The notes under the pieces: model-generated | What the model was told of the DNA's origin: nothing | Seen by the model: the letters and a program-made list of their open reading frames with translations, nothing else | Databases searched by the model: none | Origin: a virus | Length of the DNA: 51,327 nucleotides | Strand: one strand, 5' to 3' | IMG/VR virus record: IMGVR_UViG_3300010354_000127 | Location: 1 to 51,327 of that record | Position numbers and translations under genes: made by a program | Part shown: positions 1 through 51,327 of the stretch, in pieces | Layout of the letters: every line of letters starts with the position of its first letter | Position numbering within the stretch: the first letter of the stretch is position 1

Positions 1-11
1 GCTCGCGGACC
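1..11. repeat. Terminal direct repeat, left copy
   Basis: GCTCGCGGACC here is identical to 51317-51327. It may be the cohesive-end sequence shown at both ends, or a residual overlap of a circular assembly. Either way the genome closes as a circle here. Confidence 0.7.
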
Positions 12-136
12 CGCAGGCATTTTGGAACCGGAGGACCCAAAGGGGTGGGGGTGGTTCCGAAAGCCCGAGGCGCGGGAGGCGGCTGGGAGGCGGCCTGGGA
101 GGCGTCTGGGAGGCGTCTGGGAGGGGCGCACGGGGG
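1..136. other. Right flank of the putative cos site with GGAACC elements and an 11-bp tandem repeat
   Basis: No gene is seen. Positions 1-11 repeat the last 11 bases of the window. TTTTGGAACC lies at 20-29 and GGTTCCGAAA, the exact reverse complement of TTTCGGAACC, at 53-62. From 74 to 126 there are about 4.5 tandem copies of an 11-12-mer, GGGAGGCGKCT (74-84, 85-96, 97-107, 108-118, then a partial), one per DNA helical turn. On the circular molecule this lies on the side of the joined ends away from the terminase genes, where a cosQ-like or bending site would be expected. The cos reading is inference; the repeats are seen directly. Confidence 0.5.
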
Positions 137-691
137 TCAGCGCCCGAAGCCGCGTCCCATGGCCCCCAGGGCGCGCAGGATGCCCTTCTCCAGCGCGTCC
201 TCGATGCGCACCTCGGTGCGTGCCTGGAGCGCAGGTGCCCACTTGCCCCCCGTGTAGATGGCGTGGATGGAGGGACCGTGGATGACGTCGAGGGGCATGC
301 GCGCCTTGGTGCGGCGCTTGAAGGGCTTGCCCTTGGCCATGAAGCCTGACTTCACCACGCTGCGCTCACCGCGGTAGATGCTCATGCTCAGGCCCGTGCG
401 GGTTTCGCGGGGCTTGAACTGCATGGCGGTGATGGGCTTGCGGTTGGTGCGGATGACTGCGGTTTGGCCACCGTCGGAGAACTGAGCAGGGGAGACGTCC
501 TGCTTGATGCGTCCTGCGGTGAGGCTGTAGCGCTGACCGATGGACTTGGCCAGGGTGGTGCGTCCTGCTCTGGCGGCATCACGGACACCGGCCTTGATGG
601 CCTTGGGGATGTCGTGGCTGGAGAGCTTGGAGAGGGTCTGAGCCAGCTCGGAGTCCCCGAGGATCCGTGCCGTGATGTCGATGCGGGCCAT
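137..691 (-). CDS. Phage minor tail protein Z-like (GPZ family)
   Basis: 184 aa. It matches the GPZ family (lambda Z, thought to act at the head-proximal end of the tail, possibly on the DNA end) in layout: an N-terminal helical part with DAARAGRTTLAKSIGQRY, a central beta part, and the C-terminal block PLDVIHGPSIHAIYT with the family-typical GPS. The ATG at 691 is chosen because the protein aligns from MARIDITARI; a longer frame to 784 runs into repeat-rich non-coding DNA. The gene lies alone between VapE and the cos end, far from the other tail genes. In lambda, Z sits between FII and U. Family call from remembered motifs, fairly sure. Confidence 0.7.
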   Translation of the reverse strand: MARIDITARILGDSELAQTLSKLSSHDIPKAIKAGVRDAARAGRTTLAKSIGQRYSLTAGRIKQDVSPAQFSDGGQTAVIRTNRKPITAMQFKPRETRTGLSMSIYRGERSVVKSGFMAKGKPFKRRTKARMPLDVIHGPSIHAIYTGGKWAPALQARTEVRIEDALEKGILRALGAMGRGFGR

Positions 692-910
692 GGGTGGGGT
701 GTTCCTACTGGTCGGTCTGGTCAGAACGTAGACGGTGCCTGGGATCTGCGGAGGTGTTCCAACCTGTTCCCACCGTCCTACCAAGTTTCATTCGCGGGCC
801 CACGCTCCCAATACTGCCCCTTATCCCCCCTCTTATTATTACTCTTCCCTTTAGGTAGGAAGGTAGGAACAGTAGGAACAACGTAGGCAGGGACTGGGGT
901 TTCGATGTTC
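692..910. repeat. Iteron cluster GTTCCTACC/GGTAGGAAC, candidate origin or operator
   Basis: Non-coding stretch between the GPZ-like and primase genes, extending into the 3' end of the primase gene (to 935). Nonamers related to GTTCCTACC lie at 701-709, 756-764, 766-774 and 775-782 (lacking one T); the inverted form GGTAGGAAC lies at 854-862, 862-870 and 871-879. A perfect 9-bp inverted pair sits at 907-915 and 927-935. Spacing within the groups is 8-10 bp. Between the two groups is an AT-richer stretch (about 820-853) in otherwise GC-rich DNA. Iterons plus an AT-rich block beside an initiator-type primase gene is the usual form of a replication origin; function is inferred. Confidence 0.5.
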
Positions 911-3157
911 CTACCTGGGATCGGGAGGTAGGAACACCCACTTCAGGCCTCCTTCATGGCGGCGCCTCACACGGCCCCATCCGAGGTCGCGCATGATGGT
1001 GCCGACCTGCATCTGATCGGTGCGGGTCTGCTGCCCGATCGGCTTCAGAACGGCCTCGGTCAGCAGCAGCTCGGAGGTGACGACGCGGCCGATGTTGGCG
1101 GGAGCGCGCAGCCAGGCCTCGATCGGTTCGCGCCATGGGTTGGAGACCTGGTAGGCCTCGTTCTCGGCGTTGACCTTGAGGGCCAGCTCGACGGGAAGGA
1201 AGTTCGGCTCACCGGCGCGGTGCGCGTGCACGGCTGCCGACCAGATGGCGTCGCGCTCAGCGGCGAGGGTGGGCGTGTCGATCGGGTTGGCCTCATTGCG
1301 GGTGCAGGGGATCACCCAGAAGCGGCGGTTGCCGGTGTCGTCGACGAGGAAGCCCTCGGAGCGGTTCGTGGAGCCGACGATGATCCCGCGCCTGGGGCAG
1401 GCCTCGACGGCCTTGCCGTAGGGAGCGCGGAAGAGGTCCGACTGGGTGGTGAGGAAGGACTTGATCTGGCCCGCGTGCTTCCGCGAGGTCACGTGATCGA
1501 GCTCGGCCCACTCCATGATCCAGGACCTGTGGAGCTTGAGGAGGTCGTCCTTGCTGGAGAGGTCCCCGAGAGAGTCGGAGAAGAAGGGCCCGCCGAGGCA
1601 TGACCAGAAGGAGCTCTTCCTGGCGCCCTGGTCTCCCGAGAGGATGCAGGTCGTGTCGTGCTTGGTGCCCGGCTCGAAGGCGCGCCGCACGGCGCCGATG
1701 AGGGTGCAGCGCAGCATGTGGTCGTAGAGGGTGGGCTCCCCCAGGGCGGCGTCCTCGGGCCGCAGGTAGGCCGTGGCGAGGCCGCCGATGTAGGCGGGCG
1801 GCACCGTGGCCGCTACGTGCTCCAGGTAGAGCGTCACGGGGTCGTAGGGGTGCTCCCGGGCCACCTGGACGAGGGCATCGATGGCCAGGTCCTTGGAAAC
1901 CTTGAAGCCTTGATCGGCGAGCTTGAGGTAGAAGCGCTCAGCGCCTTCGAGGGCGGCGCCGTCGATCTCCACCTGCTGGTGGAAGGTGTTCCAGCGGATG
2001 CGCTGCCCGTCCTGGGCCTGCTGGCGGAGCATGAAAAGGAGCTCAGCCGCTTCGAGCTTCTGGGGCTTGGCAAGGGTGGGCGCGTAGGCCTGCTGCTGCT
2101 GCTGCGCCGGTGGGTCTGGTGGTGGCGGCCCCGGTGGTGCCTGCTGCTGCTGAGGTGCGCTGCTGGGCGGCGGCAGGACTGGCCTGCTGATGCGGGTGTG
2201 GAACCGCAGCCGATCGTGGAGCTTGTCCTCAGGTGTCGAGGGCCTGGGGTTGCGGCTCTCGGCGCCGTCGAACCGATGCCAGGCCTTGCGCTCGTCGAAG
2301 TCGCGGGCCTTGGGCTTGGCCGCGGCCACGTGCAGGGCGAAGGCCTGGCTGGCGGTGATGTCGGGCTGATAGCCCTGTGAGCGGATCCACTGCTCGGTGC
2401 CGCGCAGGTCGAGGGCCAGCTTCAGCTGATCGTCATTCCAGGCGCCGGGGGTGCCACCGGACTCGACCAGCTCGCGGCTGTCGCGACTGATGAAGTCGAG
2501 GAAGGGGAGCGGCTCACCGGGGCCGATCTGCGGGACTGCCTGCGGAGTGAAGAGCGGCAGCGGCTCGGGCTCGGGTTCGTCGAGCAGGAGCTCGATGATC
2601 GCGTGCGGCGCATCGACCAGGGCCTGCTCGGCGGGGCCGCGGCCCTTGAGCCAGCGGTAGCCGGAGGTCTCCGGGTGAGCGCCGATGACGACGGAGTAGT
2701 GGCGGGCCCAGCGGAAGTCGATCATCTCGGCCTTGCCGTCAGGGCCGAGCACCTTGGTGGGCTTGCCAGAGGTGGGGTCCGGCTCCCCGGTGTGCCAGTA
2801 GCGGCGATTGCGGAGCGCGGGCCAGAACTCTGGCGGGACGCGGTAGAGGATCTGAAAGCGGCCGTCGCGGCCGGAGGTGGTGGCCCAGGACTTGGGGAGG
2901 GAGCGGAGGGGGATGCCGAGCCGCTCCAGCTGGGTGGTGGCGGAGATGCCGTCGTGATCGACGAACAGCAGGCCACCGGAGGCGGGGCCGCCCTGGACGC
3001 CGACGGCATGAGCGCGGCCGGCGGTGATCTCGGCGGCGATCTGCGCCTTGGTGAGTGGGTTGTCCTGCCAGGCTTCTTGGTAGGCGCGCTTGTTGCGGTC
3101 GACGGCCACAAAGGCCCAGTCATCAGGCAGAGCCTGGAGCTGCTCGAGGAGCGACAT
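911..3157 (-). CDS. Prim-pol/VapE-type primase-helicase
   Basis: 748 aa. N-terminal prim-pol-like domain (about 1-200): LLFVDHDG (D67, D69 as metal-binding pair), SGRDGRFQILYR near 95-106 and the third acidic residue at MIDFRW (D147). A low-complexity linker rich in Q and P follows (about 325-360). The C-terminal virulence-associated E ATPase (about 450-748) has Walker A GDQGARKSS at 508-516, Walker B-like WIMEWAELD at 546-554 and the family block around SFLTTQSDLFRAPYG and NRRFWVIP. Such proteins prime and unwind DNA in phages, satellites and plasmids. It ends inside a cluster of 9-bp iterons, as expected of an initiator beside its origin. Domain calls are firm; the role as initiator is inferred. 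Confidence 0.88.
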   Translation of the reverse strand: MSLLEQLQALPDDWAFVAVDRNKRAYQEAWQDNPLTKAQIAAEITAGRAHAVGVQGGPASGGLLFVDHDGISATTQLERLGIPLRSLPKSWATTSGRDGRFQILYRVPPEFWPALRNRRYWHTGEPDPTSGKPTKVLGPDGKAEMIDFRWARHYSVVIGAHPETSGYRWLKGRGPAEQALVDAPHAIIELLLDEPEPEPLPLFTPQAVPQIGPGEPLPFLDFISRDSRELVESGGTPGAWNDDQLKLALDLRGTEQWIRSQGYQPDITASQAFALHVAAAKPKARDFDERKAWHRFDGAESRNPRPSTPEDKLHDRLRFHTRISRPVLPPPSSAPQQQQAPPGPPPPDPPAQQQQQAYAPTLAKPQKLEAAELLFMLRQQAQDGQRIRWNTFHQQVEIDGAALEGAERFYLKLADQGFKVSKDLAIDALVQVAREHPYDPVTLYLEHVAATVPPAYIGGLATAYLRPEDAALGEPTLYDHMLRCTLIGAVRRAFEPGTKHDTTCILSGDQGARKSSFWSCLGGPFFSDSLGDLSSKDDLLKLHRSWIMEWAELDHVTSRKHAGQIKSFLTTQSDLFRAPYGKAVEACPRRGIIVGSTNRSEGFLVDDTGNRRFWVIPCTRNEANPIDTPTLAAERDAIWSAAVHAHRAGEPNFLPVELALKVNAENEAYQVSNPWREPIEAWLRAPANIGRVVTSELLLTEAVLKPIGQQTRTDQMQVGTIMRDLGWGRVRRRHEGGLKWVFLPPDPR

Positions 3158-3160
3158 GGA

Positions 3161-3367
3161 TCAGCCGGCCCCCTTCAGCACCTTGCGGAGACCTTCGAGG
3201 ACGATCCGCGCACCGTTGGTCTCGGCGCGGCTGAGGCCTTGGCGGTCGACCAGGAGCTCTTCGCTCATCATCCGCAACAACTTGCAGATCCGCTCGCGCT
3301 CGGAGAGGACGCCGGCACGCCAGGCGGCGCTGTCGGGGATGGAGAGGACGTCGCGATCGAAGCTCAT
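3161..3367 (-). CDS. Small protein of unknown function
   Basis: 68 aa, ATG at 3367, overlapping the stop of the upstream gene as ATGA, and 3 nt before the primase start. Charged and mostly helical (SERERICKLLRMMSEELLVD), with no family recognised. The translational coupling and the position between an unknown gene and the primase suggest a part in replication; no function can be assigned. Confidence 0.6.
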   Translation of the reverse strand: MSFDRDVLSIPDSAAWRAGVLSERERICKLLRMMSEELLVDRQGLSRAETNGARIVLEGLRKVLKGAG

Positions 3368-3675
3368 GCCTCCACCTCCAGTTCGGGGCTGGAGGGGAAG
3401 GGGAGAGCGGCCACGAAGGCCTCAGGAGTGGTGCCGGCCTCTTCGGCAGCGCGGCTGAGGCGGTTCGAGAGGATGCGGCACTGGCGGAGTGTGGCCTCGC
3501 AGACGTGCCAGGACCAGTTGCGGTAGCGGATCTGATGCTCGGCCCACAGCTCAGGCTTGAGGGCCCAGGCGATGGCCTGTTCGTTGGAGTGGGGGTCGCA
3601 GTGGTTGGCGTCGCGGTAGAGGCGGCGGAGGCGGACCATGGCGGTCTCGGGGGCGATGCTCATGGTGTGAGGCAT
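3364..3675 (-). CDS. Unknown protein, 103 aa
   Basis: The frame is open further upstream, but the ATG at 3675 (MPHTMSIAPE) fits best: it follows the end of the VRR-NUC gene (3734) by 58 nt and has a GGGGG run just upstream. A second ATG at 3663 is possible. The protein is rich in W and R (ELWAEHQIRYRNWSWHVCE) and looks helical. It overlaps the next gene as ATGA. No family recognised. Confidence 0.55.
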   Translation of the reverse strand: MPHTMSIAPETAMVRLRRLYRDANHCDPHSNEQAIAWALKPELWAEHQIRYRNWSWHVCEATLRQCRILSNRLSRAAEEAGTTPEAFVAALPFPSSPELEVEA

Positions 3676-3733
3676 GGGGCCCCCGAACGCTACGGGCCGC
3701 GGCGGCTGTGAGCGTGCTGGCTGTGAGGTTTCG

Positions 3734-4126
3734 TTACATAGGCGGCAGCCAGGCGGGGCACAGGATGGCGCGGGCCTCGTCGACGTTGTGCGCCACACCG
3801 GCCAGGCCGCCGGCCTCCTGGACATTGGCGATGAACTGCAGCTGCTCGGGAGAGGGCTTGGCCAGGTCCTTGGACTCGATCGCTGCAAAGACGGCGATGC
3901 GCTGGCCGACCATCTCCGGCGTGATCGTGACGGTCCGCCATCCGATCCAATCGGACGGGCCTCGCAGCACCTTGCCACCGAACGAACCGAGGCCATAGGC
4001 CACCGGCCGGCCATTCCGATCGGGGAGCATCCCGACGTTGTTGCGCAGGAGGCGGCAGGGGCCGCGGCCGAAGGCCAGGGCGATGTCAGCTGACACCTTG
4101 GCCTCATCCGAATGCCGTCTTGCCAT
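3734..4126 (-). CDS. VRR-NUC domain nuclease
   Basis: 130 aa. It has the short phage VRR-NUC layout, a stand-alone PD-(D/E)XK-type fold: GRPVAYGLGSFGGKVLRGPSDWIGWRTVTI, then IAVFAAIESKDLAKPS with the catalytic E-x-K (ESK), then EQLQFIANVQEAGGLAGVAHNVDEA. The ATG at 4126 lies inside the 3' end of the helicase gene (stop at 4104), so the two are probably translationally coupled. VRR-NUC enzymes cleave branched DNA such as Holliday junctions in phages and in FAN1. Next to helicase and primase it probably resolves replication or recombination intermediates. Confidence 0.82.
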   Translation of the reverse strand: MARRHSDEAKVSADIALAFGRGPCRLLRNNVGMLPDRNGRPVAYGLGSFGGKVLRGPSDWIGWRTVTITPEMVGQRIAVFAAIESKDLAKPSPEQLQFIANVQEAGGLAGVAHNVDEARAILCPAWLPPM

Positions 4127-5507
4127 GGTGCTGTCCTCGCGCGGCGAGCATGTGGGCGACCCATCCTGGCTTGTAGCCACGCTCGCGAGCGATCGCTTCG
4201 AGCTCCTCGCGGGTGCGGGCCTGTGCCACCTCGCGGCGCTCCTGGCGGCGCAGCTCGGCGCCGGTGAGCTCGCGCAGGTCGCCATCGATGACCGTGAGCT
4301 CCCGCTTCAGGGCCTGCTCCAGGTGGCCGCACTCAGGGCAGGGATTGGCCGCGGCCGGGATGAGGCTGTAGCAGCGGGCGCAGGCGCGGACCGGCGGGGC
4401 CTGGCTGGGCTTCTTGGGCTTGCCCTTCGGCCGGCCTTCGAGGCTCCATTCGCGGGGATCGGTGGGCAGGCCGTGGCGGAGGGTGTTGCCCACGTGGTCG
4501 TTGACGATCGCGTGCGGCTTGCCGGGGCAGGGGCGCAGGACGCGGCCGACCTGCTGCAGATGCAGGCCCAGGCTGTCGGTGGGCCTGAGGAGCATGGCGC
4601 CTGTGACCGAGGGGATGTCGGTGCCCTCTGAAATGATGTCGCAGGAGGTGAGCACCTTCAGCTGGCCGGTGCCGAGGTCGGCAATGGTGCGGCGGCGCAG
4701 GCCCCGATCCATGGTGCCGTCGAGGGTGGCGGCGGCGATGCCGGCGTTGCGGAAGGCCTCGGTGACGGCGTGGGCGTGATCGACGCTGACGCAGAAGGCG
4801 ATGGCGGTGCCGTTGTGGGTGTCCTCGATGGTGCGTCGGTAGTGGGTGACGGCATCCCCCATGGCCTGGCCCTGGCGCAGGATCTCCTCGGATTGCTGGT
4901 GGCCCTTGCGGGTGTCGAAGCGGCGGATGCCTGAGAGGTCGATGCCAGGCGGGGCGAAGATGCGGGCCGGCACCAGGAAGTCTTCCTGCGTGAGCCAGGC
5001 AGCGTCGGGGCCCTCGATCAGGATGTCGAACTGATCACCTAGGCCGCGGCCGTCGAGCCGTTCTGGCGTGGCCGTGACGCCGAGGATGTGAGCGCGGGGC
5101 ATGGCGGCCAGCACCTTGGCCCAGGTGCCGGCGACGGCATGGTGTGCCTCGTCGACGATCAGCAGCTGGAAGAAGTCCGGCGGGATGGTGTGCAGGCGCC
5201 GGGCGAGGGTCTGCACGCTGGCCACCTGAACGGTGTGGGAGAGGTCCTGGCGGTAGCCAGCGGCGATCACGCCATGGTTGCAGCCGATGCTGTGAAGGGA
5301 GCGCGAGGACTGATCCACCAGCTCGGCGCGATGCACCAGGATGCAGACCCGGTTGCCGCGGATGGCGGCCTGCTCAGCGATGTAGACGAACGTGTAGGTC
5401 TTGCCGCCACCGGTCGGCAGGACGAACAGCACACGGCGATGGCCGGCCATGTAGGCGCCTCGGATCTCGGCGACGGCGGTGGCCTGAAAGGGACGGAGGG
5501 TGATCAT
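4104..5507 (-). CDS. Superfamily 2 DEAH-box helicase with C-terminal zinc ribbon
   Basis: 467 aa from the ATG at 5507 (MITLRPFQATAV, the usual Q-motif start of the family); an upstream TTG at 5558 is less likely. Motifs in order: Walker A LPTGGGKT near 30-37, DEAH in IVDEAHHAV, motif III VTATPERLDG, motif V region SEGTDIPSV and motif VI QQVGRVLRPCPGK. A C-terminal four-cysteine ribbon, CARC...CPEC, follows. This is the UvsW/SSL2-like type used by many phages for replication-fork and recombination remodelling. First gene of the leftward early operon; a short divergent promoter region separates it from the rightward arm. Confidence 0.88.
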   Translation of the reverse strand: MITLRPFQATAVAEIRGAYMAGHRRVLFVLPTGGGKTYTFVYIAEQAAIRGNRVCILVHRAELVDQSSRSLHSIGCNHGVIAAGYRQDLSHTVQVASVQTLARRLHTIPPDFFQLLIVDEAHHAVAGTWAKVLAAMPRAHILGVTATPERLDGRGLGDQFDILIEGPDAAWLTQEDFLVPARIFAPPGIDLSGIRRFDTRKGHQQSEEILRQGQAMGDAVTHYRRTIEDTHNGTAIAFCVSVDHAHAVTEAFRNAGIAAATLDGTMDRGLRRRTIADLGTGQLKVLTSCDIISEGTDIPSVTGAMLLRPTDSLGLHLQQVGRVLRPCPGKPHAIVNDHVGNTLRHGLPTDPREWSLEGRPKGKPKKPSQAPPVRACARCYSLIPAAANPCPECGHLEQALKRELTVIDGDLRELTGAELRRQERREVAQARTREELEAIARERGYKPGWVAHMLAARGQHHGKTAFG

Positions 5508-5599
5508 GCGAATCGGTTGACGTGCAGATGAGAATCCCAGATTGTGCAGCGAAATCAACGGGTTGTAACAGTATGTGACAGGAAGCGGGAGGATGTCGG
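5508..5599. promoter_or_regulatory. Divergent promoter region between the two early operons
   Basis: 92 bp between two oppositely oriented first genes, with lower GC than the flanks. On the plus strand TTGACG (5517-5522) and a weak GATTGT (5540-5545) are spaced by 17 nt, a possible sigma-70-type promoter with a poor -10. TTGTAACAGTATGTGACAGG follows at 5562-5581. No equally good minus-strand promoter was found by eye. The site must hold the starts of both operons; the exact boxes are uncertain. Confidence 0.4.
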
Positions 5600-5875
5600 A
5601 TGATCATCAAGGAAGCCGGTAGGGTCTCCAACGACCCCCGCAATGGAGCCATGAGGCACCTGTTCCGAGCCGTCCGAATCGGATGGCTGGCATTTCGAGA
5701 GCTGCGCCAGCAGGAGGCTTCGAGTCGTGATCGTGCGGCCCAGCAGCAGGCCCGGCTGCGCGCCATGACTAACGAGGAGCTTCAGGTCTGGGCGCTCCAG
5801 CCTGGCGCCGCGTTCTGCTACCCAGAGCTGCGCCGCCGCGGCCTGCCGGTACCGGGTGAGGTGACCAGTGCCTGA
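5600..5875 (+). CDS. Small unknown protein, first gene of the rightward arm
   Basis: 91 aa, ATG at 5600 preceded by a good Shine-Dalgarno (GCGGGAGGA) about 7 nt away. Arg- and Gln-rich helical protein (RELRQQEASSRDRAAQQQARLRAM) with no recognised domain. Its stop overlaps the GTG of the nuclease gene, so the two are likely co-translated. Possibly a regulator or partner of the recombination nuclease; unproven. Confidence 0.6.
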   Translation: MIIKEAGRVSNDPRNGAMRHLFRAVRIGWLAFRELRQQEASSRDRAAQQQARLRAMTNEELQVWALQPGAAFCYPELRRRGLPVPGEVTSA

Positions 5876-6677
5876 GCTCACCTTCCACGAAGGCCTCACC
5901 AACGAGGACTACCACGCACTGAAGGCCGTCAGCCCGAGCCAGATCAAGACGCTGGCCCGCTCGCCGCTCCACTACTTCGACCAGTTCCTGGCGGACGACC
6001 GCGAGAAGAAGGAGCCGACCGACGCCATGCAGATGGGCACGGCGCTGCACACCGCTGTCCTCGAGCCTGATCTGTGGGACCAGACCGTGGCCGTGCCGAA
6101 GCACACCTTCGATCGCCGCACGAAGGTCGGCAAGGAGATGGCGGCCGAGTTCGAGCGCGAGAGCACTGGAAAGATCGTGCTTGACCCCGACCAGGCCGAT
6201 CAGGTGCTGCGCATGGCCCAGATGGTGCGCAGCCATCCGGCCGCCAGCTTCCTGCTGGAGCTCCCCGGTCGGCGTGAGGCCTCCTACACCTGGACCGACA
6301 GCACCACGGGTCTGGCCTGCAAGGTGCGGCCGGACTGGCACAGCGAAGACCGGCGCATCGTGGTCGACGTGAAGACCACCAAGGACGCCAGCCGGAACGA
6401 GTTCGCGAAGAGCATCGCCAACTTTGACTACCACGTCCAGGCGGCGTGGAACCTCGATGCCCTGGAGGCTGAGAAGTTCCTGATCATCGCCGTGGAGAAC
6501 GTCCGCCCCTTCGCGGTCGCGGTCTATCCGCTGTCGCCGTCGCTGATCGCGGCGGGCCAGAGGCGGATCAGCGCCGCGATGGAGCTGCTGGCCGAGTGCC
6601 ACCGGAGTGGCCGGTGGCCTGGCTACGGCGACCTGGTGCAGGACGACCTCGACCTGCCCGGATGGGTGCGTGACTGA
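5868..6677 (+). CDS. RecE-like PD-(D/E)XK exonuclease (DUF3799 type)
   Basis: 269 aa with a GTG start at 5868, just after GGGTGAGGTG. The N-terminal LTNEDYHALKAVSPSQIKTLA and MQMGTALHTAVLEP blocks and the core KVRPDWHSEDRRIVVDVKTTKD (D...DVK) match the phage-encoded PD-(D/E)XK family related to exonuclease VIII. These enzymes chew 5' ends of double-stranded DNA to leave 3' single strands. The RecT-like annealase and SSB genes follow, so it completes a Red-type recombination set. It overlaps the next tiny ORF by 8 nt. Confidence 0.82.
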   Translation: MPELTFHEGLTNEDYHALKAVSPSQIKTLARSPLHYFDQFLADDREKKEPTDAMQMGTALHTAVLEPDLWDQTVAVPKHTFDRRTKVGKEMAAEFERESTGKIVLDPDQADQVLRMAQMVRSHPAASFLLELPGRREASYTWTDSTTGLACKVRPDWHSEDRRIVVDVKTTKDASRNEFAKSIANFDYHVQAAWNLDALEAEKFLIIAVENVRPFAVAVYPLSPSLIAAGQRRISAAMELLAECHRSGRWPGYGDLVQDDLDLPGWVRD

Positions 6678-6747
6678 CCCCCAGCTGGCGGTGCTGCTGT
6701 GGGCCATCGCCTTGGGCGTGGCCTACCTCGCAGTCCGCCGGCCCTGA
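6670..6747 (+). CDS. Tiny single-span membrane protein (25 aa), putative
   Basis: GTG at 6670 overlaps the nuclease stop (GTGACTGA). It would encode 25 residues: an acidic start, one hydrophobic segment (LAVLLWAIALGVAYLAV) and a basic RRP end, a textbook small single-pass protein. No family recognised. Support is the coupling, the clean hydrophobic profile and its fit in the gap before the next Shine-Dalgarno. Could be chance. Confidence 0.4.
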   Translation: MTDPQLAVLLWAIALGVAYLAVRRP

Positions 6748-6762
6748 GAGAAAGGAGAACAG

Positions 6763-6927
6763 ATGTCCCTGCCCGACTCGTTGCAGTTCCTGGAGCCGCC
6801 CACCGTGGTCGAGGCGCTGCAGGCCCTGGAGCACCTGGCAGCCACCATTCAGATCCTGGATGAGCTGAGCGAGGCAGATCAGGACGCCATCGACCGCATG
6901 TTCCGATTCATTCAATCCAAGCGATGA
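6763..6927 (+). CDS. Small acidic protein of unknown function
   Basis: 54 aa, ATG at 6763 after a strong AAAGGAG site. Acidic and helical (VVEALQALEHLAATIQILDELSEADQDAIDRMFRFIQ). Its stop overlaps the RecT-like start (ATGA). The size and acidity resemble small modulators of recombination enzymes, but nothing in the sequence proves that. Confidence 0.6.
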   Translation: MSLPDSLQFLEPPTVVEALQALEHLAATIQILDELSEADQDAIDRMFRFIQSKR

Positions 6928-7685
6928 CCGATTCAACCGCGATCACAACAGTTGAGCAGCAGCAGCAGCAGCCAGCGCCGCTGGCGTTCCTGCACGACGG
7001 CAAGGCATTCGACCACCTGTGGCGCGTCGCCAAGGCGTTCAGCATGAGCGGGATGGTTCCATCTCACTACCAGGGCAAGCCGGAGGCCTGCATGGTGGCG
7101 CTGATGTACGCCGAGCAGCTGGGAGAGCATCCGATGCTGATGTTCCAGGAGATGGCGCCGATCAAGGGCCGACCGAACACGTCGGCGCGATTCGCCATCG
7201 CCCGTGCGAATAAGTCGGGCCTGTTGAAGGGCCCGATCGGGTGGAGCAGCAAGGGGCAGGGGGAAGCTCTGGAGGTGACCGCGAAGGCGGTGCTGCGCGA
7301 CACCGGGGAGACGGTCAGCACCACGGTGACGATGCGCGAAGCGATCGCCGATGGGTGGACCAAGAACGACAAGTACAGGTCGATTCCTGAGCAGATGCTG
7401 CGCTGGCGGTCCGCTACCCGCCTGATCAATCTCTACATCCCCGAAGTGCTGTTCGGGTTGGGCGTGAGGGAGGAGGTCGAAACCGTAACCGTGAGGGGTG
7501 CGGATGTGTTGCCAGCCAGCAACGATGTCGTCGCGCAACTGAACGATCAGATCCGAGCGAATGCCGAGACTGTAGAAGTGCTGGATGAGCATCAAGTAAC
7601 AATCGAAGCGGCGCCAGAAGCAACAACAACGCCACCTGCCACGCAGCAGGCGGAGATTGTCACCGTAAAAGAAGATCCATTCTGA
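6924..7685 (+). CDS. RecT-like single-strand annealing protein
   Basis: 253 aa. After a short N-terminus with a Q tract (EQQQQQPAPL), the RecT-type core runs from about 25 to 190: VAKAFSMSGMVP, GKPEACMVALMYAEQLGEHPM and the signature region YRSIPEQMLRWRSATRLINLYIPEVLFGL. The role is annealing of complementary strands after 5' resection. The tail is a low-complexity linker ending in KEDPF, which resembles the acidic DDVPF tip of SSB proteins. It sits between the nuclease and SSB genes. Family call good; the meaning of the tail is inferred. Confidence 0.8.
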   Translation: MTDSTAITTVEQQQQQPAPLAFLHDGKAFDHLWRVAKAFSMSGMVPSHYQGKPEACMVALMYAEQLGEHPMLMFQEMAPIKGRPNTSARFAIARANKSGLLKGPIGWSSKGQGEALEVTAKAVLRDTGETVSTTVTMREAIADGWTKNDKYRSIPEQMLRWRSATRLINLYIPEVLFGLGVREEVETVTVRGADVLPASNDVVAQLNDQIRANAETVEVLDEHQVTIEAAPEATTTPPATQQAEIVTVKEDPF

Positions 7686-7692
7686 GGACTCG

Positions 7693-7905
7693 ATGACAGA
7701 CGACGCCTATCTGACACCCAAGGAGCTCGCCCATCGTTGGCGGCTCAACCACCAGACCTTGGCCAACTGGAGGATGGCCAAGAGCGGCCCGCCGTACATC
7801 AAGATCGGCGGGCGAGTGCTTTATCCCAGGGAAGGAGTCCAGGCCTATGAGAAGCTCAACCGCTCATGGCTTGGTGACAGTCAACCATCGCAACAACAGG
7901 CATGA
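7693..7905 (+). CDS. Small helix-turn-helix (excisionase/AlpA-like) protein
   Basis: 70 aa with the HTH_17 pattern: YLTPKELAHRWRLNHQTLANWRMAKSGPPYIKIGGRVLYPREGVQAYE, in which a winged HTH is followed by the typical GGRVLYP beta-hairpin. Proteins of this type act as excisionases or small transcription regulators. No integrase is present, so a regulatory role in this operon is more likely. It overlaps the SSB gene start (ATGA). Confidence 0.72.
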   Translation: MTDDAYLTPKELAHRWRLNHQTLANWRMAKSGPPYIKIGGRVLYPREGVQAYEKLNRSWLGDSQPSQQQA

Positions 7906-8468
7906 GTGATCTCACTGCAACATTGCTCCGTGCTTCAGTGCACAACTTCGTCGGTCGCATGGGTGCCGACCCACAGATCAAGTATCTGGACGGCGGGAAT
8001 GTGGTGGCCACCGGGAGGATGGCCATCAACCGCCTGGGCGTGCCGCGCGGGCAGGATGTGCCGCCGGACTGGTTCACGATCGAGGTGAGGGGCGACAAGG
8101 CCCAGGGCTTCGTCGACACCTGTCGGAAGGGCAGCCAGGTGCAGGTGATCGGCCGGGTGAAGTCGAACCGTTGGACCGATCGGAACAACGTGGAGCGGGT
8201 GGATCTGATCGTGGTGGCGGAGGTAGCGCAGCTGCTGGCGCCGCCGCGTGATCAGCAGCAGGCGCCGCCGGTGCAGCAGCAGGGCTACGCCCCGCAGCCG
8301 GCCGCGGCCCCACCTCAGGGCTATGCGCAACAGCCGGCACCGCAGGCCTATGCCCAGCCGGCACCGCAGGGCTATGCGCAGCCCCCAGTGCAGCAGGGGC
8401 AGCAGTGGAGCCAGCCGCCGACGCCAGCTCCCCAGGGCCCGCCGAGCGACGACGACGTGCCGTTCTGA
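7902..8468 (+). CDS. ssb: Single-stranded DNA-binding protein
   Basis: 188 aa. OB-fold about residues 8-108 (FVGRMGADPQIKYLDGGNVVATGRMAINR, WFTIEVRGDKAQGFVDTCRKGSQVQVIGRVKSNRW), then a Q/P/G/Y-rich linker with repeated QGYAQP units, and the conserved acidic tip DDDVPF. Binds single strands and recruits partners through the tip. Coupled to the preceding small HTH gene (ATGA). Clear family member. Confidence 0.92.
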   Translation: MSDLTATLLRASVHNFVGRMGADPQIKYLDGGNVVATGRMAINRLGVPRGQDVPPDWFTIEVRGDKAQGFVDTCRKGSQVQVIGRVKSNRWTDRNNVERVDLIVVAEVAQLLAPPRDQQQAPPVQQQGYAPQPAAAPPQGYAQQPAPQAYAQPAPQGYAQPPVQQGQQWSQPPTPAPQGPPSDDDVPF

Positions 8469-8477
8469 GCAGCAGCA

Positions 8478-8497
8478 GGCCCCGGGCGACCGGGGCC
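8478..8497 (+). other. Leader stem-loop (8-bp stem, GCGA loop) before the 8507 gene
   Basis: GGCCCCGG-GCGA-CCGGGGCC, a perfect 8-bp stem with a GNRA loop, 9 nt before the ATG at 8507, after the SSB stop. No U run follows, so it is not a classical terminator. A near-identical stem with a GCAA loop occurs at 17200-17219. Confidence 0.6.
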
Positions 8498-8506
8498 CAT
8501 CCCCCC

Positions 8507-8980
8507 ATGATCGAACCCGATTTCCTCGCCAGGCTGCGCCAGCAGCACTACGCCCCCCAGCTGCTGCTGCTGGTCCAGCTGGAGCAGGTCACGCCGGGCT
8601 ACTGGCTGACGCAGGCGGAGCTGGCGGAGCAGCTGGGCATCGGCCCAGAGACGCTGCGGAAGAGCATGGCCTGGCTGCGCGACCGCGACCTGCTGCGGTT
8701 CACGTGCACGATGCGTGGCACGTGGGTGTGGTGGGTCGCCAGGCGGCAGGGCGAGCAGCCAGACGAGAGCCAGGAGCCGTGCTGGGTGTTCCGCAACCTC
8801 CACAACCGATACCGGCCGAGAGTGCCGATGTCCGGTGTCGAGAAGTGGCGGCAGCAGCAGGGGATTCACAAGGAGACGATGAAGCACTGGCTGATGGGAA
8901 CGACGCTGGTGCTGAATGGCACATGGGTGGTGGCGTCTACGCCGATGGACCCGTTCATGCCGGTTTGTGAAGATAAGTAA
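8507..8980 (+). CDS. Winged-helix-type DNA-binding protein, putative
   Basis: 157 aa from the ATG at 8507; the frame upstream is open but runs into the SSB gene and the leader hairpin. About residues 20-65 (QLEQVTPGYWLTQAELAEQLGIGPETLRKSMAWLRDRDLLRF) have the form of a winged helix. The rest is W-rich (GTWVWWVARRQ) and unrecognised. A phage regulator or replication accessory protein is likely. Ends with TAA inside a leader-like AT-rich patch. Confidence 0.6.
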   Translation: MIEPDFLARLRQQHYAPQLLLLVQLEQVTPGYWLTQAELAEQLGIGPETLRKSMAWLRDRDLLRFTCTMRGTWVWWVARRQGEQPDESQEPCWVFRNLHNRYRPRVPMSGVEKWRQQQGIHKETMKHWLMGTTLVLNGTWVVASTPMDPFMPVCEDK

Positions 8981-9055
8981 CAGCCGCGTGGCGGCCAGCC
9001 TGGCAGCGCGGATAATGACCCCACGGGCGGAGACGCCCACCACCCCCTGATCACC
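8963..9055 (+). promoter_or_regulatory. Duplicated leader, copy 1, with GGGCG-GAGA-CGCCC hairpin
   Basis: It begins with GTTTGTGAAGATAAGTAAC, has GATAATGACCCCACGG, then the hairpin 9025-9038 (5-bp stem, GNRA loop) and ACCACCCCCTGA before the ATG. A second copy with the same order (TCTGTGAAG..GTTAC, GATGATGGGAGCACCGG, hairpin, CCACCACCCCCTGA) lies at 13098-13191. The AT-rich part may be a promoter; the hairpin is in the leader. Confidence 0.5.
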
Positions 9056-9229
9056 ATGTTGTTCAAGGTCAACTACCGCGATCGCAGCCCCTCCGGGGAC
9101 GTGATCGGCCGCGGCCTCTTCATCGAGGCGGACTGCTTGGAGGATGCCGAAGCCCGCGCGTGCCTCCTGGCTCGCGGTGACGAGGACATCGAGTCCGTGC
9201 GCCGCTTCGCTCGCGGGGAGGCAGCCTGA
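9056..9229 (+). CDS. Small unknown protein, 57 aa
   Basis: ATG at 9056, coupled to the next gene (TGATG). Begins MLFKVNYRDRSPSGDVIGRG and ends with an acidic helix (DCLEDAEARACLLARGDEDIESVRRFA). The beta-strand then charged helix shape resembles small phage accessory proteins; no family recognised. Its leader is one of two near-copies in the window. Confidence 0.6.
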   Translation: MLFKVNYRDRSPSGDVIGRGLFIEADCLEDAEARACLLARGDEDIESVRRFARGEAA

Positions 9230-9489
9230 TGGAGCTCATTCACCAGGACGACCACGACTGGAGCCTTCGCCCGCGCTGGCGGGTCGAGCGCCAGCCGGAT
9301 GGCACGACGAACCCTTATCTGGTCCGCTTCATCAAGCAGGGCCCGGCCCGCAAGCTGCTCGACCAGATCGCCGAGTGGGATCCTGACGCCAAGGTCTGGG
9401 GCTCCAGGCGCTGGGTGCCGAAGCACCCGCTGGTGCCACACACGCTCCTCGCGATCGTCGAGGCCCACATGCGGGAGGTGAGGGCCTGA
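9229..9489 (+). CDS. Unknown protein, 86 aa
   Basis: Coupled to both neighbours (ATG overlaps the previous stop, stop overlaps the methyltransferase ATG). Basic, W-rich sequence (DHDWSLRPRWRVERQ, DPDAKVWGSRRWVPKHP). No domain recognised. The coupling to a methyltransferase suggests a shared job, perhaps as an accessory protein. Confidence 0.6.
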   Translation: MELIHQDDHDWSLRPRWRVERQPDGTTNPYLVRFIKQGPARKLLDQIAEWDPDAKVWGSRRWVPKHPLVPHTLLAIVEAHMREVRA

Positions 9490-10898
9490 TGTTCAACCCC
9501 GACTTCTACCCCACGCCGCCGGAGGTGGCGGCCACCATGCTCGATCCCCTCGACCTTCGCGGTCGGGTCGTGGTCGAGCCGTCAGCCGGTAGCGGCAACC
9601 TGGTGCGCGAGTGCCAGGCCCGGGGCGCCGCCGACGTGCTGACGGTGGAGCCTGAGCCGAAGCTGCGGGCCATCCTCACCGCCATCCCCGACAGCCGCCT
9701 GATCGGCGCCGACTGGCGCCAGGTCACGGCCGACCAGATCAGCCACGCCGATCTGATCGTGATGAACCCTCCGTTCTCGGCGGACGAGCACCACATCCTG
9801 CACGCCTGGGCCATCGCGCCGGCTGGCTGCCAGATCGTGAGCCTGTGCAACTGGAGCATCGTCACCAGCGACCGCTGGGGCAGCAGGGCCAGCAGGGAGC
9901 TGCGCACGCTGATCGAGCAGTACGGCAGCCGCCAGAACCTTGGCTCGGTGTTCGAGGACGCAGAGCGCACGACGCTCTGCGAGATCGGCCTAGTGCGGCT
10001 GACGAAGCCCGGCGATCGGCCCGGCGCCGACGAGTTCGACGGCTTCTTCCTGGGGCCTGACGACCTCGAGGCCGAGGGCCATGGCCTGATCAAGTATCGG
10101 CGCAGCCGCGAGCTGGTGCAGCGCTACGTCGAGGCCTGCCGCATCTATGACGAGCAGCTGGCCGCCGGCGTGCGCCTCGAGGCGGCAGTGGGCGGCATCT
10201 ACAAGGGCGAGCTGGGCATCCAGATCAGGATGGAAGGCTGCGCCGCCAGCCGGAACCGCTTCCGCAAGGAGCTGCAGAAGGCCTTCTGGGAGTCGGTGAT
10301 CGCCGAGATGCTCCCGCGCGAGATGGCCACCTCACAGCTGCAGGGCGACATCAACCGGTTCGTGGAGCAGCAGACCAAGGTGCCGTTCACGGAGCGGAAC
10401 CTGTTCAGGATGTTGCAGATCATCGCTGGCACCACTGACCAGCGGATCGATCGGGCCGTCGAGGCAGCGTTCGATGAGCTCACCCGCCACACCGCCGAGA
10501 ACCGGTGGCAGGTGGAGGGCTGGAAGACGAACGACGCCTACCTGTTCAATCAGAAGTTCATCGTCCCCTACCTTGCCGAGAAGAACTGGAGCGGCCTGGG
10601 TGTGGACCTGAAGCAGTGGGGCGGCAACTTCCCGCGCATCAGGGATCTAATCAAGGCGCTCTGCTACATCACCGGCAGGCCTTATGCCGAGGTGGAGCAT
10701 CCCGCATGTGGCTACGACCGGGTGGAGCCCGGTGTGTGGCACGACTGGGGGTTCTTCGAGTTCAAGGTCTACAAGAAGGGCACCGGCCACTTCCGGTTCA
10801 AGGACCAGGAGGACTGGGCGGCGCTGAATGCCAGGGTCGCCCGGATCAAGGGGCTGACCCTGCCGGAGAAGCTTCGGCGCCGGAAGGCCGCGGCCTGA
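9489..10898 (+). CDS. Adenine-type DNA methyltransferase with DUF4942-like C-terminus
   Basis: 469 aa. The N-terminal Rossmann methyltransferase has motif I EPSAGSGNL (30-38) for SAM binding and motif IV NPPF (93-96), typical of N6-adenine or related amino methyltransferases. The C-terminal half (about 190-460: FRKELQKAFWESVI, FTERNLFRMLQIIAGT, FNQKFIVPY) matches the phage DUF4942 block often joined to such methyltransferases. No restriction partner is nearby, so a protective (anti-restriction) or regulatory role is likely. Translationally coupled to the preceding small gene. Confidence 0.82.
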   Translation: MFNPDFYPTPPEVAATMLDPLDLRGRVVVEPSAGSGNLVRECQARGAADVLTVEPEPKLRAILTAIPDSRLIGADWRQVTADQISHADLIVMNPPFSADEHHILHAWAIAPAGCQIVSLCNWSIVTSDRWGSRASRELRTLIEQYGSRQNLGSVFEDAERTTLCEIGLVRLTKPGDRPGADEFDGFFLGPDDLEAEGHGLIKYRRSRELVQRYVEACRIYDEQLAAGVRLEAAVGGIYKGELGIQIRMEGCAASRNRFRKELQKAFWESVIAEMLPREMATSQLQGDINRFVEQQTKVPFTERNLFRMLQIIAGTTDQRIDRAVEAAFDELTRHTAENRWQVEGWKTNDAYLFNQKFIVPYLAEKNWSGLGVDLKQWGGNFPRIRDLIKALCYITGRPYAEVEHPACGYDRVEPGVWHDWGFFEFKVYKKGTGHFRFKDQEDWAALNARVARIKGLTLPEKLRRRKAAA

Positions 10899-10921
10899 TC
10901 ACCATTCGCTTATCTGAATCC

Positions 10922-11236
10922 ATGGACTCCCTCTACCACTACCGAGCCGAACTGGTGCGGGTCGTTGACGGCGACACGATCGACGTCGATCTGGACCTCG
11001 GCTTCGACCGGATCCGCACCCGCCAGCGACTGCGGCTGCTGGGTGTCGACACCCCAGAGCGGGGCCAGCCGGGGTTCGTCGAGGCCACCGACTGGACCCG
11101 CGACATGCTCAGCGGTGCATCGCGAATCATCGTCAACACCGTCCGCAAGGACAGCTTTGGCCGCTGGCTGGCGACGGTTTGGGTCGACGGCGTGAACCTG
11201 AACGACGAGCTGGCCTCCGCCGGCTGGCCCGCTTGA
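10922..11236 (+). CDS. Thermonuclease (SNase)-like nuclease
   Basis: 104 aa, ATG at 10922. SNase core: VRVVDGDTIDVDLDLGF (Ca-binding Asp), RLRLLGVDTPERGQPG (Arg, Asp-Thr and catalytic Glu) and DSFGRWLATVWVDGVNLNDELASAGWP (second catalytic Arg). It is shorter than secreted SNases and has no signal peptide, so it acts in the cytoplasm, probably in host DNA breakdown or phage DNA processing. All key residues are visible. Confidence 0.82.
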   Translation: MDSLYHYRAELVRVVDGDTIDVDLDLGFDRIRTRQRLRLLGVDTPERGQPGFVEATDWTRDMLSGASRIIVNTVRKDSFGRWLATVWVDGVNLNDELASAGWPA

Positions 11237-11303
11237 TCCCATGGACTACCAACCCGCCTGCGGAGCAGGCAATCTCCTACTCGTCAACCCACCATTCGCC
11301 CTC
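11237..11303 (+). other. Leader with small hairpin and a methyltransferase-like decoded string
   Basis: A 6-bp stem GCCTGC-GGA-GCAGGC lies at 11256-11270. In the frame of the next gene an ATG at 11241 would add PACGAGNLLLVNPPFAL, which looks like methyltransferase motifs I and IV brought together. This may be a decayed remnant rather than coding sequence. The downstream gene more likely starts at 11304. Confidence 0.35.
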
Positions 11304-11594
11304 ATGACCACGAACATCGACCAGATCCTCGAGGAGCGCGGCAAGCGCTACGGCAGCTTCAGGGGGCACGCGTGCATCACGCAGTGTCTCAAAAAGACCA
11401 TCGAAGCTGGGCTGAAAGACAGAGGAACGCGACTCAGAGATGATCAGCAGGAGGCGCTCGACATGATCTGCCACAAGATCGGCCGGATCATCAACGGCGA
11501 CCCGGACTATGCCGACAGCTGGGACGACATCGCGGGCTACGCCAAGCTCGTCGCCGATCGCCTCCACGCCGAGCAGCAGCAGACCCCTTCGTAG
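11304..11594 (+). CDS. DUF6378-like phage protein
   Basis: 96 aa from MTTNIDQILEERGKRYGSFRGHA, a start and a motif (ERGKRYG.F..HA.I.Q.LK) shared by a family of small phage proteins (DUF6378). The C-terminal half has DMICHKIGRIINGDPDYADSWDDIAGYAKLV. The HKIGRI..GD.....DSW.DI.GYA pattern is like small nucleotide-processing (MazG-like) helical domains, but the function is unknown. An earlier in-frame ATG at 11241 is considered less likely. Confidence 0.62.
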   Translation: MTTNIDQILEERGKRYGSFRGHACITQCLKKTIEAGLKDRGTRLRDDQQEALDMICHKIGRIINGDPDYADSWDDIAGYAKLVADRLHAEQQQTPS

Positions 11595-11704
11595 ACTCCC
11601 CACGCCGGGTCGGCCCCACCCGTAAGGGCGGGCACCTCCATGACGGAACCGGGGGGTGGCCGTCACAGCCGATGGAGGCATCGGAGGCCCGGCATTCATC
11701 CCCC
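11595..11704 (+). other. Structured leader of the zinc-ribbon gene
   Basis: 110 bp without a gene. CCTCCAT (11635-11641) pairs with ATGGAGG (11672-11678), and inside it GACGG (11642-11646) pairs with CCGTC (11660-11664), giving a two-part stem. ATTCATCCCCC precedes the ATG. No U run follows. Confidence 0.45.
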
Positions 11705-12202
11705 ATGAACAAGACCTGTCCCGCCTGCGGCAGCGCCAAGACTGTCCAGGTCGATAACAACCGTCTCGCAGATGGCCTGCGCCGTCGTGTGCGCCGCTCC
11801 TGCCAGGCCTGCAGCCACCGCTGGACACTGATTGTCCCGATCAAAGGACCAGAGCTGCCCTGCGAGGCCTGCGGCAGCCTGAGCGCTGAGGTGCTCGAGT
11901 CACATGCAATGAAGAACGGCCGCCGCCGCCGCCGGCAGCAGTGCAATCACTGCAGCCACCGTTGGACCGTCTGGCTGCTGCCCGATGGGTCTGTGAGCCG
12001 CGCGGCACAGCGGCAGAGCCGGAAGCGCGCCAGCGAGGAGCGGCCGCAGATCCGCCGGCGGACCTGCAACGACTGCGCGAACTGGCGCGATGACCACTGC
12101 TGGTTCCGTTTCCCCGACCCCCTGGAGGACGGCCTCGGCTTCGCCGCCGACTGCCTCCAGTTCATGCAGCGTGAAGAGTTGCAACAGGCCGATGGCGCCT
12201 GA
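11705..12202 (+). CDS. Tandem NrdR-like zinc-ribbon protein
   Basis: 165 aa. Two successive ribbons of the NrdR type: CPACGSAKTVQVDNNRLADG..VRRSCQACSHRWTLI (about 4-42) and CEACGSLSAEVLESHAMKNG..RRQQCNHCSHRWTVW (about 57-95). A third cysteine cluster is at CNDCANWRDDHCWF. NrdR represses ribonucleotide reductase genes; here only the ribbon part exists, with no ATP-cone. A nucleic-acid-binding or regulator role is plausible. The ATG at 11705 follows a C-rich leader. Confidence 0.62.
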   Translation: MNKTCPACGSAKTVQVDNNRLADGLRRRVRRSCQACSHRWTLIVPIKGPELPCEACGSLSAEVLESHAMKNGRRRRRQQCNHCSHRWTVWLLPDGSVSRAAQRQSRKRASEERPQIRRRTCNDCANWRDDHCWFRFPDPLEDGLGFAADCLQFMQREELQQADGA

Positions 12203-12242
12203 CGCGGCGTCCCGCAAACTATCCCCGTTCACGTCCACCACG

Positions 12243-12368
12243 ATGCGTTCCCTCATCTTCCTGCTGGCCTTCGCCAGCTTCAGCTTCCACACGCTCACCA
12301 ACAGCCTCGACAGGATGACCCAGGCTGACTGCCGCTCCGGCATTACCCGCGCGTGCGGAGGCCGCTGA
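12243..12368 (+). CDS. Small membrane or secreted protein, 41 aa
   Basis: From the ATG at 12243: MRSLIFLLAFASFSFHTLTNSL is an N-terminal hydrophobic segment, then a short polar tail with two Cys (DCRSGITRAC). It could be a signal peptide or membrane anchor. An upstream ATG at 12192 overlaps the preceding gene. Its stop overlaps the next start (TGATG). No family recognised. Confidence 0.5.
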   Translation: MRSLIFLLAFASFSFHTLTNSLDRMTQADCRSGITRACGGR

Positions 12369-12586
12369 TGTACGGCCTGAAGCGCGCCGGGCAGTGGGTT
12401 TCTGCCGGCTCCCCCGTGATCAACGGGCTCATCCCCGCGACCATCCTGCTGTCGGACGACAGCCGCGACGCCTGGCTGTCGCCCACCCTGGACGACGCCC
12501 TAGAGCGCCGGACGCTGCTGCAGATGGTCTTCGGCCTCACCACCGAGGTGAGGCCCCTTCGCCCTTCTACCTCCCGCGACGAATGA
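12368..12586 (+). CDS. Small unknown protein, 72 aa
   Basis: ATG at 12368, coupled at both ends (TGATG before, ATGA into the dCTP-deaminase-like gene). Sequence MYGLKRAGQWVSAGSPVINGL then SRDAWLSPTLDDALERRTLLQMVFGL. No domain recognised. Coupling suggests it acts with the nucleotide enzyme. Confidence 0.55.
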   Translation: MYGLKRAGQWVSAGSPVINGLIPATILLSDDSRDAWLSPTLDDALERRTLLQMVFGLTTEVRPLRPSTSRDE

Positions 12587-13092
12587 TCCTCCCTGACTTC
12601 CAGATCCGCCGGCTGTGCGAGGCCGGCATGGTCGAGCCGTTTGATCCGGCCCTGGTGAACCCCGCCTCGCTGGATGTGCGGCTGGGGCACAAGCTCCTGA
12701 TCGAGGGGGCCGAGAGTCGCCGGATGGTGTCCTACCCGTTCCACACCCACACCGAGGAGGAGCCGTATCTGCTGGTGGCCGGCCAGTTCGTGCTCGCCCC
12801 GACGCTGGAGTTCGTGCGGGTGCCCGAGACCTGCAATGCGCAGTTCGTGCTGAAGTCGAGCAGGGCCAGGGAGGGGATCGAGCACCTGCTGGCTGGATAC
12901 CTCGATCCGGGGTTCCATGGGGTGATCACGCTGGAGCTGCACAACAGCCGGCAGCTGCATGCGGTGCCGATCTGGCCTGGGATGAAGATCGGCCAGCTTG
13001 TGTTCAGCCAGATGCTGGCGCCGCCGGAGCGCAGCTATGCCATGACGGGCCGCTACCAGGGCGACACGACCGTGATGGAGTCGAAGGGCTGA
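12583..13092 (+). CDS. dCTP deaminase/dUTPase-like enzyme
   Basis: 169 aa. Family motifs are in order: MILPDFQIRRL at the start, NPASLDVRLGHKLLI, the SSRAREGIEHLLAGYLDPGFHGVITLELHN block (Ser-Arg and the catalytic Glu of dCTP deaminases), and IGQLVFSQM. It would convert dCTP to dUTP, or also to dUMP in the bifunctional type, feeding dTMP synthesis and lowering dUTP. The ATG at 12583 overlaps the stop of the preceding gene. Clear family; exact product unresolved. Confidence 0.82.
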   Translation: MILPDFQIRRLCEAGMVEPFDPALVNPASLDVRLGHKLLIEGAESRRMVSYPFHTHTEEEPYLLVAGQFVLAPTLEFVRVPETCNAQFVLKSSRAREGIEHLLAGYLDPGFHGVITLELHNSRQLHAVPIWPGMKIGQLVFSQMLAPPERSYAMTGRYQGDTTVMESKG

Positions 13093-13097
13093 GCCGT

Positions 13098-13191
13098 CTG
13101 TGAAGCATTGTTACGAACGCCGTGCCGTTGGGTGCGGCGTCGTGATGATGGGAGCACCGGGGCGAAGACGCCCCACCACCCCCTGAGAGTC
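13098..13191 (+). promoter_or_regulatory. Duplicated leader, copy 2, with GGGGCG-AAGA-CGCCCC hairpin
   Basis: Same layout as 8963-9055: TCTGTGAAGCATTGTTAC, an ACGCCG/CGGCGT stem, GATGATGGGAGCACCGG, the hairpin 13159-13174 (6-bp stem), then CCACCACCCCCTGAGAGTC before the ATG. TTGTTAC and the AT-rich start could hold a promoter. Confidence 0.5.
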
Positions 13192-13482
13192 ATGTCCAGT
13201 GACCGCAAGAGCATCACCCTCGTCGGCCGCGCCAGCAAGCTGGCGCTGCACGCTGACCACGCCTCGTTCCTGCTGACCGTCAAGGGTCGCGGTGATCGGC
13301 CTGAGCTCGTCGTTGAATGCCAGGCCCGGGGCCAGCGGCTCCTTGAGCAGTTCGAGCTGATCGACGAGGGCAGCCTCGTCGGCATCATCGGCACGCTGCA
13401 ACCGATCGAGGAGCAACACGCACACTCGATCGTGCGCATCGACCGCCTGGAGTACCTGGGCAAGCCGCTGGCCGCGGCCTGA
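13192..13482 (+). CDS. Small unknown protein, possible OB-like fold
   Basis: 96 aa from the ATG at 13192. Alternating beta pattern (KSITLVGRASKLALHADHASFLLTVKG, LVGIIGTLQPIEEQHAHSIVRIDRLEYLG) is like small single-strand-binding OB folds, but no motif proves it. Same leader type as the 9056 gene. Confidence 0.5.
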   Translation: MSSDRKSITLVGRASKLALHADHASFLLTVKGRGDRPELVVECQARGQRLLEQFELIDEGSLVGIIGTLQPIEEQHAHSIVRIDRLEYLGKPLAAA

Positions 13483-13485
13483 TCA

Positions 13486-13505
13486 CACGGCCCGCCGGGG
13501 CCGTG
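13486..13505 (+). other. Leader stem-loop (8-bp stem) before the 13540 gene
   Basis: CACGGCCC-GCCG-GGGCCGTG, perfect 8-bp stem, starting 4 nt after the preceding stop codon and 34 nt before the next ATG. No U run. One of the family of GC stem-loops in this arm. Confidence 0.55.
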
Positions 13506-13539
13506 CCCAATCCGGCAGCTACCCCATTCACCTCCTGCC

Positions 13540-13806
13540 ATGTCACTCGAAACCCGCACCGTCGTTCTCAACGGCACTGAGTTCACCCTGGGCCAGAAGT
13601 ACCGCGACACCGTTCTGGGAACTGAAGGTGTCGCCATTGCCGGCGCCAGCTACATGACCGGCTGCGACCAGATCCAGCTGGCGGCCCGCGACGCGAACGG
13701 AATGCCCTACAGCGTCTGGATCGACGTCACCCGCATCGAGGGCGTCACGGTCGAGGAACGACCCGGCGGCCCCGGCCCCGACATCACCCAGCGTCACCCG
13801 GGATGA
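13540..13806 (+). CDS. Small unknown protein, 88 aa
   Basis: ATG at 13540 after ATTCACCTCCTGCC. Mostly beta (RTVVLNGTEFTLGQKYRDTVLGTEGVAIAG, CDQIQLAARDANGMPYSVWIDVTRIEGVTVEE), with the form of a small SH3-like barrel known from phage accessory proteins. No named family. Confidence 0.55.
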   Translation: MSLETRTVVLNGTEFTLGQKYRDTVLGTEGVAIAGASYMTGCDQIQLAARDANGMPYSVWIDVTRIEGVTVEERPGGPGPDITQRHPG

Positions 13807-13826
13807 TCCTCCCCGGCGCCGCCATC

Positions 13827-13846
13827 GCGGCCCGCCTCTGGGCCGC
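13827..13846 (+). other. Leader stem-loop (7-bp stem) before the 13871 gene
   Basis: GCGGCCC-GCCTCT-GGGCCGC, perfect 7-bp stem, 24 nt before the ATG, followed by CTCACCATCACCACCCGATT. Same pattern as the other leader hairpins. Confidence 0.5.
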
Positions 13847-13870
13847 TCTCACCATCACCACCCGATTCCC

Positions 13871-14083
13871 ATGGATCACCAGCTCCGAGTCAACGTCGCC
13901 CGCTGCGCCACGGCCAGGGCTCACCTCGCCGGCGCCGAGGCCATGGCGTTACGAGAACAGGCCGAGGTTCTGATGAAGCGCGCGGATGCCGCCAAGCGCC
14001 GGTACTGGCGCGAGGTGGCGTTCGCGCAGTCCCTGACCATCGGCCGCCAGGAGCTGGCCGAGCAGCTGGGGGCCGAGCCGTGA
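13871..14083 (+). CDS. Small helical protein, 70 aa
   Basis: ATG at 13871. Ala-, Arg- and Glu-rich coiled helix (EAMALREQAEVLMKRADAAKRRYWREVAFAQ). The stop overlaps the GTG of the next ORF. No family recognised. Confidence 0.5.
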   Translation: MDHQLRVNVARCATARAHLAGAEAMALREQAEVLMKRADAAKRRYWREVAFAQSLTIGRQELAEQLGAEP

Positions 14084-14229
14084 GCACCAACCACCTCGAC
14101 CACGCCAGCTTCGCCTGGGGCCTGGCCCTGGGCGTGACGTTCGGCTCCTGGCTGCGCGGCACCCTCGACGCGCTGTTCCTGCGCCCGCGCCGCATGAGCA
14201 TCACGACCAACGAACCATTCCCCCGCTGA
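14080..14229 (+). CDS. Small membrane protein, 49 aa, putative
   Basis: GTG start at 14080 overlapping the previous stop (GTGA). One hydrophobic segment (FAWGLALGVTFGSWLRGTLDALFL) followed by basic residues. Fits exactly between two genes, so it is likely real. No family known. Confidence 0.45.
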   Translation: MSTNHLDHASFAWGLALGVTFGSWLRGTLDALFLRPRRMSITTNEPFPR

Positions 14230-14236
14230 TCCCCCG

Positions 14237-14770
14237 ATGACCATCCCCCAACGCTTCACCACCGGAGACGCCACCTTCTACGTGCTGGTGGTCTCCGACG
14301 ACATGACCGACGACAGCGGCAACCCGATCGTGTGGGAGCACCCGTTCCCCGAGGGCACCGAGCTGCGCGAGGTGCTGAAGCGCCAGCGCTCGCTGGGCGG
14401 CCGGTACGGCACCAGCTGGGTCGCCGAGTGCCGGATCATCCCTGAGACCCGCTTCGCAACTGTCAAGGAATCCTTGACAGCTCCCGAGATCTTCACGAGC
14501 CAAAAAGCGGCCGTCATGTGGGCCAACGCGGCGATAGCCCCAGCGGATGCCCGAAGTGAGCATCAGCCGCCGGGGCGCTACATCCCCGTCCCGATCACCG
14601 AGCGGGCGCCGATGAGCCAGGAGCTGGATTCTCAGGGCAGGTGCTGGTTCTACGACGCCTTCGTGTGCCCCGGCTGGCTCCTGCTTAGGCCGGACGCCAG
14701 CACGCGTGGCACGCACTGGCTCCCCCACTGGTGCTTTCCGGTTCCAGGCGAAGAGGCCAACCGTGCCTGA
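14237..14770 (+). CDS. Unknown protein, 177 aa
   Basis: ATG at 14237. N-terminal beta-rich part (GDATFYVLVVSDDMTDDSGNPI, LREVLKRQRSLGGRYGTSWVAECRI), then a W/P-rich C-terminus (CPGWLLLRPDASTRGTHWLPHWCFPVPGEEA). No domain recognised. It overlaps the next small gene. Confidence 0.55.
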   Translation: MTIPQRFTTGDATFYVLVVSDDMTDDSGNPIVWEHPFPEGTELREVLKRQRSLGGRYGTSWVAECRIIPETRFATVKESLTAPEIFTSQKAAVMWANAAIAPADARSEHQPPGRYIPVPITERAPMSQELDSQGRCWFYDAFVCPGWLLLRPDASTRGTHWLPHWCFPVPGEEANRA

Positions 14771-14918
14771 CCCCACCCCCACGACCAAGACGCTGCCCGA
14801 CGGCGCGATCCGCGTCTGCCTGGGCCGCGCCTGCGGCATCGTCAGCAGCTGGCACCTGGTGCCAGGCAAGGTCGCGCAGCTGCGGCGGCTTCTGTCCACC
14901 ACCACCGACACCCCATGA
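14763..14918 (+). CDS. Small unknown protein, 51 aa
   Basis: GTG start at 14763 inside the end of the previous gene. Sequence PDPTPTTKTLPDGAIRVCLGRACGIVSSWHLVPGKVAQLRRLL. The stop overlaps the next ATG (ATGA). The double overlap supports it; function unknown. Confidence 0.45.
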   Translation: MPDPTPTTKTLPDGAIRVCLGRACGIVSSWHLVPGKVAQLRRLLSTTTDTP

Positions 14919-15301
14919 CCACCCGCACGATCACGCTTTCCGCTGAGCACTGGCAGCGGATCAGTGAAACCCTGGAAGACTGTCACGACGAAGGACCGAA
15001 GGGCGAGGGCTGGCAGAGCGCTGAGCTGTCGGCTGCCGCTGCGGCGCTGGACGCCGCCCTGGCCCAGCCGGAGCCGGTGGCAATGCCGCAGTCGCCAGTG
15101 ATGACTGATTTCACCGCAGGCGCTTGGCAGTCAATCGAAACTGCGCCTGATGACGGCACCGAGTTTCTTGCCACTGACTACGACTGCATCGACATCATTC
15201 ATGGCGAAGGCCGCCATTGGGAAAACCGTGATGGCGAGTTCTTCTACCCATGCCTATGGCAGCCACTGCCGGATGTCCCCGAGCTTCCTGATCAGCCCTA
15301 G
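14915..15301 (+). CDS. DUF551-like phage protein
   Basis: 128 aa. The C-terminal half (GAWQSIETAPDDGTEFLATDY ... FFYPCLWQPLPDVPELP) follows the W..IETAP.DG.......W.PLP.PP pattern of DUF551, common in phage early regions. The N-terminus is an unrelated helical stretch (SAEHWQRISETLEDCHDEGP). Function of DUF551 unknown. The region is lower in GC than its neighbours. Confidence 0.65.
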   Translation: MTTRTITLSAEHWQRISETLEDCHDEGPKGEGWQSAELSAAAAALDAALAQPEPVAMPQSPVMTDFTAGAWQSIETAPDDGTEFLATDYDCIDIIHGEGRHWENRDGEFFYPCLWQPLPDVPELPDQP

Positions 15302-15317
15302 AGAAGGAGACTAGAGG

Positions 15318-15653
15318 ATGGCTCAACCCATAGCGTGCCCGTGCTGCTTGCACGAGGAGACCATGCGTGCTCGCACTCAGAGGCGTGAACCATGCCACGA
15401 CGATCAAGCCTTGATGCTCTGGAACAAGCCTCGTGGCGGCGCACGCGGTCAGCAAGTCACGGAATGGGATCAAGGTTGGTGGGAGTGCGTGATCTGCGAT
15501 CTGCGTTTGACCCCACACAAGGCAGGCGTCTTGCTGGATGCGGCGCTGATGCACGCCTTCCCTGATTGCGATTCAATCAGTTCGGAAGGAATCCACGCCG
15601 ACACGCTCAGAGCGCTTCAGGGCGGGAGCAGAACCACAAGTGAAGCAGGCTAA
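15318..15653 (+). CDS. Zinc-ribbon-like unknown protein
   Basis: 111 aa, ATG at 15318 with a strong AAGGAG..AGAGG site. CPCCLHEE near the start and WWECVICDLRLTP form a likely four-Cys zinc site. Lower GC than most of the arm. No family recognised. Confidence 0.55.
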   Translation: MAQPIACPCCLHEETMRARTQRREPCHDDQALMLWNKPRGGARGQQVTEWDQGWWECVICDLRLTPHKAGVLLDAALMHAFPDCDSISSEGIHADTLRALQGGSRTTSEAG

Positions 15654-15971
15654 TGCCAGCGCAGCAGGCACCTGCGCTGTGGGAACGTCGTGGGAACGCT
15701 TCCGGCTGATCTCCCGTAAAACCCTGATCTGACAGCGCTGAGCGCCGCTACGCCGCTCATCGCGTCGCCTAGCTGCGCAGCTCCTCGCACCGCCAACCAT
15801 CGGGGGCCTCACCCGAGGCCCCACACCCCACCCCTGAGCCACCGGCTCACTGGTGGGCTGTCCCACCGACCGCCGCGACGCATCGCGACGCTGCACCGCG
15901 CCGTCCATTGCGGCGCTCAGCACACCACCGGGGGCCTGTCTTCAAGCCCCTCCATCTATCCCACGAGGACC
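15654..15971 (+). repeat. Structured non-coding leader, copy 1
   Basis: 318 bp without a gene. The 3' two thirds (15781-15971) hold in order a hairpin GGGGCCTC-ACCC-GAGGCCCC, CACACCCCACC, a GAGCC/GGCTC stem, GGTGGG-CTGT-CCCACC, a CGCCGCGACGCATCGC-rich block, and a GGGGC..GCCCC stem before the ATG. The same order of elements occurs at 17315-17495, so the leader looks duplicated. The 5' third (15654-15780) shows GTGGGAACG twice and nothing more. Confidence 0.5.
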
Positions 15972-16601
15972 ATGGCATTTCGCCGTTTCCAGCTGACCAT
16001 CGAGGGCACGCGCCCTCTCATCCTGTCCAATCCCTGCACCGTCGACCCCCTGGGCCCGCACGCTGCAGCCATCAAGTACTTCACCGGCCTGAAGAAGAAC
16101 CGCAACGAGCACGCGCTGCGTCGCCTCCACTGGCTGTTCTCCGGCTACTGGGGCACCGAAGGCACCTTCACCTATGGCCCCTCCCTCGATGGTGATTCCG
16201 CCTTCGAGGGCTTCGCTCATCCCTTCCTCCCCGCTCAGAATCTGCAGCGCTGCATCCGTGATGGCGCGACCGCCTGGAAGCTCGGGAAGGACACGAAGCG
16301 CGCGATCGTCGTCGAGGGTGACGCACCACTGGGCTACGAAGGCCCGACCGATGCCGGGCTGATGTACGAAGACCCGCGCTTCGTCTCGATCGCCCCCACC
16401 GGCCGCGGCACCATGGCGGTGCGCGTGCGCATCCCACACTGGAGCGCCAGCTACTCGATGCTGGTCAACGACGAGATCATCGACCCGCAGACGCTGGCCA
16501 AGATCCTCGATCGGGCCGGCATCGCCGAGGGCCTCGGCACCTGGCGTCCAATGCACGGCCGCTTCCAGGTGACGCAGCTCGATGAAGTGGAGGTGGGCTG
16601 A
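15972..16601 (+). CDS. Phage protein with RAMP-like features
   Basis: 209 aa. N-terminal LTIEGTRPLILSNPCTVDPL, a charged helix AIKYFTGLKKNRNEHALRRLHWLFSGYW, a middle part FLPAQNLQRCIRDGATAWKLGK, and C-terminal GIAEGLGTWRPMHGRFQVTQ. Belongs to an uncharacterised family widespread in phages; the start and the late Gly-rich GLG.WRP..GRF resemble ferredoxin-like RAMP (Cas7/Cas5-type) folds. That resemblance is my inference, not an established assignment. Its partner gene overlaps it (TGATG), and a duplicated structured leader lies upstream. Confidence 0.5.
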   Translation: MAFRRFQLTIEGTRPLILSNPCTVDPLGPHAAAIKYFTGLKKNRNEHALRRLHWLFSGYWGTEGTFTYGPSLDGDSAFEGFAHPFLPAQNLQRCIRDGATAWKLGKDTKRAIVVEGDAPLGYEGPTDAGLMYEDPRFVSIAPTGRGTMAVRVRIPHWSASYSMLVNDEIIDPQTLAKILDRAGIAEGLGTWRPMHGRFQVTQLDEVEVG

Positions 16602-17104
16602 TGAGGGCCGCTTCGATCGACGCCACCAAGCTGTTCAAGGGGCAGACGATCCCCGGGGAGCTGGTGTGGGAGCACTACGTGAACAGGAAGCCCGACAAGC
16701 TGCAGGCCTGGCTGGATGAGCACGGGGATGAGGAGACCGCCAAGCTGGCGCGGCTGCCCTATGTGCTGCTCCAGGTGAGGGACTGGCTGGAGCGGGACCG
16801 CCGGGAGGCGGAGCTGCCGCCGCTGGTGATGAACACGGTGGGCGGCGTGATCAACGTGCTCACTGACGAGAAGGCCTCGACCTACCTGAACGATCAGGCG
16901 TTCCAGGGGCTGCGGCGGCACCAGCGGGCCACGAACCGGCTGGTGACGGCAGTGGACGAGAGCCGGCTGACGGGTGCCGCGAAGCGTGAGCACCAGAATC
17001 GGATCAACGTGCACAGCTTCATCGCCGCATCGGCCCAGGGTGCGCAGCGTCAGCTGCGGCTGCTGAAGCGCGCTGGCAAGGAGGCGCCGAAGCTGGAGGG
17101 CTGA
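16601..17104 (+). CDS. Unknown protein paired with the RAMP-like protein
   Basis: 167 aa, ATG at 16601 overlapping the preceding stop (TGATG). Mostly helical and charged (AWLDEHGDEETAKLARLPYVLLQVRDWLERDRREAE, RLTGAAKREHQNRINVHSFIAASAQGAQRQLRLLKRAG). No family recognised. The coupling suggests the two proteins work together. Confidence 0.55.
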   Translation: MRAASIDATKLFKGQTIPGELVWEHYVNRKPDKLQAWLDEHGDEETAKLARLPYVLLQVRDWLERDRREAELPPLVMNTVGGVINVLTDEKASTYLNDQAFQGLRRHQRATNRLVTAVDESRLTGAAKREHQNRINVHSFIAASAQGAQRQLRLLKRAGKEAPKLEG

Positions 17105-17495
17105 TGGCCTGGGCATCCGTCAGGTGTAAGCCCCAGGACCGCGCCTCTCTCCGCCGCGCCTCGCGACGCGCCGCCTCACACCGCGCCGCCAACCACCGAG
17201 GCCCTGGGCAACCGGGGCCGCCCTTCATCACCCGCTGCAGGCGCATGAGCCGAGCGGGTGCCATCACCGACGCCTTGCCTCGCCACGCCGCGCGTCGCAT
17301 CGCTCCGCACCGCAGCGCAGCGCACCGGCCCCCTCTTCGGAGGGGGCACACCCCACCTCTCAGCTGCTCGGCTGCCAGGTGGGCTGATCGCTCACCACGC
17401 CGCAGCGCCGCGCGACTCAGTGCGCCGCGCCGCTGAGCGGCGCATCGCACCGGGCCCCCGCCAGGGGGCCTCATCAACCATCACTCACTCCAGCC
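17105..17495 (+). repeat. Structured non-coding leader, copy 2, plus partial copy
   Basis: 391 bp without a gene. A partial unit at about 17130-17236 has CCGCGCCTCGCGACGCGCC and the stem GGCCCTGG-GCAA-CCGGGGCC (17200-17219, one G-U pair). The full unit 17315-17495 has GCCCCCTC-TTCG-GAGGGGGC, CACACCCCACC, a CCCACCT..AGGTGGG stem around CAGC/GGCTG, a CGCCGCGC-rich block, GGCCCCC..GGGGGCC, and CATCAACCATCAC before the ATG. It matches 15781-15971 element by element. Confidence 0.5.
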
Positions 17496-17741
17496 ATGAC
17501 TCTCGCCGCTGCCCAGCAACGCCTCCTGGAGGCGCAAGCCGAACTCACACGGCTGCAGGCCCAGCAGTTCCACGGCATCGGCCGCCAGGTGCGTGATGCG
17601 ATGCACCGGGTCGCGTCTGAAGCCGTGCCTGAGATCAGCGTCATCGCTGGCGGGCTGACTCCCTATCAGCGGGTTGCGATCGAGGGGGTCCTGCAGCGCC
17701 GCATCTCGGACAAGCTGGCCGCCATCGCCGATGGCGCCTGA
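17496..17741 (+). CDS. Small helical protein, 81 aa
   Basis: ATG at 17496 after CACTCCAGCC. Coiled-coil-like N-terminus (AAAQQRLLEAQAELTRLQAQQFHGIGRQVRDAMHRV) then LTPYQRVAIEGVLQRRISDKLAAI. No family recognised. Confidence 0.5.
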   Translation: MTLAAAQQRLLEAQAELTRLQAQQFHGIGRQVRDAMHRVASEAVPEISVIAGGLTPYQRVAIEGVLQRRISDKLAAIADGA

Positions 17742-18197
17742 TGCTGTATCAGCAGCGCACACTTATCACCCAGATCGCTTGCGCTGCAGTCGATGTCTTA
17801 TTGAGAACCGCTGAGAATGGCCGATTGTGAACGGATGTAACGCAGGCCAGTGTGACACCTGTGGAAATCGAGTTCTCCACAGGTACGCCCGTACCAGTTC
17901 GGCCAGATCCCTTGCGCCGCAATGTATCTCGGCTGTGGTACGCCCGTATCATTGGGCCTCATTCGGTATCGCCCTGATACCAACGCTGCAACGCCTTGTG
18001 CCAATTTCGGCCCGTTCCGTGTGCAGCGAGTGTGCCAATTTTTTCTGATAGTGCCACTTGCTCACCGGCACACGCACCGGCAGACCCGTTGCGCTGCAGT
18101 CGATCTCGCCGATCTTGGTACGCCCGTACCAGCCGCGTCGGCGCCGCGTCGTGCAACGCCTTGCAGCACATTGGAGCGGTCCCACGCACCACCCCCC
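17742..18197 (+). repeat. Non-coding repeat region with GGTACGCCCGTACC hairpins
   Basis: 456 bp without a credible gene and with lower GC. GGTAC-GCCC-GTACC hairpins lie at 17882-17895, 17937-17950 (imperfect) and 18117-18130; a related GGTATC-GCCCT-GATACC at 17965-17981. TTGCGCTGCAGTCGAT recurs at 17779-17794 and 18089-18104, with a diverged form at 17912. GCAACGCCTTG recurs at 17988 and 18153, GTGCCAATTT at 17998 and 18032. It looks like two to three diverged units of roughly 170-180 bp. Confidence 0.6.
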
Positions 18198-18386
18198 ATG
18201 GGCGTCATCGCTGACACGCTCCGCGCCTCGCTCCGCGAAATGGCCGCCGCCGACGCGCGGCTCTACCGCGGCCTCGCCGCCGAGCTGGCCGACGCACCGG
18301 CCGCCCGGCCGGCGCTCCCAGCCGACGAGATCGCGGCCGCCATCGCGCTCCTCGAGCGCCACGGCTACACCGTCACCCGGCCCTGA
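18198..18386 (+). CDS. Small helical protein, 62 aa
   Basis: ATG at 18198 after CACCACCCCCC, the usual C-rich leader of this arm; the frame is open upstream but through repeats. Ala-rich helices (TLRASLREMAAADARLYRGLAAELAD, ADEIAAAIALLERHGYTVTRP). No family recognised. Confidence 0.5.
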   Translation: MGVIADTLRASLREMAAADARLYRGLAAELADAPAARPALPADEIAAAIALLERHGYTVTRP

Positions 18387-18399
18387 GCGGGCCGCACAC

Positions 18400-18419
18400 G
18401 GGGCGCCCCCAGGCGCCCC
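18400..18419 (+). other. Leader stem-loop (8-bp stem) before the 18446 gene
   Basis: GGGGCGCC-CCCA-GGCGCCCC, a perfect 8-bp stem 14 nt after the previous stop and 26 nt before the next ATG, followed by CCACCCCCCCCGG. No U run. Confidence 0.55.
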
Positions 18420-18445
18420 GCCGACCACCCCCCCCGGAGGCCGCC

Positions 18446-18685
18446 ATGGCTGACACCACCACCGACATCGCCGCCCTGGAGGCGGAGATCGCCGCCATCG
18501 AGGCGGAGCACACCGCCACCATGGCGCGGGTTGACGCCCTGCTGGCGCGGCCGATCCCGGCACGCCCGGCCACCACACGCGAGCGCATGGACGCGCTCTG
18601 GGCCGGCGTGCGCCAGCTGGAGCGCGACAGCCGCGTGCAGGAGCGCTACCAGCGCCGCATCGCACGCGCCATCGACGCGCTCTGA
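18446..18685 (+). CDS. Small coiled-coil protein, 79 aa
   Basis: ATG at 18446 preceded by GGAGGCCGCC. Heptad-like start (DIAALEAEIAAIEAEHTATMARVDALLAR) and a basic end (RQLERDSRVQERYQRRIARAIDAL). No family recognised. Confidence 0.5.
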   Translation: MADTTTDIAALEAEIAAIEAEHTATMARVDALLARPIPARPATTRERMDALWAGVRQLERDSRVQERYQRRIARAIDAL

Positions 18686-18709
18686 GCGCCCCCACCACCC
18701 CACCACGCC

Positions 18710-19060
18710 ATGACCACCCCCACCGACCGCGAGGCCGCCATCCAGGCGGCGCTCCTCCGCAAGCGAGCCGAGGCCCAACGCCGCTCCCGCGCGCGCCGTG
18801 CCGGCCTGCTGGAGCCGCTGCCGCGCTGCCAGTGCGGCGCCCGCTGCTACACCGACCGCTGGCTGCCGCTCTGCTCCACCTGCGCCCGCAGCGCCGGCGT
18901 GGACCGGCTGGGCTACGTGCGGCCTGGGAACCAGCCACGCGCGCGCCGGCTTGCCGCTGAGCAGCTGCTGGCCCAGCTGCGCGCCGAGGCCCGCGCGGAG
19001 GCGCCTGTTACGAACTGCGACGACGCCACCCCGGACCGGCTGACCCAGCCGGTAGGGTGA
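18710..19060 (+). CDS. Zinc-ribbon-like basic protein, 116 aa
   Basis: ATG at 18710. An Arg-rich helix (ALLRKRAEAQRRSRARRAGLLEPL) precedes a likely zinc site, CQCGARCYTDRWLPLCSTCA, then a second basic helix. Suggests nucleic-acid binding. A stem ACCGGCT-GACCC-AGCCGGT near 19037-19055 lies in its last codons. Confidence 0.5.
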   Translation: MTTPTDREAAIQAALLRKRAEAQRRSRARRAGLLEPLPRCQCGARCYTDRWLPLCSTCARSAGVDRLGYVRPGNQPRARRLAAEQLLAQLRAEARAEAPVTNCDDATPDRLTQPVG

Positions 19061-19125
19061 CCGCATCGGCAGGCCGAGCGCGCCGCCGACCCAACCACAT
19101 CGCCCGGCACTGGCCGGTTCAATCC

Positions 19126-19461
19126 ATGACCACCACCACCGTCCTGCGCACCCTGCGCACCGTCTGCATCGTCACCGGCCTCGCCCTGGTGGCCGCCGCC
19201 CGCTTCATCTGGGCCCACCGCGCCGAGATCCGCGCCGCCCTGGTCCGCGCCGTCGCCATGCTGATCGTGGCGGCCCAGCTCACCTACGAGGCCGGCTGCT
19301 GGACCCGCCGCACCATCGAGGCCGTGAACCAGCGCTCCGCCGTGCTGCTGCCCCAGCAGCCGCTGCCCGCCGTCGCGCCTATCACCGCCACCATCCAGGC
19401 TGCCCGCGAGGCCCTGGCCCGTCTGGTGGCCCGCCTCTATCCCCAGCCGATCAACGCCTGA
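19126..19461 (+). CDS. Small membrane protein, 111 aa
   Basis: From the ATG at 19126; the frame is open upstream but without supporting features. Two hydrophobic segments (TVCIVTGLALVAAARFIW and AVAMLIVAAQLTYEAG), then a Pro-rich tail. Last gene of the rightward arm, before the terminator. A holin-like role is possible but unproven. Confidence 0.45.
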   Translation: MTTTTVLRTLRTVCIVTGLALVAAARFIWAHRAEIRAALVRAVAMLIVAAQLTYEAGCWTRRTIEAVNQRSAVLLPQQPLPAVAPITATIQAAREALARLVARLYPQPINA

Positions 19462-19524
19462 TCGAGAGCACAGCGGCCTGGTGCCCCTTCAGGGCCGCTA
19501 CACTCGGCTGGGACGTGAGCTCTA

Positions 19525-19556
19525 CCCCCGGAGTGCAGTGACTCCGGGGGCTTTTT
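19525..19556 (+). terminator. Intrinsic terminator at the convergence of the two arms
   Basis: CCCCCGGAGT (19525-19534), loop GCAGTG, ACTCCGGGGG (19541-19550), then CTTTTTC. The 10-bp stem with a T run is a classical Rho-independent terminator for the rightward arm. In the leftward direction there is no T run after the stem, so it favours one direction. Confidence 0.88.
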
Positions 19557-19993
19557 CATGCCCACAGCTCGCGTGGATCCTTGCCGGTGGCCATCATCCG
19601 GCTCAGCCGCTCGGCGCGCTGGCCGACCTGTCCAGCCCACCGGCTGTCAAGCATCATCGTCGCCGCCTGCTGGTACTGGCCCGCCTGCACGGCCGCCAGC
19701 GTGCGCTTGAAGTTCAGCAGCCCGACGATGCCCAGGTTGAAGGCCATGTCGAGCAGCACCCGCTGGCGCACGTCGTCCAGGCGCGTCACCCATGGCAGCG
19801 CCCGCTGCAGCTCCCGCTCCATGTCGGCGATGTCGTTGGCCAGCAGCATCGCGGACTCAGCGGCGGTGATGCCGCGGTCCTCGAGGTTGCGGCCCACGCC
19901 GATCGTGAGCTTGCCGGCGGTACAGCGGTAGGGCTTCAGCCGCTCCCCCTCATGCAGGCGGAGCTGGCGCACCATCGCGTCGCGGTTGATCAT
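19556..19993 (-). CDS. Phage lysozyme (GH24 family, endolysin)
   Basis: 145 aa. It shows the T4-lysozyme-type catalytic triad spacing Glu-8-(Asp/Cys)-5-Thr: E15 in HEGERLKPY, C24 in RCTAG (Cys in place of T4 Asp20, as in lambdoid R21-type enzymes), T30 in LTIGVG. The LLDMAFNLGIVGLLNFKRTLAAVQ and SRWAGQVGQRAERLSRMM blocks are typical. Cleaves peptidoglycan between MurNAc and GlcNAc. No signal-anchor, so it needs a holin. Coupled (ATGA) to the gene before it. Confidence 0.92.
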   Translation of the reverse strand: MINRDAMVRQLRLHEGERLKPYRCTAGKLTIGVGRNLEDRGITAAESAMLLANDIADMERELQRALPWVTRLDDVRQRVLLDMAFNLGIVGLLNFKRTLAAVQAGQYQQAATMMLDSRWAGQVGQRAERLSRMMATGKDPRELWA

Positions 19994-20178
19994 TTGCCGC
20001 GCAGCCGATCGAAAGGGCTCCGGGGCTTCCGGGGCTCATAGGGATAGGCGCGCATCGCGGCGCTGATGATCAGCTGCAGGATGCTGTTCGACCGCAGCTT
20101 GCTCATGCCGATGATCTCGCTGGCCACGAACAGGCCGAAGCCGATCGCGGCCTCATGCTGCGTCAGATCAATGTCCAT
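19990..20178 (-). CDS. Small conserved lysis-cassette protein (cyanophage type)
   Basis: 62 aa: LTQHEAAIGFGLFVASEIIGMSKLRSNSILQLIISAAMRAYPYEP. It has a weakly hydrophobic centre and the GLF.ASE.IGM....SNS..QL pattern that I recall from small proteins of cyanophages and cyanobacterial prophages. Coupled to the lysozyme. Role unknown; possibly a regulator or partner in lysis. Confidence 0.5.
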   Translation of the reverse strand: MDIDLTQHEAAIGFGLFVASEIIGMSKLRSNSILQLIISAAMRAYPYEPRKPRSPFDRLRGK

Positions 20179-20190
20179 GCTGGTTCTCCT

Positions 20191-20907
20191 TCAGTGTTGA
20201 GCAATGATCGCCCAGCCGGTGCCGGGCCCCTCGACCATCCAACGATGGGCGAGGTTCTGGCGGGAGTAGCGCAGGCGCGCCCCCCAGTTGTTGACGTAGC
20301 CGCCGTTCAGCAGGTCCAGCTCGCCAAACGGGTCGTGCACGATGATGCTGTCCGCGTCGTAACCGATCGCGCAGATCCAGTGGCCGCCGCCGGTCGGTGC
20401 CGACACCAGGCCCTTGTGCAGGATCCCCAGCGGCACCGGGATGCCGCGGTCGATCTGTCCTTCGATCGTCTTCCAGTCGCCGGCCTTCGTCATGCTGGCC
20501 GTGACGCCGAAGCTGGCCAGCGCCTTCAGCTGGGCACCGGCATCGGTGGTGTCGCCGTAGCGCAGCACCCGGCCCAGGTAGGCGTCGTCACCGTTCGGGC
20601 CCTGGAGGGTGCCGGGCCGGAGCGCCTCGAGGAGCATCGCGCAGCTGGAGCTGAAGCACATGCGCAGGGCATGTTCCGTCGCGCTGTCGCGCTGGCTGAA
20701 GAACGGCACCCGCAGCGGGTTCGTCACCTCGGGCTTCTCGGCCGGGGCCTGCGCCGCCTGCCAGGTCTCATACCAGGCCGCGTCGCGCTTCTTCAGGCTG
20801 GCGGGCACCGCCTCCCAGAACTGGCAAACCGCGGCGCGCTGATGGGGCTGGCCCTTCCAGTTCTCGAAGAACGGAATGATGTCTGGCAGCAGCTGCTCAT
20901 CGCTCAT
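20191..20907 (-). CDS. C39-like cysteine peptidase
   Basis: 238 aa from the ATG at 20907 (a TTG further upstream is less likely). Papain-like residues in C39_2 order: Q72 in PFFSQRD, C84 in MCFSSSCAMLL, H176 in GGGHWICAIGY, D192 in VHDPFGE. The first 60 residues are a separate helical part. Such peptidases occur in many cyanophages near the lysis genes and may cut cell-wall peptides. No signal peptide. The start lies inside the end of the upstream membrane-protein gene. Confidence 0.75.
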   Translation of the reverse strand: MSDEQLLPDIIPFFENWKGQPHQRAAVCQFWEAVPASLKKRDAAWYETWQAAQAPAEKPEVTNPLRVPFFSQRDSATEHALRMCFSSSCAMLLEALRPGTLQGPNGDDAYLGRVLRYGDTTDAGAQLKALASFGVTASMTKAGDWKTIEGQIDRGIPVPLGILHKGLVSAPTGGGHWICAIGYDADSIIVHDPFGELDLLNGGYVNNWGARLRYSRQNLAHRWMVEGPGTGWAIIAQH

Positions 20908-21163
20908 CGGCCTGTGCTGCAGGGGGATCGCCAAAGTGTAGGCGTGGGCTGATGGCTGTCACCAGCAGCGGGATCAGAAGGCTCAAGATCAGGCAAGCGC
21001 CGACGATCTTGCCCAGCGCCGTCTCGACATTGCGGATCCGGTCGAAGGCCGTGTTCATGTCCTCCCGCTTCTGGATCAGCGACAGGCTCATCGCATCGAG
21101 CTTGCCCTCCAGGCTGCCGAGCTTGTGATAGATGTCGCCGTGCGAGACCTCGTGCTCCGGCAT
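20897..21163 (-). CDS. XhlA/holin-like membrane protein
   Basis: 88 aa, ATG at 21163 after AAGAGGAG. A charged coiled coil (HKLGSLEGKLDAMSLSLIQKREDMNTAFDRIRNVETALG) precedes one transmembrane span (VGACLILSLLIPLLVTAI) and a short polar tail. This is the layout of haemolysin XhlA-type and other single-span holin-associated proteins. Its place upstream of two wall-degrading enzymes supports a holin or holin-partner role. Confidence 0.6.
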   Translation of the reverse strand: MPEHEVSHGDIYHKLGSLEGKLDAMSLSLIQKREDMNTAFDRIRNVETALGKIVGACLILSLLIPLLVTAISPRLHFGDPPAAQADER

Positions 21164-21191
21164 CGGGGATTGCTCCTCTTCAGTGGTCAAG

Positions 21192-22607
21192 CTACTTGAG
21201 GCGCCAGTATTCCGGTGTGCGCCCGTAGTAGCCGGCATAACCGCTCGGCGACGCCACCCAGCTGAAGGTGCCACGGCTGGAGCTGTTGCTGATGATCGAC
21301 CCGTCGCGCTGCACGATCCCGATGTGGGGGTATGGCGGGCTGCCGTTGTCGCGCATGATCGCGATGGCGCCAGGCTCTGGGCCGCTGAGCAAGGTGCCGG
21401 CACCACTGGCCAGCACCGACCGAGCGGTGGGCACGTAATTGCTGCTGCCCCAGGGGGGCGTGATGCCCGCCTTCCTCAGTACCTTGTTCACCGCATAGAG
21501 GCAAGCGTTGTTGCCGCCATCGGGGCCGCCGCGCGTGTTCATCCCACGCGAGCTCGCGGCAGCATCCGCCACCGCCTTGGCCTTCACGCTGGCTGGCTTG
21601 CCGTTGTTCGCCCCGCTGCCGCCGGCCCACTCGCTGTTCTCCTCTCCCTTCGTCCCACAGTCGACCGAGGTGGTGTAGCCGCCGCTGGAGAGCTCATGGG
21701 TGATCTGCTTGATCACCCACGTTCCATCCACGTACTGCCTGAACCCCTTCAGCGTGATCTCGCCGTCGGCGTTCAGCTCTGGCCGGCCTGGCATCTTCAG
21801 GCTGATGCGCACCTCGCCCGACTTCAGTGACTGCAGCCTGCTCTCGGCAGCCTTCTCCGCCTCCTTCTCGTCGCGGAACAGGTGCTTCTCCTCGAACACC
21901 GGCAGCGGCCCCTTCGCCCCGAAGGTCTTGATCTTCTCCTTGTTCGTCTTGCGATCCAACCACTTCACCTTCACCTGGCCATAGGCCCCCCGGTTCTTGA
22001 GGGTGCAGCGCCAGTCGGTCACCTCCGACAGCGTGACGGTGAAGGCGCCCGCGCCTTCCGATCGTGGCGCCAGGATCAGCTTCCCGTCGGCCGGCTTGAT
22101 CGTCGCCTTGTTCTTCTCCGCCAGCCTGGTGAGGAAGCTCTGGTCGCTCTCGTTCGTCTGGTCCTCATGCTTGATGACCGTGCTGCCGACGTTGCCCTTG
22201 ATCACCACCTGCAGGCCGTTGCGCTTGCCGATCTCCTGCGCGATCTGGGCCAGGGTCTTGCCATGCCAGCTCTGCGTCCGCTGCTCCTTCACCAGCTCCG
22301 GTGCGGTCTGGGCAGCCGTGGCCTTGATGACCATCGACCTGGGCCCCATGCTCAGCTCCACCTCATCGATGGCGTAGCTGCCGAAGTAAATCGGCAACCT
22401 CCCGTTGTCGCTGTAGCCGAGCCAGACCTTCAGCCATGCGCCGGAGCGCGGCACCGGCAGCAGGCTGTCGCGATCGTCGAGGGCGATCTCCAGGCTGTCG
22501 CTCTGCTGGCCCGCCTGGTCGTTGATCCGCAGGCTCAGCAGCCGATCAGCGATCGCAGCCGTCACATCGGTGCCATCGGCCTCGATGCGGAATGCCGGCG
22601 TGCTCAT
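21192..22607 (-). CDS. Tail hub/late control D protein fused to a cysteine peptidase
   Basis: 471 aa. Residues 1-325 are a gpD/gp27-like hub (FRIEADGTDVTAAIADRLLSLRINDQAGQQSDSLEIAL, LAQIAQEIGKRNGLQVVI, SDQSFLTRLAEKNKATI, WVIKQITHELSSGGYTTSV). A Gly/Ala-rich linker (326-360) leads to a CHAP/NlpC-like domain with C369 in NNACLYAVNKVLRKAGI and H428 in PHIGIV, plus PGAIAIMRD. The P2 homologue (about 390 aa) has no such domain. The protein probably opens the cell wall during injection. Confidence 0.8.
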   Translation of the reverse strand: MSTPAFRIEADGTDVTAAIADRLLSLRINDQAGQQSDSLEIALDDRDSLLPVPRSGAWLKVWLGYSDNGRLPIYFGSYAIDEVELSMGPRSMVIKATAAQTAPELVKEQRTQSWHGKTLAQIAQEIGKRNGLQVVIKGNVGSTVIKHEDQTNESDQSFLTRLAEKNKATIKPADGKLILAPRSEGAGAFTVTLSEVTDWRCTLKNRGAYGQVKVKWLDRKTNKEKIKTFGAKGPLPVFEEKHLFRDEKEAEKAAESRLQSLKSGEVRISLKMPGRPELNADGEITLKGFRQYVDGTWVIKQITHELSSGGYTTSVDCGTKGEENSEWAGGSGANNGKPASVKAKAVADAAASSRGMNTRGGPDGGNNACLYAVNKVLRKAGITPPWGSSNYVPTARSVLASGAGTLLSGPEPGAIAIMRDNGSPPYPHIGIVQRDGSIISNSSSRGTFSWVASPSGYAGYYGRTPEYWRLK

Positions 22608-22816
22608 GGATCCCAGATCCGCAGGGTGGTGGTGGTCTCAGGCTGCTGCAGATCCGGCAGCACGATCGTCAGGCCCTCGGGCAGGATCGGCATCAGCTCC
22701 GCCAGGTTCTGGTTGGCGGCCAGCACCGCCTCGACTGTGCCCTGCGTGCGGCCGTAGTACCGGTGGCAGATCGCATCCACCTCATCGAACTGCCTGGTGA
22801 TGTAGCGCTGTGCCAC
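22604..22816 (-). CDS. Tail protein X (P2 gpX-like)
   Basis: 70 aa with a GTG start at 22816 after GGAGGAGG. FDEVDAICHRYYGRTQGTVEAVLAANQNLAELMPILPEGLTIVLPD has the LysM-like shape of the gpX family, an essential tail protein between U and D in P2. Same gene order here. Its stop overlaps the D gene (ATGA). Confidence 0.85.
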   Translation of the reverse strand: MAQRYITRQFDEVDAICHRYYGRTQGTVEAVLAANQNLAELMPILPEGLTIVLPDLQQPETTTTLRIWDP

Positions 22817-22817
22817 G

Positions 22818-23801
22818 TCAGCCTCCTCCGGTGAGCTGAATCAGGGGCCGCAGGGTGTCCGTCACCTTCGGATCGACCTTCAGGATCTCGCCCAAGGTGG
22901 CGGTGCTGTCGAGCAGGGTGCTCACCGACTGCAGATCCTCCGGCTTCGCCAGGCCCGACGCCTGCAGCGCTGGCGCACCCACCAGCGAGGCTGCCTCGAG
23001 CGCGATCGCCATCCCGGTCGGGCCGTTGCCGGTGGCATAGGCCTGAGCCAGGTTGGCGGCGTTGATCCCGATCTGTGCCCAGGCATCGTTCTGGTCGACG
23101 TTGATCCCCAGCACGCCCATGGTGCCGAGTGCCGCGCCCACATAGTCGCCGCTGGAGATCTGGCCGGCGAGCCTGATGCCGGTCTGGGCGATGCTGGCCA
23201 GCTGGCCCAGGCCGAAGCCTGCCTGCGTCGCCTGCTGGGTCAGCGCCTGGAAGGGTGACTTCTGCGTCCAGTCGACGAGGCCGAATGAGCTGCCGAAGCC
23301 GGTGAAGTCGAGGGCGCCAGCCGGCAGCTGCAGGCCCTGTGCGACGAAGCCGGCCGCGGCGCCGAGGGCCGGCGCGACGCTCAGCGGGCTGGCGGCAAGG
23401 CCGGGGTTGTCGTCGGCGTAATAGACCAGCTGCACGGAGAACGTGATCTGCCTGGCAGCACCACCCGGGGCGAAGACGCCGCGGCCCTCACGCAGCTGCT
23501 TGATCGCCCACTTCCCGTAGATCCTCCCCAGGCCGTCGGAGAGCATGAGCGGCTTGCCTGCGCGCGCGATGGCCCGCAGCTCCTCGACGGTGCCCTGCCG
23601 GCCGCTGAAGCCTGGGTAGAGCACCCCCTCCATCGTGATGTCCTGGGCGCCAGGCCCGAGGAACTGCTGAGCGGGATCGCGCAGCAGCCGGCCCTGTTCC
23701 TCCCATCGGTAGGAGGCGTCCCAGTCGAGGGTCTGGGGTGCGCCGTTGAGCAGGGAGAACTGGAAGTCGCCGAGCTGGTAGAGCGGTGTGGTGCTGCTCA
23801 T
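22818..23801 (-). CDS. Tail completion protein U-like, extended
   Basis: 327 aa from the ATG at 23801. Residues 1-140 (MSSTTPLYQLGDFQFSLLNGAPQTLDW, RLLRDPAQQFLGPGAQDITMEGVLYPGF, ITFSVQLVYYADD) match the P2 gpU family. The second half is Ala/Gly-rich and helical (SIAQTGIRLAGQISSGDYVGAALGTMGVLG) with no recognised domain. P2 gpU is about half as long, so the C-terminal extension is special to this line. Confidence 0.78.
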   Translation of the reverse strand: MSSTTPLYQLGDFQFSLLNGAPQTLDWDASYRWEEQGRLLRDPAQQFLGPGAQDITMEGVLYPGFSGRQGTVEELRAIARAGKPLMLSDGLGRIYGKWAIKQLREGRGVFAPGGAARQITFSVQLVYYADDNPGLAASPLSVAPALGAAAGFVAQGLQLPAGALDFTGFGSSFGLVDWTQKSPFQALTQQATQAGFGLGQLASIAQTGIRLAGQISSGDYVGAALGTMGVLGINVDQNDAWAQIGINAANLAQAYATGNGPTGMAIALEAASLVGAPALQASGLAKPEDLQSVSTLLDSTATLGEILKVDPKVTDTLRPLIQLTGGG

Positions 23802-23803
23802 GA

Positions 23804-26800
23804 TCAGTCGTTCAGGAGCACGCGATGGGAGGACTCGAGCTCGCGCTGGATGTCGGCGAAGGCGAGCTCCACCTGACGGCGGATCTCCAGTGCATCGCCT
23901 CCTGAGCCACCTGCGTGGATGGTAACGGGGGCATGGATGGTGACCGGTGCGACGGCCCGTTGCTGCTGCTGCGGGGGCAGCGGGGCGGGCACGTTGATGG
24001 CCGGCGCCGGCGGTGCCTCGGCTGGAGCAGCAGGAGCCGTCAGCGCGATCCGGTTGATCACCGGCGACGCCATTTGGGCCGGGCCTGCGAACTGCGGCGT
24101 GGGCAGGTTGATCAGCGGCGCGACGGGCTGCGGCGCGGTCAGGTTGACGGCCGGTGCGGGGACCATCAGGGGGGCAGGGGCCCCAGGCGCCGCGATGTTC
24201 ATGGTGGGCGGCGGCACCAGCTGGGGCGCGGGGGCGCTGGCGGCTGCCACGTTCACCGTCGGCGAGGCGACGCGCACAGCTGGCGCTGGGGCCACGGCCG
24301 CCGGAGGAGCGGCGACGCGCGGCGCAGGGAGGTTGATCAGCGGCCGAGGTGCATCGGGCGCTGCCAGGGTCACAGCCGGCGGCGGCACCAGCTGGGGGGC
24401 GGGGGCGCCTACCACGTTCACAGTCGGTGGTGCTGCGACGCGGGGGGGCGCGACGTTGACAGCCGGCGGCGGCACCAGCTGCTGGGGCTGGACCGCAGGG
24501 GCCGCGACATTCACCATGGGCGCCGCGACGCGCACCATCGGCGCCTGCGGCTGAGGCATCGCCGGGGCGGCCGCGGCCATCGCCACCATCGGCGGCGGTG
24601 CATCGATCCGCACCATCGGCTGCGGCAGCATCTCTGCGGCCACCGGCTGCGCGGCCAGCATTGCGGCCACCGCACCAGCGGTCAGCGGCTGGGCGACGCG
24701 CGGGATGATCGCCCCGTTGAACTCTGGCCAGAACAGCTCGGCCCGCCGCTCGCCCACGATGTAGGGGGAGCCCTTCCGCACACGGCCGCCGGTCGCGCGC
24801 GGCTGCGGCGCCCTGCCAGGGGAGGCGGCACGCGCGACAGCAGAACGCCCCGGTGCAATCGGCTGCGGCCGCGCCACGTTCGCCGTGTCGGCAGGGCCAC
24901 CGCTCACCATGCTCTTGATGCGGCTCCAGGTGGAGCCGATCCAGCCGAACAGCGCGCCGGCACGGGACTTGAGGCCGTTCATGATCGCCTCGATCACCGC
25001 GCTGCCGACGCTGGCGACACGGCCAGGCGTCTGCCGGATGAAGGCGACGACGCGGTTGAAGATCGCCTGGATGCCAGGCGCCAGGCGCTGGAAGGCGCCG
25101 ACGATCAGGCCCGGGATGGGGAAGATGATCCTGAGGATCTGCGGACCCCACGCGCGCACGACGGCCAGCGCCCTGGCCCAGGTTTGGGCCATGAAGGTGC
25201 CGATGCTGGTGAACAGCGACCGGATGGCCGGGCCGAGGGCCTGCAGTGCCGACATCATCTGGCCTGGCAGCGCGGCGACGATCGCCAGCCCCTGCACGGC
25301 CCAGCTGCGGATCGCCGCCAGGCCGCTGCTCAGCGTCTGGCCGATGCCCAGCACGACGGCACCGAGGCCCTGCAGCCCAGCCGAGAAGCCGGTGACGACG
25401 AACCGGCCCATGCCGATCGCCTGCTGCAGCAGCCCAGCACCGATCTGATCCAGGCCGCTGAAGGCCTGCGCGATGCCGGCGACAGCCTGGCCCGGGTTCA
25501 GGGTGAAGACCCCGACGAGGGTGTTCCAGATCCCCCGGGCGACGTTGACCACGCCGGTCAGCGCGGTCCTGACGCCCTCGATCATCTGCCCCAGGCCGGC
25601 GCCCATGATCGCCGCCCACCCCTGCTGGGCCAGCCGCGCGCCTTGGCTGAAGAGGCCGCCGATCCAGGTGGTGAACTGCCCCCATCCGGCCTTGATCCCC
25701 TCCCATGCGCGCGCCGCCGCGGCGCTGACCTGCGGCCAGTATTTGACGAGCGCGAAGATCGCGGCGCCGATGCCGCCGATCAGGGCGATCCATGGCAGCA
25801 GCGGCAGCATGGCGGCGAAGGCTGCGCCTCCGACGGTCGTGAGGCCTGCGACGGCGGTGCCGACGAAGCCGGCGATGGCGGTGCCGATTGCTGCGAGGGC
25901 CGGCCCGACGACGCCCAGCGCGCCGGCGATCGTGGCGCCGAGGCCACTGAACCAGCCGGCGACGATGCCGATGCTGCCCAGCCAGCCGGCGATCGTGGCG
26001 CCCAGCGACACGCCGGCCAGGGCGGTGCCGATGGTGCCGATCGCGCTGATCACCCCGGCGATGATCGGCAGCGCCACCACCAGGCCGGCCAGCGCACCGC
26101 CAATCAGCACGATGCCGGTCACCAGGCCCTGGTTGTTCTGCGCGAACTCAGCGAAGCGGACCATCACCGGGCCGATCGCCTTCATGATCGCGTTCAGGCT
26201 CGGCAGGATCGCCGCGCCGATGCTCACCCCGAGGGCATTGAGGCCGTTCTGGAAGATCTTCGCCTGGGCCCCGGCGGTGCCCATCTGGTTGTTGAACTCC
26301 TTCTGCATCGAGCCGGCGAAGGCCTGCTTGTCGCGGATGAGGTCGAACGCCTGGCCGATCAGCTTCGTGTTCGTCAGCAGCGGCATGATCGCCGCCTTGC
26401 TCTCCTCGCCGAACAGGGCGCCGGCGATGCTGACCTGCTGCTCTTTCGGCAGCTTGGCCATCTTCTCGAGGACGCTCTTCATCGTCCCTTCCGGGTCGAT
26501 CTGCATCCCCTTCGCCAGCTCCTCGGAGATGTCCATGGCGGCACCCTTCGCCGCCTTCTTGATTGCCCCCTTGCCGCCCTTGATCTGCGCCGCCAGGTCC
26601 TCGCCGCGGAACAGGGTCGCCAGGGCGAACTGCTGATTGGTCGTCGCCTGGCTGCCCTTCGTCAGCGCGTTCAGGAAGTTCTTCAGGCCGGTGGCCGCCA
26701 CCTCCGTCGGGGTGCCGCTGGCCAGGAACGCCGCGCCCATCCCCGCCACCTGCTCAGCGGTCAGGCCGGCGGCCTTGCCGATCGCGCCGATCCGCCGCGT

Positions 26801-27430
26801 CACCTCCGTGAGGTCGGCCGCGTTGACGGTGCCCTGGAACTTGTCCGACAGGAAGTTGATGGCGTCGCCGAGGTTCTCGACCTGCGGCTGCGTCAGGCCC
26901 ATCGAGGCCCGCAGCGCCACCATGGCGTCGCCGGCCTGCTCGGCGGTCATCTGGAACGCCACACCCATCCGCGCGGCCGCGCGCGTGAAGGGGATGATCT
27001 CGCTCTCCTTGTAGCCGGCGAAGCCCGCGCTCGCGGCGATCTGGCTCAGCTGCGCAGCGGTGTAGGGCAGCTCCGTCGACAGCTTGATCAGCCGGTTGCC
27101 GAACCGCTTCAGGCCGGCCTCACCATCCTTGAAGTCAACGGCCTTACGGACGTCCGCCATGGCCTTGTCGAACTCCATCGCCGCCCGCACCGACAGGCCG
27201 ATGGCTCCAGCGAACGCCGTTGCCCCCACCGTGGCCTGCTGCCACAGGGCGGTGTCGAACATCGACTTGAACGATCGCCGGCCGGCAATCGCTGCATCGT
27301 TCAGGGTGCGGTTCACGTTCCGCCCCAGCGACGACACCTGCACCTGGGCCTGCCGGATCGAGGTGCCCAGGCTGGCCGCGATCTTCCCGCCGATCTCGAC
27401 GGTGATCTTCTGCTGGGAGCCGCCGATCAT
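23804..27430 (-). CDS. Tail tape measure protein
   Basis: 1208 aa. N-terminal coil (IGGKIAASLGTSIRQAQVQVSSLGRNVNRTLND), the TMP core about 70-330 (FDKAMADVRKAVDF, FTRAAARMGVAFQMTAEQAGDAMVALRASMGL), a hydrophobic middle (about 430-560, many V/I/G/A spans) and a long Pro/Ala/Val-rich tail (about 935-1170) with repeated LVPPPAVNV-type units. It sets tail length and may form a membrane channel. Place after E/E' matches P2 T. The large opposite-strand frame here is a GC shadow. Confidence 0.92.
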   Translation of the reverse strand: MIGGSQQKITVEIGGKIAASLGTSIRQAQVQVSSLGRNVNRTLNDAAIAGRRSFKSMFDTALWQQATVGATAFAGAIGLSVRAAMEFDKAMADVRKAVDFKDGEAGLKRFGNRLIKLSTELPYTAAQLSQIAASAGFAGYKESEIIPFTRAAARMGVAFQMTAEQAGDAMVALRASMGLTQPQVENLGDAINFLSDKFQGTVNAADLTEVTRRIGAIGKAAGLTAEQVAGMGAAFLASGTPTEVAATGLKNFLNALTKGSQATTNQQFALATLFRGEDLAAQIKGGKGAIKKAAKGAAMDISEELAKGMQIDPEGTMKSVLEKMAKLPKEQQVSIAGALFGEESKAAIMPLLTNTKLIGQAFDLIRDKQAFAGSMQKEFNNQMGTAGAQAKIFQNGLNALGVSIGAAILPSLNAIMKAIGPVMVRFAEFAQNNQGLVTGIVLIGGALAGLVVALPIIAGVISAIGTIGTALAGVSLGATIAGWLGSIGIVAGWFSGLGATIAGALGVVGPALAAIGTAIAGFVGTAVAGLTTVGGAAFAAMLPLLPWIALIGGIGAAIFALVKYWPQVSAAAARAWEGIKAGWGQFTTWIGGLFSQGARLAQQGWAAIMGAGLGQMIEGVRTALTGVVNVARGIWNTLVGVFTLNPGQAVAGIAQAFSGLDQIGAGLLQQAIGMGRFVVTGFSAGLQGLGAVVLGIGQTLSSGLAAIRSWAVQGLAIVAALPGQMMSALQALGPAIRSLFTSIGTFMAQTWARALAVVRAWGPQILRIIFPIPGLIVGAFQRLAPGIQAIFNRVVAFIRQTPGRVASVGSAVIEAIMNGLKSRAGALFGWIGSTWSRIKSMVSGGPADTANVARPQPIAPGRSAVARAASPGRAPQPRATGGRVRKGSPYIVGERRAELFWPEFNGAIIPRVAQPLTAGAVAAMLAAQPVAAEMLPQPMVRIDAPPPMVAMAAAAPAMPQPQAPMVRVAAPMVNVAAPAVQPQQLVPPPAVNVAPPRVAAPPTVNVVGAPAPQLVPPPAVTLAAPDAPRPLINLPAPRVAAPPAAVAPAPAVRVASPTVNVAAASAPAPQLVPPPTMNIAAPGAPAPLMVPAPAVNLTAPQPVAPLINLPTPQFAGPAQMASPVINRIALTAPAAPAEAPPAPAINVPAPLPPQQQQRAVAPVTIHAPVTIHAGGSGGDALEIRRQVELAFADIQRELESSHRVLLND

Positions 27431-27564
27431 GCTTCCTTCAGCTGCTGGGCAATCTCATCCTGGACCCCTTGAGCGGCGCGGAGCCAGGCGAGGAAGTCGT
27501 CGATGAACTCGTCGAGGATCTCAGCCAAACCCCAGCCGGTGAGCTTCGACAGGATGACGATCAT
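27427..27564 (-). CDS. Tail assembly chaperone E'-like, probable frameshift product
   Basis: 45 aa if started at the ATG at 27564 (MIVILSKLTGWGLAEILDEFIDDFLAWLRAAQ). The frame stays open back through the end of the E gene, in the -1 frame. This is the arrangement of P2 E and E+E', where the longer product arises by -1 frameshift. Its stop overlaps the tape-measure ATG. Size and place fit; the frameshift itself is inferred. Confidence 0.65.
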   Translation of the reverse strand: MIVILSKLTGWGLAEILDEFIDDFLAWLRAAQGVQDEIAQQLKEA

Positions 27565-27587
27565 CCGCCGAAGCTCAGACAGGCTGG

Positions 27588-27863
27588 TCAGGGTTTGGCC
27601 TTCTGAAAAAGCACCACCTGCTCTTCCAGCTTCTTCCAGTCGGCGGAGTCGAGCTCGAGGAGCTCGTCCCTGGTGATCTCGCAGAGGTTGGAGATCAGCA
27701 CCAGGCCGGTCTCCGCATCGTCGCCACCACCGGCCTTCTGGGCCGTGATCATGTCGCGCACCTTGGGCCGGCGCATGACGAGGTACTGGACCTCAGCGCC
27801 GCTGATCTGAATGGGGAAGTCGAGCTCGATCTTCGCCGTGTTGGGGTGGGGGGTTTTGGACAT
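27588..27863 (-). CDS. Tail assembly chaperone E-like
   Basis: 91 aa: IELDFPIQISGAEVQYLVMRRPKVRDMITAQKAGGGDDAETGLVLISNLCEITRDELLELDSADWKKLEEQVVLFQ, the P2 gpE/phage tail assembly chaperone pattern. The last codons contain GCTTTTTCAG (minus strand, around 27603-27612), a run where ribosomes might slip by -1 into the E' frame. Sits between the tube and tape-measure genes. Confidence 0.8.
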   Translation of the reverse strand: MSKTPHPNTAKIELDFPIQISGAEVQYLVMRRPKVRDMITAQKAGGGDDAETGLVLISNLCEITRDELLELDSADWKKLEEQVVLFQKAKP

Positions 27864-27868
27864 TGAAA

Positions 27869-28378
27869 TCAGACTCCGATGGCAGTGCGGATGGTGGCGA
27901 GCTGATCGACACCGTTGATCTTGCGGATCATGTTCACCACGTCGATCTCATGAACGACGCGGCCGCCCACGGTCTCCTTGTAGTAGCGCAGGGCGAGGTT
28001 GAACTTCACGCTGCTGGTGTCGCCGGACTTCCAGTCGCCGTGATCGAGCTCTTTGACCACGCCGGTCATGTTCACGATCATCGGGACGGCGGCTTCACCG
28101 TCGCGACGGAGAGCGCCACGGGCCGTGAGCTGCGTCGCGGCACCGTCGGCCAGGCCGTAGAGCGAGAGCATGTCGGGCTCGTACTCGAACAGCTCGAAGC
28201 TCGTCTCCAGCTTCTCCATGCCGAGGTCGATCTCGGCAGGGATGTCCATGCCGCCGCCGCGATACTCCTCCATCTTGGTGGTGAGCTTCGGCAGCGTGAG
28301 CATGGAGACCTGTCCGGCGAGGCCGCGGCCATCGACGAACAGGCTGAAGTTCTTCAGTACGCGGGGGATCTGGGCCAT
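27869..28378 (-). CDS. Major tail tube protein (P2 FII-like)
   Basis: 169 aa. IPRVLKNFSLFVDGRGLAGQVSMLTLPKLTTKMEEYRGGGMDIPAEIDLGMEKLETSFEL is the contractile-tail tube family start; KSGDTSSVKFNLALRYYKETVGGRVVHEIDVVNMIRKINGVDQL is its end. Forms the inner tube; the sheath gene lies just upstream. Confidence 0.92.
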   Translation of the reverse strand: MAQIPRVLKNFSLFVDGRGLAGQVSMLTLPKLTTKMEEYRGGGMDIPAEIDLGMEKLETSFELFEYEPDMLSLYGLADGAATQLTARGALRRDGEAAVPMIVNMTGVVKELDHGDWKSGDTSSVKFNLALRYYKETVGGRVVHEIDVVNMIRKINGVDQLATIRTAIGV

Positions 28379-28413
28379 GGGTCAGTCCTGCAGGGTGGGC
28401 GGTTGAAAGGCGA

Positions 28414-29832
28414 TCAGCGGAACAGGTCGACGACGTAGCTGTTGACCAGGTGGCTGCGGAACGTGACTCGCTCAGCCGGGAAGGGCGGAGTGAAGTCGAA
28501 GTCGAAGAACACCTGCCCGTTGGCGATGCTCGTCGGGCTGTTCAGTTCGGGATCGACCCAGACGTCGCCGCCGAGGATGGCGCCGCGCGACTGGAGATTG
28601 CGGAGATAGCCCCGCACGCTCTCCTGAACCTCCTCGAGGTAGGTGGCGGTGATGCAGCGGTCAACGGCCCAGAGGTGACCGCGCAGGATGGACTCGTTGA
28701 TCATGTCGGCCGTGCGCCGGACCGACAGGAAGGCGTACTTCGGATCCATCGCCAGGGTGCGGTTGCCCCACAGGCGGAAGCCCTGCTCGCGAACGATCGT
28801 CGCGATCTTCGATTCGTTGAGCAGGTTGGCCCGGGAGGTGTAGTCGCCCAGGGCGAAGTCGATGGCACGTGCGGTGCCCTCGATGCCGGCGATCTCGTTG
28901 TTGGAAGGGCTCCACCAGAAGCCGCGCTCGTTGTCGACCTTGTTGATCAGGCCGGCGACGGCGGCGGAGGCAGGCACAGCGGCGCCGTCGCGCAGCACCC
29001 AGGGATCGACCACGTAGATGCGGTCGCTGCCGAAGTCGTCGGCGATCTGGATGGCGGCAGCGTCGGTGGTGTTGGGCCCGTCGGCGACGATGACCGCGCG
29101 GAGGCGGAAGGCGATGCCGAGCAGTTCAGCCAGCACCTCGGAGCGAACGGTGCCGCGGTTGATGGTGCCGGCCGTGGCCTGGGTGCCGCCGCTGGGCGGT
29201 GCACCGATCGTGACGGTGGGGTTGGTGGCGTAGCCCGAGCCAGGGTCGGTGATGGTGATGCTCACCACCTTGCCGGCGTTTTCGCCGGTGCCGAGCACCG
29301 CCACCGCCGTGGCCTGCTTGCCGCCACCAGCAGGGGCGGCAATGGTGACCGCCGGGGCCGTGGTGTAGCCAGCCCCCTGGTTCTGCACGGCGATCGAGAG
29401 GATCCCGTTGGTGCTGCGCTGATGGGTGAACCCAGGAGCGATGAGGATGCGGGGTGCGAAGCCCACGGCGCCCTCGGCGGCCAGGAAGGCATGCACGCCC
29501 TCATAGGCGCCGGTGCCGTTGTTGATCCCGCCTCGGACGTTGTTGATGGTGGCACCTTCGTTGAGGCCCTCGGCCACTCGCACCACCACGACCACGGCGC
29601 CGGCCTGGTCGTAGATCAGGTCCAGTGCGGAGGGGAGAGTGCCGGTTTCACCGAGGCCCTGCATCTCACCCCGGCGCGTCACGAGGACGGGGGTATTGAG
29701 GGGGAAGGCATCGGCATCGGCATCAGGAGCAGTGCCGATCAGACCGATCACGCTGGAGCGGATGGTCTGAATGGGGCGAGCTCCAGTGTCGACCTGGAGA
29801 ACCTCCACACCGTGGAGAAAGGTGGTAGTCAT
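28414..29832 (-). CDS. Contractile tail sheath protein (P2 FI-like)
   Basis: 472 aa, ATG at 29832 with AGGAGG. Sheath family marks: N-terminal FLHGVEVLQVDTGARPIQTIRSSVIGLIGTAPDADAD, central RIYVVDPWVL and C-terminal RLWGNRTLAMDPKYAFLSVRRTADMINESI with the conserved domain that binds the tube. An inserted beta part (about 150-225) has two GxGYTxxPxVTI repeats rich in Gly. Defines this as a myovirus-type tail. Confidence 0.93.
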   Translation of the reverse strand: MTTTFLHGVEVLQVDTGARPIQTIRSSVIGLIGTAPDADADAFPLNTPVLVTRRGEMQGLGETGTLPSALDLIYDQAGAVVVVVRVAEGLNEGATINNVRGGINNGTGAYEGVHAFLAAEGAVGFAPRILIAPGFTHQRSTNGILSIAVQNQGAGYTTAPAVTIAAPAGGGKQATAVAVLGTGENAGKVVSITITDPGSGYATNPTVTIGAPPSGGTQATAGTINRGTVRSEVLAELLGIAFRLRAVIVADGPNTTDAAAIQIADDFGSDRIYVVDPWVLRDGAAVPASAAVAGLINKVDNERGFWWSPSNNEIAGIEGTARAIDFALGDYTSRANLLNESKIATIVREQGFRLWGNRTLAMDPKYAFLSVRRTADMINESILRGHLWAVDRCITATYLEEVQESVRGYLRNLQSRGAILGGDVWVDPELNSPTSIANGQVFFDFDFTPPFPAERVTFRSHLVNSYVVDLFR

Positions 29833-29883
29833 GCGCGGAGAACCTCCTGTCAGATTGAGTCTAGCCGCCCCGGCCCAAAGGCC

Positions 29884-30633
29884 TCAGCGAACAATGATGA
29901 CGCCGACGCTGCTGCAGTCGATGCCAGCCGGCGCCGCCTGGTTGGTGGAGCCAACGAGGATGCGCAGAGCTTGGGGCGTCTTCGTCGTCGGCGCCGAGGT
30001 CTGGCTGTTGGCGTGGTAGTCGACAACCGTCTTCGGGTTGTTGGTCGCAGACGATGGCGCCATGCCGGCTGCTGCGTAGTTGGCGTCAACCAGTGCAGCG
30101 GCGAAGTTGATCACGTAGTCGCCGGTGCCGCAGTCGCTGATCGAGTGAACGTTGTTGTGGGCGTTGATCTGGCAGCGCTTGATGGCGACGTTGCCACTGG
30201 TGCTGCCGCTGGTGCCGTGAGTGACCGTGAACGTGTTGGCGTCGGGCACGCTGACGATCGTGAAGACGCCATCGCTGGCCGTGCCGGAGGTGAAGTCCAG
30301 CGAGACCACGTGGCCAGGCAGGTAGCCGTGAGCCGTGCTGCTGACGGTGACGGTGGTGCCGCTGCGGACGTAGGTGGCACTGACGTCTGCCTGCAGGGTG
30401 CCATTGAACGACACCCAGGTCGGAGTGCCGATCGGGGCCGCCTGCTGGAACGCTGTCAGCCTGGCGTCGAAGGTCGCGACCAGTGCCTCTACGGCAGCGA
30501 AGTCCGCCAGCAGCTCAGGGATCTCACTGGGCTGGGTCTGCAGCTGCCAGCCAGTGCCGTTGAACCGCCAGGTGCGGCCCTGATACGAAACGGTCTGGTT
30601 GACCGTTGGATTGGCTGGGAAGTCGAGGGCCAT
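29884..30633 (-). CDS. Tail-associated adhesion protein, cyanophage-type
   Basis: 249 aa. Start MALDFPANPTVNQTVSYQGRTWRFNGTGWQLQ is a common N-terminus of phage tail-fibre proteins. The middle holds a beta domain, YVRSGTTVTVSSTAHGYLPGHVVSLDFTSGTASDGVFTIVSVPDANTFTVTHG, also seen in the 480-aa protein at 32232. The C-terminus is unrecognised. It lies between the other fibre genes and the sheath. Confidence 0.6.
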   Translation of the reverse strand: MALDFPANPTVNQTVSYQGRTWRFNGTGWQLQTQPSEIPELLADFAAVEALVATFDARLTAFQQAAPIGTPTWVSFNGTLQADVSATYVRSGTTVTVSSTAHGYLPGHVVSLDFTSGTASDGVFTIVSVPDANTFTVTHGTSGSTSGNVAIKRCQINAHNNVHSISDCGTGDYVINFAAALVDANYAAAGMAPSSATNNPKTVVDYHANSQTSAPTTKTPQALRILVGSTNQAAPAGIDCSSVGVIIVR

Positions 30634-30635
30634 GA

Positions 30636-31133
30636 TCAGAGGATGAGTGTGACGCGACGCGGACGGGGCAGTTCAAGCTCGGCCCAGCTGAGAACAGCAG
30701 TAGTGGTGCCATCCGTTGTGGTGGGCCGAAAGGTTAGGCCTAGTTGCCAGTTGGATCTGTAAAGCGCGGAGATTGAGAACTGCTGCTCAAATGTCTGCCA
30801 GCCGCCCATTGTGCTGCCGCCAAAGCTGATGGTGCTGCCGTTTCTGACGTTGTAGACGCTGGTGGTCAGGTTCAAGTTGCCGCCACCACCAATGACTCCA
30901 CCGCTGATCTTGGCAGCTCGCCATCTGACGACTCCAACATCACTGCCAAACTGAGTCAGCGATGTAGCTGCCAGGCCGATCCGCAGCTCTTCGCCAGATG
31001 AGCCCCCCAAAATGTAGGTGGCATCGTTGGGAATCGCTTCATTGATGCTGGTGAAGCTGCCGGTCCACGGGGTAAGGCCAACCACGTTGCTCCCGTAGCT
31101 GATCACCTGATCTGGCCTGAGGATCTCGCGCAT
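30636..31133 (-). CDS. Tail-associated protein of unknown function, 165 aa
   Basis: ATG at 31133 overlaps the previous stop (ATGA). All-beta, with GGGGNLNLTTSVYNVRNGSTISFGGSTMGGWQTFEQQFSISALYRSNWQLGLTFRPT. Likely a receptor-binding or fibre-tip module. GC is lower than the neighbours, as is usual for exchanged host-range genes. No family recognised. Confidence 0.55.
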   Translation of the reverse strand: MREILRPDQVISYGSNVVGLTPWTGSFTSINEAIPNDATYILGGSSGEELRIGLAATSLTQFGSDVGVVRWRAAKISGGVIGGGGNLNLTTSVYNVRNGSTISFGGSTMGGWQTFEQQFSISALYRSNWQLGLTFRPTTTDGTTTAVLSWAELELPRPRRVTLIL

Positions 31134-32227
31134 CAGAATGTCAGGCTCACATTCAAGCTGGAGACAAACCCACTCAGGGCAGATGTCGTCAGCCAGACCC
31201 AGCTGTTGGCCGGGATGCTGGCATTGCTGAACGAGGTGGTCGCCTGGCCTGTGGTGGTGTTGGTGGTTGTGATCCCTCCGGTGACAACCTCGGTGCCAGC
31301 TTGGCTGAAGTCAGCACCAAAGCGGATCGAGAACGTTGCGCTCGGGGTGCTGCTGCCCATCACCACCGAGCTGATGCGCGAGATCGTCAACGCCGAGGTG
31401 GTGTAGAACAGCGCCACCTTCTCGCTCGACGTCGGGCTGACGATGCTGACCGCCTTGGGACCCATGGCACCAGGGGCACCAGGAGCGCCGGTCTCGCCGC
31501 GCGGGAGGATGAAGTTCAGGATGGCAGCCGTGGCTGTCCCCGAGTTCGTGACTTGCGCTGCGCTTCCGGGCGCGCTGGTGGCAACAGTGCCGATGCTGAC
31601 CAGGCCGGCGGGGCCCGAGGCGCCATAGCCAGGCGCGCCAGTCTCCACCCACTGTGAGGTGTTGCCGTCGTTCAGCCAGGTGTAGCGGATGCCCGTCGTC
31701 GCATCCAGCCACTCATCGCCTGGCGACGGGCTGGCGGGTGCGGTCTGGCTGAAGGTGAAGGCGTTGGGGCCCACGCCACCGCCGCCGCCACCGCCGCCCA
31801 GGACAGCCTTGACGAACGCCGTGGTGGCGAGCCTGGTGCTGTCGTCGGCCGCATCCTGCGTGGGCGCCGTGGGGGTGCCGGTGAACGCTGGGCTGTTCAG
31901 CCTGGCCACACCGCTCACGTCATCGGCGGTGAGCTCCACATCGCCCGTCTTGCCGGCGACACTCTGCACCGCCTCATCCCCAGCCTTGAGGAACGACTGA
32001 TCGCGCACCCATTTCGTCGTCGCGACCCGGCTGCTGTTGTCGTTCGCCGGTGGAGTGGTGGCCGTTGGCGTCCCGGTGAGGGCAGGGCTCTCCTTCGGCG
32101 CCCGTGCGTCCATGTCCGCATCCACCTGATCCAGGGCGGTGCGCAGGCGCGTCACGTCATCGATCAGCAGGTTCGCCGCGTTGGGCTTCGGATAGCCCCG
32201 CTTCTCAGTCGTGTCGTTGATCGGCAT
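31133..32227 (-). CDS. Tail fibre protein with collagen-like module
   Basis: 364 aa. Two fibre repeats, SPALTGTPTATTPP..SRVATTKWV and SPAFTGTPTAPTQD..TRLATTAFV, a Gly8 linker, GDEWLDATTGIRYTWLNDG, then a module SIGTVATSAPGSAAQVTNSGTATAAILNFILPRGETGAPGAPGAMG shared with the fibre at 40734. A beta C-terminal head follows. Binds the host surface; type of receptor unknown. Confidence 0.72.
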   Translation of the reverse strand: MPINDTTEKRGYPKPNAANLLIDDVTRLRTALDQVDADMDARAPKESPALTGTPTATTPPANDNSSRVATTKWVRDQSFLKAGDEAVQSVAGKTGDVELTADDVSGVARLNSPAFTGTPTAPTQDAADDSTRLATTAFVKAVLGGGGGGGGVGPNAFTFSQTAPASPSPGDEWLDATTGIRYTWLNDGNTSQWVETGAPGYGASGPAGLVSIGTVATSAPGSAAQVTNSGTATAAILNFILPRGETGAPGAPGAMGPKAVSIVSPTSSEKVALFYTTSALTISRISSVVMGSSTPSATFSIRFGADFSQAGTEVVTGGITTTNTTTGQATTSFSNASIPANSWVWLTTSALSGFVSSLNVSLTF

Positions 32228-32231
32228 GGGA

Positions 32232-33674
32232 TCAGATCACCACAACGCGAAGCTGGCGCACCTGGGGACGATCGGCTGCAGTGCCTTCGAGGGTCAGCCG
32301 CACGCGGGTCGTGGTGCCGCCGGCCGCGAAGCCGCTGATGGTGTGGATCCGCTCGAACCAGCCATCGCCCACCGCGGCGGTGCTGGTCACCGCCTGGGCC
32401 TGCCACGTGCCATCGGCCTTCTCCACCTCGACCGTCACGCCACTGGTGCCGGGCAGGATCGCCTCGTAGGTGATCGTCACGCGCGCGTTGGCCGCGCACG
32501 GGATGGCCCGGGTGATGTAGGTGCCGGTGGCGCGCTGCACGCCGTAGACCGCCTGCGTGCCGGCGAACAGGTACGGCGACTCCGTGACCGTGCCACGCAG
32601 CACCGCCGAGAGGTTCACCCGCTGGTTCAGCACCTCGTTCAGGCGGATCCTGGCGTTGTCGGCGCCACGGATCTGCGTGCCATCCGCGAGGGTGTAGATG
32701 AACTCGACGTCGGTGGAGTTGTTGATCCGGTCGACGCCGGCCAGCGTCAGCAGGTCCGTCACGTCGCCGACCACAGCTCGGATCGTGCCCGTCGCGGGAG
32801 TCATCGGGCTGCCAGAGACCGTGAAGGTGAAGGTGTTGGCGTCGACCACGGTCACGGTGAAGGCACCGTTGTAGCCCGACTGATCGGCGCCATAGAGCAG
32901 CACCTTCTGCCCCGTGGTGAACCCGTGCCCCGGAGCGGTGGCAGTCGCCGTGGTGCCGCTCCGGCTGATGCCGGTCACCGCCGCCTGGAAGATGTCGCCC
33001 AGGTCGACGGTCCGAGAGGTGTTGGTGAACCGGGCACCGTAGAGCCTGAACGTCAGGTCGGTGTCCTGCACCGGTGTCCAGGTCGAGGCGTTGCTCGACT
33101 TCAGGAACACCCCGACGGTGTAGGCCTGAGAGGTGACCCACTGATTGGCCGTGCTGTCGAACTTGCCCGACTGCGCGATGGCCACCGCATGGTCAGGGTC
33201 ATCGGTGAGCAGCACGATCGCGTACTCGACGTTCGCCTCGAGGTAGGTGGGCCTGGTGAAGGTGGCCTTGGTCCAGCCTGTGGTGCTGATCGAGCTCCCC
33301 AGGATGATGCCTTCCGTGACGAGGTTGTCGTTCGGGATGCCAACCGTCGTTTCGCGGATCTGGACGACGACATTGTTGGCGGTGGATCCACGCACCTTGA
33401 ACGCCAGATCGAGGCCGGTCACGTGGCGGCCCTGCTCCAGACGGAACGTCTGCGCCAGCGGGTCCACCGGTCGCGTGGCCGCCTGCAGCGTCCTGGTGAT
33501 GGTGTTCACCGTCCGCATGTTGCGGGTGACGATCTCGCCCTCGCCCACGAAGCGGGCCTCGCCCAGGCTCCCCTGATTCCCCTCGAACGCCACGCGCTTG
33601 GCACCAGCGGGCACGTTCGCGGGGATGCGGAACTTGCCGCTGATCTGGCCCTGTGCGTTTGCGGTGAGTGTCAT
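32232..33674 (-). CDS. Baseplate/tail adhesion protein, 480 aa
   Basis: ATG at 33674. Beta-rich throughout: LAQTFRLEQGRHVTGLDLAFKVRGSTANNVVVQIRETTVG, then a domain GISRSGTTATATAPGHGFTTGQKVLLYG...FTVTVVDANTFTFTVSG related to one in the 29884 protein. It follows the DUF4815 gene, with which it usually pairs in phages. Probably part of the baseplate rim or fibre network. Confidence 0.6.
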   Translation of the reverse strand: MTLTANAQGQISGKFRIPANVPAGAKRVAFEGNQGSLGEARFVGEGEIVTRNMRTVNTITRTLQAATRPVDPLAQTFRLEQGRHVTGLDLAFKVRGSTANNVVVQIRETTVGIPNDNLVTEGIILGSSISTTGWTKATFTRPTYLEANVEYAIVLLTDDPDHAVAIAQSGKFDSTANQWVTSQAYTVGVFLKSSNASTWTPVQDTDLTFRLYGARFTNTSRTVDLGDIFQAAVTGISRSGTTATATAPGHGFTTGQKVLLYGADQSGYNGAFTVTVVDANTFTFTVSGSPMTPATGTIRAVVGDVTDLLTLAGVDRINNSTDVEFIYTLADGTQIRGADNARIRLNEVLNQRVNLSAVLRGTVTESPYLFAGTQAVYGVQRATGTYITRAIPCAANARVTITYEAILPGTSGVTVEVEKADGTWQAQAVTSTAAVGDGWFERIHTISGFAAGGTTTRVRLTLEGTAADRPQVRQLRVVVI

Positions 33675-33683
33675 CGGTCAGCC

Positions 33684-35618
33684 TCAGTAGGGAGTCACGG
33701 GGATGTCGTCGAAGGTCACCTCCGTCAGCACCTCGTTTGGCTCGAAGCCAGCGAGGGAGAAGGTCACCTCGATCTGTCGCAGGAACTGTGCCGCCTGGCT
33801 GTTCACGCTGACCAGCTCCTGTCCCTGGGTCACCGTCTGGCTGACCACAACGGTGCCGCTGCCGCGATTGAACACCTGCGTGATCGGGCTGAGCCAGACG
33901 GTGTTGATCTGCTGCCAGCGGTCGATCGCCGGCGTCAGCGTCACCAGCGAGGGCAGCGGCAGGAACACCTGGAACGGGTTGATCTTCTCGCTGCCGGTCT
34001 GCCGCGTCTGGCTCAGGATGATCTCCTCGGTGAAGGGGAGTGTCCAGTCCTGGGTGTTGTTGGTCGTCGCCTGGTAGGCCGCGGCCTCGATGCCGAGGGT
34101 GAGGACGCCCTCGCTGGAACTCGCGGTCTGCGCCAGGCCCTGGTCCCGCAGGTCGTCATCGAGGAACGGATCGACGAACACGCCGCGCTTCGTCGTCGGC
34201 TCGCGGCTGCTGACGTCTCGCTGCAGTCGCTCCAGCGCCACCAGGTCGAACAGGTCGACGATCAAGGTGCGCATCCGCTCCAGCTGAACGAACGGAATGG
34301 CGCGCACGCCGTCGTTCGTCACCAGCGGGCCCACACCCCAGCGATGCTGCAGCGTCGCCAGCGGGAGCAGGGTGCTGGAGACGGACGGTGGAATGGGGTT
34401 GAACCGGGTGCTGACGCCCTTCACCCGCACGAAGTCGCCATTCTGATCGATGGCAATCCGGTCGTAGCGGGGCAGCTTCCACACGTAGTCGGCCAGCACC
34501 AGCGTGCCATTCACAGGGCCCTGAACGGCGAAGGTGCCGTTCTGCAGGTCGATCTGTGACGGCGAGACGTTGGTCAGGTAGCGGTAGGTGACGGAGTAGG
34601 TGCTGCCCGGGGCAGGCTCCGCCCCGCCGGGGGCCCAGCTCACCCTGTCGCCGTTCAGCAGGTAGTCGGTGCCGGCGGTGTAGGTTGTGCCGCCCTGCGT
34701 GATCGACTGGATGCTCAGCACCGACACGTCGGGCAGGTCATCCAGGCCGCCGGTGAAGCCGCCGCGGGTGATGGTGACCGTCTTCTGCAGGGTGGCCACC
34801 ACCTCGGTGATCTCCTGCAGCGGGAAGCGGTTCAGCTGGATGCTGCCAGGATCGCCCGTCGCCGAGGTGAAGGTGTCGGGCTCAGCCGTCACCACCTCCA
34901 GATCAGGATCCTCGGCGTAGACCAGTCGAGTGCTGACCCTCTTGTCGATCTTGTAGCCCTGGATGTTCCCGGTTCCGTCCTTGACGGTCAGGATGTTGTT
35001 TCCGCCGGTGAGCGAAACGAAGCCTACATTCAGCCCATCGACGATGTAATTGCCGTTGCTCTCCCGGTCATAGCGGGCGAGGGCCTCGAAGAAGGCGTTG
35101 TTGTTCAGCGGCGGGTTCTGAGTGATCAGGTTCCCATCCACCAGGGTGAACACTGGGTAGAACGCACCAGTGCCGAAGCCCTCGCGCCCCCACGTGCCAG
35201 TCACCTGCAGGCGGCCGGCGCCAGGTTCGTTGTAGTTGCGGGTGTTCGGGGCCGGGTCGCGGAGCGTCGCGTCATCGTCCTCGGTCAGCTCCTGCTCCAC
35301 CAGGAACACGCCGACGCGGACCAGGCCGACGATGGGGATGCTGACGACGGCCTGCGGGATGTCGCGCATCGCGCCACGCAGATAGACCGTCGCTGCCGGG
35401 CAGGTGATCTTCTCCTCGAGCAGGTCGACGATCGGGTCGACGCCTTGCACCACCTGGCCATCACGGAACACCTTGTCGGCGATCCGCCGGAGACGATCCA
35501 GCATGGTGCTCTGGATCTCGTTCAGCTCGGCCGACTGCAGGCCCTTGCTCGCACGGAACAGGAGCTGGTCGTACTGATCCGCCGGGTCGAAGCGGTTGAA
35601 GTAGCCGGGGAGGGTCAT
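33684..35618 (-). CDS. DUF4815 family baseplate/fibre protein
   Basis: 644 aa. The N-terminus GYFNRFDPADQYDQLLFRASKGLQSAELNEIQSTMLDRLRRIADKVFRDGQVVQG is the DUF4815 signature. It continues as a long beta-rich protein (FTLVDGNLITQNPPLNNNAFFEALARYDRES, YKIDKRVSTRLVYAEDPDLEV). Such proteins occur in baseplates of cyanobacterial and other phages. ATG overlaps the previous stop. Confidence 0.8.
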   Translation of the reverse strand: MTLPGYFNRFDPADQYDQLLFRASKGLQSAELNEIQSTMLDRLRRIADKVFRDGQVVQGVDPIVDLLEEKITCPAATVYLRGAMRDIPQAVVSIPIVGLVRVGVFLVEQELTEDDDATLRDPAPNTRNYNEPGAGRLQVTGTWGREGFGTGAFYPVFTLVDGNLITQNPPLNNNAFFEALARYDRESNGNYIVDGLNVGFVSLTGGNNILTVKDGTGNIQGYKIDKRVSTRLVYAEDPDLEVVTAEPDTFTSATGDPGSIQLNRFPLQEITEVVATLQKTVTITRGGFTGGLDDLPDVSVLSIQSITQGGTTYTAGTDYLLNGDRVSWAPGGAEPAPGSTYSVTYRYLTNVSPSQIDLQNGTFAVQGPVNGTLVLADYVWKLPRYDRIAIDQNGDFVRVKGVSTRFNPIPPSVSSTLLPLATLQHRWGVGPLVTNDGVRAIPFVQLERMRTLIVDLFDLVALERLQRDVSSREPTTKRGVFVDPFLDDDLRDQGLAQTASSSEGVLTLGIEAAAYQATTNNTQDWTLPFTEEIILSQTRQTGSEKINPFQVFLPLPSLVTLTPAIDRWQQINTVWLSPITQVFNRGSGTVVVSQTVTQGQELVSVNSQAAQFLRQIEVTFSLAGFEPNEVLTEVTFDDIPVTPY

Positions 35619-36103
35619 CAGAGGGTCACCACGATCTCGAAGAGCTGGCGGGTTGTGATCTCACGCACGATGGGTGCGCTGCGCTGGATGACGAGCATCC
35701 GCCCTGGATCCGCCACCTCGCTCGGGGCCAGGTAGAACTTGCCCGCCGGCACGTTCGGCGCCTTCACGGTGTCGAGGAAGATCGCCTGCTCACGGATCAC
35801 CGAGCCGAGACCTTCCTCGAACTCGAAGAAGAATCGGAAGTACAGGTGGTTCGTGGGGGTTTGCGTGACCACGAACCGGCCATCGGGCACGACGATCGGC
35901 CCGGCGTTGTCGGGAAGGCAGTAGTCGATCGACGTGGCCTGCCGCCTGCCAACCTCCGAGACGAGGGTGGAAGCGTCGACGGGTGGAGGCGGTGGGGTGT
36001 TGCCCCATGCCGGATTGCCGATGCCCCACGCCAGATGCGCGACGCGCGCCTTCACAGACGCCGCGAGGCCGATCCGGCCAGAGGTGGTCAGGATTGCTGC
36101 CAT
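35618..36103 (-). CDS. Tail-collar-like baseplate protein
   Basis: 161 aa. MAAILTTSGRIGLAASVKARVAHLAWGIGNPAWG resembles the start of phage tail-collar fibre proteins (P2 H-like). Then FVVTQTPTNHLYFRFFFEFEEGLGSVIREQAIFLDT. It lies between I and DUF4815 genes, where P2 has the fibre gene H. Family call moderate. Confidence 0.55.
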   Translation of the reverse strand: MAAILTTSGRIGLAASVKARVAHLAWGIGNPAWGNTPPPPPVDASTLVSEVGRRQATSIDYCLPDNAGPIVVPDGRFVVTQTPTNHLYFRFFFEFEEGLGSVIREQAIFLDTVKAPNVPAGKFYLAPSEVADPGRMLVIQRSAPIVREITTRQLFEIVVTL

Positions 36104-36136
36104 GGTGCGAGTCTAGCCGTGCTCCGTTCAGGCTCC

Positions 36137-37135
36137 CTATTGCAGGGTGGTGATCTGGGCTTCCCAGTTGGTGAGGTGCCACGCCTCGTCGAGGGCGTCG
36201 CGGCTCAGGATGAACCGGTCGTGATCGACCGCATGGGTGATGACGATGCCATCGACGATCGTGCCGCTCTCGAAGACGTCATCCTCGAACACATCACTGT
36301 CGAAGACCGACTGGACACCCACGCCGACGGTGGTGATGGCCGCCGGCCAGTTGGTGACGTGCCATTCCTCATCGAGGACGCCCTGGCTGAGGAGGAAGCG
36401 ATCCTGGTTCGTCGCCGCTTCCATCCGCATCGCGGTGGCGACGCTGGCCACGACCGTTTCGATCGCGACCTGGAATGCCTTCAAGGCGCCGAAGCTGACC
36501 TGCGGGAAGTCCTGCAGGTCGGACTCGATGGCCTGCGTCCACGGCTGATCGTTCCAGCTGAACAGGCCCCAGGTCAGGCCGGTGCCCAGCTCGGAATTGA
36601 ACAGCCGCACCCCGCTGTGATCCGACAGCATCCCGCCCTCGGAGAGCAGGGTGTCGTCCAGCACGAATCGGCGCATGTCGTAATGCACCGAATAGACCCG
36701 CTGCAGTCGGCTGCGCACCGGCGCGCTGATCCGGCTGAGGCCCACCAGACGGCGCAGCGCATCGAACCCGGTCGACGGCTGCTGCAGGCCCACCATGAAC
36801 TCCGACCAGCGGAAGGTGCCGGCCTCCGGTTCCTCCACCCACCCGTCAAGGTTCAGCCAGCTCAGGCCGATGGTCAGCGCCTGGGGCGTGCCCCGGATCC
36901 GCTGCCACAGGATCCCCTCGGCCAGCGCCCGGCGCTCATCCTCCAGGTAGGGCAGCAGCTCGCCGAGGCCGTATTCGTAGATCAGCCATGGCACCACGCT
37001 GTCGGGGATGTTGAGCCGCTTGGCGGTGCGGATGATCGGCACCGGACCGGCGGCCCGCACCAGGCTGGAGGTGGACCGGCTGAGGTCGCGCTCCAGCTGC
37101 GTCGCATTGGGCGGCAGCAGGTCGTGACGGCTCAT
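36137..37135 (-). CDS. Tail protein I (P2 gpI-like) with duplicated C-terminus
   Basis: 332 aa. Residues 1-190 match gpI (LLPPNATQLERDLSRSTSSL, IYEYGLGELLPYLEDERRALAEGILWQRIRGTPQALTIGLSWL). The C-terminus has two copies of a unit: DRFLLSQGVLDEEWHVTNWPAAITTV and DRFILSRDALDEAWHLTNWEAQITTL. P2 gpI is about half as long. Part of the baseplate wedge; the start overlaps the J gene stop. Confidence 0.8.
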   Translation of the reverse strand: MSRHDLLPPNATQLERDLSRSTSSLVRAAGPVPIIRTAKRLNIPDSVVPWLIYEYGLGELLPYLEDERRALAEGILWQRIRGTPQALTIGLSWLNLDGWVEEPEAGTFRWSEFMVGLQQPSTGFDALRRLVGLSRISAPVRSRLQRVYSVHYDMRRFVLDDTLLSEGGMLSDHSGVRLFNSELGTGLTWGLFSWNDQPWTQAIESDLQDFPQVSFGALKAFQVAIETVVASVATAMRMEAATNQDRFLLSQGVLDEEWHVTNWPAAITTVGVGVQSVFDSDVFEDDVFESGTIVDGIVITHAVDHDRFILSRDALDEAWHLTNWEAQITTLQ

Positions 37136-37974
37136 CGATCGCGACCGGCGAACTGCAGCGCGACGGTGCCCAGGGCCGGGGCAGTCGCTGGGTCACAGGT
37201 GACTGTGGCAACCGGCGCATTCAGCCGCACCCGTTGGATGCCAGGCCGCTGCAGCTGCGCGATCAGCCAGCTCTGCGTCACGTCCCACCCCAGACCGGCA
37301 GCAGCCTCGAATGCTGTTCGCAGGCTGGCCTCCAGTCCGTTGAACACCGCGATCGGAGTGTCGGGCAGGAGGTAGATGTCGGCGTTGACGTTCACCGTCT
37401 CGATCGTTGCGCTCACCGTCGTCACCGTGTCGGTGATCACCCGCACATCGTCGCTCTGCACCACGTTCTCCACCAGCTCCAGCAGGGCTGCATCGGCGGT
37501 TCCGTCTCCCTCCTTGCTGAGCACTGACACGCGCACCTGCCCGGGGCCGGGGCTGTCGACGTTCACGTCAGCGATCAGCGGGCTGGCGGTCAGCGCCTGG
37601 TAGCGATACCAGCTCTTGCCGCCCGCCGTGCTGCTGCCCTTGATCCGCTCGATGGTGCGGGCCCGCAGCGCCTCGTCACTCTCATCGGTCAGCCGAACGA
37701 CGCCATAGAAGGCGGCCAGATTCTCAAGGTCGGCGGAGATGGCAAACCGCAGAAGGGTTGCCTTGAGGGCGTCGTTGATGCGCTGTCTGAGGATGAGCTC
37801 GCGGGCCGCGGCCACCTCCAGGATCTTCACCCCTGGATCGGACTCGAGGATCTCGGAGTAGGAGGGATCGCGGCTCTGAAGGTCCGCAATCATTGCCTGA
37901 AGGATGGTCTCGAAGTCAAGCTCCTCGATGATCGTCGGAGCTGGAATGGAGCTGAAGTCGATTGCCGTGCTCAT
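37132..37974 (-). CDS. Baseplate assembly protein J
   Basis: 280 aa. Family marks: DFSSIPAPTIIEELDFETILQAMIADLQSRDPSYSEILESDPGVKILEVAAARELILRQRINDALKATLL, LAAFYGVVRLTDESDEALRARTIERIKG, and VRVSVLSKEGDG. Wedge component next to W and I in the P2 order V-W-J-I. ATG overlaps the W stop. Confidence 0.92.
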   Translation of the reverse strand: MSTAIDFSSIPAPTIIEELDFETILQAMIADLQSRDPSYSEILESDPGVKILEVAAARELILRQRINDALKATLLRFAISADLENLAAFYGVVRLTDESDEALRARTIERIKGSSTAGGKSWYRYQALTASPLIADVNVDSPGPGQVRVSVLSKEGDGTADAALLELVENVVQSDDVRVITDTVTTVSATIETVNVNADIYLLPDTPIAVFNGLEASLRTAFEAAAGLGWDVTQSWLIAQLQRPGIQRVRLNAPVATVTCDPATAPALGTVALQFAGRDR

Positions 37975-38312
37975 CAGATCACCAGCCCCTCGATCTCGAT
38001 GCGCTTGCCCTCGAGGAGATAGTAGCCAACGAGGCTCAGCTCGATCCTGCCTTCAGAGCTGACGCTGTGCACCTTCACCTGCTCCAGGCGGAGGCGTGGT
38101 TCCCAGCGGTCGAGCGCTTCGGCGGTGGCGGCCACCAGGTCGGCGACGAGGCTGGCATTGATGGGGCGATCGACCAGGCGGGGGAGGTTGCTGCCGTAGT
38201 CGCGGCGATGCACCCGTGATCCGACGGGAGTGGTGAGGATGTCCTCGATGCTCTGCTTCAGGTGGTCGAAGCCACCGAGCGCCTTGCCGGTCGTGCGGCT
38301 CATGCCGGCCAT
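37974..38312 (-). CDS. Baseplate wedge protein W (gp25-like)
   Basis: 112 aa from the ATG at 38312, which has GAGGAGG 6 nt upstream. FDHLKQSIEDILTTPVGSRVHRRDYGSNLPRLVDRP is the gp25/gpW lysozyme-fold signature, and EGRIELSLVGYYLLEGKRIEIEGL ends it. A conserved starter of sheath assembly. Confidence 0.92.
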   Translation of the reverse strand: MAGMSRTTGKALGGFDHLKQSIEDILTTPVGSRVHRRDYGSNLPRLVDRPINASLVADLVAATAEALDRWEPRLRLEQVKVHSVSSEGRIELSLVGYYLLEGKRIEIEGLVI

Positions 38313-38322
38313 CGCCGCCTCC

Positions 38323-38580
38323 TCAGTTGCAGTAGACGTTCGAGCTCCCACCGGTCAGGGTAGCCCCGCAGGCGGTGCTGTCCCCGACGCGCGCGATGCG
38401 GCGGCCATTGGCCTGCGTGTCGTCGCTGGCGGTGACGATCGGGTTGGGCCCGTGAATGGGGCAGCTGTAGATGTCGCCGATGCGGGCCACCGAAATGCCG
38501 TTCACGCGAATGGAGGGGCTGCCAGTGGTGACCACACCACCGTGGCTGCCAGGGTCTCCAACTCGCACGACGCTGGGCAT
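38323..38580 (-). CDS. PAAR-like spike tip protein
   Basis: 85 aa. Two PAAR-type units: VVRVGDPGSHGGVVTTGSPSIRVNGISVARIGDIYSCPIHG and ANGRRIARVGDSTACGATLTGGSSNVYCN, with His and Cys that could bind the metal at the tip. It caps the V spike, encoded just upstream. Confidence 0.85.
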   Translation of the reverse strand: MPSVVRVGDPGSHGGVVTTGSPSIRVNGISVARIGDIYSCPIHGPNPIVTASDDTQANGRRIARVGDSTACGATLTGGSSNVYCN

Positions 38581-38582
38581 GG

Positions 38583-39140
38583 TCAGGGGTTCAGGTTGAT
38601 GGATGAGCCGCTGATCGTCACCGCGCCTGTGGCCTGGATGGTGGCCGATCCTCCGGCCTGAACGGTGGTGTCACCCGAGGACTGGATAGTCACGGTGCCG
38701 GCCTTGACCAGGACGGTGCCGTTGCTGGCGGTGGTGTCGATCAGATACTGGTTCGCCTCGCGGTCATATTCGATGACGGTGCCGTCGTCGAACGTCTGGC
38801 GCTGCACCGTTTCGCGGTCGCCGTTCTGGTTGTCGTTGGAGAAGGCAGCGGGGAGCGCGACAGCATTGGCCAGCTCGCCAGAGGGGGCCAGCAGCAGCAT
38901 CACCTCGCCGACCTCCGGCGCCCACCAGAAGCGATCGCCGCCCGCGCGCAGCGTGATCCATGGGATCCAATCGGTGAGCAGCTCACCCTCCTGGAGCTCC
39001 ACCCGGATCAACGCCTTCTCATAGTCCGCCTCCTTCACCACGCCATAGCGGATGAAGTTCGCGCCGCGCCGTGAGGCCTCGGTGTGCTCGAACGCACCGA
39101 CGCCAGAGGTGATCTGATCGTCGCGATTAACCCTGAGCAC
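38583..39140 (-). CDS. Baseplate spike protein V
   Basis: 185 aa from a GTG at 39140 inside the end of the upstream gene. OB-like part ANFIRYGVVKEADYEKALIRVELQEGELLTDWIPWITLRAGGDRFWWAPEVGEVMLLLAPSG, then a repetitive beta needle (VLVKAGTVTIQSSGDTTVQAGGSATIQATGAVTISGS). That is the P2 gpV layout. The needle is short. Confidence 0.85.
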   Translation of the reverse strand: MLRVNRDDQITSGVGAFEHTEASRRGANFIRYGVVKEADYEKALIRVELQEGELLTDWIPWITLRAGGDRFWWAPEVGEVMLLLAPSGELANAVALPAAFSNDNQNGDRETVQRQTFDDGTVIEYDREANQYLIDTTASNGTVLVKAGTVTIQSSGDTTVQAGGSATIQATGAVTISGSSINLNP

Positions 39141-39459
39141 CGGCGGCCAGGCGGAAGTAGTAGCGGGCGGTGAGCGGGATGTCGGCCTCGGTGATGGGCC
39201 CCTCGAAGATGCCCTGCAGCACCAGCTTCGAGGCGAGGAGCATGATGCCCTGGCGAAGCGGATGGGGGAGGAGGTCAGGCAGTGGTGCACCGATGAACTC
39301 GGCAGCGGCAGCCATCGCCAGTTCGGTGGCGCGCTCCAGTTGCTCCTCGTCGGGTTCCTGCAGACCCATGAAGGTGGCGAGCTCGGCCGCGGCCTTGGAG
39401 GCCGGCAGCGGCACAGAAGTGTCGCCGGTGGGGGGTTTGGGTTTGCGGTTCGTGGCCAT
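39127..39459 (-). CDS. Head-tail connector-like protein
   Basis: 110 aa from the ATG at 39459. DEEQLERATELAMAAAAEFIGAPLPDLLPHPLRQGIMLLASKLVLQGIFEGP resembles helical gp6-type head-tail connectors. A basic, Pro-rich start precedes it. Between the tail-completion-like gene and V. Family call moderate. Confidence 0.5.
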   Translation of the reverse strand: MATNRKPKPPTGDTSVPLPASKAAAELATFMGLQEPDEEQLERATELAMAAAAEFIGAPLPDLLPHPLRQGIMLLASKLVLQGIFEGPITEADIPLTARYYFRLAAGAQG

Positions 39460-39473
39460 CAGTCGATCGGCTC

Positions 39474-40064
39474 CTATTGGCTGAACAGTTCGGCGTCTCC
39501 GATGGGGCAGGCCTCGCCGGTGTTGCCTGCTGGGCACCCTGCGGTGACCTGACCGCCAGGGTAGGCCCCAGAGCGATAGATGCTGTCGGGCTCCTCCTGA
39601 ACGTAGGGATTGCTGCAGTCGCGGAACGGGGTGCGGTACTTCACGCCGTAGCGCAGGGTGGTGGCGCCGGTGGTGAGGCTGCCGCTGAACTCCGGGTCTT
39701 CGGAACGTGTGTCGATCAGGTGAGGGTCGGAGGACTCGAAGCCTGGGATCACCCAGCTCTGGAGCCGAGCTTCGACGGCAGCAGCCATGTCGTCGAGCTC
39801 GGTGTCGATGTCGTCGAAGGACTGCGCGATGCAGATGACGGAGACGATGCAGAGGCGCTCCTCGAAGCCGTTCCAACCGGAGGGGCTGCGCTGCTGAAGC
39901 TCCTCGCGGTCGCGGGTGTGAACGACGATGGCCGGTAGTGTCGGTTCTGTCTCCTCATCGCCGATCGGCATGAGCCGGCCAGCATGAACGCGCTCCTCGG
40001 CGGGGGTGGTGTCCTTGAGGCGATCGACGAACGCGGCGCGGATGAGGGAGCGAGGGTGCGGCAT
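39474..40064 (-). CDS. Tail completion-like protein, 196 aa
   Basis: Start MPHPRSLIRAAFVDRLKDTTPAEERVHAGRLMPI and LPAIVVHTRDREELQQRS...RLCIVSVICIAQSFDDIDTELDDMAAAVEARL follow the pattern of small tail terminator/completion proteins. The last 60 residues form a Cys- and Gly-containing extension (NPYVQEEPDSIYRSGAYPGG). Position before the connector and V supports it. Not a firm family call. Confidence 0.5.
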   Translation of the reverse strand: MPHPRSLIRAAFVDRLKDTTPAEERVHAGRLMPIGDEETEPTLPAIVVHTRDREELQQRSPSGWNGFEERLCIVSVICIAQSFDDIDTELDDMAAAVEARLQSWVIPGFESSDPHLIDTRSEDPEFSGSLTTGATTLRYGVKYRTPFRDCSNPYVQEEPDSIYRSGAYPGGQVTAGCPAGNTGEACPIGDAELFSQ

Positions 40065-40068
40065 GGCC

Positions 40069-40731
40069 TCAGTAGAACGATGCGGCGACCAGGCGAAGGC
40101 TGCCGGAGGCGTTGGGGGTGGCGGTGATGGTCAGAGTTCCGTCGTCGGATGTGGTCAACGATGCGCTTGATGCAGCGCGGCTGCTGCTCCCGATCAACAC
40201 ATCAAAGTTCTCGTTGACGCCAGTCCACGTGAAGCTGGTTATCGCATTCTCGCTCGAAGCGGCAGCGGCAATGATGAAGCCAGCCTTGTGCGCAAGACCA
40301 AAAGCAATGGAGGTGCTACTGGCGAGTGCAGATTGATTGCTGGCGTGCGGCGTATTGGTGGTTAGATCGTAGGCCGCATAGAGCCCAACCGCACAGCTAT
40401 TGAAGTTGCCGTTTAGCGTGACAACAACATTCCCTGTAGTGCCGGTTGGAACATTTGCAATCCACAGCTGAACTGTGGGGCCGTTTGGTGCGATCGGATT
40501 GTCGCCGATGATGCGAGTTGCGGCGACGCCAGCAACAGTCAGCGACGTTACTGTCCTTGCGGCGTTCTGACCTGCAAGAGCAACAATGATCCGGCGGCTG
40601 CTATCTGCCTGACCGAGCGACAGACTGGAAAATGTGTAGCTTGAGCTAGCTGACGTGTTCGCGGCGCTAGCAGTGAACGCAAATGATGCCGGCTTGGCGA
40701 ACCGATACGGGTTGAAGAAGATAACGCTCAT
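40069..40731 (-). CDS. Unknown beta-rich protein, possible adhesin
   Basis: 220 aa: MSVIFFNPYRFAKPASFAFTASAANTSASSSYTF, then Ser/Thr/Ala-rich strands to the end (GTLTITATPNASGSLRLVAASFY). Looks like a secreted-type or fibre-tip beta sandwich. It lies just downstream of the collagen-like fibre gene and has lower GC than its surroundings, suggesting exchange. No family recognised. Confidence 0.5.
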   Translation of the reverse strand: MSVIFFNPYRFAKPASFAFTASAANTSASSSYTFSSLSLGQADSSRRIIVALAGQNAARTVTSLTVAGVAATRIIGDNPIAPNGPTVQLWIANVPTGTTGNVVVTLNGNFNSCAVGLYAAYDLTTNTPHASNQSALASSTSIAFGLAHKAGFIIAAAASSENAITSFTWTGVNENFDVLIGSSSRAASSASLTTSDDGTLTITATPNASGSLRLVAASFY

Positions 40732-40733
40732 CG

Positions 40734-42365
40734 TTACGTCCGTAGCACGATCAGATACACCTTCAGGCCAGCACCCGCGACAGTCGACCCAACCTGGTCG
40801 ATGTCCACGCTGATCTCGGCGTCATCCGCCAGGGCGCTGTCTGTGATCGTCGCGGCGCTCGCGGCTGTCGTGCTGCTGAACTCGGTGGCGTCGATCGACA
40901 GCTTCGTGCCCAGCAGGCTGACGCCGTTCTCGTTGATGTCCACGATCAGCGTGCTGCCGGTCGGTGCCGTGTTCACGCTGGCCCGCACCGCCAGCAGCGT
41001 GGCCGCGAATGGCATTCGGAACCGCACCCGGTTCGTGCTCACCGTCAGCGCTGTGGTCTCATCGCTGCAGGCCAGCACGATCACATCCGTGTCGCGCTGG
41101 TGCACGTGATCAGCGCGTGAGGCGGAGGCCGCTACACCAGCCGAGGCGCTGGCGCCCAGGGCCTGCGGCGTCGCATTGCTGTAGCTCGCATCAGCGCCTG
41201 CTGGCCCCTGCGCTCCGGTGTCCCCTCGGGGGATCGTGAAGTTGAGGACGGCAGCGCTGCTGGTGCCGGTGTTCGTGATGCTGACGTTGCTGCCAGCCGC
41301 ACCAGTGCTGACGGTGCCGAGCTGGAACGTCGCGGCGGCCCCTGCTGGCCCCGTCGCGCCAGCCGGCCCGGTCGCCCCCTGCGGGCCGGTGATGTCCGCG
41401 AGCGCGACGAGGTTCGTCCATGTGGTCGTCCCTGCGTACCGCCACTGCAGGTAGAGGCTCGACTTCTGCAGCTCGATCTCTCGGCCGTCAGCCCCCGTCG
41501 GCCCGGCCGGGCCCGTCGCGCCAGTGTCGCCGCGCGGAATCGTGAAGTTCAGGACGGCTGCCGAGCTGCTGCCGCCATTGCTGACGCTGGCATTGCTGCC
41601 CGGTGCGCCGGTCGTCACCGTGCCGACGCTCACCGTGGCCGCAGCGCCAGCAGGGCCCGTCGGGCCGGTCGCCCCCTGTGGCCCCGTGATGGCGCTGAGC
41701 GCCACCAGGTTCGTCCAGGTCGTCGTCCCCACGTAGCGCCACTGGACGTGGGTCGCGCTGACCTGCAGCTCGACCTCCCGGCCATCGTCGCCAGCAGGGC
41801 CCTGGATCGGGCCCAGATTCACCCAGGCGGTGCCGCTCCACACATGGACATCGCCGGTGCCCGTCACCTTGTAGGCGTCGCCCTCAGTGGGGCTGCTGAT
41901 CGTGCTCAGGTCGCCGACGGTCGCGACGGTGCCCTTGATCACGAACCCAGTGCCGTCTGCACCAGCAGGGCCCGTGATGGTGCTCAGCGGCACCAGGTCG
42001 GTCCATGCCAGATCGCCCACGAACCGCCACTGCACGGCGGTCGCCGACTTGCGCAGCTCGATCTCTCGGCCGTCGTCACCAGCAGGGCCGGCTGGGCCAG
42101 CGGCGCCAGGGGTGCCGGCCGCTCCAGCCGGGCCAGTGATGTCCGCCAGCGGCACCAGGTTGGTCCAACTGGTGTCGCCTGCATACCGCCACTGCACGTG
42201 GGTCGAGGACTTCTGCAGCTCGATCTCACGCCCATCGGCGCCAGGCTGGCCGGCCGACTGCGACGCAGCCTCGATCGCTGCCTCGAGCAGATCAAGGTTC
42301 TGGTCGTGCTCCGCCTTCGTCAGCGGCGCCCCTTTGATCAGGCGGCGGATCAGGTTCAGTGGCAT
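40734..42365 (-). CDS. Collagen-like tail fibre
   Basis: 543 aa. Four copies of a 35-residue module starting DGREIELQKS and ending WTNLVPLADITG, each followed by Gly-x-y collagen stretches (GPAGAAGTPGAAGPAGPAG). Two copies of a second module (GTVTTGAPGSNASVSNGGSSSAAVLNFTIPRGDTG) follow, then a beta head (HVHQRDTDVIVLACSDETTALTVSTNRVRFRMPFAATLLAVRAS). Trimeric fibre expected. Unusually placed between head and tail genes. Confidence 0.78.
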   Translation of the reverse strand: MPLNLIRRLIKGAPLTKAEHDQNLDLLEAAIEAASQSAGQPGADGREIELQKSSTHVQWRYAGDTSWTNLVPLADITGPAGAAGTPGAAGPAGPAGDDGREIELRKSATAVQWRFVGDLAWTDLVPLSTITGPAGADGTGFVIKGTVATVGDLSTISSPTEGDAYKVTGTGDVHVWSGTAWVNLGPIQGPAGDDGREVELQVSATHVQWRYVGTTTWTNLVALSAITGPQGATGPTGPAGAAATVSVGTVTTGAPGSNASVSNGGSSSAAVLNFTIPRGDTGATGPAGPTGADGREIELQKSSLYLQWRYAGTTTWTNLVALADITGPQGATGPAGATGPAGAAATFQLGTVSTGAAGSNVSITNTGTSSAAVLNFTIPRGDTGAQGPAGADASYSNATPQALGASASAGVAASASRADHVHQRDTDVIVLACSDETTALTVSTNRVRFRMPFAATLLAVRASVNTAPTGSTLIVDINENGVSLLGTKLSIDATEFSSTTAASAATITDSALADDAEISVDIDQVGSTVAGAGLKVYLIVLRT

Positions 42366-42408
42366 CGGCCGCGCGCTCCTACGTGGGGTCCGTCAATCTC
42401 GATCGTGC

Positions 42409-42729
42409 TCATGAGGCCGTCCGGTGCAGCAGCAGCAGCCAGCCGGTGTGGCCATCCGACTGTGGGTCGCGCACCTTGAACCGCTTCCCACGCACCTCCA
42501 CCTCATCGCCCTGTCGTGGCTCGATCGGCAGGTCGCGCGCATCGATCAGCAGCACCGGCTGGGTGGAGCGGACCTGCACGCCGGTCTCGGGGTCGAGGCC
42601 GACGTGCGAGGCCTGGTAGACGCCACGGACCTGGTGGACATCCTCGCCGCGTCGGTAGGTGACGGGAGATTGCTCCCCCATCACCCGCACGACTGCGCGC
42701 ATTGCGAGGCCCGCCAGGTCCTGTCGCAT
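42409..42729 (-). CDS. Head completion protein (FII-like)
   Basis: 106 aa from the ATG at 42729. SPVTYRRGEDVHQVRGVYQASHVGLDPETGVQVRSTQPVLLIDARDLPIEPRQGDEVEVRGKRFKVRDPQSDGHTGWLLLLHR has the form of the lambda FII/head-tail joining family. Its start overlaps the DUF2190 stop. Right place after capsid genes. Confidence 0.75.
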   Translation of the reverse strand: MRQDLAGLAMRAVVRVMGEQSPVTYRRGEDVHQVRGVYQASHVGLDPETGVQVRSTQPVLLIDARDLPIEPRQGDEVEVRGKRFKVRDPQSDGHTGWLLLLHRTAS

Positions 42730-43064
42730 CAGGCCGACTCGTTCAGCCGCACACGGGCCACCGCATCGGTGGTGGCCTTGGCCGCCAGGAACACGCCGAT
42801 CTTGGTGTTGCTGGTGCTCACCGGCGTGACCTTCTTCGCGCTGTTGTCCCAGTAGGCCAGGGCGCCCACCGTCGCGTCGGTGCTGGCACCGGTCGCAGCG
42901 GCGATGTCGTAGACGCCCTCGGTGTGGATGTTGATGCTGTCGTTCTGCGCGCCGTCGACGACGCAGACGCCGAACAGGCTGCCGACCAGCACACCCTCGC
43001 CCGACTTGCGGGCATAGGGCAGGGGCACCTCGACGTAGCACCCCTCTTGCACGTAGTTCTTCAT
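42729..43064 (-). CDS. DUF2190 family capsid-associated protein
   Basis: 111 aa: NYVQEGCYVEVPLPYARKSGEGVLVGSLFGVCVVDGAQNDSINIHTEGVYDIA, AYWDNSAKKVTPVSTSNTKIGVFLAAKATTD is the DUF2190 pattern, probably a capsid decoration or stabilising protein. Directly after the capsid gene. Confidence 0.85.
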   Translation of the reverse strand: MKNYVQEGCYVEVPLPYARKSGEGVLVGSLFGVCVVDGAQNDSINIHTEGVYDIAAATGASTDATVGALAYWDNSAKKVTPVSTSNTKIGVFLAAKATTDAVARVRLNESA

Positions 43065-43103
43065 GGATCAGTCCTCAGATGGATGGTCAGGAGGGAGCGC
43101 CGA

Positions 43104-45026
43104 TCAGGCGCCGGTGGAGCGGTAGAAGCCCTGGTGCTGGCCGACGGCGCAGCCGAAGTCGTGGCGCAGGTAGGTCACGATGCCGTCAGGATCGCGCTTG
43201 ATCTCCGACTCGATCGTCGGGCCGGCCTCGCCTTCCAGGTAGCCGTAGATCAACTTCGTCACGCCGGGATAATCGCCGACGATGTAATACTGCGTAGTGC
43301 TCGACGCATCCAGACGCGGCTCAACGATCTTCTGCAGGTAGCCCGAGAAGATGTTGACGTTGCTGGTCTGGTTCGGAATGATCGACGAGTTGAACTTGTC
43401 GAACGTCGTCTCCAGCGTGGTCGGCAGCAGGATGTACCGCGGCGTCACGTAGAGCGGGTTCTTACCGGTGAAGTCCTTCTGGTTCCGCATCGCCTGCCGC
43501 GCGGCAGAGATGGCGGTCTCACCGATCACGCCGGTGCCGGTGTTGGCGTGGTCGTTGTGGAACAGCGCCTTGCCATCCGACATGCACTTGGCGTTGCCGG
43601 TGATCAGGGCCCACATCTGGTTGGCCTCGAAGGTGGCGACGCCACGGGCCAGCACCTGCACGGCACGGGTGATGTAGCCCAGGTTGTCGTTGATGATGAG
43701 CCGACGGCCGATCACCAACTTCTTGCCGTACTCGCTCAGGAACCAGCTGCCTTGTTGCTCCTGCAGAGTCCCGGTCTTGTATTCGCCGCCTTCCTTGATC
43801 TCCTCCGGCAGCATCTGGCCGCCGACCTCGATCTCCTTCATCTCGCGGAAGTCGGGCAGGTTCCGCTGCTCCGCCAGGGGGCGCCAGGTCTGCTGCTCTT
43901 CGGCATAGGCGGCCTTCAGCGAGACACGCTGGATGGAAGCCATCAGCAGCGGGAAGTCGCTGGTGGAGTGGAACGCACGAACAGCGATCTCGCTCTTGTC
44001 CATCCCGCGGTGGTTGACACCGGCGAGCTCCAGCGACTCGCGGGCCAGATCAAGCAGGGTGGTGCCGCGATACTCGCGGATGCCGTCGCCAACTTCAAAT
44101 TTGCAACCGGCTTCGTGGTTGGCGCGGAACTTCAGGTAGTCGAGCTTCGCTTCAAAGCGCTTCTCGCCGTGGTCGTGGGTGATCTCCACGCGGGAGAAGC
44201 CGGGGGTCTTGCGCTGCTCCTGGGCCTGCGCGTCGATCAGCTGCATCCGGGCCTCGTCGAGGGCCACGCCATCGGCGATCAGCTTGTGCGCCAGCTCCTC
44301 GCCCACCTGCAGCTTGCGGGCGCAGTCGAGGATGCCAGCAGCGCGGCGGCGCTCCTCAGCGCGCACGGCCTCCAGGTCCACCGCCGGGGCGGTGGGTGCC
44401 ACTGGAGCAGGGGCGGCCACAGGGGCAGCAGCGCGGGACTCGATGTCCTGGGTGGGCTCGGGAGCCTGCACCCCATCAGCGGGAAGGGTCATGGATCGTT
44501 CCTTTTCAGGTTGGGTTGCAGGCGGCTCCTCAGAGCGCACCTGGGCCCCGGCATCAGCCGGGATCGGGACCAGCGAGAGCTCATACGGCTCCCAGTCCAC
44601 CGCGCGTTCCACCGGCACTGCGCCGGTTTCGTCGCGCTCCGTCTTGTGGACCTTGTAGCCCACCGAGACGTTGCGATAGATGCCGTCGATCACATCCTGG
44701 AAGATGGGCTCGACGTCATCCCGCCGGCTGAACTTCACCAGGGCCCGGCCCTCGTTGCCATCCAGCCATGCTCGCTGCACCACACCGATCTGGCTGCGCA
44801 GTGAGTAGGAGTCGTGCGCATCGAGCAGCGGCCCACCCTTGTTCAGGCGGTCGAGACGTACAGCGCCAGGCTGCAGACTCAGCTCCTCGATGTAGTCGCC
44901 GCGTGCCCAGCTGGCACGCCGCACCTGGGCGCCGGTCGTCCAGACCAGCTCAACAGTCCGCTCCTCGACGTTGATCGTCTCGGGAGCGAACATCGCCCGG
45001 GTCTGCAACAGACCGTCGCTCGGCAT
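43104..45026 (-). CDS. Prohead protease-major capsid fusion protein
   Basis: 640 aa from the ATG at 45026 (a GTG lies 6 nt upstream). Residues 1-165 form an HK97-type prohead protease with His in LLDAHDSYSL (H71) and Ser in YRNVSVGYKV (S121). A scaffold-like Pro/Ala/Glu-rich stretch (about 170-260) follows, then the capsid part (about 290-640: LLDLARESLELAGV, LMASIQRVSLKAAYAEEQQTWRPLAEQRNLPDFREMKEIEVGG, HNDHANTG, YLRHDFGCAVGQHQGFYR). The protease must free the capsid by self-cleavage. Confidence 0.9.
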   Translation of the reverse strand: MPSDGLLQTRAMFAPETINVEERTVELVWTTGAQVRRASWARGDYIEELSLQPGAVRLDRLNKGGPLLDAHDSYSLRSQIGVVQRAWLDGNEGRALVKFSRRDDVEPIFQDVIDGIYRNVSVGYKVHKTERDETGAVPVERAVDWEPYELSLVPIPADAGAQVRSEEPPATQPEKERSMTLPADGVQAPEPTQDIESRAAAPVAAPAPVAPTAPAVDLEAVRAEERRRAAGILDCARKLQVGEELAHKLIADGVALDEARMQLIDAQAQEQRKTPGFSRVEITHDHGEKRFEAKLDYLKFRANHEAGCKFEVGDGIREYRGTTLLDLARESLELAGVNHRGMDKSEIAVRAFHSTSDFPLLMASIQRVSLKAAYAEEQQTWRPLAEQRNLPDFREMKEIEVGGQMLPEEIKEGGEYKTGTLQEQQGSWFLSEYGKKLVIGRRLIINDNLGYITRAVQVLARGVATFEANQMWALITGNAKCMSDGKALFHNDHANTGTGVIGETAISAARQAMRNQKDFTGKNPLYVTPRYILLPTTLETTFDKFNSSIIPNQTSNVNIFSGYLQKIVEPRLDASSTTQYYIVGDYPGVTKLIYGYLEGEAGPTIESEIKRDPDGIVTYLRHDFGCAVGQHQGFYRSTGA

Positions 45027-45056
45027 TGGCACTCTTCGTCCTCCTCGATTCTAGGG

Positions 45057-46607
45057 TCAGCCTGCAGGAGGCCTCACGGCCGGTGCTGGCGGTGGCGCTG
45101 GCTCCGTCGGTGGCTCACCCGTGGGCGGCAGCGCCGACCCGCTCGGCCGCGCCTGCGTCAGCCCTGCCGCGCTCACCTTCCGTGGGTCGCTGTCGAGCAC
45201 CACGCCCGCCGCATCCAGCTGCGCGTTCCACTCGGAGTAGAGCTTCAGCACCTCGTCCGGCTCATACCCATCGAGGCGGATCGCCTCCTGCGGCGGCAGC
45301 AGGCCCGCACGCACCCGACTGAGCGTGCTGCTCGTCTCCGACTGCGGGTCGTAGAGCTCACGCCGCGGCGGCGTCCAGTCCGCGCTCAGGCCATCGGTCG
45401 CGACACCCACGGCGGCCATGGCGTTGAACGCCCACTCCGCCACCCGATCGAACAGCAGCGGCGCCAGCACCTGCCACGTGTCGCTCGCCAGGCGCCGCTG
45501 GAACCCGATCCAGCCCATCCGGCCCTGCGTGAAGCTGCCGCCGCTGTAGTCGCCCGTCAGCTCCTCGTAGGTGATGCCCACACCGGCCGCGATCTCCAGC
45601 AGGAATGTCTTGATCACCCGGTCCAGCTCGCCGGCACCAGGTGGGCTGATCGTCCTGATGTCCTGGCCAGGCCCCAGCCGCACCACCGCACCGGGCTCCA
45701 CCCGATCACCAATCGTCGACTTCTGGTCGCCGATCCCATCCAGGTCGGTGATCGCCACGCTCATGCACGCCGCGATCTTCTCCTTCATCAGCCGGGCATC
45801 GAGCAGGTCGCCCAGGTCCTTCAGCCGCACCATCACCGGCGACAGGCAGCTCACGCCGCGCGTCATACCCGGCCGCTCTGGCGTGAACAGGTGGATGATC
45901 TGCTCCGCCGGCACCGTGTTGCTGACCTGGCTCACGGCCTGCACCGCACCTTCGCCTGGGTGGTAGTTGTAGATCCAGAACGCCTCGCGGCGGCCCTCAG
46001 CGTCGTAGACGATCCCGCGCTTCGTGAAGCCCGCGCCGGTCTCGGTGCCCACCGTGTCGTGGCTCTCGTCGATCCAGTCGCCTTCCATCACCTGCAGCTG
46101 CAGCGGGATCGTCATCCCCAGCCGGCGCATGGTCGCTCTGGTCGGCGTGCGCATCCTGATCAGCACCTCGCCAGCCTCCTTCCAGCAGCGCACCGCCTGG
46201 GCCATCAGCCCGTCGAAGTTCTGCAGGCCCTCGTAGTCGCACTGGCGCGGGTCCGCCATCCAGGCCCGCATGATCTCGGTGACACGCTCGCCCTGCTTCC
46301 CGTTCTTCCTGGCCTGCTTGGCCTTGAAGCTCCAGCCCGAGCCGATCAGGTTCGTCACCCACGACTCAACAGCCTTGCGCGCATACGGGTTGTTGCGCAC
46401 CAGGTCGCGCGCGCGGTCGCGCATCACCCCGAACCCACGCGCCGTCGCGGCATCCGCGCTGCTGCCCTGCGTCACCCAGCTGTCGGTCCGCCGGCCCCGC
46501 GCCGCCGCGTCGTACCGGCGCATCTGCTCCAGCTGCAGCCGTGCCGCCTGGCGTCGCAGCGCCGCGCGTGGTGCGATCGCTGCCAGCAGCTGCTCGAAAG
46601 GGTTCAT
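45057..46607 (-). CDS. Portal protein (lambda B family)
   Basis: 516 aa. ARGFGVMRDRARDLVRNNPYARKAVESWVTNLIGSGW, WMADPRQCDYEGLQNFDGLMAQAVRCWKEAGEVLIRMR, EGDWIDESHD and VSCLSPVMVRLKDLGDLLDARLMKEKIAACMS are lambda-type portal marks. Forms the DNA entry ring. The C-terminus is Pro-rich. ATG overlaps the gpW stop. Confidence 0.93.
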   Translation of the reverse strand: MNPFEQLLAAIAPRAALRRQAARLQLEQMRRYDAAARGRRTDSWVTQGSSADAATARGFGVMRDRARDLVRNNPYARKAVESWVTNLIGSGWSFKAKQARKNGKQGERVTEIMRAWMADPRQCDYEGLQNFDGLMAQAVRCWKEAGEVLIRMRTPTRATMRRLGMTIPLQLQVMEGDWIDESHDTVGTETGAGFTKRGIVYDAEGRREAFWIYNYHPGEGAVQAVSQVSNTVPAEQIIHLFTPERPGMTRGVSCLSPVMVRLKDLGDLLDARLMKEKIAACMSVAITDLDGIGDQKSTIGDRVEPGAVVRLGPGQDIRTISPPGAGELDRVIKTFLLEIAAGVGITYEELTGDYSGGSFTQGRMGWIGFQRRLASDTWQVLAPLLFDRVAEWAFNAMAAVGVATDGLSADWTPPRRELYDPQSETSSTLSRVRAGLLPPQEAIRLDGYEPDEVLKLYSEWNAQLDAAGVVLDSDPRKVSAAGLTQARPSGSALPPTGEPPTEPAPPPAPAVRPPAG

Positions 46608-46813
46608 TCGTAGTCGCGCACCACAGCGGGATAGTCGATCCGAACCACGGGCGAGGCCGCCGCAGCCAGGCTGTTCGCGATCAGGGCGCGCGCCTTCAGC
46701 ATGTCCGACATCGACTGATACCGGACCGTCTTGTCGTCGTAGCGCACCTCCGCATACCCGTTGGCGATCGCTTCATCGATCGCCTCCAGATGGGCCTGCG
46801 TGAAACCTGCCAT
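46604..46813 (-). CDS. Head-tail joining protein gpW-like (lambda W)
   Basis: 69 aa: FTQAHLEAIDEAIANGYAEVRYDDKTVRYQSMSDMLKARALIANSLA, the lambda gpW pattern of two helices around a hairpin. It sits between terminase and portal as in lambda (A-W-B). Confidence 0.85.
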   Translation of the reverse strand: MAGFTQAHLEAIDEAIANGYAEVRYDDKTVRYQSMSDMLKARALIANSLAAAASPVVRIDYPAVVRDYE

Positions 46814-46840
46814 AGCGCTACCTCCTCCCGGCCAATCTAC

Positions 46841-48754
46841 TCAGTCCCAGAACGACGACCTGGCCGGTGCCGGCGCCGACTCCGCTGCATCGTCCTCGCG
46901 CTTCGTCTCCACCGGCTGCGGCCGCGCCACACCACCCGACGCCTCCTCGTCCCATCGCTCGTCGCTCCACCGGTCAGCACCCACCAGGGCGGCCGCGGCC
47001 CGGGCATAGACCCGGCAGTCCAGCGCCTCGTTCCGGGGCCGGGTCTTGATCCACTCGAACCGGGTGTAGCCCCGCCGGTCGACCGTGTTCGTCAGCCGCT
47101 CGGCGCACAGCTGCCGGAACCACTCCTCCCCATACTGCGGGAAGTGGCACCAGCCATGGGGCAGCGGCTCACCCTGATCTGGCATCGGCCGCCGCAGCCA
47201 GCCGTAGAGCTCGCTCTTCACCGTGCCGCTACCCACCGGCCAGACCTTCACGCCACCGCGCAGCGGCCGGCCATTGCGCAGCACCTCCACCCGGCCAGGC
47301 GTGCCGATGATCGCCGTCTGCGTCTCCTGGCCCTTGATGGCGATCACCCGATGCCCGGCCTGGCCACGCACCCAGCGGTAGACCTCCTGGCTCCTGAAGC
47401 CCGAGTCGATCGCCGTCATCCTGATCGGCAGCCGCTGCCCATCACCCCGGCCGAACTCCGACCGCACGAACCGGCTCAGCTCTCGCCACACCTCTGGCTG
47501 CGCCGTGTCGCCCGCCAGCACCTGGTAGTCCAGGCTCCAGCTCTCCATCCCGCGGCCCCAGCCCACCACCTCCAGCTCGATCCGATCCATCTGCACGTCG
47601 ATGCCGCAGGTGAGGAACACCACCGGGTCGGGCACCGTGCCCAGCTCATAGACCTCGCGGCGGTTGTAGAGCGCCTCCCAGTCCGGCGCCTCGCCGTCGT
47701 CGTTCCAGCATTCCGCCAGCACCGTGTTGGTCCAGGGCTTCAGCTCCGCCGGGTTGTCCTTCGCCTTCTCGTAGCCCACCACCGCATCGGTCCAGCTGAA
47801 CCATCCCAGCGGCGCATAGAGCGCCGAGCAGTGGTAGCCCTGCACGCTCCGCTCGGGGAACGTCGGCTCCCACCAGTCGTCGGTGAAGACCTCGGGGTCA
47901 TACCACCAGGCCTTCGTGTCCTCCTCAATCCCCTCGCCACACTCCTCGCAGATCAGCACCGGCGGGGTCCGCAGCGTGTTCGGCAGGCCAGGGTCCTTCG
48001 GGTCGTACCGGATCCGGTCCCACACGATCGACTGCCGATGATTGCAGTGCGGGCAGGGCAGCAGCAGGTGCTGCTGGTTGCTGTCCTCCCACTTCGACCA
48101 GATCGCGCTGCGGCCCGCGATCGTCGGAGTCGACGTCCACGCTTGTTTCTTCCGCACGCCGAACGTTCGGGTGCGGGCCGTCACGATCGCCAGCGGGCTG
48201 CCTTCCTCGTCGACGTCGCTCGGCCACCGGTCGATCTCGTCCCCGCCCAGGTAGCGGATCGGCATCGAGGCCAGGCCGCTCGCGGCGTTCGCGCCACCGA
48301 GGATCAGGAAGCCCCCGGTGAACTCCTTCATCAGCTGCGTGTTGCCGCTGTCCCGCTCTCGCGGCGCCTTCACCTTCTCCTGCAAGCTCGGGCTCGCCTC
48401 GATCATCGGGGCGATGCGCATCTTGCTGTAGCGCTTCGCCAGATCGATCGTCGGCTGCACGAACAGCGCCGGCCCTGGCGCGATGTCCATCGTGTAGCCG
48501 GTCCAGTTGTTCAGCGCCTCGCTCTTCCCCATCTGGCTGCCGAACACCAGCACCACCTCCTGCACCGTGCTGGTGGCCGACAGGTCGTCCATCGGCTTCC
48601 GCAGGTAGGGCGTCCTGCTCGTCCGCCACGGACCGTGCTCACTCGAGGCCTTCGGGCTCAGGATCCGCCGCTGGTCCGCCCACTCGCTGACCGTCAGCAG
48701 CGGGTCCGGCTCCAGGCCCCGCCGGAACGCGCGCCGGCACTCCTCAATCAGCAT
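46841..48754 (-). CDS. Terminase large subunit (lambda gpA family)
   Basis: 637 aa. WRTSRTPYLRKPMDDLSATSTVQEVVLVFGSQMGKSEALNNW carries the Walker-A-like GSQMGKSE (72-79). MPIRYLGGDEIDRWPSDVDEEG holds the Walker B. A zinc site CPHC...CEEC is typical of gpA. The nuclease part begins at LTCGIDVQMDRIELEVVGWG with its Asp cluster. Cuts at cos and pumps DNA. Start overlaps the small subunit end. Confidence 0.95.
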   Translation of the reverse strand: MLIEECRRAFRRGLEPDPLLTVSEWADQRRILSPKASSEHGPWRTSRTPYLRKPMDDLSATSTVQEVVLVFGSQMGKSEALNNWTGYTMDIAPGPALFVQPTIDLAKRYSKMRIAPMIEASPSLQEKVKAPRERDSGNTQLMKEFTGGFLILGGANAASGLASMPIRYLGGDEIDRWPSDVDEEGSPLAIVTARTRTFGVRKKQAWTSTPTIAGRSAIWSKWEDSNQQHLLLPCPHCNHRQSIVWDRIRYDPKDPGLPNTLRTPPVLICEECGEGIEEDTKAWWYDPEVFTDDWWEPTFPERSVQGYHCSALYAPLGWFSWTDAVVGYEKAKDNPAELKPWTNTVLAECWNDDGEAPDWEALYNRREVYELGTVPDPVVFLTCGIDVQMDRIELEVVGWGRGMESWSLDYQVLAGDTAQPEVWRELSRFVRSEFGRGDGQRLPIRMTAIDSGFRSQEVYRWVRGQAGHRVIAIKGQETQTAIIGTPGRVEVLRNGRPLRGGVKVWPVGSGTVKSELYGWLRRPMPDQGEPLPHGWCHFPQYGEEWFRQLCAERLTNTVDRRGYTRFEWIKTRPRNEALDCRVYARAAAALVGADRWSDERWDEEASGGVARPQPVETKREDDAAESAPAPARSSFWD

Positions 48755-49316
48755 CGGCCGCCAACCCCTCCAGGGCCTTCACGATATGGCGCTCCAGTAC
48801 CAGCAGCACCTCCGCACGCTGCTCCGGCGTCAGCCCCCCGGCCGCCCGGGCGATGTCGCCGATCATCAGCTGCGGAGTCCGCCGCAGCGAGTCGCGCACC
48901 CGCTGGCCCTCCTCGAACCACACCCGCTCCACATCCGCCTTCGGCACCAGCTGGCCCTGGCGCTCCTTCAGATCCAGCTCGAGGAGCTTCGCCTGGTAGA
49001 GCGTCCGCAGCGCCTGGGCCTGCGCATGGCTCGGCGCCTTCGCCAGCACATCCGTGCCGCTGCCCGCGCTCGGTGGCTGCCGCCCCTCGATCTCCCGCGC
49101 GCGCTCCGCCGCCTTGCCCCGCTGCTTCGCCGGTGACGTGTTCCGCTGCCATTCCCGGTCCGCAATCTCTGGATCGATCAGCCACCCAGGCCGCCCGGGC
49201 CGGCCGTTCGCCTCCCGCTTCGCGCCCTCCTTGATCCGACCTTCCGCAATCGCCTTCCGCACCGCACGGCCAGACACTCCGCGCTGCTCTGCGTAGTCGT
49301 CGAGGGAGATCAGCAC
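48744..49316 (-). CDS. Terminase small subunit (Nu1-like)
   Basis: 190 aa with a GTG start at 49316. ISLDDYAEQRGVSGRAVRKAIAEGRIKEG is a Nu1-type winged HTH for cosB; QALRTLYQAKLLELDLKERQGQLVPKADVERVWFEEGQRVRDSLRRTPQLM is the family helical region that joins the large subunit. Expected targets are GGAACC-type repeats near the window ends. Confidence 0.88.
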   Translation of the reverse strand: MLISLDDYAEQRGVSGRAVRKAIAEGRIKEGAKREANGRPGRPGWLIDPEIADREWQRNTSPAKQRGKAAERAREIEGRQPPSAGSGTDVLAKAPSHAQAQALRTLYQAKLLELDLKERQGQLVPKADVERVWFEEGQRVRDSLRRTPQLMIGDIARAAGGLTPEQRAEVLLVLERHIVKALEGLAADAD

Positions 49317-49588
49317 AGCTCAACGAAGAAGCCTTGCTCCGCCAGCTTCCTGCCCACACCAGGCGGGAACGGGCCCACCAGCTGAATCGGCGTGTCGGTG
49401 CCGGTCATCCCGCGCACCAGCGCCACCAGCTGGTCGATCAGCATCACGGTGTGGCCGCGGCCCTCCAGCATCTCGTCGACCGTCACCTCAGGGCCCACAG
49501 CACCGAACCGGATGCGCATCGGCCAGGCCCTCACGTGACCGTCCTCGCCCCACTGGCAGCCATACCCGATCTGCGCAACCTCAATCAT
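49310..49588 (-). CDS. Unknown protein, 92 aa
   Basis: From the ATG at 49588. VAQIGYGCQWGEDGHVRAWPMRIRFGAVGPEVTVDEMLEGRGHTVMLIDQLVALVRGMTGTDTPIQLVGPFPPGVGRKLAEQGFFVELC. No family recognised. It overlaps the genes on both sides, so it is translated with the packaging group. Confidence 0.55.
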   Translation of the reverse strand: MIEVAQIGYGCQWGEDGHVRAWPMRIRFGAVGPEVTVDEMLEGRGHTVMLIDQLVALVRGMTGTDTPIQLVGPFPPGVGRKLAEQGFFVELC

Positions 49589-49964
49589 CGAACCCGGCAA
49601 CGAACGGCCTGATGCAGCTGGCAGGCGCATCCTGCCAGGGCATGAGCACCTGGGTGCCGCGGCTTGCCGTCATCACTCCCGACCCAACCGGGCACACGCG
49701 CACCCATGACCAGAGCTCAGCGATCTCCACCCGCAGGTAGCGGGGTGGCGCCTCGAGGACGCCATAGACCAGCAGGCCACCGGCCCGTGGTCGCTCCGTC
49801 ACCTCCAGCCCCAGCCGGTCGGCCAGCGCCCACGCCAGCAGCAGGCCGCCACGGTCCATCCCGCACACGCCAGTCAGATCTCGTCGACACTGCGCCGCAA
49901 TCAGGTCCACTGCCGCGTCGAAGCCCGCCCAAGTCAGCGTCAGCAGCGGCCCGTCGCTGCTCAT
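49581..49964 (-). CDS. Phosphoribosyltransferase-like protein, putative
   Basis: 127 aa from the ATG at 49964. TGVCGMDRGGLLLAWALADRLGLEVT resembles the PRTase-fold region found in phage and plasmid proteins (G.....GG...A..LA..LG). The usual PRPP-binding acidic loop is not obvious, so it may be a degenerate PRTase-fold protein. Overlaps both neighbours. Confidence 0.5.
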   Translation of the reverse strand: MSSDGPLLTLTWAGFDAAVDLIAAQCRRDLTGVCGMDRGGLLLAWALADRLGLEVTERPRAGGLLVYGVLEAPPRYLRVEIAELWSWVRVCPVGSGVMTASRGTQVLMPWQDAPASCIRPFVAGFDD

Positions 49965-50413
49965 CCCTTCCCCGGCACCCACGCCTTGTTCAGCCCGCGG
50001 CCGCGGCCCACCTGCGCAGGCATCCCAGCGCGGTTCACCAGGCGTTGCACCTCCTCGCGCTCCATCCCCAGCCGCTTCTGGATCGTGCGCTCTGGCACTC
50101 CCTCGTCCACCATCCGCCGCACAATGTCCGCCATCCGCAGCACACCATGCGTGCCCCGGGCTCGGTTGTGGCGGATGGTGCTCATCATCCGGTGCACCGG
50201 ATCCAGACGCACCTGCACAGTAGGCACCAGGCCGCCCGTCAGGCCGGCCACTCGCGGATCCGCGCTCACCGTCCACCGGTGGAAGCCATCCACGATCACG
50301 TGGCGGCCATCCACCTCGGGCAGCACCACGGCATAGACCCGCGTGCCGATCTCCTCCAGATCCAGCAGCAGGTCGTTCCGCAGCTTCAGTCCCTCAAACG
50401 CCCGTTCGAGCAT
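49961..50413 (-). CDS. ParB-like protein (1)
   Basis: 150 aa. The ParB core is visible as HVIVDGFHRWTVSADPRV and VPTVQVRLDPVHRMMSTIRHNRARGTHG, followed by an HTH-like part (ADIVRRMVDEGVPERTIQKRLGMEREEVQRLVNRAGM). Without ParA in the window, a role in plasmid-like partition is unlikely; phage ParB-like proteins often act as nucleases or DNA-binding regulators. Overlaps its neighbours. Confidence 0.7.
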   Translation of the reverse strand: MLERAFEGLKLRNDLLLDLEEIGTRVYAVVLPEVDGRHVIVDGFHRWTVSADPRVAGLTGGLVPTVQVRLDPVHRMMSTIRHNRARGTHGVLRMADIVRRMVDEGVPERTIQKRLGMEREEVQRLVNRAGMPAQVGRGRGLNKAWVPGKG

Positions 50414-51128
50414 CCATCCACTCCCGGCAGACCTTCACCAACGCCTCTGGCGTCCCCTCCAGTCCGCTCGCCTCCTTCGCCATCCGCACCGCGCTCAGCA
50501 CTACCTCGCGGTCATCCCACGGCAGGTTCACGCTGAAGACATGGCGCTCCTCCACCTCGCCGCTCTCGGCGGTCGCGTCCGCATCGTCGTCATCGTCCTC
50601 ACCCACGGGCCCCAGGCCCAGGCCTTCCTGCCGCTCCGGCTCCGCCCGCTCCGTCCCGGCAGCAGCAGCCACGCCCTCGAACGATCCCAGGTCCAGGTCA
50701 TCCTGCAGCCGCTGCAGCTCGTCGTCGCTCCAGCCCAGCGCCTCCAGGTCGAAGTCCTCCACCCGCAGCGCCTCGAGCTCCTGCTGCAGCAGCTCCAGAT
50801 CCCAGCCCGCGTTCTCCGCCAGCCGGTTGTCGGCCAGCACATAGGCCCGCCGCTGCTCAGCCGTCAGGTGGTCGAGCACCACCACCGGCACCTGGGCCAG
50901 GCCCAGCCGTCGCGCCGCCTCCAGTCGCCCATGCCCGGCCAGGATCCCGTCCTGCCCGTCCACCAGGATCGGCGCCGTGAAGCCGAACTCCTGGATCGAC
51001 GCCTGGATCTGTTCCAGCTGGCGCTCGGAATGGGTCCTGGCGTTCCGCTCATACGGCTGGAGCCGCTCCAGCGGCCACAGCTCCAACCGTGACGCCATCG
51101 TCGGCGCCTTGCCTTTGCGCTTCGTCAT
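50394..51128 (-). CDS. ParB-like protein (2), lacking the usual methyltransferase
   Basis: 244 aa from the ATG at 51128, first gene of the late convoy. LELWPLERLQPYERNARTHSERQLEQIQASIQEFGFTAPILVDGQDGILAGHGRLEAARRLGLAQVPVVVLDHL is the ParB N-terminal fold that in many phages is fused to a DNA methyltransferase. Here an acidic stretch (GEDDDDDADATAESG) and a short C-terminal domain (VFSVNLPWDDREVVLSAVRMAKEAS) follow instead. Confidence 0.82.
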   Translation of the reverse strand: MTKRKGKAPTMASRLELWPLERLQPYERNARTHSERQLEQIQASIQEFGFTAPILVDGQDGILAGHGRLEAARRLGLAQVPVVVLDHLTAEQRRAYVLADNRLAENAGWDLELLQQELEALRVEDFDLEALGWSDDELQRLQDDLDLGSFEGVAAAAGTERAEPERQEGLGLGPVGEDDDDDADATAESGEVEERHVFSVNLPWDDREVVLSAVRMAKEASGLEGTPEALVKVCREWMDARTGV

Positions 51129-51327
51129 GCGGTCATCAGATCACAGCAGGCTCAGTTTCGGAACCTGACGGAACATCCGCCGGCATCCTCAGTGATCAGA
51201 AAACCCGCCAGAACCTCCTGATTCCCGGTCGCAATTAGCGCGGTCTATTGAGAACCGCAGTCATAGCAGGCGGTTTCGGAACCCATTCTGGAACCTGGCC
51301 CTAGCGAAAAATCGGGGCTCGCGGACC
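51129..51327. other. Putative cosB/cosN region with GGAACC elements
   Basis: No gene is seen. TTTCGGAACC occurs at 51156-51165 and 51274-51283, and TTCTGGAACC at 51287-51296, with a half site at about 51169. Downstream the bases 51317-51327 equal 1-11. Across the joined ends GGG-CGCG-CCC shows partial dyad symmetry. In lambda, Nu1 binds repeated sites between cosN and the terminase genes; the repeats here are in that position. A promoter for the late operon should also lie here, but no convincing box was found. Confidence 0.55.
51317..51327. repeat. Terminal direct repeat, right copy
   Basis: Same 11 bases as the start of the window. The partial dyad GGGnnCGCGnnCCC is centred within it when the ends are joined. 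Confidence 0.7.

Follow-up and report, generated by a model that had tools for sequence, protein, structure and literature searches.

A probable exchange slot for DNA-modification genes, cut down by a deletion, that separates the cos end of a viral genome from its terminase genes

The genes considered here lie at the right end of the window, that is, the whole stretch of 51,327 bp forming IMG/VR virus record IMGVR_UViG_3300010354_000127. Six minus-strand genes run from ParB-A to the large terminase subunit, the first with its start some 200 bp inside the right end, and each overlaps the next, as an earlier note on this DNA had described for the two ParB-like ones. They encode ParB-A (50394..51128, 244 aa; assigned by Pfam and PHROG), which comes first after cos and is the constant member of the slot discussed below, a chimeric ORF of 150 aa (49961..50413), a degenerate PRTase-like protein of 127 aa (49581..49964), a conserved protein of 106 aa (49310..49630) for which Pfam and PHROG searches gave no match, the small terminase subunit TerS (48744..49316; phrog_57), and the large subunit TerL (46841..48754) with GpA ATPase and nuclease domains recognised by Pfam.

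The two ends of the record have 11 bp in common, GCTCGCGGACC (on the other strand GGTCCGCGAGC), located at 1-11 on the left and 51317..51327 on the right, which are candidates for the cohesive ends (cos). A conserved cos-flanking motif, CGATTTTTCGCTAG, is found on the minus strand at 51301..51314, 13 nt inside the end. Eight of the 22 relative rows with this motif or a close variant have their first base exactly 13 nt ahead of it, just like the window, in a count that excludes 15 loci duplicating other contigs and whose motif pattern misses variants (L022, L123 and L125 also start at the site). The window's own 11-mer opens three of the eight (L007, L024 and L036) and others open with variants of it, and rows running through the cos site contain the same site or variants of it. 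The idea of a circular map opened at an arbitrary point was dropped because the contig starts of relatives coincide. Together, the shared 11 bp and these coinciding starts support the previously proposed placement of the genes between cos and terminase. The right end resembles a true genome terminus, and the record very probably spans a whole genome from cos to cos. A GpA-type terminase is thus combined with fixed ends, as in cos-type packaging, with the cohesive overhang itself as a candidate.

ParB-A belongs to the ParB/sulfiredoxin superfamily, as it is matched by Pfam ParB_N (PF02195; E = 6.7e-7, 29.7 bits against a cut-off of 26.3) and phrog_620 (E = 1.2e-56), and its N domain also matches phrog_498, the ParB::N6/N4 methyltransferase fusion type (E = 1.5e-52). 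The earlier remark that the methyltransferase usually joined to such a ParB is missing here is apt, the fusion being present in the same slot of two relatives (below). An ORF resembling ParB-A was found in all 55 loci with a TerL match of at least 60% and at least 3 kb upstream (duplicate contigs included). To the ParB of DpdA phages the window's ParB-A bears no more than a distant similarity (CRB2 gp1; 27%, E = 0.001), and Laurie gp1 was absent among the matches listed, which counts against the modification reading given below.

The second ParB-like ORF is, as read from its sequence, a deletion chimera of cupin and ParB/IbrB. Compared with the intact relative L002, 1,963 bp are absent at a minus-strand junction at 50329..50334, namely the rest of the cupin gene, the whole gene of a PAPS-reductase-like PP-loop protein (PAPSR, IbrA-like) and about the first 49 codons of ParB-B. 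The ORF opens with some 27 residues of the cupin N terminus (24 of 27 positions match the L002 cupin) and continues in frame into ParB-B from about residue 50, its last 123 residues aligning with residues 50-172 of L002 ParB-B (~172 aa). Homology to intact ParB-B begins at window base 50330 and that to the cupin stops at about 50334; the tblastn stretches (cupin 1-31, ParB-B from 37) overlap because both run on by chance. Matches to ParB families (phrog_2159, E = 3e-33; best Pfam E = 0.14) begin only near residue 30, and since the alignment to ParB-B starts only at residue 50, the front of the ParB/Srx fold is gone and the ParB_N domain is incomplete. When both proteins were modelled by AlphaFold2 with the same 22 aligned rows, the chimera reached a pLDDT of 57 and pTM of 0.36 and no PDB match at E <= 1e-3, against a pLDDT of 69, pTM of 0.53 and 40 such matches for an intact ParB-B homologue, the best of which were ParB, Noc and KorB, followed by SbnI and sulfiredoxin (Foldseek). 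Hence, of the two different ParB-fold proteins claimed by the earlier note, ParB-A stands and the second proves to be a truncated chimera, probably lacking ParB-B activity. For the ParB-B remnant, dN/dS against L002 is 0.044/0.238, close to the 0.036/0.287 of the intact pair L002-L003; this shows no decay, so the remnant may be recent or still used.

Two sets of loci were merged: the best 80 of 409 viral stretches that encode relatives of the 150-aa ORF, and the best 80 of 165 from a TerL-based survey blind to the slot. This gave 50 distinct loci with a ParB-A match and TerL, the window included, which were chosen for holding ParB-A and whose slot states were sorted by hand. The intact order is ParB-A, cupin, PAPSR, full ParB-B, PRTase-like, 106-aa gene, TerS and TerL. 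In L002, the cupin (Cupin_2, E = 1.5e-12) precedes a PAPSR of 390 aa (PF01507, E = 3e-16; DUF3440, E = 1e-11) and a full-length, IbrB-like ParB-B of 172 aa. Within this sample drawn from the best 80 of 409 and the best 80 of 165, the cupin-PAPSR-ParB-B module is present in 24 of the 50 loci (some cut by contig ends, and including L006, with a partial cupin, which was counted as intact and not scored for frame), lost in 17 including the window, and replaced by an alternative cassette in five. Two further loci, L088 and L125, have a different ParB-A C terminus followed by nothing but the PRTase-like or 106-aa gene, and the last two are cut by a contig end. The tie between PAPSR and ParB-B is close: among the best 80 of 409, 58 of the 61 ParB-B loci with flanks of at least 1.3 kb have a PAPSR gene on the same strand, and the other three are the deletion alleles L033, L034 and L053. 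Some loci are larger: in L003, L004 and L009, ParB-B is followed by an inserted second ParB together with a radical-SAM or DUF4417 protein.

The alternative cassettes consist of modification enzymes. A ParB::DNA-methyltransferase fusion occupies the slot in L111 (N6_N4_Mtase, E = 3e-25) and, by sequence, in L112, and L119 was assigned to this group by layout only. In L149 (by Pfam) and L093 (by sequence) the slot holds a DpdA-like transglycosylase, QueC, FolE, QueD, a PRTase and QueE. The DpdA-like protein, without a match in Pfam, shows a 36% alignment with a phage protein annotated as 7-deazaguanosine inserting enzyme. The cassette PRTase contains the PRPP motif and scores above the Pfam Pribosyltran cut-off in L093 and below it in L149. 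By eye, this motif (VVDD..ETG type) is kept in both aligned cassette PRTases and missing in all 17 aligned orthologues of the PRTase-like ORF, which itself shows distant homology to PRTases (phrog_8995, E = 9e-5). The earlier naming of that ORF as PRTase-like therefore holds for its homology, while PRTase activity was rejected for want of the motif; the gene is a relative of the PRTase in the DpdA/Que sets, and one unlikely to be catalytic. Such variable content (methyltransferase, DpdA/Que or cupin-PAPSR-ParB) beside constant terminase genes points to DNA modification, and the locus most likely serves for the exchange of DNA-modification genes, being neither a packaging regulator nor a partition locus.

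Loss of the module has happened repeatedly. The junctions differ between loci, and on a TerL tree of 47 rows (omitting L019, whose TerL is short, and the contig-cut L008 and L118) a minimum of 12 changes in the deleted state is required, ten of them forced by well-supported branches; the tree itself gives no direction for each change. Deleted and intact loci form sister pairs in L009/L134, L021/L089, L029/L105, L022/L123, L037/L129 and L003/window. Some scars occur more than once, in two or three separate assemblies (L094/L095/L151; L123/L147; L109 together with the Cyanobium-binned L157).

Most scars also keep the reading frame. When translated from the start of the left gene, 12 of the 17 scored scar alleles are in frame as far as the stop codon of the gene on the right (window, L053, L109, L105, L123, L135, L129, L089, L122, L158, L148 and L137) and five are not (L033, L094, L134, L097 and L142), compared with a chance expectation of one third (P = 0.0019, scored after the data had been seen). 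The two weakest in-frame calls are L135, with five ParB-B residues, and L053, with a 9-codon cupin::PAPSR end, and without them 10 of 15 are in frame (P = 0.0085). In this count L138 was omitted as ambiguous with its two junctions, L142 and L097/L099 were taken as out of frame, L102 was pooled with L137, and L158 was added from genome contigs. Most simply, this would mean that the overlapping terminase genes need an open frame running into them, and we infer translational coupling to these genes; alternatively, the scar peptides may themselves be under selection. Microhomology, measured in 11 of the 17 deleted alleles, amounts to 12, 2, 7, 0, 4, 8, 9, 0, 2, 0 and 1 bp (the last being the window, and the alignment of L134 being poor, 86 of 120), where random joins average 0.9 bp. 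Direct repeats of 7-12 bp are present at four of the 11 junctions (probability of at least 7 bp in random joins, 0.002). As a general mechanism of deletion, microhomology was rejected, since only these four reach 7 bp and three have none.

Taken together, we consider it likely that the genes are left over from a DNA-modification (anti-restriction) island that lay between cos and terminase in a cos-type phage, and the gene sets in the slot probably alter phage DNA to hide it from the host. ParB-A would be a constant helper of the ParB/sulfiredoxin type that aids a modifying enzyme acting on phage DNA before packaging, by analogy with DpdB, to which the role of a ParB-like ATPase in the DpdA system is ascribed. 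The swappable part is cupin-PAPSR-ParB-B in intact sisters and, elsewhere, the methyltransferase fused to ParB-A or the DpdA/Que set. In the window, a deletion of about 1.96 kb has removed this part and fused the start of the cupin to the back of ParB-B, and the scar ORF keeps the operon open into the terminase genes. With its set gone, the phage presumably needs no modification in its present host or uses another gene. Elsewhere in the window, a methyltransferase-like protein at 9489-10898 is a candidate substitute.

That cupin-PAPSR-ParB-B itself modifies DNA is suggested by its position. More specifically and more tentatively, as a proposal we hold somewhat short of even confidence, cupin, PAPSR and ParB-B (IbrA/IbrB) may form an uncharacterised DNA hypermodification system that shares one ParB cofactor with the 7-deazaguanine and ParB-methyltransferase systems and can be exchanged for them, and whose losses survive mostly when the frame into terminase stays open. 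The notion that the PAPSR-like protein moves sulfur was tried and found unsupported: no cysteine is invariant in 31 aligned sequences, sulfur-relay cysteines of the Dnd type were not found among them, and hence no sulfur chemistry can be read from the sequence.

The ParB-like proteins might instead regulate packaging or late transcription by binding or nicking cos or nearby DNA and acting with the terminase, as the earlier note had envisaged. The position of ParB-A between cos and terminase fits such a role, as do the ParB genes that phages such as RcSwan and Vibrio X29 carry no more than about 200 bp into their records, the in-frame scars that suggest coupling to terminase translation, and nicking by a ParB-methylase, described in the part of PMC5512222 consulted; nicking by ParB-A is thus possible. 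However, 16 of the 50 loci from the two surveys (best 80 of 409 and best 80 of 165) keep TerS and TerL with ParB-B missing or truncated, L053 being the 17th deleted locus and retaining ParB-B, so this protein is unlikely to be needed for packaging. Moreover, the module is replaced elsewhere by modification enzymes, and GGTACGCCCGTACC, with up to two mismatches allowed, was found only at 17.9-18.1 kb, about 32 kb from the locus. What remains of the packaging or late-regulation reading is the adjacency, the slot content pointing to DNA modification, and we regard it as unlikely.

Equally doubtful is that the lost module was an IbrA/IbrB pair of transcription co-activators for prophage and host genes and not a DNA modifier. 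The domain pair PF01507+DUF3440 with a ParB protein speaks for this, and phage homologues are annotated IbrA and IbrB, a label that stands for co-activators of prophage gene expression. Against it, the same slot holds DpdA/Que and methyltransferase sets in other loci, and the PAPSR-ParB pair is located near terminase in five of eight named records (Wheelbite, PJN03, Gadjet and Baloo, and FCV-1 between TerL and portal). In the remaining three it lies beside recombination/helicase genes (Mwe-JY13 and Gaia) or lysis genes (CHPC1230).

That the chimera is an artefact of metagenome assembly seems quite improbable. A degenerate back-translated pattern of the window junction had no match in other IMG/VR viral contigs, so this junction is known from one record, and it is almost devoid of microhomology; but similar deletions occur in many contigs, in some cases with identical spacing and scar across two or three separate assemblies, and misassembly would not favour the excess of in-frame joins. 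A plasmid-like partition locus with the ParB of a replicating prophage can practically be dismissed in spite of the ParB fold of the intact ParB-B homologue and its ParB, Noc and KorB matches, as the genes sit inside the terminase operon and PF13614, the one ParA-type family searched, has no match in this very probably complete record (controls positive in 14 of 14 genomes), in agreement with the earlier note, which saw no ParA and argued against partition. As a parS centromere, the GGTACGCCCGTACC repeats at 17.9-18.1 kb would be remote from these genes.

Relatives of TerL at 85-86% identity occur in contigs that binning assigns to Cyanobium sp. and a Synechococcaceae MAG; such assignment does not prove the host, which is probably a freshwater picocyanobacterium. 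Phage genes labelled 'PAPS reductase' and 'ParB' tend to be filed under sulfur or host metabolism and under partition, respectively, judging from the portions of PMC10434257 and PMC11318856 consulted. The slot suggests one reason for ParB genes to adjoin terminase genes, and the repeated, mostly frame-keeping deletions represent natural knock-outs of the module.

Several known systems share parts of this arrangement. In Dnd phosphorothioation a PAPSR-like DndC is paired with a ParB-like DndB (passages of PMC12839542 and PMC10853773), much as the lost module combines a PAPSR-like protein with a ParB-superfamily protein; unlike Dnd, no DndD or DndE is annotated in the stretches read of the eight named PAPSR-ParB records. 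A prophage PAPSR protein (gene 23, gene 20 being the cysteine dioxygenase-like one) has been likened to DndC (excerpt of PMC8092301), and a non-exhaustive literature search, with papers seen in part, found none that links a phage PAPSR-ParB pair to demonstrated DNA modification. The IbrA/IbrB pair (PF01507+DUF3440 with a ParB protein) is carried by the intact relatives, which add a cupin, and the IbrB of CHPC1230 shows a 41% alignment with L002 ParB-B; in the window IbrA is absent, PF01507 giving no match, and IbrB is truncated. ParB::N6/N4 methyltransferase fusions of the phrog_498 type have an N domain like that of ParB-A and fill the slot in L111 and L112, whereas the window's ParB-A has no methyltransferase domain.

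The 7-deazaguanine sets offer a further parallel. Laurie (Rosebushvirus) and CRB2 (Quesadillavirus) have a ParB, a DpdA-like queuine tRNA-ribosyltransferase, QueC, QueD, QueE, GTP cyclohydrolase (FolE) and terminase, and a like set is found in L149 and L093 among the relatives of the window phage, whereas in the window all of these genes are absent from the interval from ParB-A to TerS. Rosebush DNA contains dPreQ0 at about 28% of G (PMC6884629, in part), and DpdB is described as the usual companion of DpdA (PMC6392294) and as the ParB-superfamily ATPase driving it (PMC12839542), both according to the sections consulted. Further counterparts are Gadjet and Baloo (Mycobacterium, Pipefishvirus), with the order ParB - gp2 - gp3 - PAPSR - ParB-B - TerL. 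Like the intact relatives, they carry ParB-A, PAPSR, ParB-B and terminase in this order at the start of the record, and Gadjet gp5 is 36% identical to L002 ParB-B (E = 2e-24), but no cupin or PRTase-like gene is annotated in them, and the module that is deleted in the window is intact there. The Gadjet/Baloo set and the Laurie/CRB2 set hence show a similar cassette swap within Bclasvirinae, and its occurrence both here and in Mycobacterium phages gives a testable reason to seek new DNA modification in named, cultivated phages.

In some relatives, a second ParB protein is found between ParB-B (the IbrB-like ParB protein) and the PRTase-like gene (L003:6431-8288, L004:2777-3913 and L009:5412-7255), where it either has a radical-SAM protein downstream of it or else is fused to DUF4417; these combinations possibly constitute a further modification module. 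In the related locus L053, the cupin gene and the PAPS-reductase-like gene (PAPSR) are deleted, so that ParB-A, the constant first gene after cos, and a full ParB-B are joined as one single long frame (L053:5116-6366).

The window itself may possess a second DNA-modification gene, as judged from family matches: a 469-aa protein (9489-10898, + strand) matches the phage DNA methyltransferase families phrog_799 and phrog_6263, its top match being phrog_32703, a family of unknown function. A dCTP deaminase family match is also present (12394-13092, + strand; E=1.3e-49). Distant from the ParB genes of the window, three copies of the palindrome GGTACGCCCGTACC (two exact, one with a single mismatch) lie inside 250 bp (17882-18130), with two TTGCGCTGCAGTCGAT stretches close by; GGTACGCCCGTACC has 5 matches on both strands versus 0.2 expected. 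These sites are possibly operators or replication-control sites.

In Mycobacterium phage Gaia (genes 103-104), PAPSR adjoins a single protein annotated as ectoine synthase/ParB multidomain, by that annotation a cupin-like/ParB fusion, and this arrangement would fit a cupin-ParB-PAPSR unit.

Follow-up and report, generated by a model that had tools for sequence, protein, structure and literature searches.

The question raised by this locus is whether the two ends of an uncultured virus sequence are simply the places where a contig stops, or whether they are the physical ends of a chromosome that was cut at a packaging site. The stretch analysed here (hereafter the window) comprises an entire virus record, 51,327 bases long, which had originally been predicted to belong to a cos-packaging phage with cohesive ends of about 10-11 nt, on the grounds, among others, that 11 bases are common to both ends. 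This identity was exact: the 11-mer GCTCGCGGACC occupies positions 1-11 and 51317-51327 of the window and is absent elsewhere in it, and the computed chance of an 11-base overlap between the ends is ~1e-6. Read in the sense of the gene for the terminase large subunit (TerL), the window starts with GGTCCGCGAGC followed directly by CCCGATTTTTCGCTAG. The elements at the two ends are the following:

Positions 51317-51327, minus strand: putative cohesive end at the phage left end, GGTCCGCGAGC (cosN, filled-in copy), on whose first base 12 contigs start.
Positions 1-11, minus strand: putative cohesive end at the phage right end, the same 11-mer.
Positions 137-784, minus strand: GpZ/Neck1-like gene, the last one ahead of the right end (phrog_27, 4.1e-21).

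Relatives were gathered with the TerL sequence (46841-48754, minus strand), and two sequence patterns brought further ones. The 12 contigs starting on the same base came from different samples (the window, L012, L013, L021, L023, L031, L037, L039, L056, L058, L059 and L082), and several of them carried other 11-mers (GGCGCCTCGCT, GGCCCCGCGCT, CGCCACCGCGC and CGCACCCGTGC) ahead of the same conserved block. On the opposite side, the window, L149 and L197 ended exactly 11 nt past a conserved GCG. At least 25 other contigs traversed the cos site, and the junction that would be formed by the window itself, GGGGCTCGCGGACCCGCAGG, was present in joined form in four contigs, two of which encode a TerL 75% identical to that of the window. 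Three full-length relatives (51,681, 49,265 and 50,653 bp) overlapped themselves by 127, 123 and 123 bp, respectively, with the cos site internal, indicating that these genomes (49.1-51.6 kb) were closed as circles. In addition, a homologue of the GpZ/Neck1-like gene was located 73-1154 bp ahead of the joined cosN in 23 relatives. Taken together, the fixed ends, the joined forms, the circles and the position of the GpZ/Neck1-like gene before the joined cosN indicate that the window represents a whole linear genome whose unit length is 51,316 bp. Its ends are fixed and non-permuted and bear a short identical sequence, as is characteristic of cos-type phages. The prediction of cos packaging was thus borne out by breaks that coincide to the base on either side in unrelated samples, with a length of 11 nt for the ends, and both the joined junction and repeats at the same site were present in the close relatives in which they were sought. 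By analogy with lambda, the ends would be 11-base sticky ends, presumably single-stranded, cut at a lambda-like packaging site.

Comparison of the joined ends with relatives and with lambda revealed a conserved arrangement around the cut:

Positions 32-38, minus strand: cosQ-like heptamer GGGTCCT, inside the conserved CTTTGGGTCCTCC and 20 nt ahead of the nick, recognised by comparison with lambda and kept in relatives.
Positions 51301-51316, minus strand: I2-like block CCCGATTTTTCGCTAG, which holds TTTTCGCTA.
Positions 51302-51310, minus strand: TTTTCGCTA, the I2 nonamer, which lambda also has at this offset, 6 nt past the overhang.

The window reads GGGTCCT, 20 nt, GGTCCGCGAGC, CCCGAT and TTTTCGCTA, and the lambda sequence, fetched for this comparison, reads GGGTCCT, 23 nt, GGGCGGCGACCT, CGCGGG and TTTTCGCTA. 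A cosQ heptamer to the left of cosN, an I2-type sequence to its right and several candidate R sites at the R3 and R1 positions of cosB, which are typical of a lambda-type cos, were all found. Conservation was highest in cosQ, GGGTCCTCC, to the left and in TTTTCGCTAG to the right, neither of which had been named in the original prediction. It had relied instead on a partial dyad (GGG..CGCG..CCC) as a mark of cosN; this dyad is centred at 6.5, off the middle of the 11-mer, and found no support in the relatives. When pairing was evaluated about the true midpoint (position 6) in 21 distinct cosN sequences of relatives, a slight excess was observed (0.53 versus 0.47 in shuffled sequences, a value reached by 0 of 300 shuffles), and the dyad argument contributes little to the cos reading. 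A tract rich in G and C homopolymers (CCCCACCCCCCCCCAC on the phage strand), which is not found in lambda, adjoins cosQ on the left at positions 42-54 of the window and is present in nearly all the relatives.

In 29 of 93 matches, the pattern TTGGGTCCTCC-N15-GCG had a gpA-type TerL gene no more than 5 kb downstream on the same strand; where GG came next the proportion was 25 of 41, and with the reversed pattern it was 0 of 120. Other phages carry TTGGGTCCTCC-N15-GCG followed by GGTAATTCGGAC and represent a further cos lineage, whose ends are 12 nt long; contigs L124, L130 and L199 terminate exactly 12 nt past GCG, and L203, L206 and L209 are joined there. Since some contigs retrieved with the pattern end 12 nt past GCG, the 11 nt of the window are a real difference from the related 12-nt sites.

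A repeated sequence, TTTCGGAACC, had been proposed as the cosB repeat, and copies or near copies of it lie on both sides of the junction:

Positions 51274-51283 (phage 45-54), minus strand: candidate TerS site GGTTCCGAAA at the R3 position, a repeat that covaries with the terminase small subunit (TerS).
Positions 51156-51165 (phage 163-172), minus strand: candidate TerS site GGTTCCGAAA at the R1 position, aligning with GGTTGCGCAAC of relatives.
Positions 51286-51295 (phage 33-42), minus strand: imperfect extra copy GGTTCCAGAA.
Positions 20-29, plus strand: TTTTGGAACC, a one-mismatch copy between cosQ and cosN, in whose place L149 has an exact GGTTCCGAA.
Positions 53-62, plus strand: GGTTCCGAAA, an exact inverted copy to the left of cosQ.

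The two exact copies, the exact inverted copy and the near copy at position 20 were all where they had been predicted. A further near-exact copy had been placed at 51287; a copy does exist nearby, at 51286-51295, where the other strand reads GGTTCCAGAA, with two mismatches. No other exact copy of TTTCGGAACC occurs in the 51 kb, and all three exact ones are at most 175 nt from the junction. The GGTTCC core was present five times in the 419 nt round the joined ends, versus ~0.2 expected (P ~1e-6). An alignment of cosB from 35 genomes showed that phage positions 45-54 and 163-172 are conserved family sites, at which the relatives have either GGTTGCG(CAACC) or GGTTCCG; in one group of phages with Gln17 in TerS the first site is GGTTCCC, which counts against the reading proposed below. 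The unit is GGTTSCG (GGTTCCG in the window and GGTTGCG in most relatives) and not a fixed TTTCGGAACC, whereas the assignment of the repeats to cosB stands. An inverted repeat, TTCTCAATA...TATTGMGAA, was also observed between the R3-like and R1-like sites of several relatives (in the cosB of L012, L094, L105, L020, L082 and L106, at ~+60 to +110), and is weak in the window at ~51230-51260. At the corresponding place lambda has the IHF site I1 and an inverted R2.

The genes following cos in the phage sense were then assigned as follows:

Positions 50394-51128, minus strand: ParB_N-domain gene, the first after cos (PF02195, 6.7e-7; phrog_620, 1.2e-56).
Positions 49961-50413, minus strand: second ParB-like gene (phrog_2159, 3.2e-33).
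Positions 48744-49316, minus strand: terS, Nu1 family, encoding a winged helix-turn-helix protein in which G16-R17 open the recognition helix (phrog_57, 6.7e-23; structure model).
Positions 46841-48754, minus strand: terL, lambda gpA family, with ATPase and endonuclease domains (PF05876, 8.9e-77; PF20454, 8.2e-88).

The Nu1-like small subunit that had been expected downstream was recovered, with a match to phrog_57 over residues 1-189 of the window TerS, and phrog_57 is also the best family of lambda Nu1. The structure model of TerS has an N-terminal helix-turn-helix plus a wing. A direct hhalign comparison of TerS with Nu1 alone was not significant, none of the solved structures was matched by the TerS profile, and a Foldseek search of the model against the PDB returned weak winged helix-turn-helix matches with no E-value below 0.07, so that the link between TerS and Nu1 comes from phrog_57. 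Between cos and terS, the window and the Rhodobacter gpA phages (gene 1 of RcOceanus) alike carry ParB-like nuclease genes. Tail sheath and P2 GpU-like tail proteins are encoded at 28414-29832 and 22818-25793 of the window; the phage is contractile-tailed, although lambda-like in packaging.

The recognition helix of TerS differed between genomes with the two repeat types. In GTTCCG genomes the helix sequence is S-[G/D]-R-A-V-R-K, in GTTGCG genomes [S/V]-[P/V]-Q-A-V-R-K, and residues 16-17 ([G/D]-Arg versus [P/V]-Gln) matched the repeat type in 44 of the 44 distinct cosB/TerS pairs of the enlarged set (41 of 41 in the first set). These residues form the start of the predicted recognition helix in the structure model, whose numbering is one less. 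On the TerL tree five repeat/residue changes were placed, at least four of them on well-supported branches, and the repeat type shifted with the residue in every independent pair; the sign test gave 0.125, a test that cannot reach 0.05 with only 4-5 independent switches. Lambda Nu1 has Arg17 in the same register, and the first lambda repeat is GTTTCCG, which provides a lead and not a test. The covariation between TerS and the repeats is the best argument that the latter constitute a cosB read by TerS. Together with the R3-like and R1-like positions it indicates that the cosB label is right, with TerS as the probable ligand.

Given the fixed ends and joined forms, the shared elements, the families to which the genes belong and the way in which TerS 16-17 covary with the repeats, a lambda-type cos is in our judgement very probably the overall explanation, comprising physical virion ends, a TerS/cosB interaction, 11-base staggered nicks and 5' extensions. 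On this reading the window starts and stops where the chromosome of a contractile-tailed phage physically ends in the virion. If the single-stranded 5' nature of the extension, the binding of TerS to the repeats and the order of steps follow lambda, TerS dimers on the GGTTCCG-type repeats (~+45 and ~+163 from the left end) would place the gpA-type TerL over cosN, and TerL would nick the two strands 11 bases apart, generating 5' single-strand extensions of sequence GGTCCGCGAGC. Packaging would proceed from the TerS/TerL side, which bears cosB, and would halt at the next cos, aided by cosQ (GGGTCCT). After infection of a new host, annealing of the ends would give a 51,316-bp circle.

Several other explanations of the ends were weighed. 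Short overlaps at contig ends can be left by assemblers, and the 11 bases might be such an artefact or a coincidence; given the chance value calculated above, the breakpoint base common to contigs from different samples whose 11-mers differ, and the self-overlaps of 123-127 bp, not 11, in the closed relatives, this is extremely improbable. Contigs both terminate at the breakpoint and traverse it, as would also be expected of an attachment site with integrated and free forms mixed. The breakpoint, however, has the last structural gene before it and the terminase genes after it, cosQ, I2 and R-type repeats are present there, and contigs end on both sides within the same 11-mer, none of them running into bacterial sequence there. 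The attachment site was rejected on these grounds, and next to no credence is left for it. The third alternative concerns strandedness, which is not readable from contig ends: a filled-in extension looks like an 11-bp terminal repeat, and the presence of the 11-mer on both ends of the window would fit a true double-stranded direct repeat of 11 bp, or the extensions might be 3'. End repair during library preparation fills in 5' extensions but trims 3' ones away; 3' extensions would thus vanish from both ends, and the presence of the 11-mer at both of them favours 5' extensions. Lambda gpA, which belongs to the same TerL family, produces 5' extensions (PMC4669245), and we regard a direct repeat or 3' extensions as very unlikely.

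As to the repeats, the GGTTCC/GGTTGC elements might be sites of a protein other than TerS, either a parS-like centromere for a ParB-like protein or the target of a regulator of the first operon. Two ParB-like genes are located between cos and terS, and many of the repeats are near-palindromic (GGTTGCGCAACC), both of which fit that possibility. Nevertheless, the columns that perfectly separate the repeat types were confined to the DNA-binding domain of TerS (columns 6, 16 and 17, column 6 lacking coverage in part of the genomes), there being 0 of 209 in ParB_N, 0 of 132 in the ParB-like protein and 0 of 629 in TerL, and the spacing of the repeats agrees with R3 and R1. With no separating column in either ParB-like protein, parS sites for these neighbours are disfavoured, and recognition by a protein other than TerS is unlikely.

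Unlike the flanking elements, the overhang was variable. Sixteen different 11-mers were found, with variation in both halves, whereas the CG ahead of the nick and the TTTTCGCTAG behind it were nearly constant. A divergent GpZ type was found in 7 of 8 cases with C-initial 11-mers versus 0 of 15 with G-initial ones (Fisher 3e-5), and near-identical TerL/TerS/cosB modules occurred with different ends (L026 versus L071, and L041 versus L107). From this association and these differing ends, the right end and the overhang seem to have been exchanged together at cos. The overhang class follows the right-end gene (GpZ type) and not TerL, and cos resembles a recombination joint. We consider it probable that this phage group forms a natural series of TerS-cosB specificities, in which TerS residues 16-17 set GTTCCG or GTTGCG and have switched 4-5 times, cosQ and I2 have stayed fixed, and the overhang has been exchanged with the right-end module at a cos acting as a recombination joint. 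Some of the switches may be module exchanges and not point changes, although a matched TerS-cosB pair would still have been moved.

Close TerL homologues (85-86%) were present in Cyanobium and Synechococcaceae metagenome bins, which makes a freshwater picocyanobacterium the likely host, the binning of phage contigs being weak evidence. When a Cyanobium MAG contig (L107) was examined for flanking host sequence, one side carried genes of the window phage and the other a further set of phage head genes, and a lysogen is therefore not proven. The Cyanobium MAG contig BJHE01000012.1 (L372-L374) carries cos, terminase and tail genes of the window phage plus another terminase (Terminase_6C) and genes for head proteins (DUF4055 and Mu F), and represents either two joined phages or a chimera.

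With assembled sequence as the only input, these results fix the packaging strategy of an uncultured virus, together with its exact ends and its length. Complete cos genomes may go unrecognised in collections because the end repeat is so short (here 11 bp), and GGGTCCTCC-N15-GCG followed by GG provides a usable cos finder for phages with gpA terminases. Packaging specificity has been studied in lambda, 21 and N15 with few natural variants, and the covariation points to a testable specificity switch made up of two residues and one base pair.

Literature searches turned up the work on lambda and N15 and no description of the phage group of the window; the cos/terminase end had no megablast match among annotated phages. 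Among gpA phages, RcOceanus and RcDormio of Rhodobacter capsulatus resemble the window in having a ParB-like gene first, then terS and a gpA-type terL (44% identical). In RcDormio three copies of GTTTCCACTT, probable R sites, follow the start of the record (L217, 1-170). These two phages differ from the window in the repeat, in the helix (SHT; SHTAVGK in RcDormio) and in a degenerate cosQ. The 7-bp cosQ is highly conserved, and I2 is conserved in lambda, 21 and N15 (PMC4669245). Lambda shares with the window the cosQ GGGTCCT, TTTTCGCTA at an identical offset, a first TerS-type site ~45-50 bp in from the left end, a further one at ~+160, a staggered cut, a gpA-family TerL and a Nu1-family TerS. 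It differs in its 12-nt extension GGGCGGCGACCT, which is unlike the 11-nt GGTCCGCGAGC in sequence too, in the distance from cosQ to the nick (23 versus 20 nt) and in the R unit (CGTTTCC versus GGTTSCG), whereas the window has terS ~2 kb from cos, behind ParB-like genes, and a contractile tail. Cohesive-end variation in lambda-like phages affects mainly bases 7-12 (PMC4669245), whereas the group of the window shows variation in the left half of the extension as well. In lambda and 21, as in this group, specificity resides in the TerS recognition helix and the R sites of cosB, with cosQ and I2 constant; the switch involves TerS residues 20 and 24 in lambda and 21, but residues 16-17 in the group of the window, where it has recurred 4-5 times within one clade.
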